A stretch of 64,000 bases of DNA from a candidate division WOR-3 bacterium (GTDB lineage: Bacteria; Hydrothermota; Tepidihabitantia; Tepidihabitantales; Tepidihabitantaceae): contig JABLXZ010000002.1 of NCBI GenBank assembly GCA_013177935.1, forward strand, positions 124,001 to 188,000, written 5' to 3'. Below are positions 1-64,000 of the stretch, one piece after another. The notes under the pieces were generated by a model. The model worked only from the letters and a program-made list of their open reading frames with translations. It did not search any database and had not been told where the DNA came from. A program made the position numbers and the translations under genes. The stretch's first letter is position 1, and each line of letters opens with the position of its first letter.

Positions 1-1
1 G

Positions 2-331
2 CGTGATGAGGAGTTTGTTAAGCGGGCAGGTTTTGCCTTGATGGCGTGGCTGGCGTTCAAGGATAAGACGGCAAAGGATGAGGCGTTTGAGCGGTTTCTG
101 CCCGCTATCAAAAGGGAGGCAACGGATAATAGAAATTTTGTGAAGAAGGCGGTGAACTGGGCGTTAAGGCAGATTGGTAAAAGAAGTATTTACCTGAATG
201 AGAAGGCACTAAAAACGGCAAGGGAGGTTGAAAAGATTGAATCTAAGAGTGCCAGATGGATTGCCCGGGATGCAATCAAGGAGCTAACAAGCAATGCCGT
301 GCAGGAGCGGCTGAAAAAGGTGGGCGGTTAA
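2..331 (+). CDS. DNA alkylation repair protein, AlkD-like (3' part)
   Basis: The reading frame is open from base 2, so the gene starts before the window and only about 109 C-terminal residues are seen. They are helix-rich and contain the segment NFVKKAVNWALRQIGKRS followed by a run of charged helices. This matches the C-terminal HEAT-like repeats of AlkD-family (COG4912) DNA glycosylases, which remove positively charged alkylated bases. The ATG/TTG codons near 38-41 lie inside the frame and are not needed as starts. It ends 13 bases before the next gene and may be co-transcribed with it. The family call rests on this fragment alone. Confidence 0.7.
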   Translation, partial: RDEEFVKRAGFALMAWLAFKDKTAKDEAFERFLPAIKREATDNRNFVKKAVNWALRQIGKRSIYLNEKALKTAREVEKIESKSARWIARDAIKELTSNAVQERLKKVGG

Positions 332-344
332 GTAAGGAGGAAAT

Positions 345-1823
345 GTGAAAATAAGTTGCGGAGCGGTTTTGCTCGGTCTGGTGCTAATGGTGGCACCGGT
401 TTTTGCCAATTTGTGGTATCTTCGCCGGGGTGCTGATAGTCTTGATGATGCCTGGGCGGTTACCGTTGATAGTAGCGGCAGGGTTTACTGGGCAACAACC
501 GAATGGCAACCCCGCGCCACCCATAATGACATCTTTCTTTACATCGTTGACTCTACCGGCAGGCAACTGTGGCGCAGTCAACCGCTGAGCGATACATCAA
601 GAAATCGGGTTGCATTCATTGCCGTGCTTGAAGAGCCCAATCTTTATATCGGGGGCAGAATTGAAAAGATTAGTACCGATTTGCTGCTTTTATCACTGCG
701 CCGCGACCAGGATACCTTTGTCCCGGAATGGCAGTATATCTGGGACCAGGCACGAGGATATGAGGAGGTTGATGGCATCGGCGTGGAAGGGGATGTGATT
801 TATCTCTCGGGCTGGACCACACCGTCCCTGTGGAACAATGACATCGTTGTCCAGAAACTCAACCGCAGCGGCACTCTCCTGTGGAGTAGCACCTGGGGCG
901 GACCTGGTCTGGAAGGTGCCAATGGTCATCTGGCACTGGACGCTAACAACATCTACCTCGCCTCACATCTCGGCACGCTTGACTCGAGTGGCAACGCCAT
1001 CTTAATTGCCTTTTCCAAAGATAGTGGCACCTATCTCTGGGATTCAATCTGGGATGGGTATCATCTCGACGACAACTTCTTCGGACTGGAGATGAGCAGC
1101 GACTCTTTTCTGTATTGCTTTGGTTATACCGACACCGAACCATCTATTTTCGGTCAACTGGACCTGATTCTGGTGAAGTACACCCGCACCGGTCAGAAGC
1201 TCTGGGAAAGGCGCTGGGGTGGTCCAAATAGTGAGTGGGGACGGGCAATTCTGGCTGATGGCGATAGTGTCGTTTATATCTGTGGCAATACTGCCAGTTA
1301 TGGTGGCGGTGCTACAGACATAGTATTGGTGAAATATAACTCAAGCGGCGAATTACTTGGTTGCAGGACCTGGGGTGGGCGTCAGGATGACATTGTTCAC
1401 GATATCGTTAAATTCGGTGACCATTTATACATCACGGGAAGGACCCAAAACTTTGGTGCCGAACAAGAGGATGCGCTCCTCATCAAGGCCAATGCCCGGA
1501 CTATGGAATTACCGGATACATTAATTGGTATCGAAGACCGCAGCGGCAATCAGCCGGTGCGATTAACCGTAACTCCCAACCCGTTTATTAACCAGACGGC
1601 AATTAACTTCAGCACCAGAAATGAGCCGGTTTGGTTAACTATTTATGACCCTGTCGGGCAGGTAGTTAGAGACATTTTTATCCCTGCCCGGTCTGGAACC
1701 AGACCGGTTATCTGGAACGGCCGAGACAATTCCGGCAAACCGCTTGACCCGGGTATCTACTTTATCCAGCTGAAGGCGGGCACAGCCAATTCAACCGGTA
1801 AAGTCTTGCTACTGCGCCATTGA
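345..1823 (+). CDS. Secreted SBBP-type beta-propeller protein with C-terminal sorting domain
   Basis: The 492-aa protein starts at GTG (345), placed by the AAGGAGG at 334-340. Residues 1-21 are a signal peptide ending in FA. The body has repeated blades with WGG motifs and 'IYLAS/VYICGN/LYITGRT' strands, typical of SBBP (seven-bladed propeller) repeats. Residues about 405-492 form a FlgD-like / type IX secretion C-terminal domain: TPNPF, then IYDPVGQVV, then VIWNGRDNSGKPLDPGIYFIQL. The family is secreted or surface attached. Ligand and function are unknown, and nothing in the sequence suggests catalysis. Confidence 0.75.
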   Translation: MKISCGAVLLGLVLMVAPVFANLWYLRRGADSLDDAWAVTVDSSGRVYWATTEWQPRATHNDIFLYIVDSTGRQLWRSQPLSDTSRNRVAFIAVLEEPNLYIGGRIEKISTDLLLLSLRRDQDTFVPEWQYIWDQARGYEEVDGIGVEGDVIYLSGWTTPSLWNNDIVVQKLNRSGTLLWSSTWGGPGLEGANGHLALDANNIYLASHLGTLDSSGNAILIAFSKDSGTYLWDSIWDGYHLDDNFFGLEMSSDSFLYCFGYTDTEPSIFGQLDLILVKYTRTGQKLWERRWGGPNSEWGRAILADGDSVVYICGNTASYGGGATDIVLVKYNSSGELLGCRTWGGRQDDIVHDIVKFGDHLYITGRTQNFGAEQEDALLIKANARTMELPDTLIGIEDRSGNQPVRLTVTPNPFINQTAINFSTRNEPVWLTIYDPVGQVVRDIFIPARSGTRPVIWNGRDNSGKPLDPGIYFIQLKAGTANSTGKVLLLRH

Positions 1824-1832
1824 TTTAAAAAC

Positions 1833-1860
1833 TTGACAGCACATCTGCCGGGCATAAAAT
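1833..1860 (+). promoter_or_regulatory. Sigma-70-type promoter with a long leader
   Basis: TTGACA (1833-1838) is followed by a 16-nt spacer and TAAAAT (1855-1860). The predicted +1 is near 1867, leaving about 140 nt before the ATG at 2009. This is much longer than the leaders of most other promoters here. Confidence 0.6.
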
Positions 1861-1952
1861 TTTATTGACGAATAGGGCGTTTTTTACAATCAGGGGCATC
1901 AATTTCCTCATTGGGCATTCTGCCTGCGGGATGCGCTAATCCTTGGAAAAAA

Positions 1953-1977
1953 ACATCTCCTGGCGCCGGGGTGTTTT
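1953..1977 (+). terminator. Weak terminator-like hairpin in leader
   Basis: Bases 1953-1960 can pair with 1968-1974 around a 7-nt loop, with one bulged T and a T.G pair, followed by TTTT. It could end transcription from the upstream gene or act as an attenuator in the leader of the beta-helix lipoprotein gene. The stem is short, so the call is tentative. Confidence 0.35.
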
Positions 1978-2008
1978 GATGCTGGCTTAATTTATTTAAG
2001 GAGGTTAA

Positions 2009-3418
2009 ATGAAAAAAGCTAATGCGTTCCTATTTGTTATACTTGCCATTTTTAGTTGTAAAGAACCAGAACCCCTGGCTGATTACGACTACATATTAAG
2101 CCGGGATACCGACATCATTTCCCCACCCTCAGGTACCGCTCAGGAATGGATAACCATCATCGGCGGCAATCATACCGGTAAATACTATGTGGCGCCGGAC
2201 GGCAGCGATTCAAACCCCGGCACTGCTGAAGCGCCCTTTAAAACGCTCAGTTATGCGGTGACGCGACTCCAGCCCGGTGACACCTTAGTGGTGTTTGCCC
2301 GGGAACGCAGCCGCACCCCGGTAATCGCCGGTGAAAATAACCTCATCGCCGCCTTTGACATCGCCAACTGCCAGTACCTCCGGATTGAAAACCTTGAAAT
2401 CACGAGTAACAATGGCCGGCATTTCCGCGAGGCTTTTACCGGCACCAATGGTCCGGTCGCCCACATCGTCCTTAAGGACATCAAGGTCCACCATATTGAC
2501 GAGTTTGGCATTGACATCGGCGATGCCGACGATTTACAAATCATCAACTGCCAGTTTACCTACTGCGGTTTTGGCTGCCTTGGCGGACCGGCGGGCGCAC
2601 AGGGCGGCTGGCGCAATGTCCTGATTAAAGACTGCGACCTGTCCTACAGCGGTCATTACTATCAGGGCGGCGACGGCTCTAACCGTCCTTATGACCGACC
2701 CGATGGGTTCGGTATTGAGGCATCCGAGGGTCCCATTGAGATTGTCAATACCACCGCCACCCATAACTACAGCGATGGTCTGGACTCTAAGGCAAAGCGC
2801 ACTTACATCCACGAGTGCCTCGTTGCCAACAACTCCTGCGACGGGGTGAAACTGTGGGGCGACTCTTCCCGGGTAGTAAACACCTTGATTTACGGCCGGG
2901 GCGATGGCAACAACACTGTCACACCCTGGTCACCGCTTGTCATCCATACCGAGAACCAGAATGCCCGGTTTGAAATCGTCAACTGCACGGTTGACGACTC
3001 TCTGGGCGAAAACTACCTGATGCATATCCAGTACGACAACCCCACCGTGCCGGTATTTTTACGCATTATCAACACCATCTTTGTCAGCCGGGGCGCTAAT
3101 GCGCCCGCGCTCTGGCTTGCTAATTCGGTCAATTACGACATTCACCACAACCTGTTCTATGCGCCGCAAGATGACCGGCTGTTAATTAAGGGCGACACCA
3201 CTTACACTTCGGCTGAAGTCAGCCAGATTGGAACCGGCAACATCTACGGCAGTCCGCTCTTTGTCCACACCGCCTGGGGTGAAGCAGGAGACTATCATTT
3301 AAACAGTAACAGCCCGGCGGTCGATGCTGGTGACGCTTCAGGCGCACCGGCTATTGACCTTGAAAACCAACCCCGGCCTCAGGGCAACGGGGTTGACATC
3401 GGCTGTTATGAAAGGTAA
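2009..3418 (+). CDS. Right-handed parallel beta-helix lipoprotein
   Basis: The 469-aa protein starts at ATG after TAAGGAGG. The N-terminus has a short hydrophobic stretch ending IFSC, a plausible lipobox with Cys17. From about residue 55 it reads YYVAPDGSDSNPGTAEAPFKTLSYAV, the usual start of DUF1565 / pectate-lyase-like parallel beta-helices. Many repeated 'IVNCTV', 'LRIINTIF' and 'IINCQF' coils follow. It ends with VDIGCYER, a common end in such proteins, and lacks the FlgD-like sorting domain of its neighbours. The fold suggests polysaccharide binding or lyase activity at the cell surface, but no specific catalytic residues can be assigned. Confidence 0.75.
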   Translation: MKKANAFLFVILAIFSCKEPEPLADYDYILSRDTDIISPPSGTAQEWITIIGGNHTGKYYVAPDGSDSNPGTAEAPFKTLSYAVTRLQPGDTLVVFARERSRTPVIAGENNLIAAFDIANCQYLRIENLEITSNNGRHFREAFTGTNGPVAHIVLKDIKVHHIDEFGIDIGDADDLQIINCQFTYCGFGCLGGPAGAQGGWRNVLIKDCDLSYSGHYYQGGDGSNRPYDRPDGFGIEASEGPIEIVNTTATHNYSDGLDSKAKRTYIHECLVANNSCDGVKLWGDSSRVVNTLIYGRGDGNNTVTPWSPLVIHTENQNARFEIVNCTVDDSLGENYLMHIQYDNPTVPVFLRIINTIFVSRGANAPALWLANSVNYDIHHNLFYAPQDDRLLIKGDTTYTSAEVSQIGTGNIYGSPLFVHTAWGEAGDYHLNSNSPAVDAGDASGAPAIDLENQPRPQGNGVDIGCYER

Positions 3419-3463
3419 AGGCTGATAATGGTCCGGAGGAAATAAAACAAGAAAGGAGGAGGT

Positions 3464-4906
3464 ATGAAAAACACCTTTTTAGTCCTCATATCAGCCCTTT
3501 TTGTTACCGGCGGTTTTAACCTCGTATCCGGATGGGGTGTTGATGTACCCATCGGTCAACACGACTCGGTTTATGATGTTAAACTTGACATCCACAGGCA
3601 GAGCGGACATCTCTTCGCCGGGACTGCTCATTTCGCTAACAACTCATATTTTGGTGGGGTTTACTTCTCAAGCGATAACGGCAGCAACTGGAGTTACAAA
3701 CTTGGGTTTGGGAATACACAAAAAATAAACTCGGTGGGTGGTACAGTTCTGGATGATAAATATTATTTTTGTCTTACCATTAACAGTAGCCGTCAGGTAT
3801 GGTTATGCAGATTCCGCACCTCAGACGGCGCGCAGATAGGATTCAACAATGGGGATAGCTGGATTGTTATTTTTACCCTCCCTGCCGGCGATACGATTAA
3901 AGAGCTTGCCCTGATAAGCGACCAGGATTTTGAGAACTACTGGCTAAACCTGCTGGTAATTACCAGTTCCGGTCAACTCCGCTACTTTTACAGCGATACC
4001 GCTGGTGTCAACTGGCACGAAATTACCACCGGTGTCACCAACGCCAAACGCGGACTTGATGCCTGCACCAACGAAGGCTTTTCCGATTATTATGCTCTGG
4101 TAAGTTATATCACCAACCGTGATAGTCTTCAGATTGATGGCATTGACTACAATGGAACTCGCTACCCATTGCGCACTTATTGGGTTGGACCAAACGCCCG
4201 CTTCACCTCAATTGGCGCCTACCACGACACCCTGCTCGCGGTTTATGAGTTCAGCGGTGCCGCGGCTTCCTACTACTGCCGGTATCGCGCCTCTTATAAC
4301 GGTGGGCAAACATGGACGGAAGGGTGCTTCCCTATTGACACCACCGTGGTCTCCTGTATTCCGGATGTCGCCAGCCGTGCTGATGGTGGCCAGGGGGTTG
4401 TTTTTGCCTGGGGTGATGGGTCTGCCCGGCGACCGCAGTTCACCTGGCGCAACTATCACGGCTCATGGACAACACCGGTCACCTGGGGTGAATATCGGCC
4501 CCGCAGCGATGTCCGGATGGCGGTTGAATACCTGGGCAACGGCGCCTATGGTGCCATCTATTCCAGTTATTCGCCCGATTACGGCATAGCCTACTTTGAC
4601 CGCAGCGACTGGACCGGAGTCGCGGAAAACCAGAATCCGGAGTTAATCGACCACGGCTTGCGACTGGAAACCAATCCAGCACGGCAGCAGGTAAAAATTT
4701 GCTATGTGGTTAACCAGCCCGGACCGGTGGGAATCTCACTCTACGATGCAACGGGCCGACTTTGCCGTTCGCTCCTTAACACCTATCAGACCCCGGGAAA
4801 TTACACACTGACCATTGATAATACCGACCTAACGCCCGCGGTTTACATCGTCCGGTTAAAAACCGGGGATGAGGTTAATTCTGAGCGCCTGGTGTTTGTG
4901 AAATAG
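3464..4906 (+). CDS. Secreted BNR/sialidase-like propeller protein with sorting domain
   Basis: The 480-aa protein starts at ATG after AAAGGAGGAGG, 45 bases downstream of the beta-helix gene, so they are probably one operon. An N-terminal signal peptide (about 1-23) is followed by blades with Asp-box-like pieces such as 'SSDNGSNWSY' and 'YNGGQTWTEG'. The last 85 residues are a FlgD-like / Por-type C-terminal domain (LETNPARQQV, ISLYDATGRL, VYIVRLKTG). Sialidase catalytic residues could not be identified, so this is a propeller of unknown function rather than an assigned glycosidase. Confidence 0.7.
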   Translation: MKNTFLVLISALFVTGGFNLVSGWGVDVPIGQHDSVYDVKLDIHRQSGHLFAGTAHFANNSYFGGVYFSSDNGSNWSYKLGFGNTQKINSVGGTVLDDKYYFCLTINSSRQVWLCRFRTSDGAQIGFNNGDSWIVIFTLPAGDTIKELALISDQDFENYWLNLLVITSSGQLRYFYSDTAGVNWHEITTGVTNAKRGLDACTNEGFSDYYALVSYITNRDSLQIDGIDYNGTRYPLRTYWVGPNARFTSIGAYHDTLLAVYEFSGAAASYYCRYRASYNGGQTWTEGCFPIDTTVVSCIPDVASRADGGQGVVFAWGDGSARRPQFTWRNYHGSWTTPVTWGEYRPRSDVRMAVEYLGNGAYGAIYSSYSPDYGIAYFDRSDWTGVAENQNPELIDHGLRLETNPARQQVKICYVVNQPGPVGISLYDATGRLCRSLLNTYQTPGNYTLTIDNTDLTPAVYIVRLKTGDEVNSERLVFVK

Positions 4907-4982
4907 CGACCGGAGGCGATAAAGGTCAATTTTGACATCAACGCCGGATTCTATATCCTTATCGCAAAAATAAGGAGGCATT

Positions 4983-5213
4983 GTGTCAGCTGAAACTAAA
5001 CCGGCAGAAGGCAAAGACTGGCTCACCGCCCTTTTGTTGTCCATCTTTCTTGGTCAACTGGGCGTGGACCGGTTCTTCCTTGGCTATATCGGCCTGGGTG
5101 TGTTAAAACTTCTCACCCTCGGTGGATTGGGAATCTGGTGGCTGATTGATGTGATTCTCATCGCCACGGGCCAGTTAAAAGATGCCCGTGGCAATCCGCT
5201 GGTGCGGAAGTAG
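4983..5213 (+). CDS. TM2-domain membrane protein
   Basis: The 76-aa protein starts at GTG preceded by TAAGGAGG. Residues about 12-65 form the TM2 domain: a first hydrophobic segment, the short turn [19 protein letters not shown], and a second segment containing [13 protein letters not shown]2 proteins are small two-helix inner-membrane proteins of unknown function in bacteria. It lies between the secreted-protein genes and a GxxExxY gene with no clear functional link. Confidence 0.85.
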
Positions 5214-5250
5214 CGTTAACCGCGTTTAACATAGGGCTGAGTACTTCTTC

Positions 5251-5272
5251 CCGGGAAAAAGGCCCGGGAGTT
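5251..5272 (+). other. GC-rich inverted repeat
   Basis: A TCCCGG / CCGGGA inverted repeat with a purine-rich loop lies about 25 bases upstream of the GxxExxY gene start. No T-tract follows, so a terminator is not supported. It may form a structure in the mRNA leader. Confidence 0.35.
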
Positions 5273-5294
5273 AATTGGTTTCGGAGGTTAAAAG

Positions 5295-6107
5295 ATGGCA
5301 GGCAAGAATGATATAAATGAAACCATCAAGCAGGCAGCCGAAGAGGTTCTGAAAGTCCTTGGGTCGGGCTACAAGGAAACTGTTTACGAAGAGGCGCTTG
5401 CCCATGAGTTGCGCCTCCGGCAGATTCCTTATGAAAGACAGCGCAACTTTGAAATCCTCTACAAGGGCTACAGCGTGGGCTTGGGCCGTGCCGACTTAAT
5501 CATCAACCCGCTCTGGGCGAAAACCGGCGAGAAAGAGACCGTAATGGAACTGAAGGCGGTTAAGAAAATCGCCGAATCGCATCGGCGCCAGGCACAGGTT
5601 TATATGGTCTCACTCAACATTGACCAGGGTGCGGTTTTGAGTTTTGGCGATGATGAGGTCCTTTTCGAGCCGGTTCCCAAACCGGACCGGAGTCTGAACA
5701 TCAAAGTGGTAAAACCCCAAAAACCGTCAACAACATCTTTGCAAACCACCCTCGAATCTGCCGCGAAAGAGGTGTTTGAATACTTCGGCAAAGAATTTGT
5801 CTACCGGGAAGATACCGAAAAACTGTTTCCTGCCGCAATCGGGGTTGAACTTCGGCTCCGGGGCGTTGAGTTCACCCGAACAGGTCACGACATCCTCTAC
5901 AAGTGCCACAAGGTCGACGAATATAAATTTGAATTCGCCTTTCCCGATGGTGAAGTGGCAACAGTGACAACTTACAAAAAGGATGAGGATATTGAAGAAG
6001 AAAAAGAAGAGTTCGGCTTCTATGTCAAACAGTTCAACCTGAAAAAGGGCTTTCTCATCGCCATTCCGGCTGGAGAAGAAGGTAAAGTGAAGGTTGAACC
6101 GGTTTAG
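5295..6107 (+). CDS. GxxExxY-family protein with a second degenerate copy
   Basis: The 270-aa protein starts at ATG after CGGAGGTT. Residues 1-130 are a GxxExxY domain (PF13366): G25-x-x-E28-x-x-Y31, then GRADLI and ETVMELKAV, the D...ExK pattern of a PD-(D/E)XK nuclease fold. Residues about 145-270 repeat the plan (a helix resembling KEVFEYFGKEFVYRED, then VELRLRGVEFTR and DILYKCHKV). The GxxExxY motif and the ELK triad are lost, replaced by an acidic stretch DEDIEEEKEE. Family members are usually single-domain, about 125 aa. This looks like an internal duplication with one inactivated half. Biological role is unknown. Confidence 0.7.
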   Translation: MAGKNDINETIKQAAEEVLKVLGSGYKETVYEEALAHELRLRQIPYERQRNFEILYKGYSVGLGRADLIINPLWAKTGEKETVMELKAVKKIAESHRRQAQVYMVSLNIDQGAVLSFGDDEVLFEPVPKPDRSLNIKVVKPQKPSTTSLQTTLESAAKEVFEYFGKEFVYREDTEKLFPAAIGVELRLRGVEFTRTGHDILYKCHKVDEYKFEFAFPDGEVATVTTYKKDEDIEEEKEEFGFYVKQFNLKKGFLIAIPAGEEGKVKVEPV

Positions 6108-6113
6108 CACATC

Positions 6114-6142
6114 TTGACCGGTTCGGCAAAAAGGTTTAACAT
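6114..6142 (+). promoter_or_regulatory. Probable msrAB promoter
   Basis: TTGACC (6114-6119) is followed 17 nt later by TAACAT (6137-6142). The leader is about 57 nt and ends in GGGAGG before the ATG at 6206, so this gene uses a Shine-Dalgarno site. Confidence 0.5.
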
Positions 6143-6205
6143 ATACCGATTGAATTGCTGGACATCCCGCTGAGCGACGGGCAGCGATAAAAAGGGAGGA
6201 AAAGG

Positions 6206-7195
6206 ATGGCGACCGCAATCTTTGCCGGTGGCTGCTTCTGGTGTATGGAGTTCGCCTTCTCCTTTTTAGGGGTGCGCACCAGGGTTGGCTACACCGGCGG
6301 CACAAAAGAGAACCCCACCTATCAGGAGGTGTGCAGCGGTACCACGGGCCACTTCGAAGCGATTGAGATCACCTATCACCCGGCAAGCCTATCTTACGAA
6401 AGGCTCCTTGAGGTGTTTTTCCAGAACATCGACCCGACCGATGACGGTGGCCAGTTCTACGACCGGGGCGAACAGTACCAGACCGCCATCTTCTACACCG
6501 ACGAAACCCAGAAACAACTCGCCCTTGAGGCAAAGGCACGGCTCCTTAACGCCGGCATCTTCCCGCGCATCGAGACAAAAATCCTGCCCGCAAAGAGGTT
6601 CTGGCCTGCGGAAGATTACCACCAGAAGTACTACAAAAAGTGCCCGGCACAGTTTCAATCTTATCACAAAGCATCGGGTCGGGAACAAGGGGTCAAAAAA
6701 TTCTGGCAGGGCTATGAAAAGTTCCGCCTGTTTCCGGAACGGCAGCAGTACTGGCTCGGCTACAAAAAACCCGCGCCCGAGAGTCTGAAAACAGCCCTTT
6801 CCCCGTTATCATATCAGGTAACCCAGCATAACGGCACCGAACCCGCCTTCAACAACGAATACTGGAACAACCACGAGGCGGGCATTTATGTTGACATCGT
6901 CTCGGGCGAACCGCTCTTCTCTTCCCTTGACAAATTTGACTCCGGCACCGGCTGGCCCAGTTTCACCCAGCCCTTAGAACCACAGAACATCGCTACCCGA
7001 ACCGACACATCCCACGGCATGACCCGAACCGAAGTGCGCAGTCGGCACGCCGACTCCCATCTCGGCCATCTCTTTCCGGACAACACCCCAACCGGCTTCC
7101 GCTACTGCATCAACTCCGCCGCCTTACGCCTCATTCCCAAGAACGAACTTACCCGCCTTGGCTACGGCGCCTATCTAAAACTGTTTTCTCAATAA
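6206..7195 (+). CDS. msrAB: Bifunctional methionine sulfoxide reductase MsrA/MsrB
   Basis: The 329-aa fusion reduces both S- and R-epimers of methionine sulfoxide. Residues 1-150 are MsrA, with GGCFWC and catalytic Cys10. Residues about 190-320 are Msr[35 protein letters not shown] and RYCIN with catalytic Cys301. The four zinc-binding cysteines of many MsrB proteins are absent (SGEP and SRHA at their positions), so this is the zinc-free form. The ATG follows GGGAGGAAAAGG. No signal peptide is evident, so cytoplasmic repair is likely. Confidence 0.93.
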
Positions 7196-7222
7196 ACCTA
7201 TAATAAACAACACGCCCGATTT

Positions 7223-7250
7223 TTGACTCTCTCTTTATGCTGGCTAAAAT
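7223..7250 (+). promoter_or_regulatory. Promoter of flavodoxin-like gene, leaderless arrangement
   Basis: TTGACT (7223-7228), a 16-nt spacer and TAAAAT (7245-7250) precede the ATG at 7256 by only 5 nt. The predicted +1 coincides with the start codon. Confidence 0.65.
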
Positions 7251-7255
7251 GAACT

Positions 7256-7732
7256 ATGAAATGTCTTGTTGTCTATTTTTCCTGGAGCGGCATTACCGCT
7301 AAGGTTGCCCGGGATTTAGCCGAAGCGCTAAAGGGTGACCTTGAAGAGATAAAGTGTAACGAATACAAAAGTCTGTTTTCGGTTTTCTGGTATGGGCTTT
7401 TCCTGCGGAAAAGACCTTTGACCTTAAAGCCGCTAAAGTTTAACCCTGGCGACTACGACCTTGTAATCATCGGTGCACCAACCTGGGCCGGTCGTCCACC
7501 ACTGCCGGTTAAGGTTTATCTTGACCGGTACCAGAACCAGTTGCCCAGAGCGGCATTTTTCAGCACTTCCGCCGACCCGCGGGAACAGAAGGTCCTCTCA
7601 ACCCTTGAGGAGTGGTCGGGCAAAAAACCGGTGGCAACTGCCCATTTTCACCGGACCGCAGTCAAGACCGCAAACTATTCCGAACTTCTTGCCGGGTTTC
7701 TCCAGCAGCTCCGCACCGTACCCGAAGATTAG
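7256..7732 (+). CDS. Flavodoxin-like protein
   Basis: The 158-aa protein begins MKCLVVYFSWSGITAKVARDLAEAL, the FMN phosphate-binding loop (S/T-rich after the first strand) of the flavodoxin fold. Next come DLVIIGAPTWAGRPPLPVKVYL, the second FMN-contacting loop, and AAFFSTSADPREQ. It is probably a cytosolic FMN electron carrier or small flavoprotein reductase. There is no Shine-Dalgarno sequence, consistent with leaderless translation. It converges on the glycosidase-like lipoprotein gene with 3 bases between stop codons. Confidence 0.8.
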   Translation: MKCLVVYFSWSGITAKVARDLAEALKGDLEEIKCNEYKSLFSVFWYGLFLRKRPLTLKPLKFNPGDYDLVIIGAPTWAGRPPLPVKVYLDRYQNQLPRAAFFSTSADPREQKVLSTLEEWSGKKPVATAHFHRTAVKTANYSELLAGFLQQLRTVPED

Positions 7733-7735
7733 CCG

Positions 7736-8758
7736 CTACCGGCCTGAGAGTTGTTTCCACACCTGATATGCCTGCTTTTCGGCACCGTCAATTTTGATTA
7801 ACCCATTCCCGTCCTGGTCGCTTAAGTCGTGGAGCCATGCCCAGCCCAGGAGTTTTAAATCCAGCCCCTGGTCTTGGGTCAAACGGGTTACCAGTTGGTT
7901 GAGAAACGTCGCCTGCGCCTCTTCACCCCCCAGTGCCGGCAAAGACGACCAGGCGACTTCCGAAAAGCCAAACGGTTTACCCGGGAAGTACCCTGCGGCA
8001 CGTGCATAGTAATCGTCCGGAACGCTTTCCGGACTAACCCAGCCTAACGCATAGGGGTAACTGGTGAAAATGAGCAGGTCCAGTTTCTCCGGGGCAAACA
8101 GAGAAAGAACAGCAAGGTCCGCCTCCCGATTTTCGGCAACCATCTCCCGGGCAAAGGTGCAGAACACCTCAGTCTCGGGTGAAAGCGTTTTCACCGCATC
8201 GTAAATCTCGTTGTAGAGCGTGACATAATGGCGGAATCCATTGACACCGTCCAGCCCGTACTTTTCATACCAGCGGTTGACCTCATTACCGAGCGACAGA
8301 TAACGTGGCTTCACCGCCCGTACCACATCCAGTACCGCCTTTTTGTAAGCCGCGCGCCAGGCAGAGTCGCTTAAAGTTGCACCGCTCATTCCGGGCGGTG
8401 TCGCCAGCGTCACTCCGGCGTCAATAAAAGACAGATGGACAAGCGGAAACATCTCGTTCCCGCGGATATAACCCTTGACAAAGGTGTTACCCCAATCGCC
8501 CTGCAAATCCGCCGCCAAATTGTAAAAGGGTGTTGGTCTGCCCCAGACCGGGGCAAACTCCGCATATTCTGCCGCCTGTTGATATGCCGCGCTGAAATCC
8601 TGACCCTGTGCCGGTGAAGGCAACACACCCATAAAGAACCCCCGGGCTGGTAAAGTTGGGTTGTCAATGGGAGTAACTACCACCTCGCCTTTGTGACATA
8701 CCAGCAGTACAGCCGCTACCACGAGCAAAACCAGACCGTACCAGACCTTCATTTTCAT
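7736..8758 (-). CDS. TIM-barrel glycoside hydrolase-like lipoprotein
   Basis: The 340-aa protein starts at ATG after AAGGAGG. Residues 1-21 are a lipoprotein signal ending LLVC, so Cys21 would be lipidated. The rest resembles (beta/alpha)8 glycosidases of clan GH-A. It contains PRYLSLGNEVNRW, where the Glu fits the acid/base after strand 4, and GFSEVAWSS, where the Glu fits the nucleophile after strand 7. The family within the clan and the substrate cannot be told from sequence. It lies next to another lipoprotein gene on the same strand. Confidence 0.65.
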   Translation of the reverse strand: MKMKVWYGLVLLVVAAVLLVCHKGEVVVTPIDNPTLPARGFFMGVLPSPAQGQDFSAAYQQAAEYAEFAPVWGRPTPFYNLAADLQGDWGNTFVKGYIRGNEMFPLVHLSFIDAGVTLATPPGMSGATLSDSAWRAAYKKAVLDVVRAVKPRYLSLGNEVNRWYEKYGLDGVNGFRHYVTLYNEIYDAVKTLSPETEVFCTFAREMVAENREADLAVLSLFAPEKLDLLIFTSYPYALGWVSPESVPDDYYARAAGYFPGKPFGFSEVAWSSLPALGGEEAQATFLNQLVTRLTQDQGLDLKLLGWAWLHDLSDQDGNGLIKIDGAEKQAYQVWKQLSGR

Positions 8759-8838
8759 CTTACCTCCTTAAAGATTACCTTATCAAAGATGTCTGTGATT
8801 GCGGTACAACCGGTATTCAAAATTCGGGCTCCCTATCT

Positions 8839-10017
8839 TTACGGGCTCAGCGCATTGCCGGTATTACGGTTGTCGTGCCGGGACCTGGGCCAGGATGAGT
8901 TTGCCAGCCCAGAACTGTTGCCTTCAAAGGCAAAAAGACCGCTACCACTCGCGACATAAACCGTGCCGTCCGCGCCGATTGCCGGTGCCCCCACCGCAAA
9001 CACCACGACATTTCCTAATGGATAACGCCATTTCAGATTGCCCTCACTGTCAAACGCACCTTCAACGGTGTAAATTGTGCCCTCAGAATCAATCGTCAGG
9101 TCATAAGCCTCCTGCAAATAATTGGTGGTCTGTTTTGTCCAGCGCACCTGTCCGGCTGGAGAAACCGCATATAACCCACCCCTTTCTGTGTCGGTGGCGC
9201 TGCCCAGATAGATTGTGCCATCAAGCCCAATCACCGGCGTGCCGACATTAATACAGTTGCTGTCAAGCACGGTGCAGACCCAGCGTAAAGCGCCGTCTGA
9301 AGTAAACGCCATAAGATTGCCCTGAAAGTCCAACCCGGTGCCGAAGACATAAACCGTACCATCTCCACCGAGCGCAATCCGGTCTTCGGTATGAATCAGG
9401 GGTGCCATATCTGCCGTCCATTTCACGGTGCCATCCGTTTTCAGGGCAATCAGGTCGTGGTCGGCACCAATGTAGATGGTGCTGTCTCCATCAACCACCG
9501 GAAAGGTGATACAGGAGCCGCCACCAACATAACGCGTCCAGTTTAAACTCCCGGCTGGCGAAAGAGCATAGAGCGATTCCGGCGCATACACATAAATTGT
9601 GCCATCCGCACCGAGCGCAGGTGTGCCGCAAATCGTTGGGAAGTCCGTTTTAATCGGAAACCGCCAGCTGACCGTGCCGTTCGGGTTGATAGCGTAAAGA
9701 TTGCCATCCGCGGCAAAAATGTAGATTGTGCCATTCGCGGCGACGACCGGCGAGATGAAGATGTTGGACGGATGATAGAACACAGTATCGGGCAAACCGA
9801 GCCGCCATTTGACCGTGCCATCCGGATTAAATGCGTAAAGGGTGTCCTTTTCACTGAACGCGTAGATGGTGCCATCGTTACCAATTGCCGGTGAGTTCAT
9901 AAATGCCGCACCAGTGAACTGCCATTTTATCTTGGGCGCCGGCTCCTTCTCACCACAGGCAAGAAGGGTTAAAACCAGCCCCGCGAAAACGGTGCCTGTC
10001 CTAACCCATCGCAACAT
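8839..10017 (-). CDS. PQQ-like beta-propeller lipoprotein
   Basis: The 392-aa protein starts at ATG after GGGAGG. The signal ends LTLLAC, a clear lipobox. The mature part holds about eight blades with the pattern 'GxDGTIYxxxxxxLYAxxPxGxxxWxx' (for example IGNDGTIYAFSEKDTLYAFNPDGTVKWR). This is the PQQ-like/BamB-type propeller signature. The BamB family binds partner proteins at the outer membrane. Here the repeats are unusually regular, so a scaffold role is as likely as BamB function. It has no FlgD-like domain. Confidence 0.75.
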   Translation of the reverse strand: MLRWVRTGTVFAGLVLTLLACGEKEPAPKIKWQFTGAAFMNSPAIGNDGTIYAFSEKDTLYAFNPDGTVKWRLGLPDTVFYHPSNIFISPVVAANGTIYIFAADGNLYAINPNGTVSWRFPIKTDFPTICGTPALGADGTIYVYAPESLYALSPAGSLNWTRYVGGGSCITFPVVDGDSTIYIGADHDLIALKTDGTVKWTADMAPLIHTEDRIALGGDGTVYVFGTGLDFQGNLMAFTSDGALRWVCTVLDSNCINVGTPVIGLDGTIYLGSATDTERGGLYAVSPAGQVRWTKQTTNYLQEAYDLTIDSEGTIYTVEGAFDSEGNLKWRYPLGNVVVFAVGAPAIGADGTVYVASGSGLFAFEGNSSGLANSSWPRSRHDNRNTGNALSP

Positions 10018-10032
10018 TTTTCCTCCCTTTTA

Positions 10033-10440
10033 TTACCGCGGGCGCTCTTTAAGCAAGTCCCGGATTTCGGTTAAAAGTTTCTCCTCGTTTGACGGCGCGG
10101 GCGGTGCCGGTGCCTCCTCCTGACGCCGCTTAAGCAGGTTGATTGGCTTAACAATGGCGAAAAATATCGCCAGGGCGATGAGCAGAAAGTCAATGATGGT
10201 CTGGATAAAACTGCCGTATTTTAACACGAGCGCCGGTTGGTCCCCGCTCGCCGCCTTTAGGGTAATCGCCAGATGGGAGAAGTTCACGCCACCCAGAATC
10301 AAACCGATGGGCGGTAGAATAACATCGTTCACCAAAGAAGAGACAATCTTACCAAACGCCGCGCCGACGATGATGCCAACCGCCATATCAATCACATTGC
10401 CCCGCAGGGCAAACTCCTTAAACTCCTTTAAGAAACTCAC
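10033..10440 (-). CDS. mscL: Large-conductance mechanosensitive channel MscL
   Basis: The 135-aa protein starts at GTG (10440), placed by AAAGGAGGTG just upstream. The open frame extends 35 codons further, but those residues do not resemble MscL. It begins [33 protein letters not shown], the conserved amphipathic N-terminus and pore-lining TM1. A second membrane segment lies around 85-105 and a charged C-terminal helix ([17 protein letters not shown]) follows. Length matches the family (about 136). It is a homopentameric inner-membrane channel that relieves osmotic downshock. Confidence 0.95.
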
Positions 10441-10477
10441 CACACCTCCTTTTGGTTGCACTAAACCGCCACAACTG

Positions 10478-10506
10478 ATTATCTTACCATCAGCCCCAAA
10501 TGTCAA
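10478..10506 (-). promoter_or_regulatory. mscL promoter
   Basis: On the minus strand TTGACA (10506-10501), a 17-nt spacer and GATAAT (10483-10478) precede the GTG at 10440. The roughly 30-nt leader carries the Shine-Dalgarno site. It is back to back with the lexA promoter. Confidence 0.65.
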
Positions 10507-10530
10507 ACCACACCCATCTAAAGATTTTTC

Positions 10531-10559
10531 TTGACAGGTGAACAATCGTTCACTATAAT
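10531..10559 (+). promoter_or_regulatory. lexA promoter with SOS operator filling the spacer
   Basis: TTGACA (10531-10536) and TATAAT (10554-10559) are both perfect consensus hexamers 17 nt apart. The spacer holds GTGAACAATCGTTCAC (10538-10553), an inverted repeat containing GAAC-N4-GTTC, the SOS-box consensus of Gram-positive-type LexA. Repressor bound there would block RNA polymerase directly, so lexA-dinB should be autoregulated and DNA-damage inducible. The predicted +1 is about 10566, the A of the ATG. Confidence 0.85.
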
Positions 10560-10565
10560 TGGGTG

Positions 10566-11150
10566 ATGGCAGAGAAGGTGAACTTAACCGAACGCGTTCG
10601 CCGGCTTCAGGAGTTTTATCTCAGGCACCAGCGGATGCCCTCCTATGCGGAAATCGCCCGGCTCCTGAACCTGCGCTCAAAAAATGCGGTGTTTCGGCTT
10701 GTTGAGAAGTTGCGCCGCCTGAACATCCTCGACAAAGACGCCACAGGCCGGCTTATCCCCAAAAACCTTGCCGCCCCAATCAAACTCCTCGGCACGGTTG
10801 AAGCCGGGTTTCCTTCACCCGCGGAAGAAGAACTGCTCGACCGGGTGTCGCTTGACCGCTGGCTTGTCACCAACTCCGCCGCCACCTTTCTCCTTAAAGT
10901 GACCGGCGACTCAATGTCCGGTGCCGGCATTCTGCCCGGTGATACGGTTTTGGTGGACCGCGCCCCGGCCCCGAAAAACGGCGACATCGTGATTGCCGAA
11001 GTTGATGGCGCCTGGACGATGAAGTTCTTTTATAAAGAAGGTGGTAAAATCGTCCTGCGTGCCGCCAACCCCAAATATCCACCAATTAAACCCCGCCGGG
11101 AACTGAAAATCGGCGGTGTCGTCACCGCGGTCATCAGGAAGTACCGATGA
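10566..11150 (+). CDS. lexA: SOS repressor LexA
   Basis: The 194-aa repressor has an N-terminal winged helix (residues about 5-67) and a C-terminal S24 autoprotease domain. Visible are the cleavage site Ala80-Gly81 in EAGFPSPA, the nucleophile Ser116 in GDSMSGAGI and the general base Lys153 in WTMKFF. On RecA activation it self-cleaves and derepresses SOS genes. ATG (10566) is chosen because the predicted transcript starts there and there is no Shine-Dalgarno site. GTG (10563) is an alternative. Its stop overlaps the dinB start as ATGA. Confidence 0.93.
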
Positions 11151-12391
11151 AAAATCTGCCCCTTCTCGTCCACGACTGGGATAACGCCATCCTCCATATT
11201 GACGCCGACGCCTTTTTTGCCACCTGCGAACAGGCGACCAATCCGAGCCTTAAAGGCAAACCGGTTGTGGTCGGCAGGGAACGGGGCATCGTCACCGCGG
11301 CAAGTTATGAAGCAAAAAGCCGGGGCATCAGGCGCGGTATGCGCCTCAGTGAAGTTAAAAAGTTGTGCCCGGATGCGGTCCTCATCACCTCGGACTACGA
11401 GAAGTACAGCCTGTTCTCGTTCCGCCTGATGGAAATCCTGCGCCGCTTCTCACCGCTCGTTGAGCCCTATTCCATTGACGAAGCGTTCGTTGACCTCACC
11501 GGCTTACGCCGGCCCTTTCATGCCTCCTATCACGAACTGGGCTTAAAGATAAAAAGCACCATCACCAATGAACTGGGCATCTCGGTATCGGTGGGCATCA
11601 GCCTGACCAAAACCCTTGCCAAAGTCGCCTCCCGGCACCAGAAGCCGGATGGTCTCACCGTAATACCAGGCAGAGAGATTCACCATTACCTCAGCCGCCT
11701 GCCCGTTGGTGAAGTGTGGGGCATCGGTCCGAACACCGCTGCCTGGTGTGCCAAATTAGGGATTTACACCGCGCTTGACCTTGCCCGCAAACCCGCCGAT
11801 TTCATCCAGCGCTACTTCTCCAAACCGTTTTACGAAATCTGGCAGGAGTTAAACGGCACCATCGTATATCCGGTGAAACCCGAGCCCAAAACCACCTACC
11901 TCTCCATCAGCAAAGCCCGCACCTTTCCGGCAACATGCGACCGCCTGACCGTACTTGCCCATCTCAGCACCAACCTTGAAGACGCCTGTTTCAAAGCCCG
12001 GCGCTATCAACTGGCACCCCAGCGACTTATTCTTTTTCTCCGCACCCAGGAGTTCAAGGAGTGTGCGGTGGAGTTAAAGTTGACGACACCCAGCGCCTAT
12101 CCACCGCTCCTCACCCCTTTCTTTGAGCAGGGGTTCAACCAGCTGTTCCAGAATGGGGTCTGGTATCGCCAGACCGGTGTGATTCTCACCCATCTTGTGC
12201 CGGTTAACCGGGTCCAGCCCAGCCTGTTTGACGACCCAATCCGGCTTGAAAAGATTGCCCGCCTTTATCAGGCGGTTGACCGGCTTAAGGTCCGGGAAGG
12301 TGTTACCGTCCTCACCGATGGCCTTGCCCCGGGCACCACCGCATCATCTCAGGACCGCCTCTCAATCCCGGTGCTCAAAATCCGGGTATAA
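11147..12391 (+). CDS. dinB: DNA polymerase IV (Y-family translesion polymerase)
   Basis: The 414-aa protein contains the Y-family palm motifs ILHIDADAFF (Asp19, Asp21) and YSIDEAFVDL (Asp111, Glu112). The thumb HhH region (VGEVWGIGPNTAAWCAKLGI) and a C-terminal little-finger domain follow. It copies past damaged bases with low fidelity. The ATG overlaps the lexA stop codon, so the two are translationally coupled and under the same SOS operator. A C-terminal clamp-binding motif is possible around QPSLFDD, which resembles QxxLF. Confidence 0.93.
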   Translation: MKNLPLLVHDWDNAILHIDADAFFATCEQATNPSLKGKPVVVGRERGIVTAASYEAKSRGIRRGMRLSEVKKLCPDAVLITSDYEKYSLFSFRLMEILRRFSPLVEPYSIDEAFVDLTGLRRPFHASYHELGLKIKSTITNELGISVSVGISLTKTLAKVASRHQKPDGLTVIPGREIHHYLSRLPVGEVWGIGPNTAAWCAKLGIYTALDLARKPADFIQRYFSKPFYEIWQELNGTIVYPVKPEPKTTYLSISKARTFPATCDRLTVLAHLSTNLEDACFKARRYQLAPQRLILFLRTQEFKECAVELKLTTPSAYPPLLTPFFEQGFNQLFQNGVWYRQTGVILTHLVPVNRVQPSLFDDPIRLEKIARLYQAVDRLKVREGVTVLTDGLAPGTTASSQDRLSIPVLKIRV

Positions 12392-12394
12392 AAC

Positions 12395-14014
12395 CTAACC
12401 CGCTCGCAACCGGTGCAAATTACGCACCGTCTCCTCGACCATAAAACCGGCAAGGAGCAAAAGGGCAACCGCAATCACCCCGAGGGTGAACTTGTGCCCG
12501 GTGAAAAACTTAATTGCCAGAAGCGCGAGCGCACCGGTCGTCACAAGGAGCATAAAAATCCCCGGGATTAAGGTGTACAGGCTCGGTTTGCCCCGGCTGA
12601 AAAGCCAGGCGGTGACCACAAGCAGCGCCAGCGCCGCCACCAGTTGATTCGCCGCACCAAAAACCGGCCAGATTGACTGCCAGGCACCAAACGCCAGATA
12701 GGTTGCCAGTCCAATCACCACCAGCGTGTTAAAGAACATATTCTTCATCGGCTTTATCCCCAGCCGTTCGCCAAAAAGTTCGGTGCCGATGTAGCGGGTG
12801 ATTCTCGTTGCGGTGTCAAGGGTTGTCACAATAAAGGTCTTGAGCATCGTAATCCCGATGAACATCCCGAGCCCGCGCAGAATCGGCTGGGCGATAACCC
12901 CGTAGCCCTTACCAAACGCCACAATCCAGTTCCCGCTCCGGACCAGTTCCGGATAAACCAGACCCTGAGGACCACCAAACCAGTGCAGACCTGCGGTCAC
13001 ACAAACCACCGCCAGTACCGCCAGCACCCCTTCGGTCAGCATTGCGCCGTAACCAATCTTCTTTGCATCCCCCTCCCGGTTCAACTGCTTGGATGTCGTG
13101 CCGCTGGCAACAAGCGAATGGAACCCGGAAATTGCGCCGCAGGCGACCGTCACACAGAGCATCGGCAAAAGATACCCCTCACTACCGGAAAACCCGACAT
13201 ACACCGGGGTCTGAATCGGCGGATGGGTCAAGAGCAGTCCCAGAAACCCAACCACCATCCCAAAAAGCAGAACAAAAAACGACAGATAGTCCCGGGGCTG
13301 GAGAATGATATTCACCGGCAGAACCGATGCGGTTCCGGCATAAAAAATCAAAAGCGTGAGCAGCCAGCCGTGATAACTCCACCTTATCGGAAAGTGCAAA
13401 CCGGCAACAATCAACAGGAAAAAAAGCACCATCCCGATCGCGGTTGCCACAACTGAATTCACCCGCCAGCGATAAAGCAAAAGCCCGACAAAGACCGCCA
13501 AAACAATAATCCCAAAGGTCGGCAGGACAATCTCCGGTGTCGTCTGTAGCGTCTTTGCCGCGGAAGCAGCAAACACCGCAATCACCAGAATCAAACACAG
13601 CCAGACAAAAAGGGAAAAAATCAATCGCACCCGCGTGCCCAGCAACTTCTCCGTCGTATCGGCGATTGACTTACCATCGCTGCGCAAAGATACCATCAAA
13701 CTGGCAAAGTCGTGCACCCCACCCACAAAAATTGAGCCGATCAGAATCCAGAGCATTGCCGGGCCCCAGCCCCACACCGCACCAGCAATCACCGGACCAA
13801 GAATCGGTCCGGCACCGGCGATTGAAGAAAAGTGATGGCCAAAAAGCACCAGCCAGTTCCTTGCCGGTACATAGTCAACCCCGTCGTAATGGGTGTGCGC
13901 CGGCGTCTTATTCTGCGGATTCATATCAAACAGTCGCGCCAAAAGCCCGCCGTAAAACCGGTAGGCAAAAGCAAAAACCACAACCGCGCCCAACATCAGA
14001 ACCAGTGAACTCAC
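12395..14014 (-). CDS. cstA: Carbon starvation protein A (CstA/BtsT-type transporter)
   Basis: The 539-aa protein starts at GTG after AAGGAGG. It has about 14-16 hydrophobic segments and the family-specific N-terminal region NWLVLFGHHFSSIAGAGPILGPVIAGAVWGWGPAMLWI with FVGGVHDFASL. Family members import peptides or pyruvate across the inner membrane under carbon limitation. It is shorter than E. coli CstA (about 700 aa) but typical of the short form. It converges on dinB with 3 bases between stop codons. Confidence 0.92.
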   Translation of the reverse strand: MSSLVLMLGAVVVFAFAYRFYGGLLARLFDMNPQNKTPAHTHYDGVDYVPARNWLVLFGHHFSSIAGAGPILGPVIAGAVWGWGPAMLWILIGSIFVGGVHDFASLMVSLRSDGKSIADTTEKLLGTRVRLIFSLFVWLCLILVIAVFAASAAKTLQTTPEIVLPTFGIIVLAVFVGLLLYRWRVNSVVATAIGMVLFFLLIVAGLHFPIRWSYHGWLLTLLIFYAGTASVLPVNIILQPRDYLSFFVLLFGMVVGFLGLLLTHPPIQTPVYVGFSGSEGYLLPMLCVTVACGAISGFHSLVASGTTSKQLNREGDAKKIGYGAMLTEGVLAVLAVVCVTAGLHWFGGPQGLVYPELVRSGNWIVAFGKGYGVIAQPILRGLGMFIGITMLKTFIVTTLDTATRITRYIGTELFGERLGIKPMKNMFFNTLVVIGLATYLAFGAWQSIWPVFGAANQLVAALALLVVTAWLFSRGKPSLYTLIPGIFMLLVTTGALALLAIKFFTGHKFTLGVIAVALLLLAGFMVEETVRNLHRLRAG

Positions 14015-14034
14015 AATAGCCTCCTTATCCCATA

Positions 14035-14062
14035 TTTATAACCCTCTTCATAGTAATGTCAA
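14035..14062 (-). promoter_or_regulatory. cstA promoter
   Basis: On the minus strand TTGACA (14062-14057), a 16-nt spacer and TATAAA (14040-14035) precede the GTG at 14014. The short leader contains AAGGAGG. Confidence 0.6.
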
Positions 14063-14123
14063 GCAATAGGAAAGTGCGCAGCAATGGTTGTCGGAAATGT
14101 CCTTTGCCTTTGTGAAATGTTTT

Positions 14124-15413
14124 TTACTTTACCTTTCTGAGGATAACAATATACTCATAATTCATTGTGGCATCTGTAAGCCCAGCGATATTACTGGGAC
14201 TGTTCCTTTTCGGCATCCTTTTGTTGGGAATAGCCCTTATTATCGTTTTGATATGTTTGAAACCGGCCCTTTCAAAAAATTCTCTTGTTATTTCATCATT
14301 AGGAATTTCTACACCCTTAACCCTACGATTCCCAACGACATAACCTACAACCCCGCCCTTTTTTACAACCGTAGAAACATTTTTAATTGATTTCTCGTAA
14401 TCTATATAAAAAGAAACCACATCATTCACCCTTTTTTCGTCTATTTGAGCAATCTTAAATAACACATTGTCAAGTGGTGCAAAATCAAAATACCTGAATT
14501 CTGCCTTTCTTGCTCCTCCCATAGACTGTTTATCAACTTCTTGCGCTTCCACGAACCCCAACCACTGATTGCTCAACCTTGAAAACTGCCCATAAGCCAC
14601 AGTAGTTTTAGAATCGCCATAAGGTGGTGACGTTACAATTATGTCCACACTCTCTTTTCTAAGGATATCATAAGGAACTCCTTCAACAGTGTTGAAGTCA
14701 TGGATTTCTGAATCTGCACCAGACTTTTTTAAAGAGATGTATTCAGCCATCCCATTTCTATTTCGAAATAGTTTCTGACTCATTATAGCCAAAACATCGG
14801 GATTGAATTTTTCTATTTGTTCCTGCGTCATCCGATATAGTTTAAACTCGCAATTTCTTGTCAGGGATGTTTCTCTTATCGTTTCGCTAAACGCCACCTT
14901 GAAAAAGTCTTGTACATCCCGGTTGTTCATTTCCTCGATGTATTCTTTTATCACAGCAAGCCAATGTTGAGTCTCTTTTTTAAACCAATAATCGATATTT
15001 TTAAAGCGGGGAATTTCGGGGTTGATATTGGGGTTCCCTAAACGGTTTTCAAACATAAAATTATAGAAATCATTAAGATGGCAATCCAGCACTGCCAAAG
15101 GAATGACTGTCGTCTTGACCTTTGCTATTAAGCGGGCTAATGGATTGATGTCCGTTCCAATGGCGTTTATACCCCGCAAATTGGCCTCAACCAATGATGT
15201 CCCAGTGCCACAGTATGGATCAAATAAAAGCCGGGCGCCTTTCCCAAACTCGTCTAAAATCCGCCCCGCAACTTGAGGAATCATCATCGCCGGGTAAGGA
15301 TGAAAGCAATGGGTATATTGCTTTGTATTTGCGGTTAAAAAATCCCAAGTTCCGTCACGGTATTTTTTAATTGCCGCGGGCCTTATTTTAGATAAGCTGG
15401 TTGCGGGATTCAT
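14124..15413 (-). CDS. DNA methyltransferase (TSPPY type, probably N4-cytosine) of an R-M system
   Basis: The 429-aa enzyme has the AdoMet-binding motif I DPYCGTGT (residues 65-71) followed by VEANLRGINAIGTDINP, and the catalytic motif IV TSPPY (261-265). The order I then IV is the gamma-type arrangement. TSPPY is typical of m4C methylases. It would protect host DNA from the adjacent MvaI/BcnI-type nuclease, a family whose known members cut CCWGG or CCSGG. Its start overlaps the end of the nuclease gene by 26 bases. Codon use is A/T-rich compared with both flanks, which suggests horizontal acquisition. Confidence 0.85.
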   Translation of the reverse strand: MNPATSLSKIRPAAIKKYRDGTWDFLTANTKQYTHCFHPYPAMMIPQVAGRILDEFGKGARLLFDPYCGTGTSLVEANLRGINAIGTDINPLARLIAKVKTTVIPLAVLDCHLNDFYNFMFENRLGNPNINPEIPRFKNIDYWFKKETQHWLAVIKEYIEEMNNRDVQDFFKVAFSETIRETSLTRNCEFKLYRMTQEQIEKFNPDVLAIMSQKLFRNRNGMAEYISLKKSGADSEIHDFNTVEGVPYDILRKESVDIIVTSPPYGDSKTTVAYGQFSRLSNQWLGFVEAQEVDKQSMGGARKAEFRYFDFAPLDNVLFKIAQIDEKRVNDVVSFYIDYEKSIKNVSTVVKKGGVVGYVVGNRRVKGVEIPNDEITREFFERAGFKHIKTIIRAIPNKRMPKRNSPSNIAGLTDATMNYEYIVILRKVK

Positions 15414-16089
15414 AAAGATTTACCAAGTCTTGTTCTTTGATCCGGAATGCCGTACCTCTATTTCTTACAGCGCCGTTTTCTTTTAAATGCATCCTAAGGT
15501 CAATGCCAATCAACGAATTTTTAAAAGCGCTTATAATGCTCCGCGAAGTCGGGTTTTGTAAAATATATGCTTCATTATAATGAAAATATTCCCTGCCTTG
15601 TTCTACTTTTCTGTCCGCCATGACAATCAATAACCTACTCATCTTTGCCATAAATTTCCCTACTATAACATATACATCCCAAGTCGCAATGACTGTCCCG
15701 CTCTCTCTAACAATGAGGTCTACCGTATTTTTAGTTTCATTTATATTTAAACTTAATCCCTGCGGTATAGGTCTCCTAAAAAATATAGTATTTTTTAAGG
15801 CGTATCTACCTCTTTCATCAACATACCCGAATCGCTCAATAAGGTCTCTTTGATTCACGCGCCAAACGCCTTTGTTGAAAGTAAACAGCGTAATTAAAGA
15901 CTGGGAGTCTTTTCTAACGGTTTTTATCTCCACTCTACCACCTATATCAGGAATCGGAATATTGTTTTCAATTACTCCAAAAAGTGTCTCAAATGTATAA
16001 CCAATCCCGGTCGGTCCTTTTCTTAGAGATTCGACAAAACCTCTATCTCTTATTTCCTGTAGTCTCCTTACCACGTTTCTTAATTGCAC
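15388..16089 (-). CDS. MvaI/BcnI-family type II restriction endonuclease
   Basis: The protein is 233 aa if started at GTG (16089), which has AAGGAGG 5 nt upstream. An ATG at 16113 would add 8 residues. It contains GPTGIGYTFETLFG then IPDIGGRVEIKT, the D-x5-E-x-K active site of the MutH-like MvaI/BcnI family (Asp56, Glu62, Lys64 counted from the ATG). Known members act as monomers that nick each strand of a short CC(N)GG site. The actual specificity here is not readable. It is transcribed ahead of the methylase in the same AT-rich island. Confidence 0.75.
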   Translation of the reverse strand: MQLRNVVRRLQEIRDRGFVESLRKGPTGIGYTFETLFGVIENNIPIPDIGGRVEIKTVRKDSQSLITLFTFNKGVWRVNQRDLIERFGYVDERGRYALKNTIFFRRPIPQGLSLNINETKNTVDLIVRESGTVIATWDVYVIVGKFMAKMSRLLIVMADRKVEQGREYFHYNEAYILQNPTSRSIISAFKNSLIGIDLRMHLKENGAVRNRGTAFRIKEQDLVNLYESRNQLI

Positions 16090-16099
16090 CCTTTCCTCC

Positions 16100-16306
16100 T
16101 TAATTCGCGACATCTTTCCTATGGTAATAATTAGCTGTACATATCTCGATAAACTTACCTAAATAATTAACATGTGCATAATTCTTGACATACAAAGCAC
16201 CCATTGTCTTTTTAGAAATACATTCATAATTAATCTGATTGTTTTTTCGGGGTCGCAGGTCTGTGAAATAAGAAAAGTCTTTAAATACATTCTCTAACAT
16301 GCTCAT
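16100..16306 (-). CDS. Small ORF at the head of the R-M operon, unknown function
   Basis: A 68-aa ORF ends 10 bases before the preferred nuclease start, and the nuclease ribosome-binding site lies around its stop codon. It is basic and Tyr/Asn/Lys-rich with AT-rich codons like the R and M genes. No helix-turn-helix is evident, so a classical C (controller) protein is not supported. It has no Shine-Dalgarno site. It could be a small regulator, part of the nuclease transcript leader or a non-coding frame. Confidence 0.35.
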   Translation of the reverse strand: MSMLENVFKDFSYFTDLRPRKNNQINYECISKKTMGALYVKNYAHVNYLGKFIEICTANYYHRKDVAN

Positions 16307-16681
16307 AATAAATATATAAAAACATAAACCAAAGTCTATCTCTTCCTGTATAGAAAAAATTAATTCCCGCTGCCTCTTTCTGGATGAATAAGGTGAAAGG
16401 ATGTATTAAAACAATGCCCTGCTGGGGCTCCGAAGCCTAAATATATTTTGCTCTCTTTCCTTTCCTAATTACCGATAGGAAGGAGTAAAATACCTCGTTT
16501 ACAGCGGGATGATTTTAATATATCTCACTGTAACGCATTTTCATCCATTGCCATTTCCTCAACCGAAAAAACTGCGTGAATTTTTGGGGTTTTAAGGCTC
16601 TTAATGGTCGTAATGGAAACACGCCATCTCCAGCGGCAGGGATGGCGTCCGAAAAATCTGCCGCAGAAAGGAGGTGAAAGA
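16307..16681. other. Intergenic region between R-M island and 122-aa gene
   Basis: This 375-bp stretch is AT-rich at the left and contains no convincing ORF. A hairpin can form between 16459-16467 and 16476-16483 (TTTCCTA / TAGGAAG). A second inverted repeat, CGCCATC...GATGGCG, lies near 16622-16648. No T-tract follows either. A strong GGAGGTGAAAG at the right end serves the next gene. Confidence 0.5.
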
Positions 16682-17050
16682 ATGAGCGACCTGATGAAGC
16701 GCATCAATCGCTGGACGGTAAAGACCAGTCCGGATAAGGTGAAGGCAAACCTTGAAGAGTTGCGTCCTTCAATGCTCGCCAACACCCAGGCGGTTTTCCC
16801 GGAACTGGTGCAGATGGAAACCGAGACCAAACAGGTCCTGGACGGTGAAGGCGTTTCGGTAATCCAGTACCCGTTCTATCTCGCATTCGCCCGCGAGTTG
16901 TGGCGCAAGCGCCGGCAGGCAATCTCCGGTTCGTCTCTTGCCCGTGAGGCGCAGGTGCTGATTGCCAAATGGGAGGCGCGTGGCTTAGCGGTGTCGGTGC
17001 TGGAGAAAATCCGGACTCAGGTGTTTGACATCGCACCGTTCGGTCCGTAA
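16682..17050 (+). CDS. Conserved-looking 122-aa protein of unknown function
   Basis: ATG (16682) is chosen because of GGAGGTGAAAG 3-13 bases upstream. An in-frame start at 16604 lacks a ribosome-binding site. The protein is soluble and mostly helical (MKRINRWTVKTSPDKVKANLEEL; ELWRKRRQAISGSSLAREAQVLIAKWEARG) with no signal peptide or recognised domain. It is monocistronic: a perfect intrinsic terminator follows within 10 bases. The strong ribosome-binding site and terminator suggest high, independent expression. Confidence 0.6.
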   Translation: MSDLMKRINRWTVKTSPDKVKANLEELRPSMLANTQAVFPELVQMETETKQVLDGEGVSVIQYPFYLAFARELWRKRRQAISGSSLAREAQVLIAKWEARGLAVSVLEKIRTQVFDIAPFGP

Positions 17051-17057
17051 CCAACCC

Positions 17058-17089
17058 GCGGGTGGCTCTTTTGAGCCACCCGCCTTTTT
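17058..17089 (+). terminator. Strong intrinsic terminator
   Basis: Bases 17058-17068 (GCGGGTGGCTC) pair perfectly with 17073-17083 around a TTTT loop, followed by CTTTTT. It ends the 122-aa gene and insulates the aldehyde dehydrogenase promoter immediately downstream. Confidence 0.93.
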
Positions 17090-17094
17090 CGTCT

Positions 17095-17122
17095 TGACCG
17101 GTCGCTTCTCGGGCACTATCTT
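17095..17122 (+). promoter_or_regulatory. Promoter of aldehyde dehydrogenase gene, near-leaderless
   Basis: TTGACC (17095-17100), a 16-nt spacer and TATCTT (17117-17122) precede the GTG at 17129 by 6 nt. The predicted +1 coincides with the start codon. Confidence 0.6.
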
Positions 17123-17128
17123 TATTCC

Positions 17129-18574
17129 GTGAACACCGCACCTAAGTTGCTCATTGCCGGTAAATGGGTGGCAACCGGCACTTTTGCTGATGTTGTCAAC
17201 CCCTATGACCGCTCGGTTCTGGGCAAGGTACCGGTCGCCCGCGCCGCTGAAGTTACTGATGCCTTAAACGCTGCCGAAGCCGGCGCCGGGGTGATGCGCT
17301 CTTTGCCCGCCCATCGCCGTGCCCAAATTCTGCACCGCACTGCGGAGTTGATTGCGGAAAATGGAGATGAGTTTGTCCGGCTGATTGTTGCCGAGGCAGG
17401 CAAACCGGTTAAGTTCGCCCGCATTGAGGTGTCCCGGGCAATTGAAACGGTACGGTTCTCCGCTGAGGAGGCAAAGCGGATTTGTGGTGAGACCGTTCCG
17501 ATGGATGCTCTGCCCGGTTCAGAAAGGCGCCGGGGGTTTTACATCCGGGTGCCACGCGGTGTTATCGCCGCAATCACACCGTTCAACTTCCCTTTAAACC
17601 TCGTGGTCCATAAGGTCGCACCCGCGCTTGCCGCCGGTAACGCGGTGGTGTTAAAACCGGCAACCAAGACCCCATTTTGCGCCCTGAAACTGGCGGAACT
17701 TTTGCTTCAAGCCGGACTGCCACCTGAGGCGCTCAATGTCCTGATTGGACCGGGCACCAGCGTGGGCGAAATGCTTGTGGCAGACCCGCGGGTCCGGATG
17801 ATAACCTTTACCGGCAGCGCCGCGGTGGGCGAAAAAATCAAAAAGACCGCGGGTTTAAAGCCGATAACTCTGGAACTGGGTTCCAACTCCGGTGCGATTA
17901 TTGACGAGACCGCGCAACTTGACCGGGTAGTGGCGCGCTGTGTCCTTGGTGCCTTTGCCTATTCCGGACAGGTGTGCAACCACACCCAGCGCTTGATTGT
18001 CCACCAGAAGGTTGCCCCGCAGTTCATTGAAATGTTTGTTGCCGCCACTTCAAAACTGATTATCGGTGACCCCCAAAATCCGGAGACCGATATCGGGCCC
18101 TTGATTGACCAGGTGGCACTGGAGCGTGCTGAAACGTTAATTGCTGAAGCGCTCTCTGCCGGTGCCCGGCTCTTAACCGGGGGTAAGGCAGAAGGCACAA
18201 TCTTTCTGCCCACCATCCTCACCAATGTCACGCCGGAAATGAGGGTGGTGAATGAAGAGACCTTTGCCCCGATTGTCACAATTGAAACCGCACCCGATTT
18301 TACCCGGCTACTTGAACTCTACAACCGGGGTTCAACCGCCGGCAAATACGCCTATGGGCTCTGTGCCGGGGTGTTTACCTCGGACTTTACCCGGGCGTTT
18401 CAGGCGGCTGAGGAGCTTGAGGTCGGCGCGGTTTACATCAACGACTCTGCCACCTTTCGGGTTGACCATCAGCCTTATGGTGGAGTTCGGGATTCAGGTT
18501 TGGGCAGAGAGGGTCCTAAATTCGCAATCCAGGAGATGACCGAAATCCGGTTTGTCTCGTTTAACCTCGACTGA
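17129..18574 (+). CDS. NAD(P)-dependent aldehyde dehydrogenase
   Basis: The 481-aa protein spans the whole ALDH fold. Visible are TPFNFPLNLVVHKVAPALAAGNAVVLKPA (cofactor binding), FTGSAAVGEKI, the general base Glu249 in ELGSNS and the nucleophile Cys283 in SGQVCNHTQR. The closing motif is YGGVRDSGLGREG. It oxidises an aldehyde to the acid, and substrate cannot be fixed. Similar short forms act on lactaldehyde, succinate semialdehyde or glyceraldehyde-3-phosphate. It has no Shine-Dalgarno site, consistent with a leaderless mRNA. It converges on mgtE with 2 bases between stop codons. Confidence 0.9.
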   Translation: MNTAPKLLIAGKWVATGTFADVVNPYDRSVLGKVPVARAAEVTDALNAAEAGAGVMRSLPAHRRAQILHRTAELIAENGDEFVRLIVAEAGKPVKFARIEVSRAIETVRFSAEEAKRICGETVPMDALPGSERRRGFYIRVPRGVIAAITPFNFPLNLVVHKVAPALAAGNAVVLKPATKTPFCALKLAELLLQAGLPPEALNVLIGPGTSVGEMLVADPRVRMITFTGSAAVGEKIKKTAGLKPITLELGSNSGAIIDETAQLDRVVARCVLGAFAYSGQVCNHTQRLIVHQKVAPQFIEMFVAATSKLIIGDPQNPETDIGPLIDQVALERAETLIAEALSAGARLLTGGKAEGTIFLPTILTNVTPEMRVVNEETFAPIVTIETAPDFTRLLELYNRGSTAGKYAYGLCAGVFTSDFTRAFQAAEELEVGAVYINDSATFRVDHQPYGGVRDSGLGREGPKFAIQEMTEIRFVSFNLD

Positions 18575-18576
18575 AG

Positions 18577-19968
18577 TTATACGGGTTTGCCCAGAAATAG
18601 ATAGGCGATGCCTAAATAAATCGCCGTGCCAAAGATGTCCGCGAGGGTGGTGATGAGTGGTGTGCTGGCGGTTGCCGGGTCGCGCTTTAACTTGGTGAAG
18701 ATAAAGGGCAGAACGATGCCGATGGCACAGCCGACAATAACATTTACGACCATCGCCAGCACCACCACCGGTGCAATCTTTAACCCGCCCCGGACAAAAC
18801 CCATAATTGAGATGCCCAAGCCCATTGTCAAACCCAGACCCAGTGCCAGCAAAATCTCCCTGCCCAGCAGGAAAAGCCAGTCCCGCATTCGAACTGTACC
18901 GACCGCCAGCGCCCGAATGACCAGCGTTGCCGACTGGGAACCGGCGTTGCCCGCGGTGTCCACCAGTACCGGCAGAAATGTAACCAGGACCACATACTGG
19001 GCAAGGAGTTCGGAAAACCCTTGAATGATACCACCGGTGATTAAGTCCATTATCAAAAGCGCCAGAAGCCACACCACCCGGCTGCGATAGAGCAGTTTCA
19101 GCGGTACCTCACGCAGCTTGGTGATGAAGGTCAAGTCAATCTTACCCGGATGAATACCGGAAATCTTGGTGATGTCTTCGGTCTGCTCTTCCCGGACAAC
19201 ATCAAGGATGTCGTCAATCGTCACAATCCCGAGCAGAACCCCTTCACTGTTCACAACCGGCAGCGCCAGCAGGTCGTAGCGCTCGGCAACCCGTGCCGCC
19301 TCCTCCTGGTCCGCACTCGCCTCAATTGAGATGAACTGATGGTCCATAATCGCCTCAATCTTCTCCTCGGGCGCAGCAAGGATGAGCCGGCGCAACGGGA
19401 TATCGTCAAGGAGCCGGTTCTGCTCGTCCACCACATAAACGGTGTTAATCGTCTCGGCATCAACCCCGTTTTTCCGGATGTGTTCGAGCGCCTGTTTCAC
19501 GGTCCAGTGCGAGAACACCGCAACATAGTCCGGGGTCAAAAGCCGGCCCACGCTGTTTTCCGGAAAGCCCAGCGCTAACAGCGTCTCCTTCCGGTCTTCA
19601 GGGGAAAGGAGGTTCAGTGCCCGCTGAATTACCGCCGGTGGCAGGTCTTCAAACAGTTCGGTGCGGTCGTCCGGCGCCAGTTCCGCCATCAGGCTCCGGA
19701 CCTGCTCATCGGATAAGTTTTTTATCAGGGTCAACTGTTTGTCCGGGTCAAACTCGGCAAACACCTCGGACTGCAACTTCTGGGGCAAAAGCCGGAAGAT
19801 AACCACCTTGTCCGGGTCGGGCAAACTGGCAATCAGGTCCGCAATGTCCGGTGCAGGCCATTCATTCAGGGCATCCTTAATCCCCTGCCAGTTTTTCTCC
19901 TCGAGCATCTCGCGGATTTCCGGCTCGAGCAGTTGCTTTAAGATGTTAACTCTTTTTCTGACCGGCAT
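18577..19968 (-). CDS. mgtE: Magnesium transporter MgtE
   Basis: The 463-aa protein has the full MgtE plan. A helical N domain (residues about 15-140, with ELAPDDRTELFEDLPPAVIQRALNLLSPEDR) is followed by two CBS domains (about 145-265). A membrane domain of five helices follows, including PVLVDTAGNAGSQSATLVIRALA, the conserved pore segment. It is a homodimeric Mg2+ channel gated by cytoplasmic Mg2+ on the N and CBS domains. No M-box riboswitch is visible; the upstream region is too short. It is divergent from the cytochrome-like lipoprotein gene. Confidence 0.95.
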   Translation of the reverse strand: MPVRKRVNILKQLLEPEIREMLEEKNWQGIKDALNEWPAPDIADLIASLPDPDKVVIFRLLPQKLQSEVFAEFDPDKQLTLIKNLSDEQVRSLMAELAPDDRTELFEDLPPAVIQRALNLLSPEDRKETLLALGFPENSVGRLLTPDYVAVFSHWTVKQALEHIRKNGVDAETINTVYVVDEQNRLLDDIPLRRLILAAPEEKIEAIMDHQFISIEASADQEEAARVAERYDLLALPVVNSEGVLLGIVTIDDILDVVREEQTEDITKISGIHPGKIDLTFITKLREVPLKLLYRSRVVWLLALLIMDLITGGIIQGFSELLAQYVVLVTFLPVLVDTAGNAGSQSATLVIRALAVGTVRMRDWLFLLGREILLALGLGLTMGLGISIMGFVRGGLKIAPVVVLAMVVNVIVGCAIGIVLPFIFTKLKRDPATASTPLITTLADIFGTAIYLGIAYLFLGKPV

Positions 19969-20030
19969 ATTGCACCTGTCGCTATCTTACCGATTATTTC
20001 GTTTAAGGCAAGTTTTGCCGGCCGCACTCC

Positions 20031-20058
20031 TTGACATTACCGATGAAAAGGGCAAAAT
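20031..20058 (+). promoter_or_regulatory. Promoter of cytochrome-like lipoprotein gene, near-leaderless
   Basis: TTGACA (20031-20036), a 16-nt spacer and CAAAAT (20053-20058) precede the ATG at 20067. The TTG at 20031 could be read as a start codon, but it is the -35 element. Confidence 0.6.
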
Positions 20059-20066
20059 TTCCTGTT

Positions 20067-20519
20067 ATGAGAGCACATCTTTATCTGTCTTTTTTACCGG
20101 TTTTCATTTTTTGGACCTGTGCCAGCCCGAACACCCAGAAGACTTCACTGCCCCCACTACCGCCCCAGGTAAAGGAGAGCACCCCGGCACCCGCTGCTAC
20201 CCCAACTGTAGAAAAGTCAACCCCACCTGTTCGCCCCGCTCCTGAGGTGTCCTTTGCCCGCGATGTTTTACCCATCTTACGCAAACTTGCCCCGGACTGC
20301 CACACCGCCGAAGATATGGCGGGCAACTATGCGCTCGACTCCTATGAAGCGGTAATGGCACCCGGCACCGATTCTGTGCCCAATGTGGTTCCGGGCAATC
20401 CGGAAAAGAGTTTGCTTTACATCTATCTACAAAAAGGACATCCGTTCGGCAAAAAACCGGACAGCGCCCAGTTGCGCATCATCCGGGACTGGATTCTCCA
20501 GGGCGCCAAAAACAACTGA
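20067..20519 (+). CDS. Cytochrome-c-like lipoprotein with a single-cysteine heme motif
   Basis: The 150-aa protein has a short hydrophobic N-terminus ending FIFWTC, a probable lipobox, and a Pro/Thr-rich linker. Residues about 70-150 resemble the c-type cytochrome domains found as 'FxxDVxPIL...CxxCH...Y..V..GxP..S.LY..L......P.......I..WIxxGA'. Here the heme site reads LAPDCH, keeping the second Cys and the His but lacking the first Cys. Either heme attaches through one thioether or the domain no longer binds heme. The start is set by the promoter position. Confidence 0.6.
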   Translation: MRAHLYLSFLPVFIFWTCASPNTQKTSLPPLPPQVKESTPAPAATPTVEKSTPPVRPAPEVSFARDVLPILRKLAPDCHTAEDMAGNYALDSYEAVMAPGTDSVPNVVPGNPEKSLLYIYLQKGHPFGKKPDSAQLRIIRDWILQGAKNN

Positions 20520-20529
20520 GGAGTAGAAA

Positions 20530-20952
20530 ATGAACCTTGAAGCAACTGTCCGCTGGACAACAGATATGCAATTTCTCGGGGTCAGCGGCTCAAACCACAC
20601 CGTGGCAATGGACACCGGACCGGACCACGGCGGTGCCAATACCGCACCCACTCCGATGGAACTGGTCTTAATCGCATTAGCCGGCTGTACCGGAATGGAT
20701 GTGGTTGCGCTGTTGAAAAAGATGCGGGTCAACTTCACCCGTTTGGAAATGAAGGTCAAAGGCGAGCGCCGTGAGGAGCACCCGAAGATTTTTACCCGAA
20801 TCGATTTACTTTACACCATCTACGGCAAAGATGTGAACGAAGATGCTGTAAAAAGGGCGATTGAACTTTCCCAGGAGAAGTACTGCTCGGTATCGGCACT
20901 AATCCGACCCGCGTGCCCGGTCAACTACACATATCAAATTGTCCAGGAGTAA
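20530..20952 (+). CDS. OsmC-family protein
   Basis: The 140-aa protein shows the OsmC/Ohr fold with PTPMELVLIALAGCTGMDVVALLKKM and KYCSVSALIRPACPV, which carry the two conserved redox cysteines. The family includes organic hydroperoxide reductases and YhfA-like proteins. This sequence is closest in pattern to the YhfA-like group. It follows the cytochrome-like lipoprotein gene by 10 bases, with GAGGAG in between, so both are probably one transcript. The 3' end abuts the terminator of a predicted opposite-strand ncRNA. Confidence 0.85.
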   Translation: MNLEATVRWTTDMQFLGVSGSNHTVAMDTGPDHGGANTAPTPMELVLIALAGCTGMDVVALLKKMRVNFTRLEMKVKGERREEHPKIFTRIDLLYTIYGKDVNEDAVKRAIELSQEKYCSVSALIRPACPVNYTYQIVQE

Positions 20953-21073
20953 AAGATGACGGCGCCCGCACCGGCGCCGTCAGGAGGTACGATGGTTCCC
21001 GTAACCGCTAAATTTTGTCGGGCTCGAGCGCTCAAATGTCAAAGATGAATCTAAACTGTCCTCACCCGAAACC
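20951..21073 (-). ncRNA. Candidate free-standing structured ncRNA 1
   Basis: The minus strand has a promoter (TTGACA 21107-21102, 16-nt spacer, TAAAAT 21085-21080). About 120 nt later comes a perfect 9-bp hairpin (20981-20973 with 20966-20958) followed by a short TCTTTT tract. The predicted transcript begins near 21073. Its 5' GGUUUC can pair with GGAACC about 65 nt downstream to close a domain, and it contains the self-complementary GAGCGCUC. No ORF fits. It does not show the conserved pieces of SRP RNA (GGAAGGAAGCAG), tmRNA or RNase P RNA. Family is unknown. The neighbouring OsmC gene converges on it. Confidence 0.5.
20958..20981 (-). terminator. Intrinsic terminator of candidate ncRNA 1
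   Basis: GACGGCGCC (20958-20966) and GGCGCCGTC (20973-20981) pair perfectly around a 6-nt loop. On the minus strand the T-rich tract follows at 20954-20951. On the plus strand no T-tract follows, so it acts mainly leftwards. Confidence 0.65.
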
Positions 21074-21079
21074 GGTAAA

Positions 21080-21107
21080 ATTTTATCACCCCAACCCCGG
21101 CTGTCAA
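21080..21107 (-). promoter_or_regulatory. Promoter of candidate ncRNA 1
   Basis: On the minus strand, a perfect TTGACA -35 (21107-21102), 16-nt spacer and TAAAAT -10 (21085-21080) match the promoter pattern used throughout the window. Confidence 0.65.
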
Positions 21108-21402
21108 GGATATTTTAAATAATTGTTTAGTTATTAAAATTCAATAAGTTACACAGAGAAACCCCGCTCGCATTTGTTTCGGCACTCTTCATTACCTTTT
21201 TAGGTGTAGAATTTATAGTAAGTTAGCGAAATATACCCCCTGATATCAAGGGAAAATTATTATTTGGCGAAATCTAACCCCAAAACCGCTAAAACACGGC
21301 TGGTTTGTAATATAAATATTTGAAAAATAGAGTCTTATATATTAAAAACTGTTTAACATGCACCCGAAAAGGGCGTTCTGGCGTGCCTTGGGTCAATTTT
21401 TC
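21108..21402. other. AT-rich intergenic DNA
   Basis: About 295 bp between the ncRNA 1 promoter and the rmlA promoter. It is markedly AT-rich with runs such as TAATTGTTTAGTTATTAAAATTC and no convincing ORF, hairpin-plus-T terminator or repeat. Confidence 0.6.
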
Positions 21403-21430
21403 TTGACATTACCGGATTGAGCCTCATAAT
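21403..21430 (+). promoter_or_regulatory. rmlA promoter, near-leaderless
   Basis: TTGACA (21403-21408), a 16-nt spacer and CATAAT (21425-21430) precede the ATG at 21442. The predicted leader is about 4-5 nt with no Shine-Dalgarno site. Confidence 0.65.
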
Positions 21431-21441
21431 AACTCTGTTTT

Positions 21442-22506
21442 ATGAAAGGCCTTGTCCTTTGCGGCGGTCGCGGTACGCGCTTGCGCCCCCTTACCTACAC
21501 AATCGCCAAACAGTTGATTCCGGTTGCCAACCGGCCCATTCTATCTTATGTGTTTGACCACCTTGCTGCGGCTAATATAAGGGAGGTCGGTGTCATCATC
21601 TCACCCGAAACCGGTCCTGCAGTCCAGGAGTTTTTAGGCGATGGCGCCCGCTGGAACGCCAAGGTCAGTTATATCGTGCAAAAGGAGCCGCTCGGCCTTG
21701 CCCATGCGGTCAAAATCGCCCGCGACTTTCTCGGTGATGAGCCGTTTGTGATGTATTTAGGCGACAATCTGCTCCAGGATGGCATCGTCTCAGCCCTGAA
21801 AAGATTCACTGAGGAAAATGTCGATGCCCTGATTATGTTAAAACCGGTCCAGAACCCTTCCGCCTTTGGTGTTGCGGTCCTCTCGGAACAGGGCGAGGTG
21901 ATTCGGCTTGTGGAAAAACCCAGAATTCCGCCCTCCAACCTTGCCCTGGTCGGCGTGTACCTGTTCTCACCTAAAATCCACCCGGTGATTGAAACCCTGC
22001 GCCCCTCCTGGCGCAATGAACTGGAAATCACCGATGCGATTCAAACCTTAATTGAAAAAGGGGCGCGGGTTAAACCGGTCATCGTTGATGGCTGGTGGCT
22101 CGACACCGGCAAAAAGGACGACCTCCTTGATGCCAATCACATCGTCCTCAAAACCTACTGCACCCGCAATATCACCGGTGTTGTGGACAATTCCGAAGTT
22201 GTTGATAATGTTTCTGTTGCACCCGATGCCCGGATTGTCAATTCAAAAATCCTGGGACCAACGGTCATCGGCGCCGGCGCCCTTATCGAAAATTCAACGG
22301 TCGGACCTTACGCCTCAATCGGCGCTGAATGTACCATCCGCAACTCCCGCATTGAAGGGTCGGTTGTCCTTGAAAAGAGCACCATCATCGGTGTCAATCG
22401 AATAACCCGCAGTCTCATTGGCCGGCAGGTAAAAGTCCAGGCAAACCCAAAAAAGGAACACGACCTGCGCCTGCTCCTCTCCGACTCAAGCGAGGTTGAA
22501 CTGTGA
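21442..22506 (+). CDS. rmlA: Glucose-1-phosphate thymidylyltransferase, long form
   Basis: The 354-aa protein opens MKGLVLCGGRGTRLRPLTYTIAKQLIPVANRP, the nucleotidyltransferase signature (GGxGTRLxPxT...K). It continues with MYLGDNLLQDG and LVEKPRIPPSNLALVGVYLF. Residues about 245-354 form a left-handed beta-helix extension, as in archaeal and StrD-type enzymes rather than the 290-aa enterobacterial RmlA. It makes dTDP-glucose (or a related NDP-sugar) from dTTP and glucose-1-phosphate. It is the first gene of a three-gene operon and overlaps the next by 4 bases (GTGA). Confidence 0.88.
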   Translation: MKGLVLCGGRGTRLRPLTYTIAKQLIPVANRPILSYVFDHLAAANIREVGVIISPETGPAVQEFLGDGARWNAKVSYIVQKEPLGLAHAVKIARDFLGDEPFVMYLGDNLLQDGIVSALKRFTEENVDALIMLKPVQNPSAFGVAVLSEQGEVIRLVEKPRIPPSNLALVGVYLFSPKIHPVIETLRPSWRNELEITDAIQTLIEKGARVKPVIVDGWWLDTGKKDDLLDANHIVLKTYCTRNITGVVDNSEVVDNVSVAPDARIVNSKILGPTVIGAGALIENSTVGPYASIGAECTIRNSRIEGSVVLEKSTIIGVNRITRSLIGRQVKVQANPKKEHDLRLLLSDSSEVEL

Positions 22507-22997
22507 ACAGCCCATTTCAGGAGTTGAGCATCAAAGGTGTGTTACTTGCCCCTGCCCTTATCAACTCTGACCCGCGCGGCTGGTTGTGTGAAATCTTTCG
22601 CAAAGACTGGTTTGAAACTACCGGTTTAACCGAACTCAATCCAGCGATGGGTTATATCTCTTTTACCAATCCGGGCGCTATCCGTGGTCCGCACGAACAC
22701 CGTCACCAGACCGACACCTTTGTTTTCCCGGGTCCATCCGACTTTCTTGTTGTCCTCTGGGACAACCGGCAGAACTCAGCCACCTACAAGAATCGGCTCC
22801 AACTGACCCTGGGTGCTTCAAAACCGGCGCTTTTAATCGTACCGCCCGGGGTTGTACATGGGTACAAAAACATCGGGTCTGTGCCCGGTCTGGTCATCAA
22901 CACTCCGAACCGGCTCTATCGCGGCTGGAACCGGAGCGAACCGGTGGACGAAATCCGCTACGAAGACGACCCGGACAGCCCGTTTAAGATTGAATAA
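22503..22997 (+). CDS. rmlC: dTDP-4-dehydrorhamnose 3,5-epimerase-family cupin
   Basis: The 164-aa protein is a cupin of the RmlC superfamily: DPRGWLCEIFRKDWF, GAIRGPHEHRHQTDTFVFPGPSDFLVVLWD and VPPGVVHGYKNIG. In RmlC the first His after 'RG' is the catalytic base, and here the motif reads RGPHEH instead of the usual RGLHxQ. It may epimerise or isomerise a dTDP-4-keto sugar that is not classical rhamnose. Starts at GTG within the rmlA stop and ends 1 base before rmlB. Confidence 0.75.
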   Translation: MNSPFQELSIKGVLLAPALINSDPRGWLCEIFRKDWFETTGLTELNPAMGYISFTNPGAIRGPHEHRHQTDTFVFPGPSDFLVVLWDNRQNSATYKNRLQLTLGASKPALLIVPPGVVHGYKNIGSVPGLVINTPNRLYRGWNRSEPVDEIRYEDDPDSPFKIE

Positions 22998-22998
22998 T

Positions 22999-23994
22999 AT
23001 GAAACTCCTCATCACCGGCGGTTGCGGTTTTATCGGCTCAAACCTGATTTACCACCTGTTGAACCAACACCCGGAATGGGAAATCATCAACCTCGACAAC
23101 CTCTCCTATCCTGCCCAGGGTAGAAACCTCGCATCCCTGGAAAAAAACCGCCGTTATCGCCTGATTGTCGGCGCAATTGAAGACCAGAAGACCGTGCTCG
23201 CGGCATTAAGCGGCTGCGATGCGGTAATCCACCTTGCTGCCCAGACCCATGTTGACCGCTCCATCCTTGACCCGATACCATTTGTCCACACCAATGTCCT
23301 CGGCACCCAGGTACTGCTTGATGCTGCCCGGCAAGCAAGCATCAGCCGTTTTGTCCACATCTCAACCGATGAGGTTTACGGTGCCCTGTCCGAACATGCC
23401 CCACCCTTCACCGAAAGGTCACCGCTCGCACCCCGTTCGCCTTACGCCGCCTCCAAAGCCGCTGCCGACCTTCTGGTCCTTGCCGCTTACGAAACCTTCC
23501 GGATGCCGGTGATTATTGTCCGGCCCTCCAACAACTACGGACCATACCAGTTCCCGGAGAAGTTTATTCCGCTCGCCATTACCAACATCCTTGAAGGCAA
23601 AAAAATCCCGGTTTACGGCACCGGGAAAAACATCCGCGACTGGATTTTTGTTGAAGACACCTGTCGGGCAATCGAACTGGTCCTGCTCAAAGGCACACCG
23701 GGCGAGGTTTACAACGCCGGCGGTGCCTGCGAAAAACGGAACATTGAACTAATCCAGTCAATTTTGAACATGCTGGGCAAAGACGACCAGTGGATTGAGT
23801 TTGTGCCGGACCGACCGGGTCACGACTACCGTTACGCCCTTGACAACAGCAAAATCTACCAACTCGGCTGGCGCCCAACTGTTGACTTCGCCACCGGCAT
23901 TGAACGCACCGTCCGCTGGTATCAGGAAAATCCCGATTGGTGGCAACCGCTGAAACAGCGCCTGCAGCGCGGGGTCCAGGGGTTCTGGACTTAA
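22999..23994 (+). CDS. rmlB: dTDP-glucose 4,6-dehydratase
   Basis: The 331-aa protein starts at ATG (22999). Upstream in-frame codons are a shadow of the cupin gene. It is an extended short-chain dehydrogenase: LLITGGCGFIGSNLI (NAD-binding GxxGxxG), DAVIHLAAQTHVDRSI, HISTDEVYGAL (catalytic Thr-Asp-Glu) and SPYAASKAAADLL (Tyr-x3-Lys). PSNNYGPYQFPEKFIPL is typical of RmlB. It converts dTDP-glucose to dTDP-4-keto-6-deoxyglucose. No rmlD reductase is present in the window. Confidence 0.93.
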   Translation: MKLLITGGCGFIGSNLIYHLLNQHPEWEIINLDNLSYPAQGRNLASLEKNRRYRLIVGAIEDQKTVLAALSGCDAVIHLAAQTHVDRSILDPIPFVHTNVLGTQVLLDAARQASISRFVHISTDEVYGALSEHAPPFTERSPLAPRSPYAASKAAADLLVLAAYETFRMPVIIVRPSNNYGPYQFPEKFIPLAITNILEGKKIPVYGTGKNIRDWIFVEDTCRAIELVLLKGTPGEVYNAGGACEKRNIELIQSILNMLGKDDQWIEFVPDRPGHDYRYALDNSKIYQLGWRPTVDFATGIERTVRWYQENPDWWQPLKQRLQRGVQGFWT

Positions 23995-23998
23995 CCGG

Positions 23999-24026
23999 TT
24001 GACTAACTTGGTAAATCGGCTAATCT
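23999..24026 (+). promoter_or_regulatory. Promoter of RecG-C-terminal-like gene, near-leaderless
   Basis: TTGACT (23999-24004), 16-nt spacer and TAATCT (24021-24026) precede the ATG at 24034 by 7 nt. Confidence 0.5.
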
Positions 24027-24033
24027 ATCACCG

Positions 24034-25305
24034 ATGAGCGAAAACCGCACTCTTGACCTTTCTGCCCGACCCCTGGAACTGGGCATGGAAGCGGTTGACC
24101 CGCTCGAAACCGAAAGGCTGCGTCGGGTCATCGCCGCCCAGGAACCGGGCTCAAATCTGCTCGGACTTCCCGCCGAAGAGATGCTCAGCCGGCTTGGTAT
24201 CCTGACCGCTCAGGGCAAATTGACCACCGCTGGTATGCTGCTGGTCGGTAAAGAGGAATACCTCCGTACGACCATCCCGGGCCACAGCGCCATCTACCTC
24301 CATATGAAAAACGATGTTGAGTACGACCGCCGCATCGACTCCACCAAACCGCTCCTCGCCCTCCTTGAAGAGTTCACCAATTCGGTTGAACCCCACAACC
24401 GTATCTTCACCCTGAAATTCGGTCTTTTCCACTTTGAAATTCCCGACTTTCCGCCTGAGGTCTATCGTGAAGCGCTGCTCAACGCCTTCACCCACCGCGA
24501 CTACTCAATACCCGCACCGGTCTATCTTCGCCACTTTCCGGACCGGCTGGAAATCTCCTCACCCGGCGGATTTTTAAGCGATGTTACCCCGGAAAACATC
24601 ATTGGCCATGAGCCAATCAGCCGCAACCCGCTTCTTGCCGAAATCCTTGAGCGCATCCGCCTGGTCGAGCGCGCTGGTATGGGTGTGAAACGGATGTTCC
24701 AGATTCTCCTCTCCTATGGCAAAGAGCCGCCCGCGTACGAATCGGGCGCCGACTATGTGCGGGTTACGCTCCGTTCGGGCCGGGCCGAAAACAAAATTGA
24801 CGAAAACTTTGCCCGCTTTGTTGTCCGCTGCCAGCAGGAGGGCAAAGAACTTTCCCTTGCCGACCTCTTGCTCCTCAACTGGCTCAAACGCAACCGCGAA
24901 CTGGACCTTACCGAAGCCCGCACCATCCTGGGCCGGTCCGAACGGGAGGCGTACGAAGCGCTCACCGCAATGGTCAACCGTGGACTCCTTGAACCGTTTG
25001 GTGAAAAAAAGGGCAGGGTTTACCGGCTGTCAAAAATGGCTTATGCCCGGCTGCGCAAATCGGTAAACTACTACCCGTTCCGCCGCGCCGAATCCACCTA
25101 TGCCGAGACCACAATTCTTCACTACCTTGAAGACCTTTCTGGACCTGAGGAGTCCCGCTTCATCACCAACGAGATTGTCCGCACCCTTTTGCGCGTCTCA
25201 CCGGACCAGGCAACCTATATCCTTAACCGGCTGGTAAAACAGGGCAAACTGACCCTAAAGGGCAAGGGCAGAGGCGCCCGTTACTACCTGAGAAAAACGC
25301 CATAG
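24034..25305 (+). CDS. ATP-binding regulator with RecG-C-terminal (HATPase_c_4) domain and winged helices
   Basis: The 423-aa protein contains PPEVYREALLNAFTHRDYSIPAPVYLRHFPDRLEISSPGGFL and RNPLLAEILERIRLVERAGMGVKRMF, the hallmark of the domain shared with COG2865 regulators. Those usually carry an N-terminal AlbA_2/Schlafen domain, which is missing here; the protein begins just upstream of the linker. The C-terminal 150 residues look like two winged-helix units. No helicase motifs are present despite the database name. Probably a DNA-binding regulator of unknown targets. Confidence 0.7.
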   Translation: MSENRTLDLSARPLELGMEAVDPLETERLRRVIAAQEPGSNLLGLPAEEMLSRLGILTAQGKLTTAGMLLVGKEEYLRTTIPGHSAIYLHMKNDVEYDRRIDSTKPLLALLEEFTNSVEPHNRIFTLKFGLFHFEIPDFPPEVYREALLNAFTHRDYSIPAPVYLRHFPDRLEISSPGGFLSDVTPENIIGHEPISRNPLLAEILERIRLVERAGMGVKRMFQILLSYGKEPPAYESGADYVRVTLRSGRAENKIDENFARFVVRCQQEGKELSLADLLLLNWLKRNRELDLTEARTILGRSEREAYEALTAMVNRGLLEPFGEKKGRVYRLSKMAYARLRKSVNYYPFRRAESTYAETTILHYLEDLSGPEESRFITNEIVRTLLRVSPDQATYILNRLVKQGKLTLKGKGRGARYYLRKTP

Positions 25306-25396
25306 CAACCCCAGGACCCGGGCACAACAAAAGTTTTTAAGGATACCAGCACAAAACCCAAAAGACATCAATTTCCCACACCATCCCCGAAACCGT

Positions 25397-25502
25397 CCCG
25401 GGGTTGGGTATGGAAAATCGGCTGCAAAAAGATTAACTTACAAAACATCAAAGTGTTATGTAAAAACCCACTCTTACTTTAAGTATACTTTAAAGTATAC
25501 TT
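25397..25502 (+). repeat. Shared intergenic element, copy A
   Basis: CCCGGGGTTGGGTATGGA (25397-25414) and the palindrome at 25481-25502 (core TACTTTAAAGTA) recur upstream of the M28 gene. The spacing between the two landmarks is 85 bp here and 84 bp there. The first part can fold back on an upstream CCATCCCC (25381-25388). It probably controls both peptidase genes. Confidence 0.7.
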
Positions 25503-25606
25503 ATCCCACTCATCAATCCTGATTCACACCTTCGGCAAATAAGGTTAAAGCAACCCCTTTAACACCGAACCATCTCTTTCGGGCAGGTATTACACCCCGC
25601 ATCTCT

Positions 25607-25634
25607 TTGACCGCACAATAATGTTTATTATAAT
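25607..25634 (+). promoter_or_regulatory. Subtilase promoter
   Basis: TTGACC (25607-25612), 16-nt spacer and a perfect TATAAT (25629-25634) lie about 105 bases downstream of the palindrome. A roughly 23-nt leader with AAAGGAGG leads to the GTG at 25664. Confidence 0.65.
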
Positions 25635-25663
25635 TTATAGATATAAACCTTAAAGGAGGACTG

Positions 25664-28384
25664 GTGAGTAAAACAATCGTCGCCAGCATTTTTTTAATGC
25701 TGAGCATCGTCCCAATCTCTGCCTTGCCCGCAGACCATTTTCGTAGTGGGCAAATTCACCGCTTTGCATCCGAACCCGGTGCGGAAATCAACTTCATCTC
25801 TTTTAGCAACGGCTATACCATTGACACCCGCTATGGTGAACCCAGCCTGCCGGTCGATTTGCGGCTTGAGCCGGCTGAAGCCCGCTACTACATCGTTCAA
25901 TTTACCGGACCGATTCAACGGTCCTGGTTTTCCCGATTAAACACCCTGGGCATCCAGACAATCGGTTATCTACCCTATTACGCCACCATCGCCCGTTTGA
26001 CACCCGCGCAACTGGAACAGGTCGCGCAACTGCCCTTTGTCCGCTGGACCGGCATCTTTCAGCCCGCCTACAAAATTCAGGCGGAACTCTTGAACAGCAC
26101 CGAACCCGAAGACATTGCCGTTCTCGTAACACCTGGCGAACCTTCCCAGCCCCTTGAAAATCTCATCACGCTGCAGGGTGGCATTGTTGTCCAGAAAACC
26201 GAAAGTCCGTTTGGCACCGTGATTCAGGCGCGGCTTCCGGGCTGGGCAATTCCGGTAATTGCCCGCGCACCCGAGGCGTTCTGGATTCAGGAGTGGACCG
26301 AACCAACAACCGCCAACAGCAATGGCCAATGGGTCACCCAATCGGGCTGGCGTGCTACCGCACCGCCCGACACCTCAACCGAAGCGCGGCCTGTGTGGCG
26401 CAATGGCGTGCGCGGTCAAGGGGTCATTCTTTCAACCACCGACACCGGCTTGAACCTCGGTCACGATATGTTCCGGGACCCAACGCTATCGGTAACCCCG
26501 CCTGGAATCTGGCCCGAACATCGCAAGGTGGTCGCCTACAAAAAGTACGGCACCGCCGATGCGAGTGAAGGACAGTACCACGGCTCCCATGTCAACGGCA
26601 CTGTTGCCGGTGACGACTCAATTACCGGTGGCACCAGTTACTACGATGGGATGTCAATCAAGGGTCGCCTCTACTTTGTTGACCTGACCAACGGCACCAG
26701 TTTTGTTCTTGGCACCGACCTCTGGGCCCTCTGGGATACGGTCTATTTTGGACGGGGTTTGCCCGATTCGCTCCGGCCCATCAAACAGCACTCTGGCTCC
26801 TGGGGCTGGTCCAACTCCTCAGGTACCTATCTTCTCCAGGACGCATCAACCGACGCCTTCATCTGGGCGCACAAAGACTTCTTGAACATTATGGCAGCGG
26901 GCAATGAGTACTCAAGCCGGAGAATTCGCAATCCGGGTATTGCGAAGAATGTTTTGACCGTGGGCGCGCTCCAGAACGGCACCGCATCTAACACCATCGC
27001 CTCATTTTCCAGCCGGGGTCCGACCCAGGACGGCAGGCTCAAACCGAGCATTATGGCACCGGGCGAAGGTATCTACTCCGCAACCCGCACCGGCACCAAC
27101 ACCTATCAGTCAATGGACGGCACCTCAATGGCAACGCCGATGACCAGTGGCGCCATTGGACTCATCCGCTGTTACCTCCAGGAAGGCTTTTACCCGACCG
27201 GCACGCCAACACCGGAAAACCGCATCTCCTACATCTCGGCAGCACTGCTCCGCTCAATGGCAATCGCCTCTGCCGACCCGAACATCGGTTCCTACACACC
27301 ACCGGACAACAACATCGGCTGGGGCAGAATTGATGTCGATTCGGTGCTCTACTTTGCGGGCGACACCCGGAAACTTCTGTTAAAAGACGACACGATTGGC
27401 ATCGCCACCGGCGAATATGCCGAAGAGCAGTTCCGGGTTGAATCCCAAATCCCGTTAAGGGTCGCCCTTGCCTGGTCTGACACCGCTGCTGCGCCCAGTG
27501 CCAACCCCACCCTTGTCAACAACCTTGACTTAGAACTGATTTCGCCCACCGGCACCTACTACCGCGGCAACAAGTACAGCGCGGGTCAATCCATCGCCAA
27601 CCCTACCGGCTGGGACTCAATCAACACCGAAGAGTGCTGTCGCATCAACGCACCGGACACCGGACTCTGGACAATTCGGGTTTATGGCCGCAATGTGGCA
27701 ACCGGTAGCCGTCAGCCTTTTGCCTGGACAATCACCGGCGCGCTCGCCCTGCCCACAACAACCCACGATGCCGGCGTAATGGCAATCATCACCCCGAGCG
27801 GTGACATCGACTCGGGCACGGTCATCACACCCCAGGCACTGGTTAAAAACTACGGCACGACCGAAGAAGAGATTACGGTGGTGTTCAACATCTCGTCACT
27901 CTACTCCGACTCCCAGACCGTTACGCTCGCCGCCGGTGCCGCCGAAACCCTTGACTTCGACCCCTGGACCGCAGAAGTAATCGGCACCCAGACCGCAACA
28001 TCGTTCACCATCCTGTCCGGCGATGAAAATCCGGCAAACGACACCGCCCGGTTTGAGTTTGAAGTGCTGCCCGGAACCGGCGTTGAAGAAGGCAGCGCAT
28101 CGCTCAATCGGGTATTCCTTGCTCCAGCCGAACCCAACCCCTTCCGCAACAGTGTCTCTCTCCGCTTCAACCTGCCTATATCCAGTTCGGTGAAACTCCA
28201 GATTTTCTCGGTGACCGGCGAACTTGTCGCCAGCCTCGTCAACACCGAAAAACCGGCTGGTACCCACACCGTCATCTGGAACGGAACCCTCGAAAACGGC
28301 AAAAGTGCTTACTACGGCGTGTTCTACTGCCGGCTCAGCGCAGGCAATACCGTGCTCACCCGCAAACTGGTTAAAACCCGATAA
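25664..28384 (+). CDS. Secreted subtilisin-like serine protease (S8) with C-terminal sorting domain
   Basis: The 906-aa preproprotein starts at GTG after AAAGGAGG. A signal peptide (1-22) and a propeptide of about 210 residues precede the S8 domain. The triad is visible: Asp260 (STTDTGLNLGHD), His309 (YHGSHVNGTVAG) and Ser488 (DGTSMATPMTSG). A jelly-roll domain (about 570-700), a CARDB-like domain and a FlgD-like sorting domain (from PNPFRNS near 820) follow. It is probably released or surface-anchored and degrades external protein. It shares an upstream element with an M28 peptidase gene. Confidence 0.9.
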   Translation: MSKTIVASIFLMLSIVPISALPADHFRSGQIHRFASEPGAEINFISFSNGYTIDTRYGEPSLPVDLRLEPAEARYYIVQFTGPIQRSWFSRLNTLGIQTIGYLPYYATIARLTPAQLEQVAQLPFVRWTGIFQPAYKIQAELLNSTEPEDIAVLVTPGEPSQPLENLITLQGGIVVQKTESPFGTVIQARLPGWAIPVIARAPEAFWIQEWTEPTTANSNGQWVTQSGWRATAPPDTSTEARPVWRNGVRGQGVILSTTDTGLNLGHDMFRDPTLSVTPPGIWPEHRKVVAYKKYGTADASEGQYHGSHVNGTVAGDDSITGGTSYYDGMSIKGRLYFVDLTNGTSFVLGTDLWALWDTVYFGRGLPDSLRPIKQHSGSWGWSNSSGTYLLQDASTDAFIWAHKDFLNIMAAGNEYSSRRIRNPGIAKNVLTVGALQNGTASNTIASFSSRGPTQDGRLKPSIMAPGEGIYSATRTGTNTYQSMDGTSMATPMTSGAIGLIRCYLQEGFYPTGTPTPENRISYISAALLRSMAIASADPNIGSYTPPDNNIGWGRIDVDSVLYFAGDTRKLLLKDDTIGIATGEYAEEQFRVESQIPLRVALAWSDTAAAPSANPTLVNNLDLELISPTGTYYRGNKYSAGQSIANPTGWDSINTEECCRINAPDTGLWTIRVYGRNVATGSRQPFAWTITGALALPTTTHDAGVMAIITPSGDIDSGTVITPQALVKNYGTTEEEITVVFNISSLYSDSQTVTLAAGAAETLDFDPWTAEVIGTQTATSFTILSGDENPANDTARFEFEVLPGTGVEEGSASLNRVFLAPAEPNPFRNSVSLRFNLPISSSVKLQIFSVTGELVASLVNTEKPAGTHTVIWNGTLENGKSAYYGVFYCRLSAGNTVLTRKLVKTR

Positions 28385-28402
28385 AGGAAGTACCTTATGC
28401 GC

Positions 28403-28438
28403 GGGGCGTCAGGACGAACCTGATGCCCCGTTTTATTT
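28403..28438 (+). terminator. Intrinsic terminator after the subtilase gene
   Basis: GGGGCGTCAGG (28403-28413) pairs with CCTGATGCCCC (28419-28429), with one G.T pair, around a 5-nt loop. GTTTTATTT follows. Confidence 0.88.
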
Positions 28439-28455
28439 CAACCTTTCTTTCGGAA

Positions 28456-30837
28456 TTATTGTATTCGTACCAGTCGCACCGCTTGGCCATTTAACACCGC
28501 AAAATAGACTCCTGGTGCTGCATCCTGATTAAACTCATCCCTGCCGTCCCAGACAAACTCACCCGCGGCACCGGGCTGCAATACCCGCACCAACCTCCCT
28601 GATCGGTCATAGATACGCAAAGGCTTTAACCTTTCCTCTGCCGGCACAAACCTCCTGATCGTTGTTTTCCTCTGGAACGGATTGGGTGCAACCAGCACGC
28701 CCTGGACCGGACTTAACAACCCGGACTTTTCGGCAAACCCAACCCGGCCAGCAATAACCGAGATACTGGCGCCTTCGCTGTTGGCGATAAACACCCGATT
28801 GTCTTCCGCCCAACTTAATCCCGCTTCTGGGGCGATACCGACCTCAATTGTTTCTAACACCTGATTGGTTGCCCCATCAATGACCGAAACAGTGTTATCG
28901 TAAGAGTTCGGGCAGTAGATACAGTTGTCCCCGGGATTAAAAATCAACCCCATCGGATTTGTTCCCACCGCCACCGTCGCAACCACCGTATCCGGTGCGG
29001 CGTCAAGCACGCTAACCGTACCACTCCCGGTATTGACACAATAGATGCGGTCTTGGGCTCCATTGGCGACAAAACCGGTTGGTGCCCTGCCCACCGCCAC
29101 GGTCTTCAGCACACTGTCCGCCGCCGCATCGATAATCGTAATGCTGTTCGTCCGATTGTTGGCGCAGTATACCCGATTGTTTGCCGAATTGTACAACACC
29201 GCCACAGGAAAACCGCCCACCGGTAAAAACCGGCTCACCCTATTCTCATCAACATCAATCACCGCCACCGTTCCTGACCCGGCTAAGGCACAGTACACCT
29301 TATCTCCTGTCGCATTGACGGTGAGCGCCTTGGGTTCGGCACCAACTGGAATCGTTGCCTGCACGCTCTCCGCTTCCGGTGAATATACGGTAACCGTCCC
29401 ACTACCGTAATTGGCAACATAAACCAATCCCCGGGTGGGCAGAAACAAAATCGCCTCAGGCCTGGTCCCAACCCTTACCCATTTGATTACGCTGTCCCGG
29501 GCAACATCCAATACCGCGATTTTGCCACTGTCCCGACAGGCAACAAAAACCCTTTCTCCTGTCCCGTCAACACAGAGTCGCCACGGACAACCGGGAACAT
29601 AAATTTCCGCCACCGGCATCAAGGTCTGTCGGTCAATCGCCGTGACATAATCGCTCCACTGATTTGCGACATACACCTTGTTTTCCGCAGGCGTCAGTGC
29701 GATGGGCCAGGCACCCAGCCGCACCGTGCCCAGCACCTCCTGCCGGGCGCAATCAATTACCGTAATATCATTACTCCGCCAGTTTACTGTGTAAACCCGG
29801 CTCGTTGTCGGGTTTGCGCATAAAGTCCAGGGATAACGTCCGCACGGCACAAAACCAATTACCGTATCTGCTTGGCCGTCAATAACCACAACCTGATCGG
29901 CACTCGGAATTACACCAAATACCAGATTGTTCACCGAATCCCAGATTAGTTCCTTGGTCTCGAATCCTGTCAGTATGCGTCGCACCGTATCACCGGCACC
30001 ACAGAGCACGGTGACACCTTGATTATGACCGCAGTAAACCCGATTTTCGCGCAGGTTGCAGGCTAGCGTTTGGGGCGTACTGCCAACCGGGAGCGTGGCC
30101 CGTACCTCCTGCGTTGCTCCATCAATGACTGTGACATTATCACTGGTCGTATTCGCACAATAAACCTTGTTGGCGACTGGATTGTACGCCAGCGCCCTAG
30201 GGTTTGTTCCGACCGGAATAGTGGTGCGCACCTGATTATTCATACCTTCAATTACCGAAACACTCCCCGAGATCTCGTTGCCCACATAAATCAGGTTGTT
30301 CACCGTATTGACACACAAACAAGCGGGCCTTGTGCCTACATCTACCCGGGCGAGAACCGAATCGCCTGCACCGTCAATCACTATCACCTGATTAGTAATG
30401 TAGTTCGCCAGATACACGCGGTTGACCACCGGATTCACTGCTAAAGCATAGCCGCCCCAACCAACATCAAGTTGCCGGACACCCTGGCCGCCTGCTGCAT
30501 CAATGATTGTCAACCAGTTGCTGTAGTAGTTGGCGACATAAACCTTGTTCGTCAGCGGGCTGTATGCCATCGCTACGGAAAAGTAACCGGTCGGGATTCG
30601 GCCGCACCGACGATTGGTTTCTCCGTCGATAGCAACAGTACATTCTCCATCTTGACCGGCAACAAAAATCCGGTTGTTTAACGGACTGCAGACCGCGCAC
30701 CGCGGATTGACCATTCCGCCCAGAGAATCCGGGAGAAAAACTGTCTTCTCAAGCCTCTGGGCACCCACCACCCCGGTAAAAAAGAGTATCCCGAGTCCGC
30801 TCTTTACCAGCCGTTGAACTGTCATCGCAAATCTCAT
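28456..30837 (-). CDS. YVTN-repeat beta-propeller surface protein with sorting domain
   Basis: The 793-aa protein starts at ATG (30837), chosen because a TATAAT lies 7 bases upstream; a longer frame begins at 30858. After a signal peptide come about 15 repeats of roughly 42 residues of the form 'NPxxNRVYCANxxSNxVTVIDGAxxxVxATIPVGxxPxAL'. These are YVTN/NHL-like blades, enough for two seven-bladed propellers. The C-terminus is a FlgD-like domain (APNPFQRKT, IYDRSGRLV, FVWDGRDEFNQDAAPGVYFAVL). Similar proteins are surface layer or adhesion proteins. No enzymatic motif is seen. Confidence 0.8.
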   Translation of the reverse strand: MRFAMTVQRLVKSGLGILFFTGVVGAQRLEKTVFLPDSLGGMVNPRCAVCSPLNNRIFVAGQDGECTVAIDGETNRRCGRIPTGYFSVAMAYSPLTNKVYVANYYSNWLTIIDAAGGQGVRQLDVGWGGYALAVNPVVNRVYLANYITNQVIVIDGAGDSVLARVDVGTRPACLCVNTVNNLIYVGNEISGSVSVIEGMNNQVRTTIPVGTNPRALAYNPVANKVYCANTTSDNVTVIDGATQEVRATLPVGSTPQTLACNLRENRVYCGHNQGVTVLCGAGDTVRRILTGFETKELIWDSVNNLVFGVIPSADQVVVIDGQADTVIGFVPCGRYPWTLCANPTTSRVYTVNWRSNDITVIDCARQEVLGTVRLGAWPIALTPAENKVYVANQWSDYVTAIDRQTLMPVAEIYVPGCPWRLCVDGTGERVFVACRDSGKIAVLDVARDSVIKWVRVGTRPEAILFLPTRGLVYVANYGSGTVTVYSPEAESVQATIPVGAEPKALTVNATGDKVYCALAGSGTVAVIDVDENRVSRFLPVGGFPVAVLYNSANNRVYCANNRTNSITIIDAAADSVLKTVAVGRAPTGFVANGAQDRIYCVNTGSGTVSVLDAAPDTVVATVAVGTNPMGLIFNPGDNCIYCPNSYDNTVSVIDGATNQVLETIEVGIAPEAGLSWAEDNRVFIANSEGASISVIAGRVGFAEKSGLLSPVQGVLVAPNPFQRKTTIRRFVPAEERLKPLRIYDRSGRLVRVLQPGAAGEFVWDGRDEFNQDAAPGVYFAVLNGQAVRLVRIQ

Positions 30838-30844
30838 CGGTTTG

Positions 30845-30872
30845 ATTATACCTTCCAACCACTCCCTGACAA
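30845..30872 (-). promoter_or_regulatory. Promoter of YVTN gene, leaderless
   Basis: On the minus strand TTGTCA, a 16-nt spacer and a perfect TATAAT (30850-30845) put +1 at about 30838, one base before the ATG at 30837. Confidence 0.6.
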
Positions 30873-30974
30873 CAACGAAACCACCATCTCCTTAACCGTT
30901 CAATAGCAGGTTGGTATTAGTGTAACAATCAAAAACGGCACGGAACCTACCTTTGAAACTTTAAGGTATTGCTA

Positions 30975-31002
30975 TTGACCCCATTTTTGTACCGTTTATA
31001 AT
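30975..31002 (+). promoter_or_regulatory. Promoter of BNR-repeat gene, near-leaderless
   Basis: TTGACC (30975-30980), 16-nt spacer and a perfect TATAAT (30997-31002) place +1 near 31009. This favours the ATG at 31012 over the one at 31006. Confidence 0.6.
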
Positions 31003-31011
31003 AGGATGTTG

Positions 31012-33213
31012 ATGAAAAGACCGCTGTTTTTCCTCGCCCTGCTCCTCGTCGCGTCCCAGGCAGAATGGGTTTCAATTGGACCGGACGGCGGCTATATTCA
31101 AATTCTAACAATTGACCCCCAGAGCCCGAACCGGCTTTTGGCAATACCTTACGAAGGTCGGGACACACCGCGCGTGTTTGTTACGGTTGATTCTGGCGCC
31201 CACTGGCAGACACTCAGCCGGTTCGGTGACATCTATCCGCTGGCGCTGGCGATTGACCCCTATCAATCCAATCGGGTTTATGCCCTGAACGGGGGCGGCA
31301 ACCTATTACTTTCCACCGACAGCGGTGTATCCTGGTATCTCGGCTCTTTGCCCGGGCTCAATCTCACCTTAAAACCAGACCCGCACCGCGCCGGCCGGCT
31401 CCTGGTCGGTGGCTATGATGTTGTCAATGGCAACTACCTACCGGCAATCCACATATCAACCGATTTTGGCGCGCACTGGTTAAGGGTGATTCCCGACTCA
31501 ACCGCCTTCAACCAGCAAGCCCTTTGCATTGAATTTGACCCGGCGGTTAGGGATGTCGTCTGGGTCGGCTGCTCCAACTCGCTGATTTATCGTTCAACCG
31601 ATGGCGGAGTCACCTGGGAGCGGCGCTGTTCTGGTCTGCCGGCAAACGCCTCAATCCAGGCGTTATCCGTTAACCCGGATAACAGCGACCTCGTCCTTGC
31701 CGCAACTGCGTTCGGACTTTACCGCACGACCAATGCGGGAATGACCTGGCAAAGTGCGGGTGTTACCCGTGCTACTGTTGTTCAATTTCCCTTAACCGAT
31801 GGCGCAATCGGTTATGCGCTCGGTTACGACTCTTTAACCCAATCCTACCGGCTGTTTGTCTCCCACGATAGCGGCGCCACCTGGCGTGGGGCGCAGCCCG
31901 GAATTACCCTTGACAAAGGCGGCGGCTTGATTGCTGACCCGCTGGTGCCGAACCGTGCCTATATCTACTCACCGAAGGGTGTGTTCTGGACCAATGATGG
32001 TGGCAACAACTGGTCTGAGCGCCATTCCGGGATGCGCTTTGCCCGCATTTCAACCATCAGTGTCAGCCCTTCTGACTCCAGCCGGTTGTATCTGGAGTTT
32101 TACGAGAACGGGATTTTTAAGTCCCTGGACGGAGGCAACACCTGGCGCCGCTGTTCCGACTTTCTTGCCTGTGGTAACATCTGCGGAATCGGCATCGCTA
32201 CCAGCACCAATACCGACATCCTTTACGCCCTGGAAGGCAAGGGTTGAGGCTCTTCTGAGCTCTTTAAGAGCACCGACGGCGGGACCGTCTGGGAACAGAT
32301 TGACTCCTACTACGACGACGGGGGCTGCTGCCTTGCCCATCCTGCCAACCCCGAGTTAATCCTCACCGGTGGCAGAGGTCCGGTGAGCCAGACCAACTGG
32401 TCTTTTGTTGTCTCCTACTCTACCAACGGTGGTAGCAACTGGACCCGCTGCAACCTGTCCGGTTCCAGTACCGGTTTCTGTTATACGCTTGCGGTCGCCC
32501 CTTCGCAAACCGAAATTGTCTATGCCGGGGGCGAGGTTTCGGGCTACGGTGCTGTTTACCGCTCGACAAATAACGGCATCACCTGGACCCGGACAACGCA
32601 GGCACCAATTGAAACCGTTTTTAGCCTCGTTGTCCATCCCGGAAATCCCAATACCGTCTATGCTGCCACTCCGGGCGGTGTGTACCAATCAACCGACGCC
32701 GGAACAAACTGGACCAACCTCCTTTCCCAGCGCGGCATGCGGACGATAAAAATTTTCCCGTGCGCACCCGACACCATCGTTGCCGCCGGCGACTACGGGG
32801 TAATGTTCTCAACCGATGCCGGCGCTCACTGGCAGGAGATGAACGACGGGCTGGAATGTTTACGGATAACGAGCCTTGAGTTTGTCCACGCCCCGGAACT
32901 CAGCCTCGTTGCCGGAACCAATGGCGGTGCTGGATACCGCTGGACTTTTTCTACCGGCGTCAATGAACTTTCCCATTCTAAGACATCGCACTGGCACATC
33001 TCACCCAATCCCGCAAGCCGCCGCATCTTCGTGCAAACCAACCATCCGGAGGTGCGTCTTGCTGTTTACGATGCGCAAGGAAGAAAGGTCTGGCACGGTT
33101 CAGGCGCCCGAACCGTGACGGTTGATGTCAGCCGCCTGCCCAGCGGTGTGTACCATCTTGAAGCCCGGACCGCTCAGGAAAGATGGTTTAGCCGGTTTAC
33201 TGTTGCCCGCTGA
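31012..33213 (+). pseudogene. BNR/sortilin-like propeller protein interrupted by one in-frame TGA
   Basis: A single frame runs from ATG (31012) to 33213, broken only by TGA at 32245-32247. Upstream (411 codons) and downstream (about 322 codons) parts both encode repeats of the form 'STDGGxTWxxxxxG', typical of BNR/VPS10-like ten-bladed propellers. The C-terminus is a FlgD-like domain (ISPNPASRR, AVYDAQGRKVW, GVYHLEA). The sequence across the stop reads LEGKG-stop-GSSELFKSTDGG, so homology is continuous. It may be a nonsense mutation, a sequence error or, less likely, recoding. Without the second part the sorting signal is lost. Confidence 0.75.
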
Positions 33214-33237
33214 ACATCAGGTTATACTCGCCTCTTC

Positions 33238-35808
33238 TCAGTTAATCAAAACCGCCTTCTTGACTTCCTTTACACCCGGTACCCGGAGGAAGTATATCCC
33301 GTTAGGCACGGTCCGCGTGTTCCAGACACCTTGCCCCTGGTTAATTTTCAGCCGGGAAACCTCTCGACCGGAACGGTCATAAATTAGAATCTCCGCATCT
33401 TGACTACCAGCCGGACTCAACCGGATTTGTACCACACCCCGCGCTGGATTGGGCATAACAACCTTCTGCCCGGAAAGCCCGTTACCCGGAATTACCATCG
33501 CCCTTTCCTCTAATCCGGTCGCCTCGACCGTTGTAAACTTTATTGCCCTGCCCGGCACAATGGGCGCCGCGCCGTGATGGTAGTTACCGTTGTAAAGCAC
33601 CTGAATCGCAATTGTTCTGGTCGGGTCCTGAATCCCGACTGTTGAACTGGTAAGATTGTTTGCGGTTTGGTACTGAAAAACAATTACATTGTCGCCGGTT
33701 GGTGTCTGTACCGTAGAGTCGTAGATTAACACCTGGAATTTGTCGCGCACAGTGCGGGGGTTGTAGTAACAGACGCTGTCGTACTCAATCACCAGCCGGT
33801 GGTTCAGAGAGTCGTAGTGGTAATAAACAAACCCGGTGTTGTTGTAGCCGGGGTATAGGTCGTCCCAGTTGACGCCAAGTACACCGGGCGGCGTCTGGGA
33901 ACTGGGTAAGGGTTGATTGTTGTAGTTCGGTTGCCGGTAAAATCCCGGGCAGAGCCAGCCATCCGCCGAAATGGAAAGCGAATCGTAATCCCGGCCATAA
34001 AAACGGAAAGGACCAAAACCATCAGGCAGTTTTATCACCTTTACGCTGTCGTTGTGGGGAAAATTCAACCGCGTCCCGATGGTGTTGATCTCCACCCATT
34101 CGTAAACCGGATGCTCTACCCAGGCGGTATCGATGTCGTCATAAGCCCAGTAGATTGGTGGCTGGCTATTGTCCGGAATCGGGTCGGTGATGAGATACCG
34201 ACCGACCGGTATGGTAAAGTGGCTCTGATAGGTACTCTCCTGTGCGGTGATGACCAGGTCGAACTCAACCGGATGCTCGCGTGGGGTATTGACGCGCGCC
34301 CGCATCGTATAAGGTTGACCGCCCACCGCCGACTCTCCGGCTGGAATGTCACTGAAGAAACTGCTGTCTGAAAACAGTGTAACAAAACTGTCTGCGGTGC
34401 TGAGCTGGGCACTAACCGTATGGGCATCAACCACCCCAAAGTTTTTCAGGGTCACATACACACCAACACTCTCTCCTGGGTCCCAGAACCCGTTGTTGTT
34501 ACCCGCGGCGTCATCAACCCGGTAGCGCAGAAAGCCCAGCAGTGGCCGGTTTGAGGGTACAGGTTCGCCCAGGAGCGCCAGCCCCGCAACACCGGTTTTT
34601 GTCACCTGGGTGCAGAACTCATTGCTGTTGTAGCCGGCACCGATTGAGTCGCCCGGTGTGTGATAATATGGATTTACGGGCCAGAAGTCCTCAATGCCGC
34701 AAAACGCCAGATAACCGTTGTTCCAGAAGGGCCCGTGGTCTGAGTTCTGGTTGTCGTTCACCATCCGCTTGTAAATCGGCAGTCCGGTATAGGTGTCCGC
34801 CACTGCGGTGAACCAGTCAACAAAAGGCTCACACGCTGGATTGGCAATCTTCCCCATCACATCAAGGTTCTCGGGCGCCGCATCCACATAGCCAATCATA
34901 TCAAAGTTCAAAACCCCGAGGATTGAGTCACCCTGAACCCGTGCCTGATTCGCATAGTACTCACTGCCGTAAAGCCCAAACTCCTCACCGGAAAAGGCGA
35001 TAAACCGCAAATCGTTTTGAAACCGGTACCCCTGAGTGACCCGTGCCGCCTCAATCACCGCCGCGGTACCCGATGCATTGTCGTCCGCACCCGGTGCATT
35101 GCTCGGAGCATAAGAGTCAAAATGGCCACAGATTATCGCATAAGGGTTGCGCTGGCCCCGCACCCCAAACTTAATCCCAATCACATTCGGTGCATGACCC
35201 GAGGTGTGGTTTTGCATCAGCACCGTGTCACAGCCGTACGCGATAAACTTCTGTCTTATCCACTCTGCCGCTGCCCGGCAGGAGTCTGATGTCGAATAGC
35301 GGGTACGGTAGCGCTGCAACCGCCGGACATAAGAAAGAACCGAATCGGCTGACACCCGGGAGACCATCTGCCCCACTAAAGGATTGGACAAAACCTGGGG
35401 CGCCTTCCACTCCGAACGGTGAAAGGCCCAGCCCTGAAGGCTCACCCGGCCCAAAAACGCGGGCAGGGTCATCAACTGTTCAACCCTATCAGGCTCAACC
35501 GCAACCAGGAACTCTGTGCCGTCAAAGTCAAGAATGCGTGCCATTTTCGCCAGCTCTTCCTGTTCCGCCCAGTTAACAAGCCGAACCCGGTAGTAAATCT
35601 TCTCATCAGGTCGAAAATCCAGCACTCTGCCCCGATACACTGCAATCTCCTCCTCTTTACCCACAACCAGAACCCCATTATTAGTCTGGCCCACAACACG
35701 AAACCTCTCTGCCAGTTGCTCGGGCGGAAATCCCGGGATAATCGCCAGAAACTCTTCTGCAAAAAGCGCACACAATATTACACTTAAAATCAAGACCATC
35801 CTCTTCAC
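33238..35808 (-). CDS. Secreted M28 zinc aminopeptidase with sorting domain
   Basis: The 856-aa protein starts at GTG (35808) after AAAGGAG; a longer frame begins at 35832. After a signal peptide and propeptide, the M28 domain shows the co-catalytic zinc motifs HFDSYAPSNAPGADDNASGTAAV (His, bridging Asp), SGEEFGLYGSEYYA (Glu-Glu), FDMIGY (Asp) and a late His (YHTPGDS). It would cleave N-terminal residues from peptides outside the cell. A CARDB/FN3-like region, a jelly-roll-like domain (YDSVCYYNPRTV...) and a FlgD-like domain (MPNPARGVV) follow. It is paralogous to the M28 gene at 49219. Confidence 0.88.
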   Translation of the reverse strand: MKRMVLILSVILCALFAEEFLAIIPGFPPEQLAERFRVVGQTNNGVLVVGKEEEIAVYRGRVLDFRPDEKIYYRVRLVNWAEQEELAKMARILDFDGTEFLVAVEPDRVEQLMTLPAFLGRVSLQGWAFHRSEWKAPQVLSNPLVGQMVSRVSADSVLSYVRRLQRYRTRYSTSDSCRAAAEWIRQKFIAYGCDTVLMQNHTSGHAPNVIGIKFGVRGQRNPYAIICGHFDSYAPSNAPGADDNASGTAAVIEAARVTQGYRFQNDLRFIAFSGEEFGLYGSEYYANQARVQGDSILGVLNFDMIGYVDAAPENLDVMGKIANPACEPFVDWFTAVADTYTGLPIYKRMVNDNQNSDHGPFWNNGYLAFCGIEDFWPVNPYYHTPGDSIGAGYNSNEFCTQVTKTGVAGLALLGEPVPSNRPLLGFLRYRVDDAAGNNNGFWDPGESVGVYVTLKNFGVVDAHTVSAQLSTADSFVTLFSDSSFFSDIPAGESAVGGQPYTMRARVNTPREHPVEFDLVITAQESTYQSHFTIPVGRYLITDPIPDNSQPPIYWAYDDIDTAWVEHPVYEWVEINTIGTRLNFPHNDSVKVIKLPDGFGPFRFYGRDYDSLSISADGWLCPGFYRQPNYNNQPLPSSQTPPGVLGVNWDDLYPGYNNTGFVYYHYDSLNHRLVIEYDSVCYYNPRTVRDKFQVLIYDSTVQTPTGDNVIVFQYQTANNLTSSTVGIQDPTRTIAIQVLYNGNYHHGAAPIVPGRAIKFTTVEATGLEERAMVIPGNGLSGQKVVMPNPARGVVQIRLSPAGSQDAEILIYDRSGREVSRLKINQGQGVWNTRTVPNGIYFLRVPGVKEVKKAVLIN

Positions 35809-35832
35809 TTTTACTCCTTTCTTATATTCCAA

Positions 35833-35976
35833 TTAATTTTACCGCCAGACCAACAAAAGACAAGTCCCGCACTCAAACAACTTTCCAAAAAGACGTTTTG
35901 TTATAACCCATTGTTTTTCATATAGTTATAATAAAGAAGCCGGGCTGGCATAATGCCCGGATACTTGCCGCACCTC
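35833..35976. other. Divergent intergenic region with hairpin
   Basis: Between the M28 gene and the glycosyltransferase promoter lies AT-rich DNA with a CCGGGC / GCCCGG hairpin (35940-35945 with 35955-35960). No T-tract follows it. Confidence 0.4.
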
Positions 35977-36004
35977 TTGACAACACTCCAAAATCTGGTA
36001 TATT
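35977..36004 (+). promoter_or_regulatory. Promoter of GT2 operon, near-leaderless
   Basis: TTGACA (35977-35982), 16-nt spacer and TATATT (35999-36004) place +1 near 36011, 4 bases before the ATG at 36015. Confidence 0.65.
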
Positions 36005-36014
36005 TTCACCTGTA

Positions 36015-36989
36015 ATGGGGTTTACAAGCCGCCCGGAAGCCGATGTAGCGAGTCGTCAAAAACCGCTGGTCTCGGTAATTGTACCGGCTTACAACGAGGT
36101 TGAGAACATTGAGCCCCTCCTTGCCGAACTGGCTGAAAAACTGGACGACTCTTATGAGGTAATCTTGGTTGATGACGGCTCAACCGATGGTACATACAAC
36201 AAAGCAGATTCACTTCGGGATAAGTACCCATTTCTCAAAATCCGGCGCCTGAGTAAAAATCAGGGTAAGACCGCGGCGGTTCTTGCCGGCTTTGAACTTG
36301 CCCAGGGTGATTATGTTTCAATCTTTGATGCCGACCTGCAGTTTACGCCAGAAGACATCAAAAATCAGGTTGAAATTTTAAAAAAGGGTTATGACCTGGT
36401 TACGGGCCGAAAGATTGGCCATTATGAAAAGCGCACCGTCTCTTCAATCTACAACTGGCTTGCCCGGAAACTGTTCGGCTTGAAGGTCCACGACATCAAC
36501 GCCCTCAAAACATTCCGGCGTGAGGTTCTGGAATCGCTCTCGCTGCGCAAAGACTGGCACCGCTATATCGTTCCCCTTGCCGCACAAAAAGGTTTTTCCA
36601 TTATCGAAATCCCGGTTGAACTCCGGCCCCGTTATGCAGGAAAACCCAAATACTCAAATCCCGGCCGAATTGTCATCGGCTTTCTTGACCTGCTTGCGGT
36701 TGGGTTTCAGGTTTCATTTATGCGCAAACCGTTGCTTTACTTCGGTACGCTCGGGCTGGTCAGCCTCCTTATCGGTTTTCTTGTCGGTTTAATCGCCATC
36801 ATCCTTCGCATCCTCGGTCACGGTTTTCGGCCGCTACTTTACCTTGTCATCCTCTCGGTTCTTGCCGGTCTATTACTCTTTGCCGCCGGCTTCCTCGGTG
36901 AGGCGCTCGCCTATATCAACGAACGGATTGAGCATCTGGAGCAGGTGCTGCGCCCCAACCCGGACCGAGAGAAAAGGCATGAAAAGTGA
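36015..36989 (+). CDS. Family 2 glycosyltransferase (dolichol-phosphate-mannose synthase-like)
   Basis: The 324-aa protein has VSVIVPAYNEVENIEPLLAEL, ILVDDGSTDGT and SIFDADLQFTPEDI, the GT-A nucleotide-sugar and metal-binding motifs of GT2. Two C-terminal membrane helices (about 235-300) follow, as in polyprenyl-phosphate sugar synthases such as GtrB/DPM1-like enzymes. It likely transfers a sugar to an undecaprenyl-phosphate carrier at the inner membrane. First gene of a four-gene run; its stop overlaps the next gene (GTGA). Confidence 0.88.
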   Translation: MGFTSRPEADVASRQKPLVSVIVPAYNEVENIEPLLAELAEKLDDSYEVILVDDGSTDGTYNKADSLRDKYPFLKIRRLSKNQGKTAAVLAGFELAQGDYVSIFDADLQFTPEDIKNQVEILKKGYDLVTGRKIGHYEKRTVSSIYNWLARKLFGLKVHDINALKTFRREVLESLSLRKDWHRYIVPLAAQKGFSIIEIPVELRPRYAGKPKYSNPGRIVIGFLDLLAVGFQVSFMRKPLLYFGTLGLVSLLIGFLVGLIAIILRILGHGFRPLLYLVILSVLAGLLLFAAGFLGEALAYINERIEHLEQVLRPNPDREKRHEK

Positions 36990-38005
36990 AACGAGCGGTA
37001 TCAACTGCGCTCCGAATTGTCATCTCGTTTGGTTTACTCGCCCTGCTCGCATTTCTCTTTCGGAATCAACTGGGCAACTGTCTGCTCACTATTCGCTCTG
37101 CCAACCTGAAATTTCTCCTTCTTGCCTTTCTCACCTACATCCTTTTCATCTGGGTGTCAGCGTGGCGCTGGCAGATTCTCCTCAACGCTCAGGGGCTACG
37201 CTTCTCCGCCTGGTTCCTTGCCCGGGTTTTTACCCTCGGCCTCTTCTTCTGCAAACTCCTCCCCACTTCAATTGGCGGTGATGTCATGCGTATTGCCTAC
37301 ACGGTGAAACCGGGCAAAGGACCTGAGGCGTTTTCCGCAACATTTCTTGACCGCCTCATCGGGTTTGAAAGTCTTACATTTCTTGCCGTCCTGATGGCGC
37401 TTTTCATCGCCCTGCGCCGCAGCAACGCACTGAGTTTGGGAAAGGCGGGTTTAACCGGTCCCGGTGTCATCCTGATACTACTTTTAATCCTTCTGGTGCT
37501 TATCCTTGTCACCGCGGTCCTGTTTAACGACCGCTGCCACACAATTGCCCGCCGGTTGTTCGCCCGTCTTCCGTTTCAACTGCAGCGCCTCACCCAAACC
37601 CTGGACCGGGCTTACGAAGCGGTAAAGCGCTACCGCCATCTACCCAGGGCGCTGGCATTGAGTTTTATCCTTGGGATAGGTGTTCAGGCAACGCTATCGC
37701 TTGCCTGGTTCTTTTGCGCCGCTGCGGTGCGGGCAGTGGTACCAATCGGTTATTACTTTGTCTTTATTCCGCTTTTGAACATTGTCGTCAACATCCCAAC
37801 CATTGGCGGACTTGGTGTCCGGGAAGCCGCATTTCTCGCCTTCTTTACCCCCGACTGGCTCCCGGGCAAAATGAGCGCTGAGCAGGCGCTGGCTACCGCC
37901 TTGATTTTCCTGGGGCTGGATTTGATATTTGCCCTCTTGGGCGGGCTGTTGTTTGCCTTTACCCGCCGTCCGACGATAGAAAATAACCCCCAAAAGGAGG
38001 AGTGA
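36986..38005 (+). CDS. Flippase-like LPG synthase-TM/UPF0104 membrane protein
   Basis: The 339-aa protein starts at GTG overlapping the GT2 stop. It has 8 or so membrane helices and the family motifs LLPTSIGGDVMRIAY, FLDRLIGFESL and PTIGGLGVREAAFLAFF, seen in AglD/MprF N-terminal flippase-like proteins (PF03706). Pairing with a GT2 suggests movement or synthesis of a lipid-linked sugar. It has no MprF synthetase domain. It overlaps hisC as TGATG. Confidence 0.85.
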   Translation: MKRAVSTALRIVISFGLLALLAFLFRNQLGNCLLTIRSANLKFLLLAFLTYILFIWVSAWRWQILLNAQGLRFSAWFLARVFTLGLFFCKLLPTSIGGDVMRIAYTVKPGKGPEAFSATFLDRLIGFESLTFLAVLMALFIALRRSNALSLGKAGLTGPGVILILLLILLVLILVTAVLFNDRCHTIARRLFARLPFQLQRLTQTLDRAYEAVKRYRHLPRALALSFILGIGVQATLSLAWFFCAAAVRAVVPIGYYFVFIPLLNIVVNIPTIGGLGVREAAFLAFFTPDWLPGKMSAEQALATALIFLGLDLIFALLGGLLFAFTRRPTIENNPQKEE

Positions 38006-39126
38006 TGTTTTTGCCCCAACCAAGACCGAACATCGAAAAGGTTACACCTTATAAACCGGGCAAACCGGTCGAACAGGTTGTCCGGGAACTGGGCTTAAAA
38101 GGACCGGTGATAAAACTGGCATCAAATGAAAACCCGCTGGGACCTTCACCCAAAGCGCTCGCCGCACTGCGCAAACACCTCAACCAACTGCACTTCTACC
38201 CCGAAGACACCTGTTTTTACCTGCGCAAAGAGCTTGCCGAGCGTTTTAAGGTTGACTACGACTCAACAATTGTTGGTAACGGCTCGGTTGACTTAATCTA
38301 TATGGCGTGCCTCGCCTACCTTGACCCCGGTGACGAACTGATTATGAGCGCCGGTGGCTTCATTGCCCCGCGTGTTGCCACCCGGGTGATGAACGCCCAG
38401 CTGATTGAAGTACCAACCAGCGACTATCGTCACGACCTGAACCGAATGCTCTCCTCTATCTCCCCGCGCACAAAAATCATCTACCTTGACAACCCGATAA
38501 ACCCGCTGGGCACAATCGTCACCAAGAAGGAACTGGACGCCTTTATGGACCAGGTGCCGGAACGGGTCCTTGTCATCCTCGACGAAGCCTATGCTGAATA
38601 CATCACCTCCCGGGACTATCCAAAAGGTATCGACTACTACAACAAAAACAAAAATATCCTCATCCTCCGCACCTTTTCTAAAATCCACGGCCTTGCCGGC
38701 TTGCGGATTGGCTACGGGTTTGCCAAACCGGACATCATTCAGAGCCTGATGAAGGTACGTTTACCCTTCAATGTCAGCCGCGCTGCCCAGGCAGCGGCGC
38801 TCGCCGCCTTGAACGACACCCGACACATCCAGCGCAGCCGGCGCATCAACGAAACTGGAAAAAATCTCTTCTACAAAGAACTCAAACAGCTGAAACTGTT
38901 CTATCTGGAAAGTTATGGCAACTTTGTGTTTATCAACTTTGCGGTTGACTCCCAGCTTGTGTTCGAAGCGCTCCAGCGCCGGGGCGTCATTACCCGCACC
39001 TTGAAAGAGTACAACTTCCCCAACGCCCTGCGGGTTTCAATCGGTCGGGAACCGGAAAACAAGCGGTTTATTAAAGCCCTGAAAGAGGTCCTCGAAATCC
39101 TCCGTTCTTCACCGGCACAAACCTGA
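38005..39126 (+). CDS. hisC: Histidinol-phosphate aminotransferase
   Basis: The 373-aa fold-type I PLP enzyme shows KLASNENPLGPSPKAL, GNGSVDLIYMACLAYLDPGDE, NPINPLGTIV and the PLP lysine Lys226 in TFSKIHGLAGLRIGYG. It converts imidazole-acetol phosphate to histidinol phosphate, and HisC-like enzymes can also act on aromatic amino acids. No other his gene is here; it sits in a lipid-sugar operon, so a broader aminotransferase role is possible. ATG (38005) follows AAAGGAGGAG; GTG (38002) is an alternative. Confidence 0.85.
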   Translation: MFLPQPRPNIEKVTPYKPGKPVEQVVRELGLKGPVIKLASNENPLGPSPKALAALRKHLNQLHFYPEDTCFYLRKELAERFKVDYDSTIVGNGSVDLIYMACLAYLDPGDELIMSAGGFIAPRVATRVMNAQLIEVPTSDYRHDLNRMLSSISPRTKIIYLDNPINPLGTIVTKKELDAFMDQVPERVLVILDEAYAEYITSRDYPKGIDYYNKNKNILILRTFSKIHGLAGLRIGYGFAKPDIIQSLMKVRLPFNVSRAAQAAALAALNDTRHIQRSRRINETGKNLFYKELKQLKLFYLESYGNFVFINFAVDSQLVFEALQRRGVITRTLKEYNFPNALRVSIGREPENKRFIKALKEVLEILRSSPAQT

Positions 39127-39147
39127 GCCGGGTATCGGAGGTAAGTT

Positions 39148-39783
39148 GTGTTCTCCCGGTTGCGTCGCTACTTTCTCACCGGTCTGGTTACCGTCCTTCC
39201 AATCGGACTAACCGTCTTTGTTCTCTGGTTCATCATCTCCAGCCTGGGAAAAATACTGCGTCCGCTCCTGCTCTACCCCCACTGGTTTGAGAAACTCCCG
39301 GCCAGCGTTATTACCATCATCAGCTTTATTTTGCTTCTCTCCGGCATCACCCTGATTGGTGCCCTGACTTCTGGTATTGTTGGCCGGCAGGTCGTCCTGC
39401 TCGTTGACCGTTTTTTTCAGCGCCTCCCCTTTGCCCGCTCGGTTTACACTTCAGCCCGCCAGCTCACCGATGCGGTGTTCATCCAGCGCAGCTCTTTGCG
39501 GAAAACTGTCCTTGTTGAATACCCCCGCCGCGGTATGTTCGCACTCGGTTTTCTTACCAGCGAAGAGCCGTTGACACTTGCCGACGCCGGTCGTGTTTAC
39601 CTTGTCTTTTTCCCGACAACACCAAACCCAACCAGCGGCTGGCTTGCCCTTGTACCGGAAGCGGACATTACTGAAACCAATCTCAGCATTGAGGAAGGTT
39701 TAAAATTTATTGTCTCGGGCGGCTTAGCGCGCGCTGCCGGCGCCACCTTCTTCCGAGCGAAACCGCCGGAACATCTCGGCTAA
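39148..39783 (+). CDS. DUF502-family membrane protein
   Basis: The 211-aa protein starts at GTG after GGAGGTAAG. Two membrane helices near residues 8-32 and 50-75 precede a soluble region with FQRLPFARSVYTSARQLTDAVF and VLVEYPRRGMFALGFLT, the core of DUF502 (COG2928). Function is unknown in the family. Its last 60 bases overlap the opposite-strand protease gene, so both C-termini share DNA. Confidence 0.88.
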   Translation: MFSRLRRYFLTGLVTVLPIGLTVFVLWFIISSLGKILRPLLLYPHWFEKLPASVITIISFILLLSGITLIGALTSGIVGRQVVLLVDRFFQRLPFARSVYTSARQLTDAVFIQRSSLRKTVLVEYPRRGMFALGFLTSEEPLTLADAGRVYLVFFPTTPNPTSGWLALVPEADITETNLSIEEGLKFIVSGGLARAAGATFFRAKPPEHLG

Positions 39784-42195
39784 CTCCCGCAACCGCTTTT
39801 TCACCCGGCCATTGACCGAATCCGGTGGATATTCACCTTTCTGGTCCATCTTCCCGGCTTGAACCCCGGTTAGCAGTTCAATCCCTTCGTCAATCGTCTC
39901 AACCGCATAGATGTGAAACAAACCCTTCTTAACCGCCTCAACCACATCCTCGCGTAGCATCAAATCCCCGAGATTTGCCTTGGGAATTAAAACCCCCTGG
40001 GTGCCGGTAAAGCCCTTGATTCGACACACATCAAAAAACCCTTCAATCTTCTCGTTTACCCCACCGATTGGTTGAACCTCGCCTTTCTGATTAACCGAAC
40101 CGGTCACCGCCAAATCCTGACGCAAAGGCAGTCCGGCAAGCTCAGAAAGCAGGGCGTAAAGTTCGGTGGACGATGCGCTGTCGCCATCAATCCCGCCGTA
40201 GGACTGCTCAAATGTTATCGAGGCGGAAAACACCAGCGGCATATCCGACGCATATCGGTTACGCAAATAACCCACAATAATGTAAAGCCCCTTGTCATGG
40301 ATTGGTCCGGAGAGCTCGGCTTCACGCTCAACGCTGATGACCCCGGCGCTTCCCACCCCAACTTTGGCGGTGATGCGCACCGGTATCGCAAAGGCATGTT
40401 CTACCATCTCGTAAACCGCTAAACCGTTCACCTGCCCCGGTACCGCGCCTTTAACATCGATAAATAAAACCCGTTCCCGGATACTCTCCTGCAACTTATC
40501 TTCAATCATCTTTGCCCGCTGCCGCCGCGCCTCGATCGCCTGTTGCACAAACTCCGCGGTCACAACCTTTGCCCGGGCTTTACCCGCCCAGTAGTTTGCC
40601 TCCTTCAAAACATCACCAATCACATTGAACCGCGTGGACAGTTTACTCTGCCGCCCGGCAAGCCGGACCCCGTACTCAATAACCTTGGCGACTCCGGTTT
40701 TATCAAACGGCTTCAGGTTCTCCTTCTCACAAAGCGTTTTAATCACCTGGGCATACTCCTGCACCGCACCCCGGTTCAAATCCATCACCCAGTCAAAGTC
40801 GGCTCGCACCTTGAACACCTTTTTAAACTCCTCATCGTAGGCGGCAAGAATCCCATAGACCAGCGCATCCCCAATCATAATCACCTTCAGGTCCAGGGGT
40901 ATCGGCTCGGGCTTTAGCGCCGTTGTCCCGAACAGCGAAACAAACGGGTCATAGGCGGCGATTTCCAGTTTCCGATTGCGCAGGGTGCGCTTGAGATTGG
41001 GCCAGACGCCAGGCTCAACCAGAAGGTCAAGGGCATTGACCACCAGAAACCCGCCGTCCGCTCGTAAAAGCGAGCCGGCTTTGATGTGCGTAAAATCGGT
41101 ACGCCATTGACCAGAGCGGTCCCAGACCCGTTCAATTGAACCAAACAGGTTGCGATAAGTAGGATTGGTCTCAAACACAACCGGCGCGGTCTTGGCACCC
41201 GAGTTGTCAACCATTACATTAACCCGGAACTCAAGGTAAGGGTCAACTCCTGCGCCGCTCCTTGCCTCTTCGGATGGGCGCTGTCGGAACAAGTCAAGCC
41301 GCTCAATAATTGCGGTCTTGACTTCGTTTAGATACTCATCAACCCGATGGTCCTTGTGCCGCTCCCGAATTTCGTTAATCCGCTCCTCAAGTACCGGCGT
41401 CACGATGTCCCGGTCCAGATTTGCCAGCGCCTCCCGTGCCTGCCGTTCAAACTCCCGAATCTCCTTAAAGATTGCCAGCAGTTCACTGCTCAACTCCCGG
41501 TAGCGGGTCTTTATCTCCTTTGCCCTTTCCTCGGTCAATTTACCCTCTTCCACCAACCGGTCCAGGACATCAACGCTCACCGGTTGTTTGTCAACAATCG
41601 GTGCTAGTTCGGGCCGGGAAACCGGCGCGGTCTGAACCAGTGCAAAACCCTCAGCCGCAACTCTTTTCTCAAAGTCGCGCACCCGGGCCGCACCCTGTTC
41701 TTTGAACCGGTCGACAATCTCCTGACGGGCATTCTGATACCCTTCGCCCTCAAACAAACGGGGCACATTTTTTACCAGATAGGAAACCAGTTCGTCCATC
41801 TCGGACTGCAACAGGCGTCCCTCACCCGCCGGTAAAACAAGCAAGCGTGGTTGGTCCGGGTCCTGAAAGTTGTTTACCAAACACTTGTCGGTAAGGTTTT
41901 TTATCGGTCGGCTTTTCTCCAGCAGTTTCTGGACTGTGGTCGCCCGACCGGTTCCTGGTGGACCGGTAACAAATATGTTGTAACCAGCCGCTTCAATCTC
42001 CAGTCCCAGTTGCAGGGCGTTGACCGCCCGCTCCTGACCCACAATCTCCCGGGTAATTTTAATGTCGTCGGTTGTTTTAAACCCCAGCCCTTCCGGGTCA
42101 CAAGTCCAGCGCAGTTTGTCAATCGGCACCCGGAACCTTTCGTCAGAACTTTTCCTTTTGTTTGCCCCTGTACTCTTTCGCCGCTCTTTTTTCAC
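39724..42195 (-). CDS. LonB-like ATP-dependent protease (AAA + Lon-C)
   Basis: The 823-aa protein matches the family with PF13654 AAA_32 then Lon proteolytic domain (COG1067). Visible are Walker A NIFVTGPPGTGRATTV, a coiled-coil region (about 200-270), GSLLRADGGFLVVNALDLL (Walker B region) and GSLLRADGG. The catalytic dyad is Ser673 (GDSASSTELYALLSEL) and Lys716 (GGVNEKIEGF). There is no membrane anchor. It degrades damaged or regulatory proteins. Its 3' end overlaps the DUF502 gene by 60 bases. Confidence 0.9.
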   Translation of the reverse strand: MKKERRKSTGANKRKSSDERFRVPIDKLRWTCDPEGLGFKTTDDIKITREIVGQERAVNALQLGLEIEAAGYNIFVTGPPGTGRATTVQKLLEKSRPIKNLTDKCLVNNFQDPDQPRLLVLPAGEGRLLQSEMDELVSYLVKNVPRLFEGEGYQNARQEIVDRFKEQGAARVRDFEKRVAAEGFALVQTAPVSRPELAPIVDKQPVSVDVLDRLVEEGKLTEERAKEIKTRYRELSSELLAIFKEIREFERQAREALANLDRDIVTPVLEERINEIRERHKDHRVDEYLNEVKTAIIERLDLFRQRPSEEARSGAGVDPYLEFRVNVMVDNSGAKTAPVVFETNPTYRNLFGSIERVWDRSGQWRTDFTHIKAGSLLRADGGFLVVNALDLLVEPGVWPNLKRTLRNRKLEIAAYDPFVSLFGTTALKPEPIPLDLKVIMIGDALVYGILAAYDEEFKKVFKVRADFDWVMDLNRGAVQEYAQVIKTLCEKENLKPFDKTGVAKVIEYGVRLAGRQSKLSTRFNVIGDVLKEANYWAGKARAKVVTAEFVQQAIEARRQRAKMIEDKLQESIRERVLFIDVKGAVPGQVNGLAVYEMVEHAFAIPVRITAKVGVGSAGVISVEREAELSGPIHDKGLYIIVGYLRNRYASDMPLVFSASITFEQSYGGIDGDSASSTELYALLSELAGLPLRQDLAVTGSVNQKGEVQPIGGVNEKIEGFFDVCRIKGFTGTQGVLIPKANLGDLMLREDVVEAVKKGLFHIYAVETIDEGIELLTGVQAGKMDQKGEYPPDSVNGRVKKRLRELAEMFRRFRSEEGGAGSAR

Positions 42196-42286
42196 GATAT
42201 CCCCCTTTTTATTAATCGCCGAGTGTTGATAAAGTAGGGCACCGCATCCTGGCGTTCCGGCATTTTCCTTCCCTGTACATAAATTC

Positions 42287-43588
42287 CTAATCCTTTGTCG
42301 CCACTTTCAGCGACGAAAAACTGATAAAAGGCAAAAAGGCGTCACCCAGGTCACGCTGAGTCCTGCCCACCGCCTCAACCCTTTGAAACATCTCGTACAC
42401 ATTGCCGGCAATATTGACATCTTTTACCCTGCCCGCCACCGCACCATTTTCAATCTTGAACCCGCAGGATACATTGAGTGTCACCTCGCCGGCAAGGATG
42501 TTTGACATCCCGCCGCCGATAAACCCATAAACGAGCAACCCTTCCTTAATCCCGCTTAAAACATCGTCCAGTTCGGCTCCGCCCGGTGCCAATTCCAGAT
42601 TGCTCGTCCCGGGGTTGGGCGGTGCCGTATAGCCCCGCATTGCTGAACCGGTGGATATGCTCCCGCAAGCTGCGGCGGTGGCGATATCAAAGAGAAATCC
42701 CTTGAAAACGCCCCGTTCAAAAAGCACATTTTCTCTTGCCGGGATACCCTCATCGTCAAAAGGCGAAGATTTGAGTCCGAAGGGTCTCAGCCGGTTGTCA
42801 ATCAGGGTGATTTTCTCGCTTAAAACCCTTTTCCCCTCCTTGCCAATCAAAGGTGATGTTCCCTTCTCCCGTTGTTTGCCATCAACCGCAACCTGCAATG
42901 GTAAGAGCAGTTCACCCAGCGCCAGCGGTGTCACCACCACCGGATAATCACCGGTTTTCAGGCGTGCCCGGCGCTTGGCAAGCCGGACAAATTTTTCCAT
43001 CCGCGTCACCACCGCATCAAGCGGAAACGGCTTGGCATCCGAAAGGTTGACATAGTCATAAAACCAGTAAATCCCCTCGTCCACTAAAAGCCCGGAAACC
43101 GAAACCTGCAACTCGGCACGCTCAAAACTCGCATCCAGCCCGGCACTGTTGCTCAATCCAATCTCCTGGTAAACGCGGCTGAAACTTACATCAACCTTCA
43201 ACTCCGGTACCCTTGAAGCCAGCGCATCAATCAGGTCCCGTCCCCACTCTATCATCCGTGCCGCCGATACCAGCATCACCTTGTTCTCAAATGTGGTCAC
43301 CGCGGGTGGCTCAATCGGTTTCGGGAAATCAAACCGTGCCTCCTTGCCATAAGCGGCAGCCGCACACGCGGCTTGAACCACCTCCTGTAACTTCTGCGGG
43401 TGGGAACTGGAGGCAAAACCGAGCCTGCCCTCTTTTATCACCCGCAATCCCCAGCCTTTGGTCAGTTTGGTTCCCTGTGCGTACAGTTTCCCCTGCCGGA
43501 ACTCAACTTCGCTACGGTCGGTCTCAACTGAGAAAACCTCGGCCTGTTCTGCCTGGCGGTCTGCCAGTTCCAGCAACTTTTCTCTCAT
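42287..43588 (-). CDS. pmbA: PmbA/TldE-family protein
   Basis: The 433-aa protein starts at ATG (43588) after GGAGG; an in-frame extension to 43693 overlaps tldD and is rejected. It contains KGWGLRVIKEGRLGFASS, ENVLFERGVFKGFLFDIATAAACG and GGGMSNILAGEVTLNVSCGFKIENG, typical of TldE. It lacks the HExxH of TldD, as expected. TldD and TldE form a heterodimeric metalloprotease that processes modified peptides. It is downstream of tldD by 17 bases. Confidence 0.9.
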   Translation of the reverse strand: MREKLLELADRQAEQAEVFSVETDRSEVEFRQGKLYAQGTKLTKGWGLRVIKEGRLGFASSSHPQKLQEVVQAACAAAAYGKEARFDFPKPIEPPAVTTFENKVMLVSAARMIEWGRDLIDALASRVPELKVDVSFSRVYQEIGLSNSAGLDASFERAELQVSVSGLLVDEGIYWFYDYVNLSDAKPFPLDAVVTRMEKFVRLAKRRARLKTGDYPVVVTPLALGELLLPLQVAVDGKQREKGTSPLIGKEGKRVLSEKITLIDNRLRPFGLKSSPFDDEGIPARENVLFERGVFKGFLFDIATAAACGSISTGSAMRGYTAPPNPGTSNLELAPGGAELDDVLSGIKEGLLVYGFIGGGMSNILAGEVTLNVSCGFKIENGAVAGRVKDVNIAGNVYEMFQRVEAVGRTQRDLGDAFLPFISFSSLKVATKD

Positions 43589-43605
43589 TTTACCTCCGGC
43601 CAAAA

Positions 43606-44970
43606 TTACCTGCCACCGACAACGACATTTTTGATTCGAATGTGGGGCGCGCCCGTACCCACGGGCAAAGGTGATTGCCCTGATTTTCCACACCCGCCCA
43701 GCCCGCCGTGAATCACCAGGTCGTTGCCAATCGCATCGATGTTCTTCATCGTTTCGAACACATTGCCCGAAAGGGTGACATCGCGCACCATCTTTGTCAA
43801 TTTGCCTTTCTCGATTAAATAGGCGTACTGGGATGAAAAGGTAAACGCCTCAAGTTCGGTCATCCCGCCCCGGCTGCCAACAACATAAAGTCCCGAATCG
43901 ATTTCGCCCAGCATCTCATCCAGCCTTTTGTCCCGGGGCTCAATATAAGTGTTACTCATCCGCACGATGGGCGCAAATCGGTAAGAAACCGCCCGACAGT
44001 TGCCGGTCGGCTCTTCACCCATCTGGTGTGCGGTCTGCCGGCTATGCAGATGACCGACCAGAATGCCGTGCCGGACCAGTTCGGTGCGCTGCGCCGGGGT
44101 TCCCTCTTCATCAAAATGGTAACTTCCCCTTTCCTCGGGCAGCGTGGCATCATCCACAATCGTCAACTGCTCGACCCCGAACCGGGCGCCAATTTTCATC
44201 TTTTCCCGCAACCGCTCATTTTCCGCGATGAAATCGGCTTCACTCATATGCCCAAACGCCTCATGCACAAACACGCCGCCCAAAAGCGGGTCAATGACCA
44301 CCGTGTATTTGCCCGCCTTGACCGGCTCGGCTTGAAGCAGGTCTAACGCAATCTTTGCCACCTTTTCCAGCCGCGCCTCCTGATTACGCAGCGCGGCAAA
44401 ACCCTGACTTTTACCAAAACTTTCACCGTAACTCTGAATATTAGCACCGTCCCGGGCAACCGCGCGACAGGAAACTCCGGTGTAGACCTGCTCCTGCTCA
44501 ATATAACGGTCCTCAGTTGAGTAGAAGTAAGTCACCCGATGCAGGTCATGATAGGCTGAGACGGTGGTTACAATCCCGGGTGTTTGCAAAAGAATCGCAT
44601 TGTAATTTTTTATCAGGTCGTGCTTTTCGGCAAGCGATACCTTGCGCGGGTCGTACTGCTTGGGCAGGCGGATGCGCTGTTCCAGCGCGGGCAGCAGTAC
44701 CAGACCACCTTCGCGCCGGGGCAACGCCAGCGCCTGCAACGCCAGTTCGTCTGCCAGCTCTTTTAAACTTTCATCAACGGTGTTAAATGTGGCGGTAACC
44801 CAGTTTCCCTGATGAAAAACCCGGAGGCAGCCACCCCGCTCAAAACTGGTTCCAATCCGGTCCAGCTCCTTGCCCAGATAGACCACCTGTGTTGACTCGC
44901 TTTCTTCAATCCGAATGTCAGCGTAGTCAACGGTCAAACCAAACAGTATATCATTAAGAAACTGTTTCAT
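43606..44970 (-). CDS. tldD: Metalloprotease TldD
   Basis: The 454-aa protein carries the zinc motif HEAFGH (residues 236-241) and the C-terminal GSRGGMTELEAFTFSSQYAYLIEKG and GGCGKSGQSPLPVGTGAPHIRI segments of TldD. It is the catalytic partner of the adjacent pmbA product. A promoter (TTGACA 45018-45013, TATGCT 44996-44991, spacer 16) and AAGAGGTAG precede the ATG. Confidence 0.93.
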   Translation of the reverse strand: MKQFLNDILFGLTVDYADIRIEESESTQVVYLGKELDRIGTSFERGGCLRVFHQGNWVTATFNTVDESLKELADELALQALALPRREGGLVLLPALEQRIRLPKQYDPRKVSLAEKHDLIKNYNAILLQTPGIVTTVSAYHDLHRVTYFYSTEDRYIEQEQVYTGVSCRAVARDGANIQSYGESFGKSQGFAALRNQEARLEKVAKIALDLLQAEPVKAGKYTVVIDPLLGGVFVHEAFGHMSEADFIAENERLREKMKIGARFGVEQLTIVDDATLPEERGSYHFDEEGTPAQRTELVRHGILVGHLHSRQTAHQMGEEPTGNCRAVSYRFAPIVRMSNTYIEPRDKRLDEMLGEIDSGLYVVGSRGGMTELEAFTFSSQYAYLIEKGKLTKMVRDVTLSGNVFETMKNIDAIGNDLVIHGGLGGCGKSGQSPLPVGTGAPHIRIKNVVVGGR

Positions 44971-44990
44971 ACATCAACCCGCTACCTCTT

Positions 44991-45018
44991 AGCATAAACA
45001 GATAAAACGGGTTGTCAA
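44991..45018 (-). promoter_or_regulatory. tldD-pmbA promoter
   Basis: On the minus strand TTGACA, a 16-nt spacer and TATGCT give a leader of about 15 nt that contains AAGAGGTAG. Confidence 0.6.
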
Positions 45019-45047
45019 CCAAAAAACTACCGCATCACATCAACCCT

Positions 45048-45193
45048 AAAAACACTACGGCGCGCCGTGGGCACTGGCACGCCGTAGAATTCGGTCCCCA
45101 TTGAGAGTGCTGGACTGGTGAGGCGAGGACCTTGAGCGCGACACCCTCTACCATGCCTCCTCTGGCTCGGTCCAATCTACCCACCCCCTCTTC
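45048..45193 (-). ncRNA. Candidate free-standing structured ncRNA 2
   Basis: The minus strand has TTGCTG (45227-45222), a 16-nt spacer and TATAAT (45205-45200). About 110-145 nt downstream an 11-bp hairpin is followed by TGTTTTT. The predicted RNA (about 146 nt) is G-rich at its 5' end. UAGAUUGG near its start can pair with CCGAAUUCUA just before the terminator, closing the molecule. Inside, GAGGGUGU can pair with GCACUCUC, crossing a GAGG/CCUC pairing. A pseudoknot is therefore possible. It lacks recognisable SRP, tmRNA or RNase P signatures. 6S-like RNA was considered but not demonstrated. Confidence 0.5.
45055..45087 (-). terminator. Intrinsic terminator of candidate ncRNA 2
   Basis: CTACGGCGCGC (45055-45065) pairs with GCACGCCGTAG (45077-45087), with one wobble, and on the minus strand is followed by T5 at 45052-45048. 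It could also stop read-through from the sigma-54-type activator gene. Confidence 0.8.
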
Positions 45194-45199
45194 TATCAC

Positions 45200-45227
45200 A
45201 TTATATAAGCAAAACTTGTGCCAGCAA
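45200..45227 (-). promoter_or_regulatory. Promoter of candidate ncRNA 2
   Basis: TTGCTG, 16-nt spacer and a perfect TATAAT on the minus strand. Between here and 45348 nothing else is recognised. Confidence 0.6.
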
Positions 45228-45348
45228 ACCTCAACTTTTATCGCTGTTAACAGTATGAAAAACAATAACTTACAAATTTAATACCAGCCTGCCTATATTT
45301 TTTCTGCCGTTTTTTTCTGCTGTTGTGTCGCTAAAATCGTCTGTGGTG

Positions 45349-46959
45349 CTAATCTATGTGGTACTGCGCCATCTTTTTGCGGAGTGTGTCGCGGTGTATG
45401 CCCAGGAGTCTTGCCGCCCTTGTCTGGTTGCCGTTTGTTGTCTGGAGCGCCTCTTTTATCGCCGCCTTTTCAATCTCGGCAAGTTTTAAACTTCCGACAA
45501 GTTTTTCAATCGACCCGCTGGCACTATGGGCTTCGGCGCTGGTTTTAATTTTTGGCGGTGAAACTGTTGCCACCGCAGCAGCGGTCTGTCCAATGCTCAC
45601 CGCATCCACATTTTCGTGCTGTGCCCGCTCATACGCCCGTTCCATCAGGGTGCGTAAGGCTCGAATGTTGCCGTTAAACAGATTGTTTTCGCCGTGAATA
45701 TACTGAATCACTAAACGGCTGAGAAACCTTATTGCCATCGGTTCGACCCTTAACTTTCGCCGATACCAGGGGTCACGGTTGCGCTCCTCAACAACGAACT
45801 CAAAAAACTCGGCAATATCATCTTCAACCGTTCCTGGTGCCTCTGCCTCCCACCGCTCTTTTAGTGAAGGCATCCAGATACACTCCTGGACCATACGGCT
45901 ATAGAAGTCGGGCCGGAACCGTTCCTGTAACTCCTCAAGTTGCCGGTTGGTTGCGGCAATAATCCGGACATCAACGGCTCGCTCAACTGAACTACCGACA
46001 CGCTTAATCTTCCGGTACTCAATAACACGCAAAAGTTTTAACTGCAACTCCTGGTCGATGTCCCCAATTTCATCAAGGAAAACGGTGGAACCGCGTGCCG
46101 TTTCAAAAACCCCGGCTCGGGCTGTTTTCGCATCGGTAAAAGCGCCCTTCTCGTGACCGAAAAGTTCGCTGACAACTAGATTGCGGTCTAAGGCGGTCAT
46201 ATTGAGCGCCACCGGCTCCTTTCGAATTTCTACATCTTCAGCAAAGCGAAAACTCTTGCGATGCAATGCCCGCGCCACCAGCTCCTTGCCTGTTCCCGGT
46301 TCACCCAGAATCAAGACATTGCCATCGGTGGCAGCAAGACGCTCAATCTCGTGTGCCAGCCAAGCCATCCGCCGGGACTGGCCCACAACCATCTTGTGCG
46401 TTTCGCGCCAGACCCGCCGCTCATTTTCATTCAGGGGCCGGAGCGCATAGGTGTTAATCCCGTAAAGAACCTCATCTGCCTGGCCTGTAATGCGCGGGTC
46501 ACCGGTGGCAAAGGCAAAGGTTGCGGTCCGGGTGGCGCAGAGAAATCCGGCAAAATCCCGCACCGTTTCGAACTGTTCAGCATCGAGGTTAAAAAGTACC
46601 GGTGCAACCGCATCAATATGTTCCTGCCGGATGTGTTGAAAGATTATCAGCCCCTGAATCTTCCGGATGTCCGCCAGCACACCAGGTGGACGGGCGCTGA
46701 TTGAAAATGACACCAGTTTTTCGCTGTTTTCTGGTTTAATGCCGGAAAAGTCGACACCAATAACAATCAAAGCAACATACGCGCCCCGATTGCGGCTGTA
46801 CCAGGATTTCAACCCTGAAAAACTGTCACAGTAACCAAAATCAAACTCTCTCAAAAGCCTGCCGTTTTCGTACCTTTGCGCCGCAGTAATTAGCGCCTGA
46901 TACTTCTCCTCCTGGTCATAACAAACTAAAATGACCGGCTTTCTTCGGGCAGAACTCAT
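45349..46959 (-). CDS. Sigma-54-type AAA+ transcriptional activator with degenerate receiver
   Basis: The 536-aa protein has an N-terminal region (1-140) resembling a response-regulator receiver but without a clear phosphoacceptor Asp pocket. The central AAA+ domain has Walker A GEPGTGKE (219-226), the loop GAFTDA (272-277) and Walker B VFLDE (293-297). A C-terminal Fis-type helix-turn-helix ([19 protein letters not shown]) follows. The sigma-54 contact motif is normally GAFTGA; here the fifth position is Asp. It may still act on sigma-54 or work independently of it. The mRNA appears leaderless. Confidence 0.85.
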
Positions 46960-46968
46960 ATATTTTTA

Positions 46969-46996
46969 ATTATACCCACCACCAAATTTATGGCAA
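46969..46996 (-). promoter_or_regulatory. Promoter of activator gene, leaderless
   Basis: On the minus strand TTGCCA, a 16-nt spacer and a perfect TATAAT (46974-46969) place +1 within 3 bases of the ATG at 46959. Confidence 0.6.
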
Positions 46997-47082
46997 GGTG
47001 TGCGTTATCGCCGATTTTTCCGTCAGGGGCTGGAAAAACAACCAACTGTTAAATGCCGATTACGGGAAAGCGTAGGTTTCGG

Positions 47083-47409
47083 CTACATTATTTCTGTCCT
47101 TCGGCGCAACTCTTGAAGGCAGGAGTCAAGCACCTGAAATCGGCGTTGCTCATACTCAATATCATCAAGTAGTTCCTGATAGAATCGGCATCGGGCAAAA
47201 CCGTCATAATCGCCGATCTTCTGATACAACTCCCGTACCTTTTCCAAATGCGCCCGGGCAAGCCGATAACTTCCTTTTCCCATTCGGATAAGCGCCGCCA
47301 TGACCAGCGCATCCGCCTCATCGGCAAAATGTTCCGCATTGTGGGCAAACTCCATCGCCTTGAACAACGCCTCGGGCGCCTTGTCCAGCCGGTCTTCAAG
47401 ATGGTTCAA
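47083..47409 (-). CDS. Short TPR-like protein or gene remnant
   Basis: The 108-aa frame from a TTG (47409) encodes helix pairs with TPR character (ADEADALVMAALIRMGKGSYRLARAHLEKVRELYQKIGDYDGFARCRFYQELLDDI). No ATG, GTG or Shine-Dalgarno site is available at the 5' end; the open frame extends only about 17 codons more before a stop. Protein-like composition suggests a real gene that has lost its 5' part, perhaps the end of a longer TPR regulator. It faces the BNR gene whose promoter lies just beyond it. Confidence 0.4.
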   Translation of the reverse strand: MNHLEDRLDKAPEALFKAMEFAHNAEHFADEADALVMAALIRMGKGSYRLARAHLEKVRELYQKIGDYDGFARCRFYQELLDDIEYEQRRFQVLDSCLQELRRRTEIM

Positions 47410-47425
47410 TGCACCGGCACCGGTA

Positions 47426-47454
47426 TTGACAGTGGGGTTAACCCGTTGTTTACT
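47426..47454 (+). promoter_or_regulatory. Promoter of second BNR gene, near-leaderless
   Basis: TTGACA (47426-47431), 17-nt spacer and TTTACT (47449-47454) end 3 bases before the ATG at 47458. Confidence 0.45.
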
Positions 47455-47457
47455 TTT

Positions 47458-48870
47458 ATGTTGATTTTACTTAGCACCGTCTGCCTGTTCTTCGCTTTCT
47501 CCGGTCCCGGGTTGCTGCCCGTTTCCGGGCAAGTAACCGTGCCTTTGTTCGTGGAATCACCCCTTGTCCGGACCGGCGCTCAACTGTCTTCACCCGTCCT
47601 GATTGACAGTTCGGTTTTGGCCGCGTTTGGTGCGGCGCTTGACGCCCACAAGCGGCTCTGGGCTGCGGTCAGCACCCCGGATGGCAAACTGACGCTTTAC
47701 CGTTCCCAAACCCCGGGAAACCTCTGGGAAGATGTTTTAACCATCAACCTCGGCCAGCCCGCCCGGTTAATTGAACTAATCGCACCAGCCGTACCCGCAC
47801 CCCTGTTCATATTTTACCTGACTGCAGAAAACCACGGCGACCTTTACCTTCTCCGTTTTGACCCGGTGACGCTCGACACCCAGAAGATTCCATTAGCCGT
47901 TGGTCCGGACACAGTTGACGACTTTTCGGTAACCGTGGACCCGGACTCTAACTACTACCTCTACCTCCTTTATGTGAACGAGCATCGGACCGGCTTGAAC
48001 GGCTACTTTACCCGTTCCCTTGATGGTGGCAGAAACTGGGAAGGGCGACAGCCCTTCTGGAACTGTTTTGACCCGGCGCTTTCATTTGGCACCGGCTCAC
48101 TTCTCCACTGCATCTGGCGCTATGCCATCACCGGACGGGAAATCCATTATGCCGCGAACCGCTACTACGGCGCTGCAAGCCGCTGGTCCGGTCTGTACAC
48201 CCTGAAATCGGGCAGCGAAAGGTGCTTTGACCCGGTTATCGCTCAGGCGCCGGTCATACCGTACTGGCGGGCACCGGTCTGGGCTTTCTGGACTGTGGCG
48301 CGCCGCGACACCGCGATGCTGGATATTGAATACACGCTCTCAACCGATGGCGGCCGCTCCTGGGGAACTACGGGCAATCTCGGTGCAATGTTTGTGGACG
48401 AATGGTTTCCCGACCTCACCACCGCCACGGGCAGCGCCGAACTGTGCTACAACGCCGGTGCCCGAACGGAAAATGCGGCCACTGTCCTGTACTGGCAAAC
48501 CAGCCGCTCTTATGCACCGCAGTTGTGGTCCGCACCAGTTCGGGTTAATGCCCCCCGGCTAAATTGCCGGGTCGAAGGCGCCCGACCCCGCCTGATACCC
48601 CTGTCCTGGAATAAACCGTGCCTTCCTGGTGTTTTCTTCAGCCTTTACGATTCCGTGGGCGCGCGCGGGCTCTACTTCTCACCCGTGCTTGGCAAAAACG
48701 AACCCGGCCCGCTGCCCGCTCCCGCAGTGCTGCATCAGGTAATTGAACCCGGTACCGACCTGTTCGATGTTACCGGCAGAAAAGTAAGGTCGCCCCATTT
48801 TCCAAATCGGCAAGGCATCTTTTTCCAGCGCTCCGGCACCACCCTGAAGAAAATTGTCAGATTGAGATAA
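47458..48870 (+). CDS. Secreted sialidase-like BNR protein with truncated sorting domain
   Basis: The 470-aa protein is taken from ATG (47458), which begins a signal peptide (MLILLSTVCLFFAFSG); the frame extends upstream to 47248 but overlaps the TPR ORF and lacks a start signal. The body has Asp-box-like blades (TRSLDGGRNWEG, STDGGRSWGTTG) of a sialidase-type propeller. The C-terminus keeps only the second half of a FlgD-like domain (LFDVTGRKVRS, QGIFFQRSG, KKIVRLR). The catalytic Arg triad of true sialidases could not be assigned. Confidence 0.65.
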   Translation: MLILLSTVCLFFAFSGPGLLPVSGQVTVPLFVESPLVRTGAQLSSPVLIDSSVLAAFGAALDAHKRLWAAVSTPDGKLTLYRSQTPGNLWEDVLTINLGQPARLIELIAPAVPAPLFIFYLTAENHGDLYLLRFDPVTLDTQKIPLAVGPDTVDDFSVTVDPDSNYYLYLLYVNEHRTGLNGYFTRSLDGGRNWEGRQPFWNCFDPALSFGTGSLLHCIWRYAITGREIHYAANRYYGAASRWSGLYTLKSGSERCFDPVIAQAPVIPYWRAPVWAFWTVARRDTAMLDIEYTLSTDGGRSWGTTGNLGAMFVDEWFPDLTTATGSAELCYNAGARTENAATVLYWQTSRSYAPQLWSAPVRVNAPRLNCRVEGARPRLIPLSWNKPCLPGVFFSLYDSVGARGLYFSPVLGKNEPGPLPAPAVLHQVIEPGTDLFDVTGRKVRSPHFPNRQGIFFQRSGTTLKKIVRLR

Positions 48871-48984
48871 ACCCGGACCCGGGTTCGCAAAACAGTTGTA
48901 CCATTGATTTGTACTCTAACCCTCGATCCGGATTAATACCATACACCATCCGAGCCCGGATTTCCCATGCCATTCCCCTAACAA

Positions 48985-49088
48985 CCCCGGGGTTGGGTAT
49001 GGATTTTTATGACTTTTTGTCCAACTCTTTAAAAACTGGCGCGTTATACTCGAAACCGTTTTCCACCCCATTGTACTTTAAAGTATAC
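48985..49088 (+). repeat. Shared intergenic element, copy B
   Basis: CCCCGGGGTTGGGTATGGA (48985-49003) and GTACTTTAAAGTATAC (49073-49088) match copy A with the landmarks 84 bp apart. The upstream CCATTCCCC differs from copy A's CCATCCCC yet still pairs with GGGTATGG, which suggests that structure is conserved. Confidence 0.7.
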
Positions 49089-49155
49089 GACCAAATCCAA
49101 CCACTCGAACCAACCAAACAGATTTCTGATTAGGCGCACCACCCGCTTCAGCGGG

Positions 49156-49183
49156 TTGACTTGAACCCGCGCTCTGCTATCAT
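49156..49183 (+). promoter_or_regulatory. Promoter of M28 peptidase gene
   Basis: TTGACT (49156-49161), 16-nt spacer and TATCAT (49178-49183). The leader is about 28 nt and carries GAAAGGAG before the ATG at 49219. Confidence 0.6.
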
Positions 49184-49218
49184 ATTTTGTTAACAACTTA
49201 ACCCGAAAGGAGTATAAG

Positions 49219-50781
49219 ATGCGTCAAGGACGCTTGGTATTTTTGCTTGGTTTTGTTTTTTCTATTTTAACGGGCAAGGAGTTGCTGCTGCGCGTTGACA
49301 AGTCCGCCCCTGACCTTTTGTCACGCGCGCTGCCGGTGGTTGCCGAGTTTGACGGCTACTCCCTTGTCTGCGGTTCTGAGGCGGATTATGCCGCACTTCA
49401 GCACGAAGGACTGCCCTGTGAACTGTTGACCGAAAACCCCCGTGCCCAAACGATTTTCTATGTCCAGACCCCACCCGACTTTGACCGCAGTTTGCTCGAA
49501 AAACTGGGCACGGTGCTCACCACCGACCCGGCCGGCGTTGTCCTTGCCACAAGTGAAGACAACCTTTTATCGCTCAACCGCCTGCCCGTGGAACTGACAC
49601 GCCTCAACCTGGAACAATTGAAACCAACCACCGGTTTAACACCCCTGCCTGTCCCCTATCCGGTGTCGGAAAGCCTGGTTCAGGAGATTGTGTCAAGGGT
49701 TAACGCCGATTCGGTTTTGGGCACAATCCGGCGCCTGCAGGAGTTTTACACCCGTTATTCAACAACCGACTCCTGTCGGGCGGCGGTTGCCTGGATGGGC
49801 GAAAAACTCGCCTACTACAACTGCGACTCGGTTGCCTTTGACACCTTCCTGCCCAGTTATGCACCCAATGTTATTGGCGTCAAGTTTGGGCAGGAGAACC
49901 CGCGCCAGATTTACATCATCTGTGGCCATATCGACAACACTTCGGACAACCCGCCCTATCACTGCCCGGGCTCGGACGACAACGCCAGTGGCACCAGCGC
50001 CGTGTTAGAGGCGGCACGGGTGTTTCAGGACATCGACTTCGCCTACACGGTCTACTTTATCGGCTTTACCGGTGAGGAGCAGGGGCTTTACGGCTCGGAC
50101 AGCTTTGCCGCCCGTGCCTATCGCCGGGGCGACTCGATCCGGGCGGTTTTGAACTTTGATATGATATCCTATGGCCGGCAGAACCGCGACACCCTGAATG
50201 TCGTCGGCAAGACCTCAAACCCGAACTGTGCCTGGCTCGTTGACTCGTTTATCGCCAACGCCAATTTGTACACCACCCTGAAAACCCGGCGCCGGCTCGT
50301 AACCTCTTACCCTTCATCTGACCACCACTCCTTCTGGGTCCGCGGCTATGTTGCCCTCTGCGGAATTGAGCGCGACTTCACCCCGAAGTACCACACCATC
50401 GGCGATACAATTGGTCCGCTCTATTATGTGGACTGCGGCACCAACAACTGGCTGATGGCAACCGAGGCGATTAAGGCGGCGGTGGCAACAATTGCCAAAA
50501 TGGCGGGCGCACTACCCCCGGGCACCGGTGTCAACGAGCGTCTGGCGCCCAAAACCGTCACCCCGCTTATAATAACCCCTACAGTCGGCAGGGCACCTTT
50601 TAAGATTCAGGCGCCAGGTGCGGTTGATGTGTTCACGCCGCTTGGTACCCGAGTTGCGCACCTTGGGGTAAATACGCCTTACTGGGACGGGAGAAATGAT
50701 GCTGGGCAACCGGTTTCACCGGGCGTTTACCTCGTGCGCAGCGGCACCGGCGGCTGGCGCCGTATCGTTGTCACCCATTGA
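49219..50781 (+). CDS. Secreted M28 zinc aminopeptidase with sorting domain (second paralog)
   Basis: The 520-aa protein starts at ATG after AAAGGAG. A signal peptide and a propeptide of about 150 residues precede the M28 domain. Zinc-site motifs are GHIDNTSDNPPYHCPGSDDNASGTSAV, TGEEQGLYGSD, FDMISY and SDHHSFW. A short FlgD-like domain ends it (DVFTPLGTRVAHL, YWDGRNDAGQPVSPGVYLVRS). It shares the propeptide-end motif VSRVNADSVL...RRLQ...TRYST.DSCRAA with the paralog at 33238 but lacks that protein's extra C-terminal domains. Confidence 0.9.
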   Translation: MRQGRLVFLLGFVFSILTGKELLLRVDKSAPDLLSRALPVVAEFDGYSLVCGSEADYAALQHEGLPCELLTENPRAQTIFYVQTPPDFDRSLLEKLGTVLTTDPAGVVLATSEDNLLSLNRLPVELTRLNLEQLKPTTGLTPLPVPYPVSESLVQEIVSRVNADSVLGTIRRLQEFYTRYSTTDSCRAAVAWMGEKLAYYNCDSVAFDTFLPSYAPNVIGVKFGQENPRQIYIICGHIDNTSDNPPYHCPGSDDNASGTSAVLEAARVFQDIDFAYTVYFIGFTGEEQGLYGSDSFAARAYRRGDSIRAVLNFDMISYGRQNRDTLNVVGKTSNPNCAWLVDSFIANANLYTTLKTRRRLVTSYPSSDHHSFWVRGYVALCGIERDFTPKYHTIGDTIGPLYYVDCGTNNWLMATEAIKAAVATIAKMAGALPPGTGVNERLAPKTVTPLIITPTVGRAPFKIQAPGAVDVFTPLGTRVAHLGVNTPYWDGRNDAGQPVSPGVYLVRSGTGGWRRIVVTH

Positions 50782-50814
50782 CAAACCGTGCCGTTTTAGG
50801 GAAAATAAATTGCG

Positions 50815-50943
50815 ATGATTCGTTTTGGGCGCCGGCTTTTTCCCGAACGGCAATACCGGCTGCCGCTCCGCTGGATTTTCTGGTTTCTCTGGGCAGGGAT
50901 TTTTATCTTTCTTTTCTGGGTCCTAAAGGTTGTTCTAAAATAA
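50815..50943 (+). CDS. Small 42-aa single-span membrane protein
   Basis: An ATG at 50815 opens a 42-codon frame: a basic, Arg-rich N-terminus (MIRFGRRLFPERQYRLPLR) then a Trp/Phe-rich hydrophobic helix (about 20-41) and a Lys end. A TTGACA (50778-50783), 17-nt spacer and GAAAAT (50801-50806) lie immediately upstream and fit the near-leaderless pattern. The TAA is 15 bases before the next gene. Function unknown. Confidence 0.6.
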   Translation: MIRFGRRLFPERQYRLPLRWIFWFLWAGIFIFLFWVLKVVLK

Positions 50944-50958
50944 AAGGGAGGAAGTAAG

Positions 50959-52104
50959 ATGACCGGTTTGAATTTCAATTACAAAGACATCTTCCGCTCT
51001 TTAAGGCTGGGCTTTTCCGCCAAAAAGGTCGGAATGGTGATGACCGGGCTCCTGTTTGCCTTTGCCGGATACACTTTTCTGACCTATATCGCCCACATCG
51101 CCGCGGGTAACGACTGGCTTTCAATCTGGGAGACGCAACGCCTTTTACCTTTCCCCAACCCCAATCTACCATTCCCCTGGTTTTCCTGGGTGATTTACGG
51201 CGCCGGTGTTGTCTGGTTCCTCATCGTGATGCTTGTTACCGGCGCCGCGGTGGCAAAGGTTGCCTATGAGCAGTTGCGGGGCAACGAATTTTTCGAAGCC
51301 TCTTCCGGGTTTCAATTTGCCTTGAAGAACATCCGTGCGCTAATCTCAAGCCCGCTCCTAATCATCGCCTTCATCGCGCTCATCGTTGTTGCCGGTCTTG
51401 TCCTCAGCGCCCTGGGTGCTATCCCCCATTTCGGTCCCATCTTCACCGGACTTTTGTCCATCGTCGGCTTCTTCGCCGCGCTATTCATCGTGTACCTTTT
51501 ACTCGTCCTGCTGTTCACCCTTCTATTTGCTCCCGGAGTTGTCGGTGCAATGGGCAACGACACCTTTGACACACTGTTTGAGGTGTTCTCCTGTGTCAAC
51601 GAACAGCCGGCTCGCTTGGTCTGGTACACATTTCTCGTTGCCGTGCTCGCAAAGGTCGGCTCTTTTTTACTCGGGCTTGCCTCGAGCCTTGCCGGCAGAA
51701 TCGGCTCTTTGATTTTGAGCGCATTTATGGGTGAGCGGTGGGCAGAGATGCTCTCAGGTGCCGAATTCATATTCAAACTTTCCATCCCCAACTGGGGCAT
51801 TTTCGCACCCCTGCACCGGATGCTTGTTTTTGAAGCCAACCTTTATGGCTTACCACAGGTATATTCGCCCTCGTACTGGGTAAATCCGGTATGGAGCAGC
51901 GGCATCGGCGCAATTCTCCTTGGAATGTGCGGCTACGCCATCGCCTTGATGGTCCTTGCCTATGGGCTTTCGGTCTGGTTTACCGGCACCGTCCTTTCCC
52001 TCACCACAATCATCAAAAAGAAGGATGATAAAAACATCCTTGAAAGACCCGATGAGGAAGAGGAGGTCATTGAACCGACCGAACCAGCGGCGAATCAGCC
52101 ATAA
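50959..52104 (+). CDS. Polytopic membrane protein, unknown function
   Basis: The 381-aa protein starts at ATG after GGGAGG. It has about six hydrophobic segments (near 25-45, 75-100, 125-150, 155-185, 215-245, 320-345), a conserved-looking loop (PGVVGAMGNDTFDTLFEVFSCV) and an acidic, Glu/Pro-rich C-tail (DEEEEVIEPTEPA). No transporter family motif was recognised. It lies 15 bases after the 42-aa membrane protein, so they may be co-expressed. Confidence 0.6.
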   Translation: MTGLNFNYKDIFRSLRLGFSAKKVGMVMTGLLFAFAGYTFLTYIAHIAAGNDWLSIWETQRLLPFPNPNLPFPWFSWVIYGAGVVWFLIVMLVTGAAVAKVAYEQLRGNEFFEASSGFQFALKNIRALISSPLLIIAFIALIVVAGLVLSALGAIPHFGPIFTGLLSIVGFFAALFIVYLLLVLLFTLLFAPGVVGAMGNDTFDTLFEVFSCVNEQPARLVWYTFLVAVLAKVGSFLLGLASSLAGRIGSLILSAFMGERWAEMLSGAEFIFKLSIPNWGIFAPLHRMLVFEANLYGLPQVYSPSYWVNPVWSSGIGAILLGMCGYAIALMVLAYGLSVWFTGTVLSLTTIIKKKDDKNILERPDEEEEVIEPTEPAANQP

Positions 52105-52126
52105 GTTATTGTAAATCAATAACTTA
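52102..52126 (+). other. Perfect 10-bp hairpin spanning a stop codon
   Basis: TAAGTTATTG (52102-52111) and CAATAACTTA (52117-52126) pair perfectly around TAAAT. The left arm includes the stop codon of the membrane-protein gene and the right arm ends 15 bases before the hypF TTG. With no T-tract it is unlikely to be a terminator. Confidence 0.6.
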
Positions 52127-52141
52127 ATAAAGAAACAGCCA

Positions 52142-54406
52142 TTGACTCCACACCGCACATTAACCGCCCTTATAACTATCACGGGGCAGGTTCAGGGGAT
52201 TGGGTTTCGCCCCTTTGTTTACCGCCTCGCCCAAAAACTAAGTATTAAGGGTTCCATTACCAACACCAAAAAGGGCGTAAAAATTGTCGCCCAGGGCAAA
52301 AACCTCAAAAAATTTATCCATCTGCTTTGCACCGAGCCACCTCCCCTGTCCCGGTATCATTCCTTTGTCGTATCTTACTCAAAGTCGAACTGTTATGATA
52401 AATTCACCATAACCCAAAGCGATGTAAAATCCAAAAAGAGCGCGGTCTTTGTGTTGCCCGACCTCGCCCTGTGCTCCGACTGCCAGAAGGAACTTTTCGC
52501 GCCGGATGACCGGCGTTTTGGTTACCCGTTCATAAACTGCACCCATTGCGGACCAAGATACACAATAATTAAAGCGCTCCCCTACGACCGGGAAAGGACA
52601 ACGATGAGTAAGTTCAACCTGTGCCCGGACTGTTTTGAGGAGTACCACAACCCAACCAATCGCCGTTTTCACGCCGAGCCGCTCGCCTGTCCGAAATGCG
52701 GTCCCACTTTAACCCTGCTTGACAAACAGGGCAAACCGCTGTCTCAGGACCCGATAACGGCTGCCGCTCAGGCGCTCCTTAAAGGAAAAATTGTGGCGAT
52801 AAAGGGCTTGGGCGGGTTTCACCTTGCCTGCGACGCAACTTCAGACCGCGCGGTGAAACTTCTGCGGCAGCGTAAGGAGCGTTCGGGCAAGCCGTTTGCC
52901 GTAATGGTTGAAAACAGTTCTGTTGCCCGACAGTTCTGCCGCCTGAACCGGTCCGCATTAAACGCCCTGAACTCCGCCGCAGCACCGATTGTTTTAGCGC
53001 CCAAACTGCCTAACCCCAGAATCCCGCTCTCCCCCTTTGTTGCGCCCAACAATCCGGCGTTCGGCGTGATGGTCGCCTATACCCCGCTCCACCGCCTGCT
53101 TTTTCAAGCCCTGCGCCAGCGGTCCGGAAAACCGGCGGTACTGGTTATGACGAGCGCCAACCAAAGCGATGAGCCAATTGTTGGCACTGATGAGGAGCTA
53201 AAGCGAAAACTGGGCAAGGTCTTTGACCTCGCCATCACCCACAATCGGGAAATTGCCAACCGCTGTGACGACTCGGTGGTGCTTGCCGACCAGAAAAAGA
53301 CGGTAATGGTGCGCCGGGCGCGCGGCTATGCACCACAACCAATCACCGTCGATAAAATGTTTCACGTGAAACAGGAGACCCTTGCGGTGGGCGGTGATGG
53401 TCGCAACACCTTCTGTCTTGCCCGGGGCGGCAACCTCTTTTTGAGTCCGCATATCGGCGACCTCGACTCAATTGACAGCGAACGATTTTTCAGTGAGACG
53501 CTCGAGCGGCTGATTGAATGGACCGGGATTGTGCCTAAAAGGGTAATTTGTGACCTGCATCCTGACTACAGCTCAACCCGGCTCGCCGAACGGTTGAGTA
53601 AAAGGTGGGACGGGAAAATCTACCGGGTTCAACACCATTACGCCCACATCCTTTCGGTAATCGCCGAGCATGGCCTCAAGCCGCCGGTTATCGGCTTAGC
53701 CTGTGATGGCACCGGCTATGGAATTGACGGCGCAGTCTGGGGTTGTGAAATCATCCTTGTTCAGCCCGACCTTTCCTGGAAACGGCTGGCTCATCTCGGT
53801 TATCTCCGACACAATGCGGGTGGTGGTATGCTCGCTGACCCAGAAAAGGTGGCGGTTGCCTACTGTGCCCAAGCTGGTTTGTCAGCTTCTGAGGTCCGGG
53901 CGCTCGGTTTAAAGCCGAGCAGGGGAGAGCCAGATTTTCCTTTTTTAACCTCCAGTATGGGCAGGTTGTTTGACTGTGTAGCAGCAATTACCGGTATCTG
54001 TCGAAGGGCAACCTTTGAAGGTGAAGCCGCAATCGCCCTGGAAAAGGCGGCGCTTGATGCCGGCAGGCTCAAGGTTAAAGCGCCTGAGTTCGGGCTGGAC
54101 CTCAATCCGGTGCCAATTTTGCGCTGGGTTGCTGAGCATACCATCAGACACACCCCGGCTCAACAGGTGGCGCTCGGTTTTCACACCGCCCTGGTCCACG
54201 GTTTGGGTGAAGCGCTGACCAAATTTGCGCGTGCTTACCGGATAAACCAGGTGTGCCTTTCCGGTGGGAGCATACAGAACCGGTTAATTCGTAATGGGAT
54301 AGTAAAGTTCCTCGCACGCCAGGGGGTTGCGGTCTATCACAACGAGGCTGTCCCGCTTAATGATGGCGGGATTGCTTTGGGCCAGGCAATTGTGCCCACA
54401 AACTAA
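52142..54406 (+). CDS. hypF: Hydrogenase maturation carbamoyltransferase HypF
   Basis: The 754-aa protein has all HypF modules in order. The acylphosphatase domain (GQVQGIGFRPFVYRLA, 1-90) is followed by two zinc fingers (CSDC...CTHC and CPDC...CPKC, about 105-190), a YrdC-like domain (about 200-385) and a Kae1-like domain (DLHPDYSSTRLAERL, VQHHYAHILSV, LACDGTGYGIDGAVWG). It forms the cyanide ligand of [NiFe]-hydrogenases from carbamoyl phosphate with HypE. It appears to start at TTG (52142); no ATG or GTG is available. No other hyp or hydrogenase gene is in the window. Confidence 0.93.
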   Translation: MTPHRTLTALITITGQVQGIGFRPFVYRLAQKLSIKGSITNTKKGVKIVAQGKNLKKFIHLLCTEPPPLSRYHSFVVSYSKSNCYDKFTITQSDVKSKKSAVFVLPDLALCSDCQKELFAPDDRRFGYPFINCTHCGPRYTIIKALPYDRERTTMSKFNLCPDCFEEYHNPTNRRFHAEPLACPKCGPTLTLLDKQGKPLSQDPITAAAQALLKGKIVAIKGLGGFHLACDATSDRAVKLLRQRKERSGKPFAVMVENSSVARQFCRLNRSALNALNSAAAPIVLAPKLPNPRIPLSPFVAPNNPAFGVMVAYTPLHRLLFQALRQRSGKPAVLVMTSANQSDEPIVGTDEELKRKLGKVFDLAITHNREIANRCDDSVVLADQKKTVMVRRARGYAPQPITVDKMFHVKQETLAVGGDGRNTFCLARGGNLFLSPHIGDLDSIDSERFFSETLERLIEWTGIVPKRVICDLHPDYSSTRLAERLSKRWDGKIYRVQHHYAHILSVIAEHGLKPPVIGLACDGTGYGIDGAVWGCEIILVQPDLSWKRLAHLGYLRHNAGGGMLADPEKVAVAYCAQAGLSASEVRALGLKPSRGEPDFPFLTSSMGRLFDCVAAITGICRRATFEGEAAIALEKAALDAGRLKVKAPEFGLDLNPVPILRWVAEHTIRHTPAQQVALGFHTALVHGLGEALTKFARAYRINQVCLSGGSIQNRLIRNGIVKFLARQGVAVYHNEAVPLNDGGIALGQAIVPTN

Positions 54407-54427
54407 CAAAAATTTAACCGCCATTTA

Positions 54428-54455
54428 TTGACAACGGGCAAAATTGCTTTATTAT
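54428..54455 (+). promoter_or_regulatory. dnaA promoter
   Basis: TTGACA (54428-54433), 16-nt spacer and TATTAT (54450-54455). The leader of about 145 nt carries the DnaA boxes. Confidence 0.6.
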
Positions 54456-54486
54456 CAAAGCCGGTTCATTAAAAAAGGCAGACAAC

Positions 54487-54594
54487 TGTGGACAGAGTTC
54501 ATTCTTATTTTATATCTCTTTTATTCTGCGCCACTTACAGCAAGGAATTGTGTGGAAAAGTGTGTGGAAAAGTTTGTTTTAAATTTGTGGGAAA
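54487..54594 (+). promoter_or_regulatory. Cluster of DnaA boxes upstream of dnaA
   Basis: TGTGGAAAA occurs at 54551-54559 and 54563-54571, 12 bp apart. Its reverse complement TTTTCCACA fits the consensus TTWTNCACA exactly. TGTGGGAAA (54586-54594) fits 8 of 9 and TGTGGACAG (54487-54495) fits 7 of 9. Such clusters autoregulate dnaA and often belong to the origin. Confidence 0.75.
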
Positions 54595-54606
54595 CGAAGC
54601 AGGTGT

Positions 54607-55944
54607 ATGAATAGCGAGCAGGTATGGTCTGAGGTTTTGGAGCTGTTAAAGTTAAGGGTAAATCAGCAGGCTTTTCAAACCTGGCTTGCCCCAACCCGGT
54701 TGTTTAATATGGTAAACGGCACGGTTCAGGTTGCCGTTCCTAACAACTTTTTTGCCGACTGGCTACAGCACCATTACAAAACCGAAATCACGAGCGCGCT
54801 CAAGGCGGTGACCGGCAGAGATTTGCAGGTTGAGTTTTTGGTCCCGGTTGAGGGTAAAAAGCCGGTGGTCACTAAGCCCCAACCGGCTGTAGCGGTTCAA
54901 ACCGGAACCAACACCGCTTCCCAGTTTCGGCTGCGCAGCCGCTACACCTTTGACACCTTCATTGTTGGTGAGAGTAATCGGCTTGCCTGGGCAGCAGCGC
55001 GCAATGTTGCCCAGAACCTGGGCAAGGTTTTCAACCCGCTTTTCATTTATGGTGGGGTGGGCTTGGGTAAAACCCACCTGATTCAGGCGATTGGCAATGC
55101 GGCGCTGGCACGCCATCCCGGGTTAAGGCTTTGTTACACCCCGGCTGAGGTGCTCTTTCTTGAGTTGATTCAGGCGATAGAGAAAAACACCCGGCTTGAG
55201 TTCAAAGAAAAGTATCGCGGTTTGGACCTATTGCTCCTTGATGATGTCCATTACCTGGTTGGTAAGGAAAGTTTGCAGGAGGAGATATTTTACACCTTTA
55301 ACGCACTTCAAGATGCAGGAAGTCAGGTTGTTTTTACCAGTGACCGGCCGCCCAAAGACATACCAACGCTTCAGGAGCGGTTGATTTCCCGGCTGGGAAG
55401 CGGACTGGTTGTGGACATCCAGCCGCCCGAACTGGAAACCCGCATCGCTATTTTGCTCCAGAAAGCAAAGCAGGAAAATTTTGATTTGAGCGAAGATATC
55501 GCCTGTTACATTGCCAACCGGGTACGCTCTAACATCAGAACGCTTGAGGCTTCGCTGGTCCGGCTGATTGCGATGCACTCCCTGACCGGAAGGCCCGTAA
55601 CTACCGAACTGGCAGAGGCGGCACTAAAAGACCTGATTCAGCACGAAGACCCACTGGACCCGAGCCGGGTTATCACCGCCGTTGCCGAGCATTTTCAGGT
55701 TCCGGTCCAGGAGTTAAAAGGGCAATCCCGTACAAAGAGGATTGCGCTGGCGCGCCAGGTTGCTATGTACCTGATGCGCAGTGTGTTAAACCTTTCCTTA
55801 AAGGATATTGGATACCATTTTGGAGGCAAGGACCACACCACAGTGATGCACGCCACAGAGAAAATAAACGAGTTAAAAGCCCGCGACCCCTTATTTGCCA
55901 GCCAGATTGAGCGCCTCTCCCGTCATATAAACAACGGTTCCTAA
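54607..55944 (+). CDS. dnaA: Chromosomal replication initiator DnaA
   Basis: The 445-aa protein has all four domains: I (1-80, WSEVLELLKLRVNQQAFQTWLAPT), a short linker, AAA+ domain III with Walker A GGVGLGKTH (149-157) and Walker B LLLLDDVHYL. The DNA-binding domain IV follows (KRIALARQVAMYLMRSVLNLSLKDIGYHFGGKDHTTVMHA). It binds DnaA boxes and opens the origin. ATG is close to the last DnaA box. dnaN, the usual neighbour, is not next to it. Confidence 0.97.
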   Translation: MNSEQVWSEVLELLKLRVNQQAFQTWLAPTRLFNMVNGTVQVAVPNNFFADWLQHHYKTEITSALKAVTGRDLQVEFLVPVEGKKPVVTKPQPAVAVQTGTNTASQFRLRSRYTFDTFIVGESNRLAWAAARNVAQNLGKVFNPLFIYGGVGLGKTHLIQAIGNAALARHPGLRLCYTPAEVLFLELIQAIEKNTRLEFKEKYRGLDLLLLDDVHYLVGKESLQEEIFYTFNALQDAGSQVVFTSDRPPKDIPTLQERLISRLGSGLVVDIQPPELETRIAILLQKAKQENFDLSEDIACYIANRVRSNIRTLEASLVRLIAMHSLTGRPVTTELAEAALKDLIQHEDPLDPSRVITAVAEHFQVPVQELKGQSRTKRIALARQVAMYLMRSVLNLSLKDIGYHFGGKDHTTVMHATEKINELKARDPLFASQIERLSRHINNGS

Positions 55945-56360
55945 GCAAGCAGTTGTGCAAAACCTTGTGAATTGTTGTCCGTTCTTTTATTTTGCCTGGT
56001 TAATACCCACTAAATCCACTTTACATTACACAACAACACACTGCCATAACTATCATTGTAGCATAGCCTTGTTAACAAAAACACATTTACACACTACCAT
56101 CAACCACACCAAAATTATTATTTTTAGCCAATGATGTAATTAACTAAAAACTTATTATATACTTTTATAATTAGTAACTATTTATAAATAGATAATGATT
56201 AGTGGGGTTGAAAGTTTGTAATCGCATTGTTTTTATTGTTTCTCTTTTTTGCTAAATAATAAATGCCGGCGATAGGAAATACCTGTTTAAAACTTTAAGT
56301 TAATCTGTAAAAAGTTACCGGTACAATCTCAAACGCGCTTTTATCCAAGCAACATTGTTG
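55945..56360. other. AT-rich region after dnaA, possible oriC
   Basis: About 415 bp of strongly AT-rich DNA contain no ORF. An exact DnaA box (TGTGCAAAA, 55954-55962) and an 8-of-9 match (ATTTACACA near 56087) lie in the left half. The right half has TTATTATATAC-, TTTATAAATAGATAATG-type unwinding-prone runs. With the boxes upstream of dnaA this fits a bipartite origin, but this is inference. Confidence 0.45.
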
Positions 56361-56388
56361 TTGACATTTCATTTCATTTAAATATATT
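56361..56388 (+). promoter_or_regulatory. V-ATPase operon promoter, near-leaderless
   Basis: TTGACA (56361-56366), 16-nt spacer and TATATT (56383-56388) place +1 about 3 bases before the GTG at 56398. Confidence 0.65.
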
Positions 56389-56397
56389 TTTATTCTT

Positions 56398-57426
56398 GTG
56401 ACATCGTTTCGATATATCCGCTGGAGCGAAAGCCTTGGTTATGGATTCGCTGTTGGTCGAGTTCGTGCCTTAGAAACAGTGCTTCTGGACCGCAATCAGT
56501 ACGAACGGCTGTTACGAGCAACCGGAGTCGAAGGTTTTATCACCACCCTTGCCGAAACACGGTACGGACAATTGCTGTCTTCTGAAGTAGATGTCAATAA
56601 GCTTTTTTTAACAGTCCACCAGGAAAACATCCTTTTCTGCCAGGGATATGCAAAGGATGCCTGGTTAAAGGCACTGATTCAAATACCGGCGGACATATTC
56701 AATTTGAAGGTGATGCTAAAGAACCGTTATCTGGGAAAGAACACCCCGTCAAATGAGTTGTTAAGCGGTGGGGGTTGGAGCGTAAAAGAGCTCAATATGA
56801 TAACTTCCCCCGAAATGCCGCGTTTGCCGGTTGAAAAATGGGATTTTGTTCTGGCATGGCGCCGCGCCCAGGAGGCGTTGCGGCTTGCCGAAGAAAAACA
56901 GGACCCGGCAGTGATTGACCTCGTGATGGACCGGCTGGCACAGGAACTGGCTTTGCGCTGGACAGAAGGAAAAGATTTTGCCCTTGGCTATTACCGGCTT
57001 TTTGCCGATGTAACAAATCTCAAGACCTTAATCCGGGTAAAGGTATTAAACGAAGGTGTTGACACTTTTCGGACCGCTTTTTTGCCTGGTGGCACAATCG
57101 CCTTTGAGCAGTTGCAACGGATTTACGAGTTAGAACCAAGCGCCCTTAATGAACTGCGCATTGACCAGTCGTTTTTAACAATGTTGCAAATCGGCGTTCG
57201 GGTACGGGATGGTAATGAAAGCGTCTTGCCCATTGAGAAAAAGGGCCGCGAGTTGCTGCTTGACTACATCAATCAAGCCCGCTATGTTGCCCTTGGTTAT
57301 GAACCACTGTGGCGTTTTTACCTGTTGCGGGAAAACGAGCTAACCAATCTACGGCAGCTTTACGCCGCCAAGATTGCCGGCTGGGATATAAAACAGTGTC
57401 AAGAGGTTGTTGTCTATGGGTACTGA
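56398..57426 (+). CDS. ntpC: V/A-type ATPase subunit C
   Basis: The 342-aa protein starts at GTG and is rich in helices, with RVRALETVLLDRNQYERLL, FNLKVMLKNRYLGKN, FADVTNLKTLIRVK and the C-terminal NELTNLRQLYAAKIAGW, the pattern of the AC39/V0d family. It connects the rotor c-ring/central stalk to the stator. No Shine-Dalgarno site is present, and the mRNA should be nearly leaderless. It overlaps the subunit F start by 11 bases. Confidence 0.85.
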   Translation: MTSFRYIRWSESLGYGFAVGRVRALETVLLDRNQYERLLRATGVEGFITTLAETRYGQLLSSEVDVNKLFLTVHQENILFCQGYAKDAWLKALIQIPADIFNLKVMLKNRYLGKNTPSNELLSGGGWSVKELNMITSPEMPRLPVEKWDFVLAWRRAQEALRLAEEKQDPAVIDLVMDRLAQELALRWTEGKDFALGYYRLFADVTNLKTLIRVKVLNEGVDTFRTAFLPGGTIAFEQLQRIYELEPSALNELRIDQSFLTMLQIGVRVRDGNESVLPIEKKGRELLLDYINQARYVALGYEPLWRFYLLRENELTNLRQLYAAKIAGWDIKQCQEVVVYGY

Positions 57427-57757
57427 ACTGGGGAAGGTGGCGGTGGTTGGACCGGGCGCGGTGGTGACACCGTTCCGGGCGGTTGGGCTTGAAGTATTTC
57501 CGGTCGAGTCTGGAGCCGACCCCGCAGCGGTCGTGCAAAATTTAATCAACACCGGATATCAGTTGATATTTTTTACCGACGACCTGACCGAGGCGTTGCA
57601 ACCGCTAATCGAAAAGTTTCACAACACCGCCTTGCCCTGTCTGGTGGCGCTTCCTTTTACCGGCACCGATGCGGGCGAGGCGCGGTTGCGGGCTGCCGTG
57701 CGCCGTGCCTGTGGTGCCGATGTACTCGGCGTTAGGATGGGGGAGAGTTATGAGTGA
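57416..57757 (+). CDS. ntpF: V/A-type ATPase subunit F
   Basis: The 113-aa protein starts at ATG (57416) inside the end of ntpC. It shows KVAVVGPGAVVTPFRAVGLEVFPV and YQLIFFTDDLTEAL, the Rossmann-like core of subunit F, then a C-terminal helix region (VRRACGADVLGVRM). It sits on the central stalk and modulates rotation. Its stop overlaps the ntpA start. Confidence 0.85.
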   Translation: MGTELGKVAVVGPGAVVTPFRAVGLEVFPVESGADPAAVVQNLINTGYQLIFFTDDLTEALQPLIEKFHNTALPCLVALPFTGTDAGEARLRAAVRRACGADVLGVRMGESYE

Positions 57758-59525
57758 GACTACCGGAACAATCGTTCGAGTGTCAGGACCGCTCGTGGTT
57801 GCGCGCGGTATGACCGGTTCCAAGATGTACGATGTGGTACGTGTTTCGGAAAAGCGGTTGCTGGGCGAAATCATTCAGCTGCGCGGTGACGAAGCGGCGA
57901 TTCAGGTTTATGAGGAAACCGCGGGCATCGGTCCGGGCGAACCGGTATATCCAACCTACGAGCCACTCTCGGTGGAACTGGGTCCCGGGCTTCTCGAAAC
58001 GATTTATGACGGGGTGCAAAGGCCATTAAACCTGATTCAAGAGAAGGCGGGCTACTTTATTACCCGCGGCATTGAGGTCCCGGCTTTGTCCCGGGAACGG
58101 AAATGGCATTTTGTTCCTACCTGTAAGAAGGGTGAAAAGGTTGGACCGGGTGATGTTATCGGCGAAGTAGCCGAGACCGTATTAGTTAAGCATCGGATAC
58201 TGGTGCCGCCCGGTGTTCAGGGGACAGTACGGGAAATTAGCGAAGGAGATTTTTGTGTTACCGATACGGTGGCGGTACTGGAAACCGAAGCCGGGGAACA
58301 CCGTTTGACAATGTTACAGCGCTGGCCGGTGCGGCTGCCCCGACCGGTGCGGCGGCGCCTGGCACCGGATGAACCGCTCCTTACCGGGCAAAGGATTATC
58401 GACACCTTTTTCCCGATTGCCAAAGGGGGTACCGCTTGCGTACCAGGACCGTTTGGGTCGGGGAAAACGGTCATCCAGCACCAGTTTGCCAAGTGGTCCG
58501 ACGCCGAAATTGTTATATTTGTCGGCTGTGGAGAACGGGGTAATGAGATGACCGATGTCCTTCTGGAGTTTCCGGAACTGAAAGACCCCAAGAGCGGTGA
58601 GCCGTTGATGAAACGGACGGTGCTGATTGCCAACACTTCAAATATGCCGGTGGCGGCGCGGGAGGCTTCGGTTTACACCGCCATCACCATCGGTGAATAC
58701 TTTCGTGATATGGGGTATTCGGTTGCACTCCAGGCCGATTCAACCTCACGCTGGGCCGAGGCGATGCGGGAGATTTCTGGACGGCTTGAGGAGATGCCGG
58801 GTGAAGAAGGGTATCCGGCGTACCTTGCCACCCGGATTGCGGAGTTTTACGAACGCGCCGGCCGGGTAACCTGTCTTGGTAAATACCAAGGGAAAGAGAT
58901 GGAAGGCGCTTTGACCGTGATTGGTTCGGTTTCACCGCCCGGGGGCGACCTTAACGACCCGGTGGTACAGGCGACATTGCGGGTTGTCAAGGTGTTCTGG
59001 TCGCTTGAGGACAAACTGGCATTCCAGCGGCACTTTCCCGCCATCTCCTGGCTCCGTTCCTATTCGCTCTACACCGATGCGATTGCTGATGCGATGGCAA
59101 AACGAGCCGAGCCGGAGTTTAACGAAAACGTCCGGCGTGCCCTTGCCCTGCTTCAGAAGGAGGCAGAACTGGAGGAGATTGTCCGTCTGGTGGGGAAGGA
59201 CACCCTTTCCGCTGAAGACCGGCTCATCTTAGAGATCGCCCGTTCCCTGCGCGAAGACTTTCTCCATCAGAACGCCTTCCACGACACCGATACTTACACC
59301 TCGCTTAAAAAGCAGGCGGCGATGCTAAAGGTGATAATGAGATTTTATGAACTGGCACAGCAGGCTTTGAACCGTGGCGCAGAGATAAGCCAGATTGAAA
59401 AACTTGCGGTACGGGAGCGTATCGCCCGAATGAAGTTTGTCACTGAAGCGGAGTTTGATGCCACGGTTCAAAACATTCAACGGCAGATGGAGGCGGAAAT
59501 AAACGGATTAACCAGAAAAGTATGA
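57750..59525 (+). CDS. ntpA: V/A-type ATPase catalytic subunit A
   Basis: The 591-aa protein starts at ATG (57750); the longer in-frame start at 57669 lies inside ntpF. Walker A GPFGSGKT (233-240) is preceded by the family's long N-terminal insert. [16 protein letters not shown] and [40 protein letters not shown] follow. It hydrolyses or makes ATP in the peripheral head. It overlaps ntpB as ATGA. Confidence 0.96.
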
Positions 59526-60901
59526 TAAAAGAGTATCAAACTGTTCACTCAATTGCCGGTCCCCTGATGGTTGTTGAAGGGGTTGCCGGGGTCAAGTATG
59601 CGGAACTGGTTGAAATCAGCCTGCCCAATGGGGAAAAGCGTCGGGGTCAGGTTCTGGAAGCAGACCGGGACCGGGCATTGATTCAGGTTTTTGAGGGCAC
59701 AAGCGGCATTGATGTGCCGCGGGCAAAGGTGCGGTTTCTTGCCCGCGGGATTGAACTGGCGCTTTCTGAAGAGATGCTGGGCAGGGTTTTCAGCGGTTTA
59801 GGTGAGCCGCGTGATGGCGGACCAAAGGTCATACCCGAAAAGCGTGCCGATATCAATGGCGCACCGATCAACCCCTACTCCCGCGAGTATCCCAACGAGT
59901 TTATTCAAACTGGAATTTCGGCGATTGACGGTTTGAATACCCTGGTGCGGGGTCAAAAACTCCCGATATTTTCTGGTACCGGCTTGCCCCACAACCGGCT
60001 TGCTGCTCAGATTGCCCGACAGGCACGGGTGCTTGGTAGCGAGGAGTCGTTCGCGGTGGTGTTTGCCGCGATGGGAATAACTTTTGAAGAAGCCGATTTC
60101 TTTATTCAAAGTTTCACCGCATCCGGCGCCATTGAACGCACAGTACTCTTTCTCAACCTGGCAAATGAGCCGGCAATCGAGCGTATTGCAACCCCGCGCA
60201 CCGCACTGACCGCGGCTGAATATCTGGCGTTTGACCTCGGGATGCATGTTCTCGTGATTCTAACCGATATGACCAACTACTGTGAGGCGTTGCGTGAGAT
60301 ATCAGCGGCGCGCAAAGAGATTCCCGGGCGCAGGGGTTATCCCGGTTATCTCTACACCGACCTGGCATCTATCTATGAGCGGTGCGGCCGGATTAAGGGT
60401 CGTGAAGGTTCGATTACGATGATGCCGATTTTGACCATGCCGGAAGATGACAAGACCCATCCGATTCCCGACCTCACCGGTTACATCACTGAAGGGCAGA
60501 TAATTTTATCACGGGCTTTGCACCACAAAGGCATCGCACCACCTATCGATGTTCTGCCCTCGCTGTCTCGTTTAAAGGACAAGGGTATCGGCGCCGGTAA
60601 AACCCGGGAGGACCATGCCGACCTTTTTAACCAGCTCTATGCGTGCTATGCGCGGGGCAAAGAGGCAGAGGAGTTGCAGGTGATTTTAGGAGAGGCAGCG
60701 CTTTCTGAGGCGGACCGGGTATATCTTAAATTTGCCCAGGTTTTTGAGGAGCGGTACATTGCCCAGGGCGAATATGAAAACCGGACGATTGAGCAGACGC
60801 TTGATTTGGGCTGGGAACTGTTGGCGATGTTTCCACGCGCCGAATTGAAACGGGTGCGCGAAGCGTACCTCGATAAATACTTTCACCCCAAGAACCAGTA
60901 A
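59522..60901 (+). CDS. ntpB: V/A-type ATPase subunit B
   Basis: The 459-aa regulatory subunit has [23 protein letters not shown] in place of a Walker A loop, as expected, and [40 protein letters not shown]. It alternates with A in the hexamer. In many V/A operons D follows B; here it is absent, and a PAS protein follows. E, G, I and K are likewise not in the window. Confidence 0.95.
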
Positions 60902-60916
60902 ACCCGGCTTAAATAA

Positions 60917-60945
60917 TTGACAATCTTATTTTAAATCGCTATTAT
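60917..60945 (+). promoter_or_regulatory. Promoter of PAS-protein gene
   Basis: TTGACA (60917-60922), 17-nt spacer and TATTAT (60940-60945) place +1 near 60952, about 12 bases before the ATG at 60964. Confidence 0.6.
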
Positions 60946-60963
60946 GGCGCTGGAGTCATTGAG

Positions 60964-63168
60964 ATGGCGCGCACAAGGCCAAAAAGAAAAAAGGCTGGTC
61001 TGGCTTTTACCAATATTGCCATTCAACCCGGTGATATCGTGGTGATGTTAGACCAGAATGGTCGGGTCGTTGAGTGGAACGATGAAGCGCAGCGGGTTTT
61101 AGGGTTCAGCGCTGAGGAGGTTAAAGGTCAGCCCTGGGCAGCGTTGTTTCCCAACTCCGGTTTGGATATAAAATCGGTCCTTGCCGGAAAGGAGTTTGCC
61201 AACGGTTTTGAAGCCCGGCGCAAAGACACCGCACGGGTTTGGCTCTATTTCTATGCAACCGTGGTGCGTAACGACCGAGGAATGGTTGACGGCGTGGTGT
61301 GTGTTGGGCGAGATGTTACCCATTTCTGGCATCCGCATGAGCAGGTTGAGGAGATTGAGAAAAGATTCGCTACCCTTACCGAACTGACAACCGATGGGGT
61401 AATGATACTTACTTCCCGGGGCCGGATTGTCAAAGCAAACGATGCCGCTGCGGAACTGCTTGCGGTTCCGAATCCGGAACTCCTTGTTGGCAGGGAAATA
61501 AGTGATTTTACCGAACCGGCAGCCAAGTCGGAACTGGCTACTTTTCGCAACATCCTGTTCCGGCAGGGCCGGCACAATGGGGTAATCAGGGTCAAGACAT
61601 TTTCGGGAGAAGTCAAGCAGATTGCGGTGCGGGCTGCGGTCGTCGAAGGCGCACGGGAGTGGCACATTATCGTCGCAGGCCGGGATATAACCGAAAAGGT
61701 TGCCGCCCGGACTGCAGAAATTTTGGCGGAAGAAAAGTTTCGTCGGCTGTTTGAAGCCAGCCCAACCCCGCTGTTTCTTGAAACGGTGGACGGCACGATT
61801 ATCGATGTAAATGTTAAAGGTGTTGAACTGTTCCAGACGACCCGCGAGGCGTTGATCGGCAAAAAGATGCGGGACCTGGTTCCCGATGATGTTAAGCCCC
61901 TTTTCCCGGAAATTCGAGCGATTCTTTTTGACCAGGGTGAGTTTCATGTAAATGTCGTGTCAACGATGCCGGATGGGCGCCGCGCCTGGGTAGATGTTGC
62001 GGCAACACTTATTGAGGTTGGCGGTAAGGGTTTTATTCTCCTTAATATGAGGGATATCACCAAAGAGCGTGAACTTCTTGAGAAACTGAAGGAGAATGAG
62101 GCCCGGCTCGAGCTGTTATTTCGCTCAATTCCCGCATTCGTCTGGACTACCGATAAGGAGCTTCATATTACCTCGGTACTCGGTTCCGCCCTGAATAAAC
62201 TGGGATTAAACCCTGAGGAGTTGATAGGTAAAAATTGCCAGGAGTTCTTTAAAGACCTTCGGGTCATTGAGGCGCATCACCGGGCGCTTAAAGGCGAGTC
62301 GGTCAACCTTAACTTTACCTATCAGGGGCGGAGTTATCAGGGTCAAGTTGAGCCTTTACGAAACGGTGAAGGTGTGTTGATCGGCGTGGTTGGTGTTGCT
62401 CAGGATGTTACTGAAATCCGTCAGGTTGAAGCCGAAGCAGAGGAAAAAATGGTTGCCTACCAGACCGTGATGAACACCGCCCCAATTGGCATCGGCGTCC
62501 ACCAGGATGGCAGGGTGGTGATGGTCAATCCGGCTGGGGCACGCATACTGGGTTATGACGACCCGGCTGAAGTTATCGGGCTAAATGTTGTTGATATTGT
62601 TCACCCTGATGACCGCCCTCTGGTAATTAAGCGGATAAGGGATGTTATTGAACAGGGCAAGGCTGGTGCCCCGGTTGAAGAGAGGTTTCGGCGGCAGGAT
62701 GGCAGTTATATAACCGTCGAGGTTGTCAACGCGCCGTTCACCTGGAAGGGTCGACCTGCGGTACTGGTTGTGGTTCGGGATTTGAGCGGAGAAAAACGGT
62801 TAAGTTGGGAAGTGGAAGAAGCCTGGTCTCACGCCCGGGCGATTCTGGAAAAGGCGCCGCATGGCATCGCCGCCCAAACCGAAGGGCGCATAGTTTATGC
62901 CAACCCGGCGTTTGCGCGGATGTTTGGTTATTCGCTAAACGAATTAATCGGCATGCCCATAAAAGAGCTTATTCCCGAATACGAAGAGCAACGGCTTTCC
63001 GAATACACCGCTGCCCGGTTGGGTGGCAAGCCAGCTCCTGTCCAGTACCTCGCGGATGGTCGGCGTAAAGACGGCACAGTCTTCCGGCTCAAAGCCGACG
63101 TGACCACCTATGAGATAGATGGCAAACGGTATGTCCTTGGTTTTATAACCCCCATCTCGCCCGATTGA
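60964..63168 (+). CDS. Multi-PAS sensory protein without a recognised output domain
   Basis: The 734-aa soluble protein is made of about six consecutive PAS domains (starting near 18, 130, 255, 375, 495 and 625). Each repeats 'xxDGxIxxxNxxxxxxLGxxxxELIGK' and a closing 'xxGxVxVxRDIT'. After the sixth it stops at GFITPISPD. No histidine kinase, GGDEF, EAL or helix-turn-helix domain follows. It presumably senses small molecules or redox and signals by protein contact. It follows the ATPase operon under its own promoter. Confidence 0.85.
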   Translation: MARTRPKRKKAGLAFTNIAIQPGDIVVMLDQNGRVVEWNDEAQRVLGFSAEEVKGQPWAALFPNSGLDIKSVLAGKEFANGFEARRKDTARVWLYFYATVVRNDRGMVDGVVCVGRDVTHFWHPHEQVEEIEKRFATLTELTTDGVMILTSRGRIVKANDAAAELLAVPNPELLVGREISDFTEPAAKSELATFRNILFRQGRHNGVIRVKTFSGEVKQIAVRAAVVEGAREWHIIVAGRDITEKVAARTAEILAEEKFRRLFEASPTPLFLETVDGTIIDVNVKGVELFQTTREALIGKKMRDLVPDDVKPLFPEIRAILFDQGEFHVNVVSTMPDGRRAWVDVAATLIEVGGKGFILLNMRDITKERELLEKLKENEARLELLFRSIPAFVWTTDKELHITSVLGSALNKLGLNPEELIGKNCQEFFKDLRVIEAHHRALKGESVNLNFTYQGRSYQGQVEPLRNGEGVLIGVVGVAQDVTEIRQVEAEAEEKMVAYQTVMNTAPIGIGVHQDGRVVMVNPAGARILGYDDPAEVIGLNVVDIVHPDDRPLVIKRIRDVIEQGKAGAPVEERFRRQDGSYITVEVVNAPFTWKGRPAVLVVVRDLSGEKRLSWEVEEAWSHARAILEKAPHGIAAQTEGRIVYANPAFARMFGYSLNELIGMPIKELIPEYEEQRLSEYTAARLGGKPAPVQYLADGRRKDGTVFRLKADVTTYEIDGKRYVLGFITPISPD

Positions 63169-63192
63169 CACAAGACAAACTTTAAGTAAAAT
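63165..63192 (+). promoter_or_regulatory. Promoter of PpiD/SurA-like gene, near-leaderless
   Basis: TTGACA (63165-63170), 16-nt spacer and TAAAAT (63187-63192) place +1 1-3 bases before the ATG at 63201. Confidence 0.6.
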
Positions 63193-63200
63193 TTCTAAAT

Positions 63201-64000
63201 ATGTTGAGCACAATGCGCAAACGCGTTAAGGTAATTATGTTTATTGTCGCGGCGGCATTTATCGCCGGGTTTCTGATGAGCGAACTGTGGCAACTTGTCC
63301 GCTATCGGGAACGGGGGAGCCGGCGTCAAATCCTATCGAGTGGAGTTGGTCAGGTGGACAAACAGACCATTGGATTTGACGATTATCGCCAGGTGCGTGA
63401 GTTCATTGCTCAGAAGTATCGAAAAGACAGCCTGTTCCGCGACCTGACAAATGAAGACGAGACGAGGATTGAACATCTTGCCTGGGATTATCTAATTCAG
63501 GAGATGACCTGGAATAAGATTTTGAAGGAGTCAAAGTTGAACATCACTGAGGGTGAACTGGAGTGGATTATCACCCATTTCCCACCCCAGGCGATACAGA
63601 ATAACCCCGACCTGATGACCGACGGGAAATTTGACACAACGAAGTATCTTCAGGCCTTACAGAATCCTCAGAACCGGCCATTTTTTGCTCAGTATGCCCG
63701 GGAGATTTATGAGCAGTTGCGGCCCCAGAAGTTGCAGATGTATGTTGCTGGTGCACTGCTCGTGTGTGACGCCGAGGTGGAAGATGCCTTATCGAGGGCA
63801 AACACTATTGTTAACGTAACCGCCCTGCGGTTTGGGCCCGGTGCGCTAACGGAAGAGGAGAAGAAGTTCGAGCCCACCGAAGCCCAGATGCGCGCCTATT
63901 ATCGTGCCCACCTGAAAGATTACCAGCCCAAGGAAGAGGTTCGGGAAGCGCGGTTTGTGTTTTTTCCCTTTGGTGTAAATGCCCAAGATTCGATTGCGGC
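63201..64000 (+). CDS. PpiD/SurA-type foldase, N-terminal part (runs off window)
   Basis: The frame is open from ATG (63201) to the window end (266 codons). A basic N-terminus and one membrane helix (MRKRVKVIMFIVAAAFIAGFL) precede a SurA_N-like chaperone region. This holds VDKQTIGFDDYRQV, a tyrosine-rich helix pair and 'NNPDLMTDGKFDTTKYLQALQNP', a motif typical of PpiD. A parvulin domain would be expected beyond the window. It probably helps fold secreted or outer-membrane proteins. Confidence 0.75.
   Translation, partial: MLSTMRKRVKVIMFIVAAAFIAGFLMSELWQLVRYRERGSRRQILSSGVGQVDKQTIGFDDYRQVREFIAQKYRKDSLFRDLTNEDETRIEHLAWDYLIQEMTWNKILKESKLNITEGELEWIITHFPPQAIQNNPDLMTDGKFDTTKYLQALQNPQNRPFFAQYAREIYEQLRPQKLQMYVAGALLVCDAEVEDALSRANTIVNVTALRFGPGALTEEEKKFEPTEAQMRAYYRAHLKDYQPKEEVREARFVFFPFGVNAQDSIA

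Follow-up and report, generated by a model that had tools for sequence, protein, structure and literature searches.

A conserved family of 21 composite intergenic elements in a candidate division WOR-3 bacterium and a candidate binding protein

Introduction

Sites dispersed over a bacterial chromosome and involved in its organisation are known from the parS/ParB, matS/MatP and NBS/Noc systems. The elements described here resemble them as a set of some 20 palindromic sites, dispersed without relation to the function of the neighbouring genes, but differ in that all copies (21/21) are intergenic, in their three-part structure of ~134 bp, in the lack of replication polarity and in the family of the candidate protein. 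A second likeness is to the autoregulated repressors of the cI/434 type (Pfam HTH_31 and HTH_3), namely an N-terminal helix-turn-helix (HTH) fold and a palindromic operator over the repressor's own promoter. The present case differs from these in a C-terminal region of ~230 aa that matched nothing in Pfam, NCBIfam, PHROGs or PDB, in ~20 extra sites that have no promoter, and in arrays of 12-bp units upstream of many of the homologous genes.

REPtrons, in which dispersed intergenic REP elements are accompanied by a cognate TnpA-REP (RAYT) gene that is usually single-copy and co-evolves with them (PMC8266576, PMC2817692), are also comparable, as both systems consist of dispersed palindromic intergenic sites with one gene-linked copy, here 21 copies with one beside an HTH gene. 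The linked gene of a REPtron encodes a HuH transposase, whereas here it encodes a protein resembling cI/XRE-type repressors, and REP sequences are GTAG-tagged hairpins of 20–50 nt found in hundreds, whereas the present element has three parts, ~134 bp and 21 copies. GTAG is not an invariant hairpin foot in the elements. Identification as a REPtron was rejected, as the Y1 (HuH, PF01797) transposase had 0 matches in the genomes G000, G001 and G014 and the control genomes were positive. A search of the literature found no description of elements of this kind.

Architecture of the element

The DNA analysed, here termed the window, is a stretch of 64,000 nt from genome G000 (GenBank assembly number GCA_013177935.1, contig JABLXZ010000002.1, positions 124,001–188,000). 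An earlier note on this DNA had described a non-coding element shared by two unlinked loci, with two landmarks 85 and 84 bp apart. Both landmarks, GGGGTTGGGTATGGA (25400–25414 and 48989–49003) and TACTTTAAAGTA (25486–25497 and 49074–49085), were found in the places given, but their start-to-start spacing was measured as 86 bp in copy 1 and 85 bp in copy 2. The palindrome of copy 1 is indeed a perfect 22-mer, AAGTATACTTTAAAGTATACTT at 25481–25502. The shared element is real but had been understated, both loci belonging to a set of 21 copies.

Searched against the genome, the first landmark had 8 exact matches and many near ones, and alignment of these revealed a composite element of ~134 bp made up of a GC-rich dyad (box A), a middle motif (B) and a palindrome (box C) (Table 1). 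The consensus consists of box A, AATTTCCCATACCATCCCYGAAACTACCCCGGGGTTGGGTAKGGAAAAT, followed by the looser motif B, TTAAC-N4-TAAATTACAA-N3-GTTAT, and by box C, TATACTTTAAAGTATA, which is a true dyad. Box A and box C are separated by 67–70 bp in 42/42 copies from G000 and G001, a genome of the same genus.

Table 1 Features of the two element copies in the window. Positions are those of the window, with genome coordinates in brackets.
Feature	Position	Strand	Description
Element copy 1	25366..25500 (G000:C2:149366-149500)	+	profile R1, 99 bits, E 3e-28; between HTH/ATPase-domain gene 24034-25305 and subtilase gene 25664-28384
Box A, copy 1	25370..25418	+	AATTTCCC...CCCGGGGTTGGGTATGGAAAAT, GC-rich imperfect dyad
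Motif B, copy 1	25433..25459	+	TTAAC-N17-GTTAT; from alignments
Box C, copy 1	25481..25502	.	22-bp perfect palindrome, core TATACTTTAAAGTATA at 25484-25499
Separate sigma70-like promoter of subtilase gene	25607..25634	+	TTGACC-N16-TATAAT, 105 bp beyond palindrome; consensus match only
Element copy 2	48958..49088 (G000:C2:172958-173088)	+	profile R1, 74.7 bits, E 1e-20, weakest of 21; between gene 47248-48870 and M28 peptidase gene 49219-50781
Box A, copy 2	48960..49007	+	ATTTCCC...CCCCGGGGTTGGGTATGGATTTT
Motif B, copy 2	49021..49047	+	CCAAC-N17-GTTAT
Box C, copy 2	49072..49087	.	TGTACTTTAAAGTATA, 1 mismatch to 16-bp consensus
Separate sigma70-like promoter of M28 gene	49156..49183	+	TTGACT-N16-TATCAT, 69 bp beyond palindrome; consensus match only

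The product of the gene at 24034-25305 has an HATPase_c_4 match and a weak HTH_17 match, and this gene ends 60 bp before copy 1 in both congeners; the protein is possibly a regulator in its own right.

Copy number and conservation

The sequence-profile search of G000 returned 21 element copies at 74.7–105 bits, the next match scoring 21.6 bits. When up to 2 mismatches were allowed, the 16-bp palindrome was found genome-wide in the 21 element copies and nowhere else, while the reversed control pattern had 1 match per strand. A chance origin of the two matches in the window is excluded genome-wide. When 84,980 genomes, a collection from which near relatives may be missing, were scanned with the pattern, 9 scattered matches in unrelated phyla were obtained; they were judged to be due to chance, about a dozen being expected by our estimate.

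All 21 copies are syntenic with counterparts in G001, where the adjoining proteins are mostly 70–97% identical. Box C is 96% identical among orthologous and paralogous copies alike, and box A over all copies shows 88% identity between orthologues and 85% between paralogues (shuffled 54%), so that the boxes, like their spacing, are near-invariant. Motif B is weaker, with 72% between orthologues and 64% between paralogues against 60% for shuffled sequences. The spacers show an identity of 0.62–0.64 between orthologues and 0.53–0.55 between paralogues, the latter being about the shuffled value, and spacers and flanks together are 62–66% identical between the two species (shuffled 52–58%). The 21-copy intergenic site family is thus real and conserved. 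Because the boxes are conserved and the spacers are not, and because the copies occupy orthologous places, we infer that each of the 21 sites is individually maintained by selection, since recent spread would leave the spacers alike and decay would ruin the boxes; we know of no simpler account. The element is most simply regarded as a candidate protein-binding DNA site, and the proposal in the earlier note of a protein-binding palindrome within a shared module appears well founded to this extent.

Descent from an old MITE-like mobile repeat, which went through a single spread and has since been domesticated or is in decay, so that conservation reflects common origin, would agree with the dispersal of the intergenic copies and with the sharp-edged repeats of genome G024 described below. 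It would also agree with the near-identical copies of G014, among which L123, L125 and L129 share near-identical downstream flanks, several G014 copies lying at or near contig ends; this suggests recent duplication of copies in that genome. As a full explanation it is nevertheless quite unlikely, as 21/21 copies are orthologous in two species, neither terminal inverted repeats nor target duplications were seen, and the spacers are randomised next to near-invariant boxes, where decay alone would not have spared only the boxes. The copies may nonetheless have arisen by spreading and come under selection afterwards. Many copies at random positions would have pointed, according to the earlier note, to a dispersed repeat; the copies are dispersed, but their positions are conserved.

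Three further identifications were rejected. A replication-polarity signal was dismissed on the orientation of the elements, which is without bias (GC skew positive at 9/21 copies), and a small coding gene running from box A into the array on the frequent stops and the absence of a codon-position signal beyond box A in two species. A site of the attC type (GTTRRRY-like core) was rejected on sequence, with neither a cassette array nor an enclosing inverted pair of cores.

RNA structure

A structured segment had also been proposed, with a first hairpin whose arm differs between the copies yet still pairs. A family of non-coding RNAs or cis-regulatory RNA structures would be consistent with the good folding that individual sequences can show, as on the minus strand of copy 1 (z=-5.5), but copy 2 folds no better than shuffled sequences on this strand (z=-0.2), with z -1.4 on the plus strand. 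The consensus fold of 42 minus-strand sequences amounts to only -2.2 kcal/mol, essentially without a covariation term. Covariation was absent on both strands in alignments of 20 or 42 sequences, 0/18 predicted pairs on the plus strand showing a two-sided change, and Rfam had no match within the window. Conservation as RNA was therefore not borne out, and an RNA family is very improbable.

Neighbouring genes

Sequence was read in the stretches surrounding the element copies, where the flanking genes were called with a simple coding-score script, not taken from curated annotation, and several were named from our own reading of the sequences, the rest from Pfam. Three of the 21 copies face genes for secreted peptidases, two of family S8 and one M28, the S8 genes being 2 of the 8 in the genome. 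These fit the co-regulatory module for extracellular proteolysis put forward in the earlier note, but the other 18 sites face a heterogeneous set of genes, among them those for ArgS (arginyl-tRNA synthetase), alanine racemase, adenylate kinase, MurJ, SurE, MiaB, urocanase and LptF/G. Secreted proteins are not significantly enriched among the promoter-facing neighbours (10/30 versus 17/85, p=0.21), nor in the same-genus relative (p=1.0) or in the other genus (p=0.77), and no bias towards peptidases was found among the families listed for the flanking genes in genus g5. A role specific to proteolysis is barely credible.

The more general case is a classical regulon, in which a protein at box C directly represses or activates the genes beside all 21 sites. 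The positions of the copies are conserved, 17/21 are placed 5' to the palindrome-side gene and 12/21 between divergent genes, as such a regulon would have it. On the other hand, convergent genes flank one copy, three copies are oriented opposite to the gene downstream of them, the neighbours have no common function, and -35 boxes near box C are about as frequent as by chance (4/21 versus a null of 12%). The copies were not found to be sites over promoters of functionally related genes. In the window, box C cannot simply block the subtilase and M28 genes, because each has a separate sigma70-like promoter further on, 105 bp past the palindrome for the subtilase gene and 69 bp past it for the M28 gene. 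Direct control of all the adjacent genes is accordingly rather unlikely.

Candidate binding protein

The palindrome of one element copy lies 12 bp upstream of the start codon of a gene (G000:C1:123168-124172) encoding a cI/XRE-type HTH_31 protein of 335 aa. The promoter at this copy reads TTGCCC-N16-TATAAT or TTTGCC-N17-TATAAT, and the palindrome covers the -10 box of the gene. Within the family 11/11 members matched HTH_31 and 10/11 HTH_3, the 434 repressor was matched, and the PDB matches were 1r63 and 1per; PADLOC gave weak models only, mostly of HTH type. The C-terminal region of ~230 aa had no consistent match in Pfam, NCBIfam, PHROGs or PDB, and no invariant acidic or histidine residue occurs in it in an alignment of 11 members. 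As library matches stop at the HTH and such invariant residues are absent, the data argue for an oligomerisation or architectural part and not for a transposase or nuclease. Among the DNA-binding proteins of the genome, this one alone was assessed as a candidate.

A gingipain-like C25 peptidase with a propeptide (L095:188-3769; G000:C1, ~119.2–122.8 kb) ends just before the gene-bearing copy.

Judged from sequence, the likeliest binder of the site family is a cI-type protein that regulates its own gene. Each element would be a composite binding site of a single DNA-binding system extending over the chromosome, with box A, motif B and box C at fixed spacing and the HTH protein as the most likely binder of palindrome C. 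The copy over the -10 box of the HTH gene's own promoter would mediate autorepression, and the other 20 copies would be promoterless cognate sites in long intergenic regions, with a nucleoprotein or architectural role, possibly titration, rather than control of the next gene. The probability of this reading as a whole is put at roughly two in three.

Palindromes at homologous genes

The homologue in G014 (genus g5), with 33% identity, starts 8 bp after the palindrome of that genus, GTATACTTATAAGTATAC, which is part of an element of its own. A strong palindrome was present within 60 bp of the start of 12/28 homologues versus 6/189 control genes (p=2e-8), and a tandem array of 12-bp period upstream of 15/25 homologues versus 4/189 controls (p=2e-13), p-values that overstate independence as the homologues are phylogenetically related. 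Palindrome and array are thus statistically linked to this HTH gene family. The palindromes, 5–23 bp from the start in several genera, differ among homologues: ATTCTACAGCGCTGTAGAAT occurs in three g3 genomes, and TATATGAATTCATATA, ATGATAAGAATCCTTATCAT, GTTAGTTATAACTAAC and AACATTAGTTTAAACTAATGTT were also found. The predicted dispersal of ATTCTACAGCGCTGTAGAAT held, the sequence occurring 12 times in G016, 6 times in G004 and 3 times in G009 with 0 control matches, and most of these sites have a G-rich box and array-like sequence upstream. In gene-bearing g3 copies the palindrome encloses the -10 box of TTGATT-N17-TAGAAT; gene-less copies have no TTGATT. In G000 the gene-less copies show barely a trace of the 12-bp array.

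In a comparison of six genomes, the full-length protein and the element set co-occur in G000, G001 and G014 and are both absent from G002 (genus of G000), G006 and G010 (genus of G014). Against the pairing, many of the 28 homologues have no obvious palindrome, and dispersal is not universal for the family. Because two other gene-linked palindromes tested were single-copy in their genomes, some members may regulate only themselves, or their sites may have diverged beyond 1–3 mismatches. Genomes of genus g9 (G019 and G024) have elements with a related box, but such a protein was not found at E<=1e-6, and the pairing of elements with paralogues is uncertain in other genomes that have several of them.

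It is conceivable, though offered only tentatively, that the repressor-like HTH protein with its undescribed C-terminal domain and the ~20 composite sites form a chromosome-structuring or silencing system, in which lineages exchange palindrome and protein together and the 12-bp arrays belong to the nucleoprotein platform. The link between a strongly conserved, hitherto undescribed family of intergenic elements and a specific candidate protein yields a pair that can be put to concrete tests. If the pair is confirmed, the REPtron-like notion of one gene with many dispersed sites would be carried over from transposases to repressors, and the homologous genes preceded by different palindromes in different genera would constitute a natural series of protein-operator variants.

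Related elements in other genomes

G008, G012, G021 and G026 have either related boxes (on the opposite strand, GGGGCAGTATAGGGGATGGTAT) or comparable G-rich boxes accompanied by arrays of 12-bp period, whereas G019, G022 and G024 have a related box that lacks an array; all of these may belong to one system. The arrays in G021, G026 and G008 (L146–L149) are non-coding, ~300–400 bp long and composed of degenerate 12-bp tandem units beside a G-rich box, with a genome-specific unit consensus, e.g. GGTCTAATNNNN, GGGTNGTTTAGG and TGGATTNTATCC. A dispersed element of ~300 bp is present in at least 26, 7 and 3 copies in G024, G022 and G019, respectively (L184–L213). Its left end resembles a terminator (AAAAAAGTGCTAACCTTTGGGGCTCTTTTTTCG), its right end is sharp (GGGGCAGTATAG..GATGGTATAG), and it often contains a small variable reading frame following a ribosome site. 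The HTH_31 protein is unusually expanded in G004, G012 and G017, with up to 14–21 paralogues per genome.

Follow-up and report, generated by a model that had tools for sequence, protein, structure and literature searches.

Circuits in which the gene of a sigma-54 activator adjoins that of a small RNA (sRNA) are already known. In Vibrio, the sigma-54 activator of the luxO-qrr circuit drives pairing sRNAs, which depend on Hfq and are present in several copies. In Pseudomonas the gene order is cbrB-crcZ; CrcZ, which carries repeated A-rich motifs, acts like CsrB by binding protein, and Hfq and CsrA are the proteins usually decoyed by such RNAs. The Pxr RNA of Myxococcus holds back development. 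Accounts of pxr, in their passages on the locus, place the sRNA gene downstream of a sigma-54 response regulator, with a sigma-54 promoter and a gap of 262 nt, and describe stem-loops, no hfq and a synteny that is kept while other neighbours change (PMC5568312, PMC5684412, PMC10217877). The neighbouring gene pxrA is described as a proposed target of Pxr (PMC11928866). In enterobacteria the sigma-54-dependent sRNA gene glmY is described as adjoining its activator operon qseEGF (glrKR) in conserved synteny (PMC6075780), and GlmY as a decoy for the protein RapZ (PMC7073468). CbrB, a sigma-54 activator of Pseudomonas, is described as driving CrcZ with hardly any dependence on phosphorylation (PMC6296734).

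The minus-strand stretch 45048-45197 of the window (the whole 64,000-nucleotide stretch of DNA analysed here, from a candidate division WOR-3 bacterium) is, on comparison of sequences, almost certainly a real non-coding RNA gene of an uncultured phylum, and its sRNA family appears to be new. By layout the nearest known circuit would be pxrR (nla19)-pxr of Myxococcus xanthus and its relatives. The WOR-3 RNA likewise lies directly downstream of a sigma-54 activator (15/17 genomes), has a sigma-54 box (14/14, by sequence) after a gap of similar size, contains stem-loops and keeps its synteny while other neighbours change, and no Hfq was found in the five genomes searched; the likeness is one of layout. 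Unlike the WOR-3 RNA, Pxr is 108 nt long, with three stem-loops; it also has a kinase gene, pxrK. WOR-3 is also a different phylum, and the receiver motifs of its activator look degenerate. As with glmY-qseEGF, an sRNA with a putative sigma-54 promoter stands beside an activator gene in conserved synteny, but glmY lies upstream of its activator operon. As with cbrB-crcZ, a sigma-54 activator would drive an sRNA, but CrcZ titrates the Crc/Hfq repression system, and repeated A-rich motifs of its type were not seen in the WOR-3 RNA. The qrr sRNAs also differ from it in sequence.

Distribution and structure of the RNA

The initial annotation had proposed a structured, free-standing ncRNA adjoining a sigma-54-type activator. 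This was right, and nearness to the activator proved to be the key fact. The region of about 146 nt on the minus strand, with a strong hairpin and then T5, is present as described, and the unit looks free-standing, with tldD having its own sigma-70-like pair (TTGACA-16 nt-TATGCT, about 44991-45018). Homologs and a covariance model delimit an sRNA of about 150 nt (45048..45197; it and all its parts are on the minus strand), with a predicted 5′ end near 45197, 12 nt past the −12 position of its sigma-54 box. The alignments reveal a near-invariant 5′ motif, GACCGAGC (45165..45172), whose GAGC is able to pair with GCUC (helix 1), and a GCGCUC motif (45134..45139). Helix 2 joins GGUCCUC (45125..45131) to GGGGACC (45093..45099); in the structure test on the alignment 100% of its pairs were kept, two of them with two-sided changes. 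An exposed loop segment, CUCACCAGUCC (45112..45122), is the proposed seed and has a perfect complement at 25658-25668. The terminator hairpin (45055..45087), with two-sided changes in seven of 11 pairs, is followed by T5 at 45048-45052.

Among 61 genomes searched with the DNA sequence, two further members of the window's genus and four genomes from genus g3 gave clear matches. The first covariance model, built from those seven sequences and run on 150 genomes, found the RNA in 15 of the 18 genomes of its GTDB family (WOR-3; NCBI Caldifarciminota), and the second (11 sequences), run on 147 genomes of the phylum, found it in the same 15. Applied to individual loci, the second model added G012 (E 3.9e-7, cut by a contig end) and G014 (E 7.3e-7, divergent), bringing the total from both models to 17/18 family genomes. 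G017 is not among the 17; it has a sigma-54-like box downstream of the activator, but its contig breaks off shortly after that box. Elsewhere in the phylum (147 genomes) there was no convincing copy; the one weak match that either model gave outside the family, in G048 (E 0.003), is terminator-like, with no sigma-54 box and no activator match in 12 kb, and was rejected. Also left out of the counts were a match on G009:C298 (E 5.7e-5), with no activator match in its 3.1-kb locus, a Burkholderiales pattern match (L067) with no box or terminator by eye, and opposite-strand model matches in G004, G009, G011, G013, G015 and G016, which overlap the terminators of true copies. On two contigs of G015, C489 (L095) and C404 (L083), an activator end stands before a sigma-54 box and the beginning of the sRNA; the two ends differ in upstream sequence, reflecting either two copies or a mixed bin.

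Absence from close relatives and repeat DNA had been named at the outset as grounds for doubt. Relatives carry the RNA, by both DNA search and covariance model, and the stretch occurs once in its own 1.96-Mb genome, G000, in which the window occupies C2:124001-188000. The RNA looks like an addition within one family, because four activator orthologs outside the family with readable downstream DNA have neither box nor RNA there. Activator orthologs (E ≤ 1e-60) were present in 5/10 genomes of the order's other families and in 0/33 from the class outside the order. Being older or more widely spread than the RNA, the activator may have other targets.

Folding of the single sequence gave a weak signal (z −1.84, with 6/200 shuffles equally good; in a second run z −1.40 and 16/200), and z-scores over 14 homologs ranged from −0.85 to −4.78. 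The sRNA goes beyond chance because its homologs show compensatory changes in one hairpin and the terminator. The structure test used an alignment, not fitted to any structure, of 11 of the 17 copies; G005, G007, G011 and G014 (divergent) and G008 and G012 (truncated) stayed out. In this alignment GAGC/GCUC, GUCCCC/GGGGAC and the terminator together had 99.1% paired cells. For helices 1 and 2 with the terminator, two-sided changes occurred in nine pairs against 3.6 in shuffles, and the covariation score was 0.343 against 0.178. None of 500 shuffles reached the paired cells, the two-sided changes or the covariation score, and slid versions fell to 33-52%. Helix 1 is invariant apart from one broken cell and therefore has no covariation, so that it is neither proved nor refuted. 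Among the copies left out, G008 keeps helix 2 with other bases and G014 forms a like hairpin, while G005, G007 and G011 seem to be folded otherwise in this part.

The complementary ends of the initial annotation, GAGGGUGU and GCACUCUC, are present as letters, but their pairing is not conserved, with 50.0% of cells paired against 49.1% in shuffles. The pseudoknot it suggested reached 75.9% against 70.7% in shuffles, 13/500 of which were as high, and had no excess of two-sided changes; its pairing holds in the window's own genus and fades outside. The CUA of CCGAAUUCUA is part of the terminator stem. Across all genera GACCGAGC is kept, and so is CGCUC, except in G014; CUCACCAGU in the loop is common to g1 (the window genus) and g3, with one base different in G016. 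In g1, g2, g3 and g5 the terminator loop (45055-45087) has CCCACGG or a close variant while the stem changes, a conservation that exceeds the needs of a plain terminator.

Promoter and neighbouring activator

A sigma-54 −24/−12 box, TGGCACAAGTTTTGC, lies at 45209..45223 on the minus strand, and its counterpart was found in all 14 homologous 100-nt upstream regions tested, against a mean of 0.33 and at most 3 in 300 shuffle rounds; the pattern was fixed after the sequences were seen, but is the textbook element. G012 and G014, outside this 14-copy test, have the box too, and in every readable copy the element stands 31-91 nt before the GACCGAGC motif. The window genome contains rpoN, the sigma-54 gene. 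We consider it very likely that the sRNA promoter is of the sigma-54 type. The letters of the sigma-70 pair proposed initially (TTGCTG-16-TATAAT) do stand on the minus strand, but as the promoter of the sRNA the pair was a misreading; it overlaps the conserved sigma-54 box. The best −35/−10 pair of the window genome was matched by 20/60 shuffles, and in most relatives the best pair did not rise above shuffles, G005 (1/60) being the exception.

Perfect boxes (TGGCAYN5TTGCW) number 10 in the window genome, against 2 for the reversed control. Three of the ten, with surroundings read by eye, lie downstream of an activator gene and ahead of non-coding DNA or the start of a gene: the sRNA's own and two others, which precede a 340-codon and a 19-codon ORF. 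Outside the window, L192 (G000:C2:521400-527400) encodes a 1757-aa protein that combines Ser/Thr kinase, AAA, TPR, GAF and sigma-54 activator domains. After it come a sigma-54 box (G000:C2:526908), a Shine-Dalgarno, a proline-rich ORF of 19 codons (MDAPIVPILPPPRPAPPVK) and a terminator. We read this box and ORF as a sigma-54-driven mini-peptide gene.

The activator gene (45349..46959, minus strand) encodes an N-terminal domain, PF00158 and a Fis-type HTH, as assigned by domain search and orthologs. An ortholog lies directly upstream of the RNA, on the same strand, in 15 of the 17 RNA-bearing genomes (12 of 14 family loci taken by position, the window genome, G012 and G014). The DNA upstream of the RNA in G008 consists of unknown bases, and in G002 the activator is on another contig (L088, G002:C59, versus L072, G002:C73), with no RNA downstream of it. 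The RNA of G002 retains both its sigma-54 box and its position ahead of tldD. The downstream gene varies: g1 and g5 have tldD, g3 a different gene. The 125-bp gap between activator stop and box (45224..45348, minus strand) is the presumed activator binding region; across homologs the gap measures about 114-239 nt. TGCNGCA occurs within 75 nt of the activator stop in 7/14 homologs, five of them g3 (shuffle mean 0.62); it is absent from the gap of the window genome, where no enhancer site could be fixed. From this arrangement the RNA is probably under the control of the neighbouring activator.

The N-terminal domain of the activator matched nothing in Pfam, and no PDB match improved on E 0.47. 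Its motifs, VVDD and QDVD in g3 and f3 and VCYD, IGVD and LGVD in the window genus, look receiver-like in the former, where g3 retains acidic residues of that kind, and degenerate in the latter. An AlphaFold model of the activator had a mean pLDDT of 38.5, too low for testing this reading, and was not used. The sigma-54 contact loop is GAFTDA in g1, GAFTDA or GAYTDA in g5 and GAFTGA in the other aligned sequences. Judged by eye, the ORFs near the activator do not resemble kinases.

Other readings of the RNA

In its size, and in the complementary ends first pointed out, the RNA recalls 6S RNA, and the initial annotation had thought a 6S-like architecture conceivable. That idea did not survive. 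The Rfam search of the sRNA stretch matched no family, 6S included, and RF00013 had no match in the window genome at E ≤ 10, against controls that responded in 8/14, four over the cut-off; when twelve homolog loci, the locus of the G014 activator and one further locus were scanned, the single match was below the threshold and lay away from the RNA. In place of a conserved rod-like stem closing the ends there are two local helices and a terminator, the promoter appears to be of the sigma-54 type, and a better 6S-like candidate (RNA-B) was found in relatives, so that a 6S homolog binding RNA polymerase has next to no probability. A sigma-54-dependent mRNA for a small protein is scarcely more credible. 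An open frame (45035-45265) does run through the stretch in the window genome, where another activator is also followed by a box and a 19-codon ORF, but the ATG after AGGAGG is already missing in G001, and in the homologs the frame is interrupted by 1-nt indels between genera and by stops scattered over the frames. The stretch has no conserved reading frame, against the early concern that a protein-coding match might emerge, and the two-sided changes are those of RNA helices. The position of the terminator between the sigma-54 promoter and tldD, which follows in g1 and g5, would suit a leader or attenuator of tldD in which the terminator decides read-through. We rejected this highly unlikely reading because the downstream gene differs among genera while the RNA stays; tldD also has its own promoter-like pair.

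RNA-B is a second conserved ncRNA candidate, of 6S-like architecture, on the minus strand in G004 (L074, from ~11520 downward), G013 (L082, ~11580), G015 (L134, ~1511) and G008 (L078, ~2600-2660). It has a TTTACA-17/18-TATAAT-like promoter, a long rod-like fold closed by pairing ends, a near-invariant GAGCAUCUCAACCUCC block and a T-run, and the two copies scanned had no Rfam match. In G004, G013 and G008 some 3-5 kb separate it from the sigma-54 RNA. The RNA-B 5′ end is complementary to the exposed block of the sigma-54 RNA in G004 and G015, over 11 bp in both; there is one mismatch in G013, and no complementarity was seen in G008. As there is no covariation in this pairing, we do not claim it. 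An Hfq-free hub in which one exposed block masks a protease start in g1 and opens the closing stem of RNA-B in g3 seems very improbable; if true, it would be a case of a regulatory RNA controlling a 6S-like RNA.

Candidate mode of action and target

The reading we favour, with some reserve, is that the activator gene and the small regulatory RNA directly downstream of it make up a two-gene module, in which the RNA depends on sigma-54 and pairs in trans without Hfq. On arrival of a signal the activator would bind the 125-bp gap, make contact with sigma-54 polymerase and switch on the ~150-nt RNA. The RNA would then pair in trans at ribosome-binding sites through the exposed pyrimidine-rich loop of helix 2, without Hfq, and the best candidate target, the start region of a secreted subtilase, would be shut off. 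Hfq was over the cut-off in 0/5 genomes (controls responding in 6/14, five over the cut-off), as was CsrA (control over the cut-off in 3/14).

A sigma-54-induced decoy RNA that binds a protein and not mRNAs, with GACCGAGC and GCGCUC as its binding site, would be in keeping with the pattern of conservation: these motifs (the second as CGCUC, except in G014) are the ones kept in all genera, the loop is kept between g1 and g3 only, and GACC has no conserved partner. Yet neither Hfq nor CsrA, the proteins that such RNAs usually bind, exceeded the cut-off in any of the five genomes, and the loop, which two genera share, matches a start codon. We regard a decoy as unlikely, and action by base-pairing as fairly likely.

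The secreted S8 subtilase gene lies on the plus strand at 25664-28384, and the candidate target site, GGACTGGTGAG (25658..25668, plus strand), spans the end of its Shine-Dalgarno and its GTG start and forms 11 perfect pairs with the sRNA segment. When the helix-2 region was scored as a duplex against the starts of 41 long window ORFs, the subtilase ranked fourth by energy; 0/30 shuffles gave as strong a duplex with its start, which was also true of one other start. Outside the RNA, 11-mers of the segment have three sites in the window, with about 0.7 expected, and one of these is at a start, with about 0.005 expected (41 starts, 20 positions each; both expectations are our own arithmetic). The ortholog of the nearest relative, G001, keeps the GGACTGGTGAG 11-mer within about 40 identical bases, the DNA further upstream having diverged. 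The complementarity of seed and subtilase is found in G000 and G001 only. The seed is not common to g2, g4, g5, g6 and g7, and g5 has neither the seed in its RNA nor the site at its subtilase start. The target pattern RYTGGTGRGG, searched in 8 genomes, showed no excess over its reversed control among the matches listed, and none of its 38 sites in the window genome is a good start-codon site; the pattern ends in GG and therefore could not have found the subtilase site. The subtilase may be a target of the sRNA, a proposal we make tentatively from this complementarity.

In the literature searched, no paper was found joining WOR-3 with sRNA or small RNA, or candidate division WOR-3 with noncoding RNA, and broader terms gave none on a WOR-3 sigma-54 RNA among the matches listed. 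With this locus a candidate phylum gains an sRNA for which the promoter type and the likely regulator can be named and a candidate target can be tested. Together with pxrR-pxr and glmY-qseEGF, and with cbrB-crcZ and luxO-qrr1, the WOR-3 case suggests that the arrangement of a sigma-54 activator with an adjacent sRNA has originated repeatedly, and here, as in Myxococcus, the circuit would work without Hfq.
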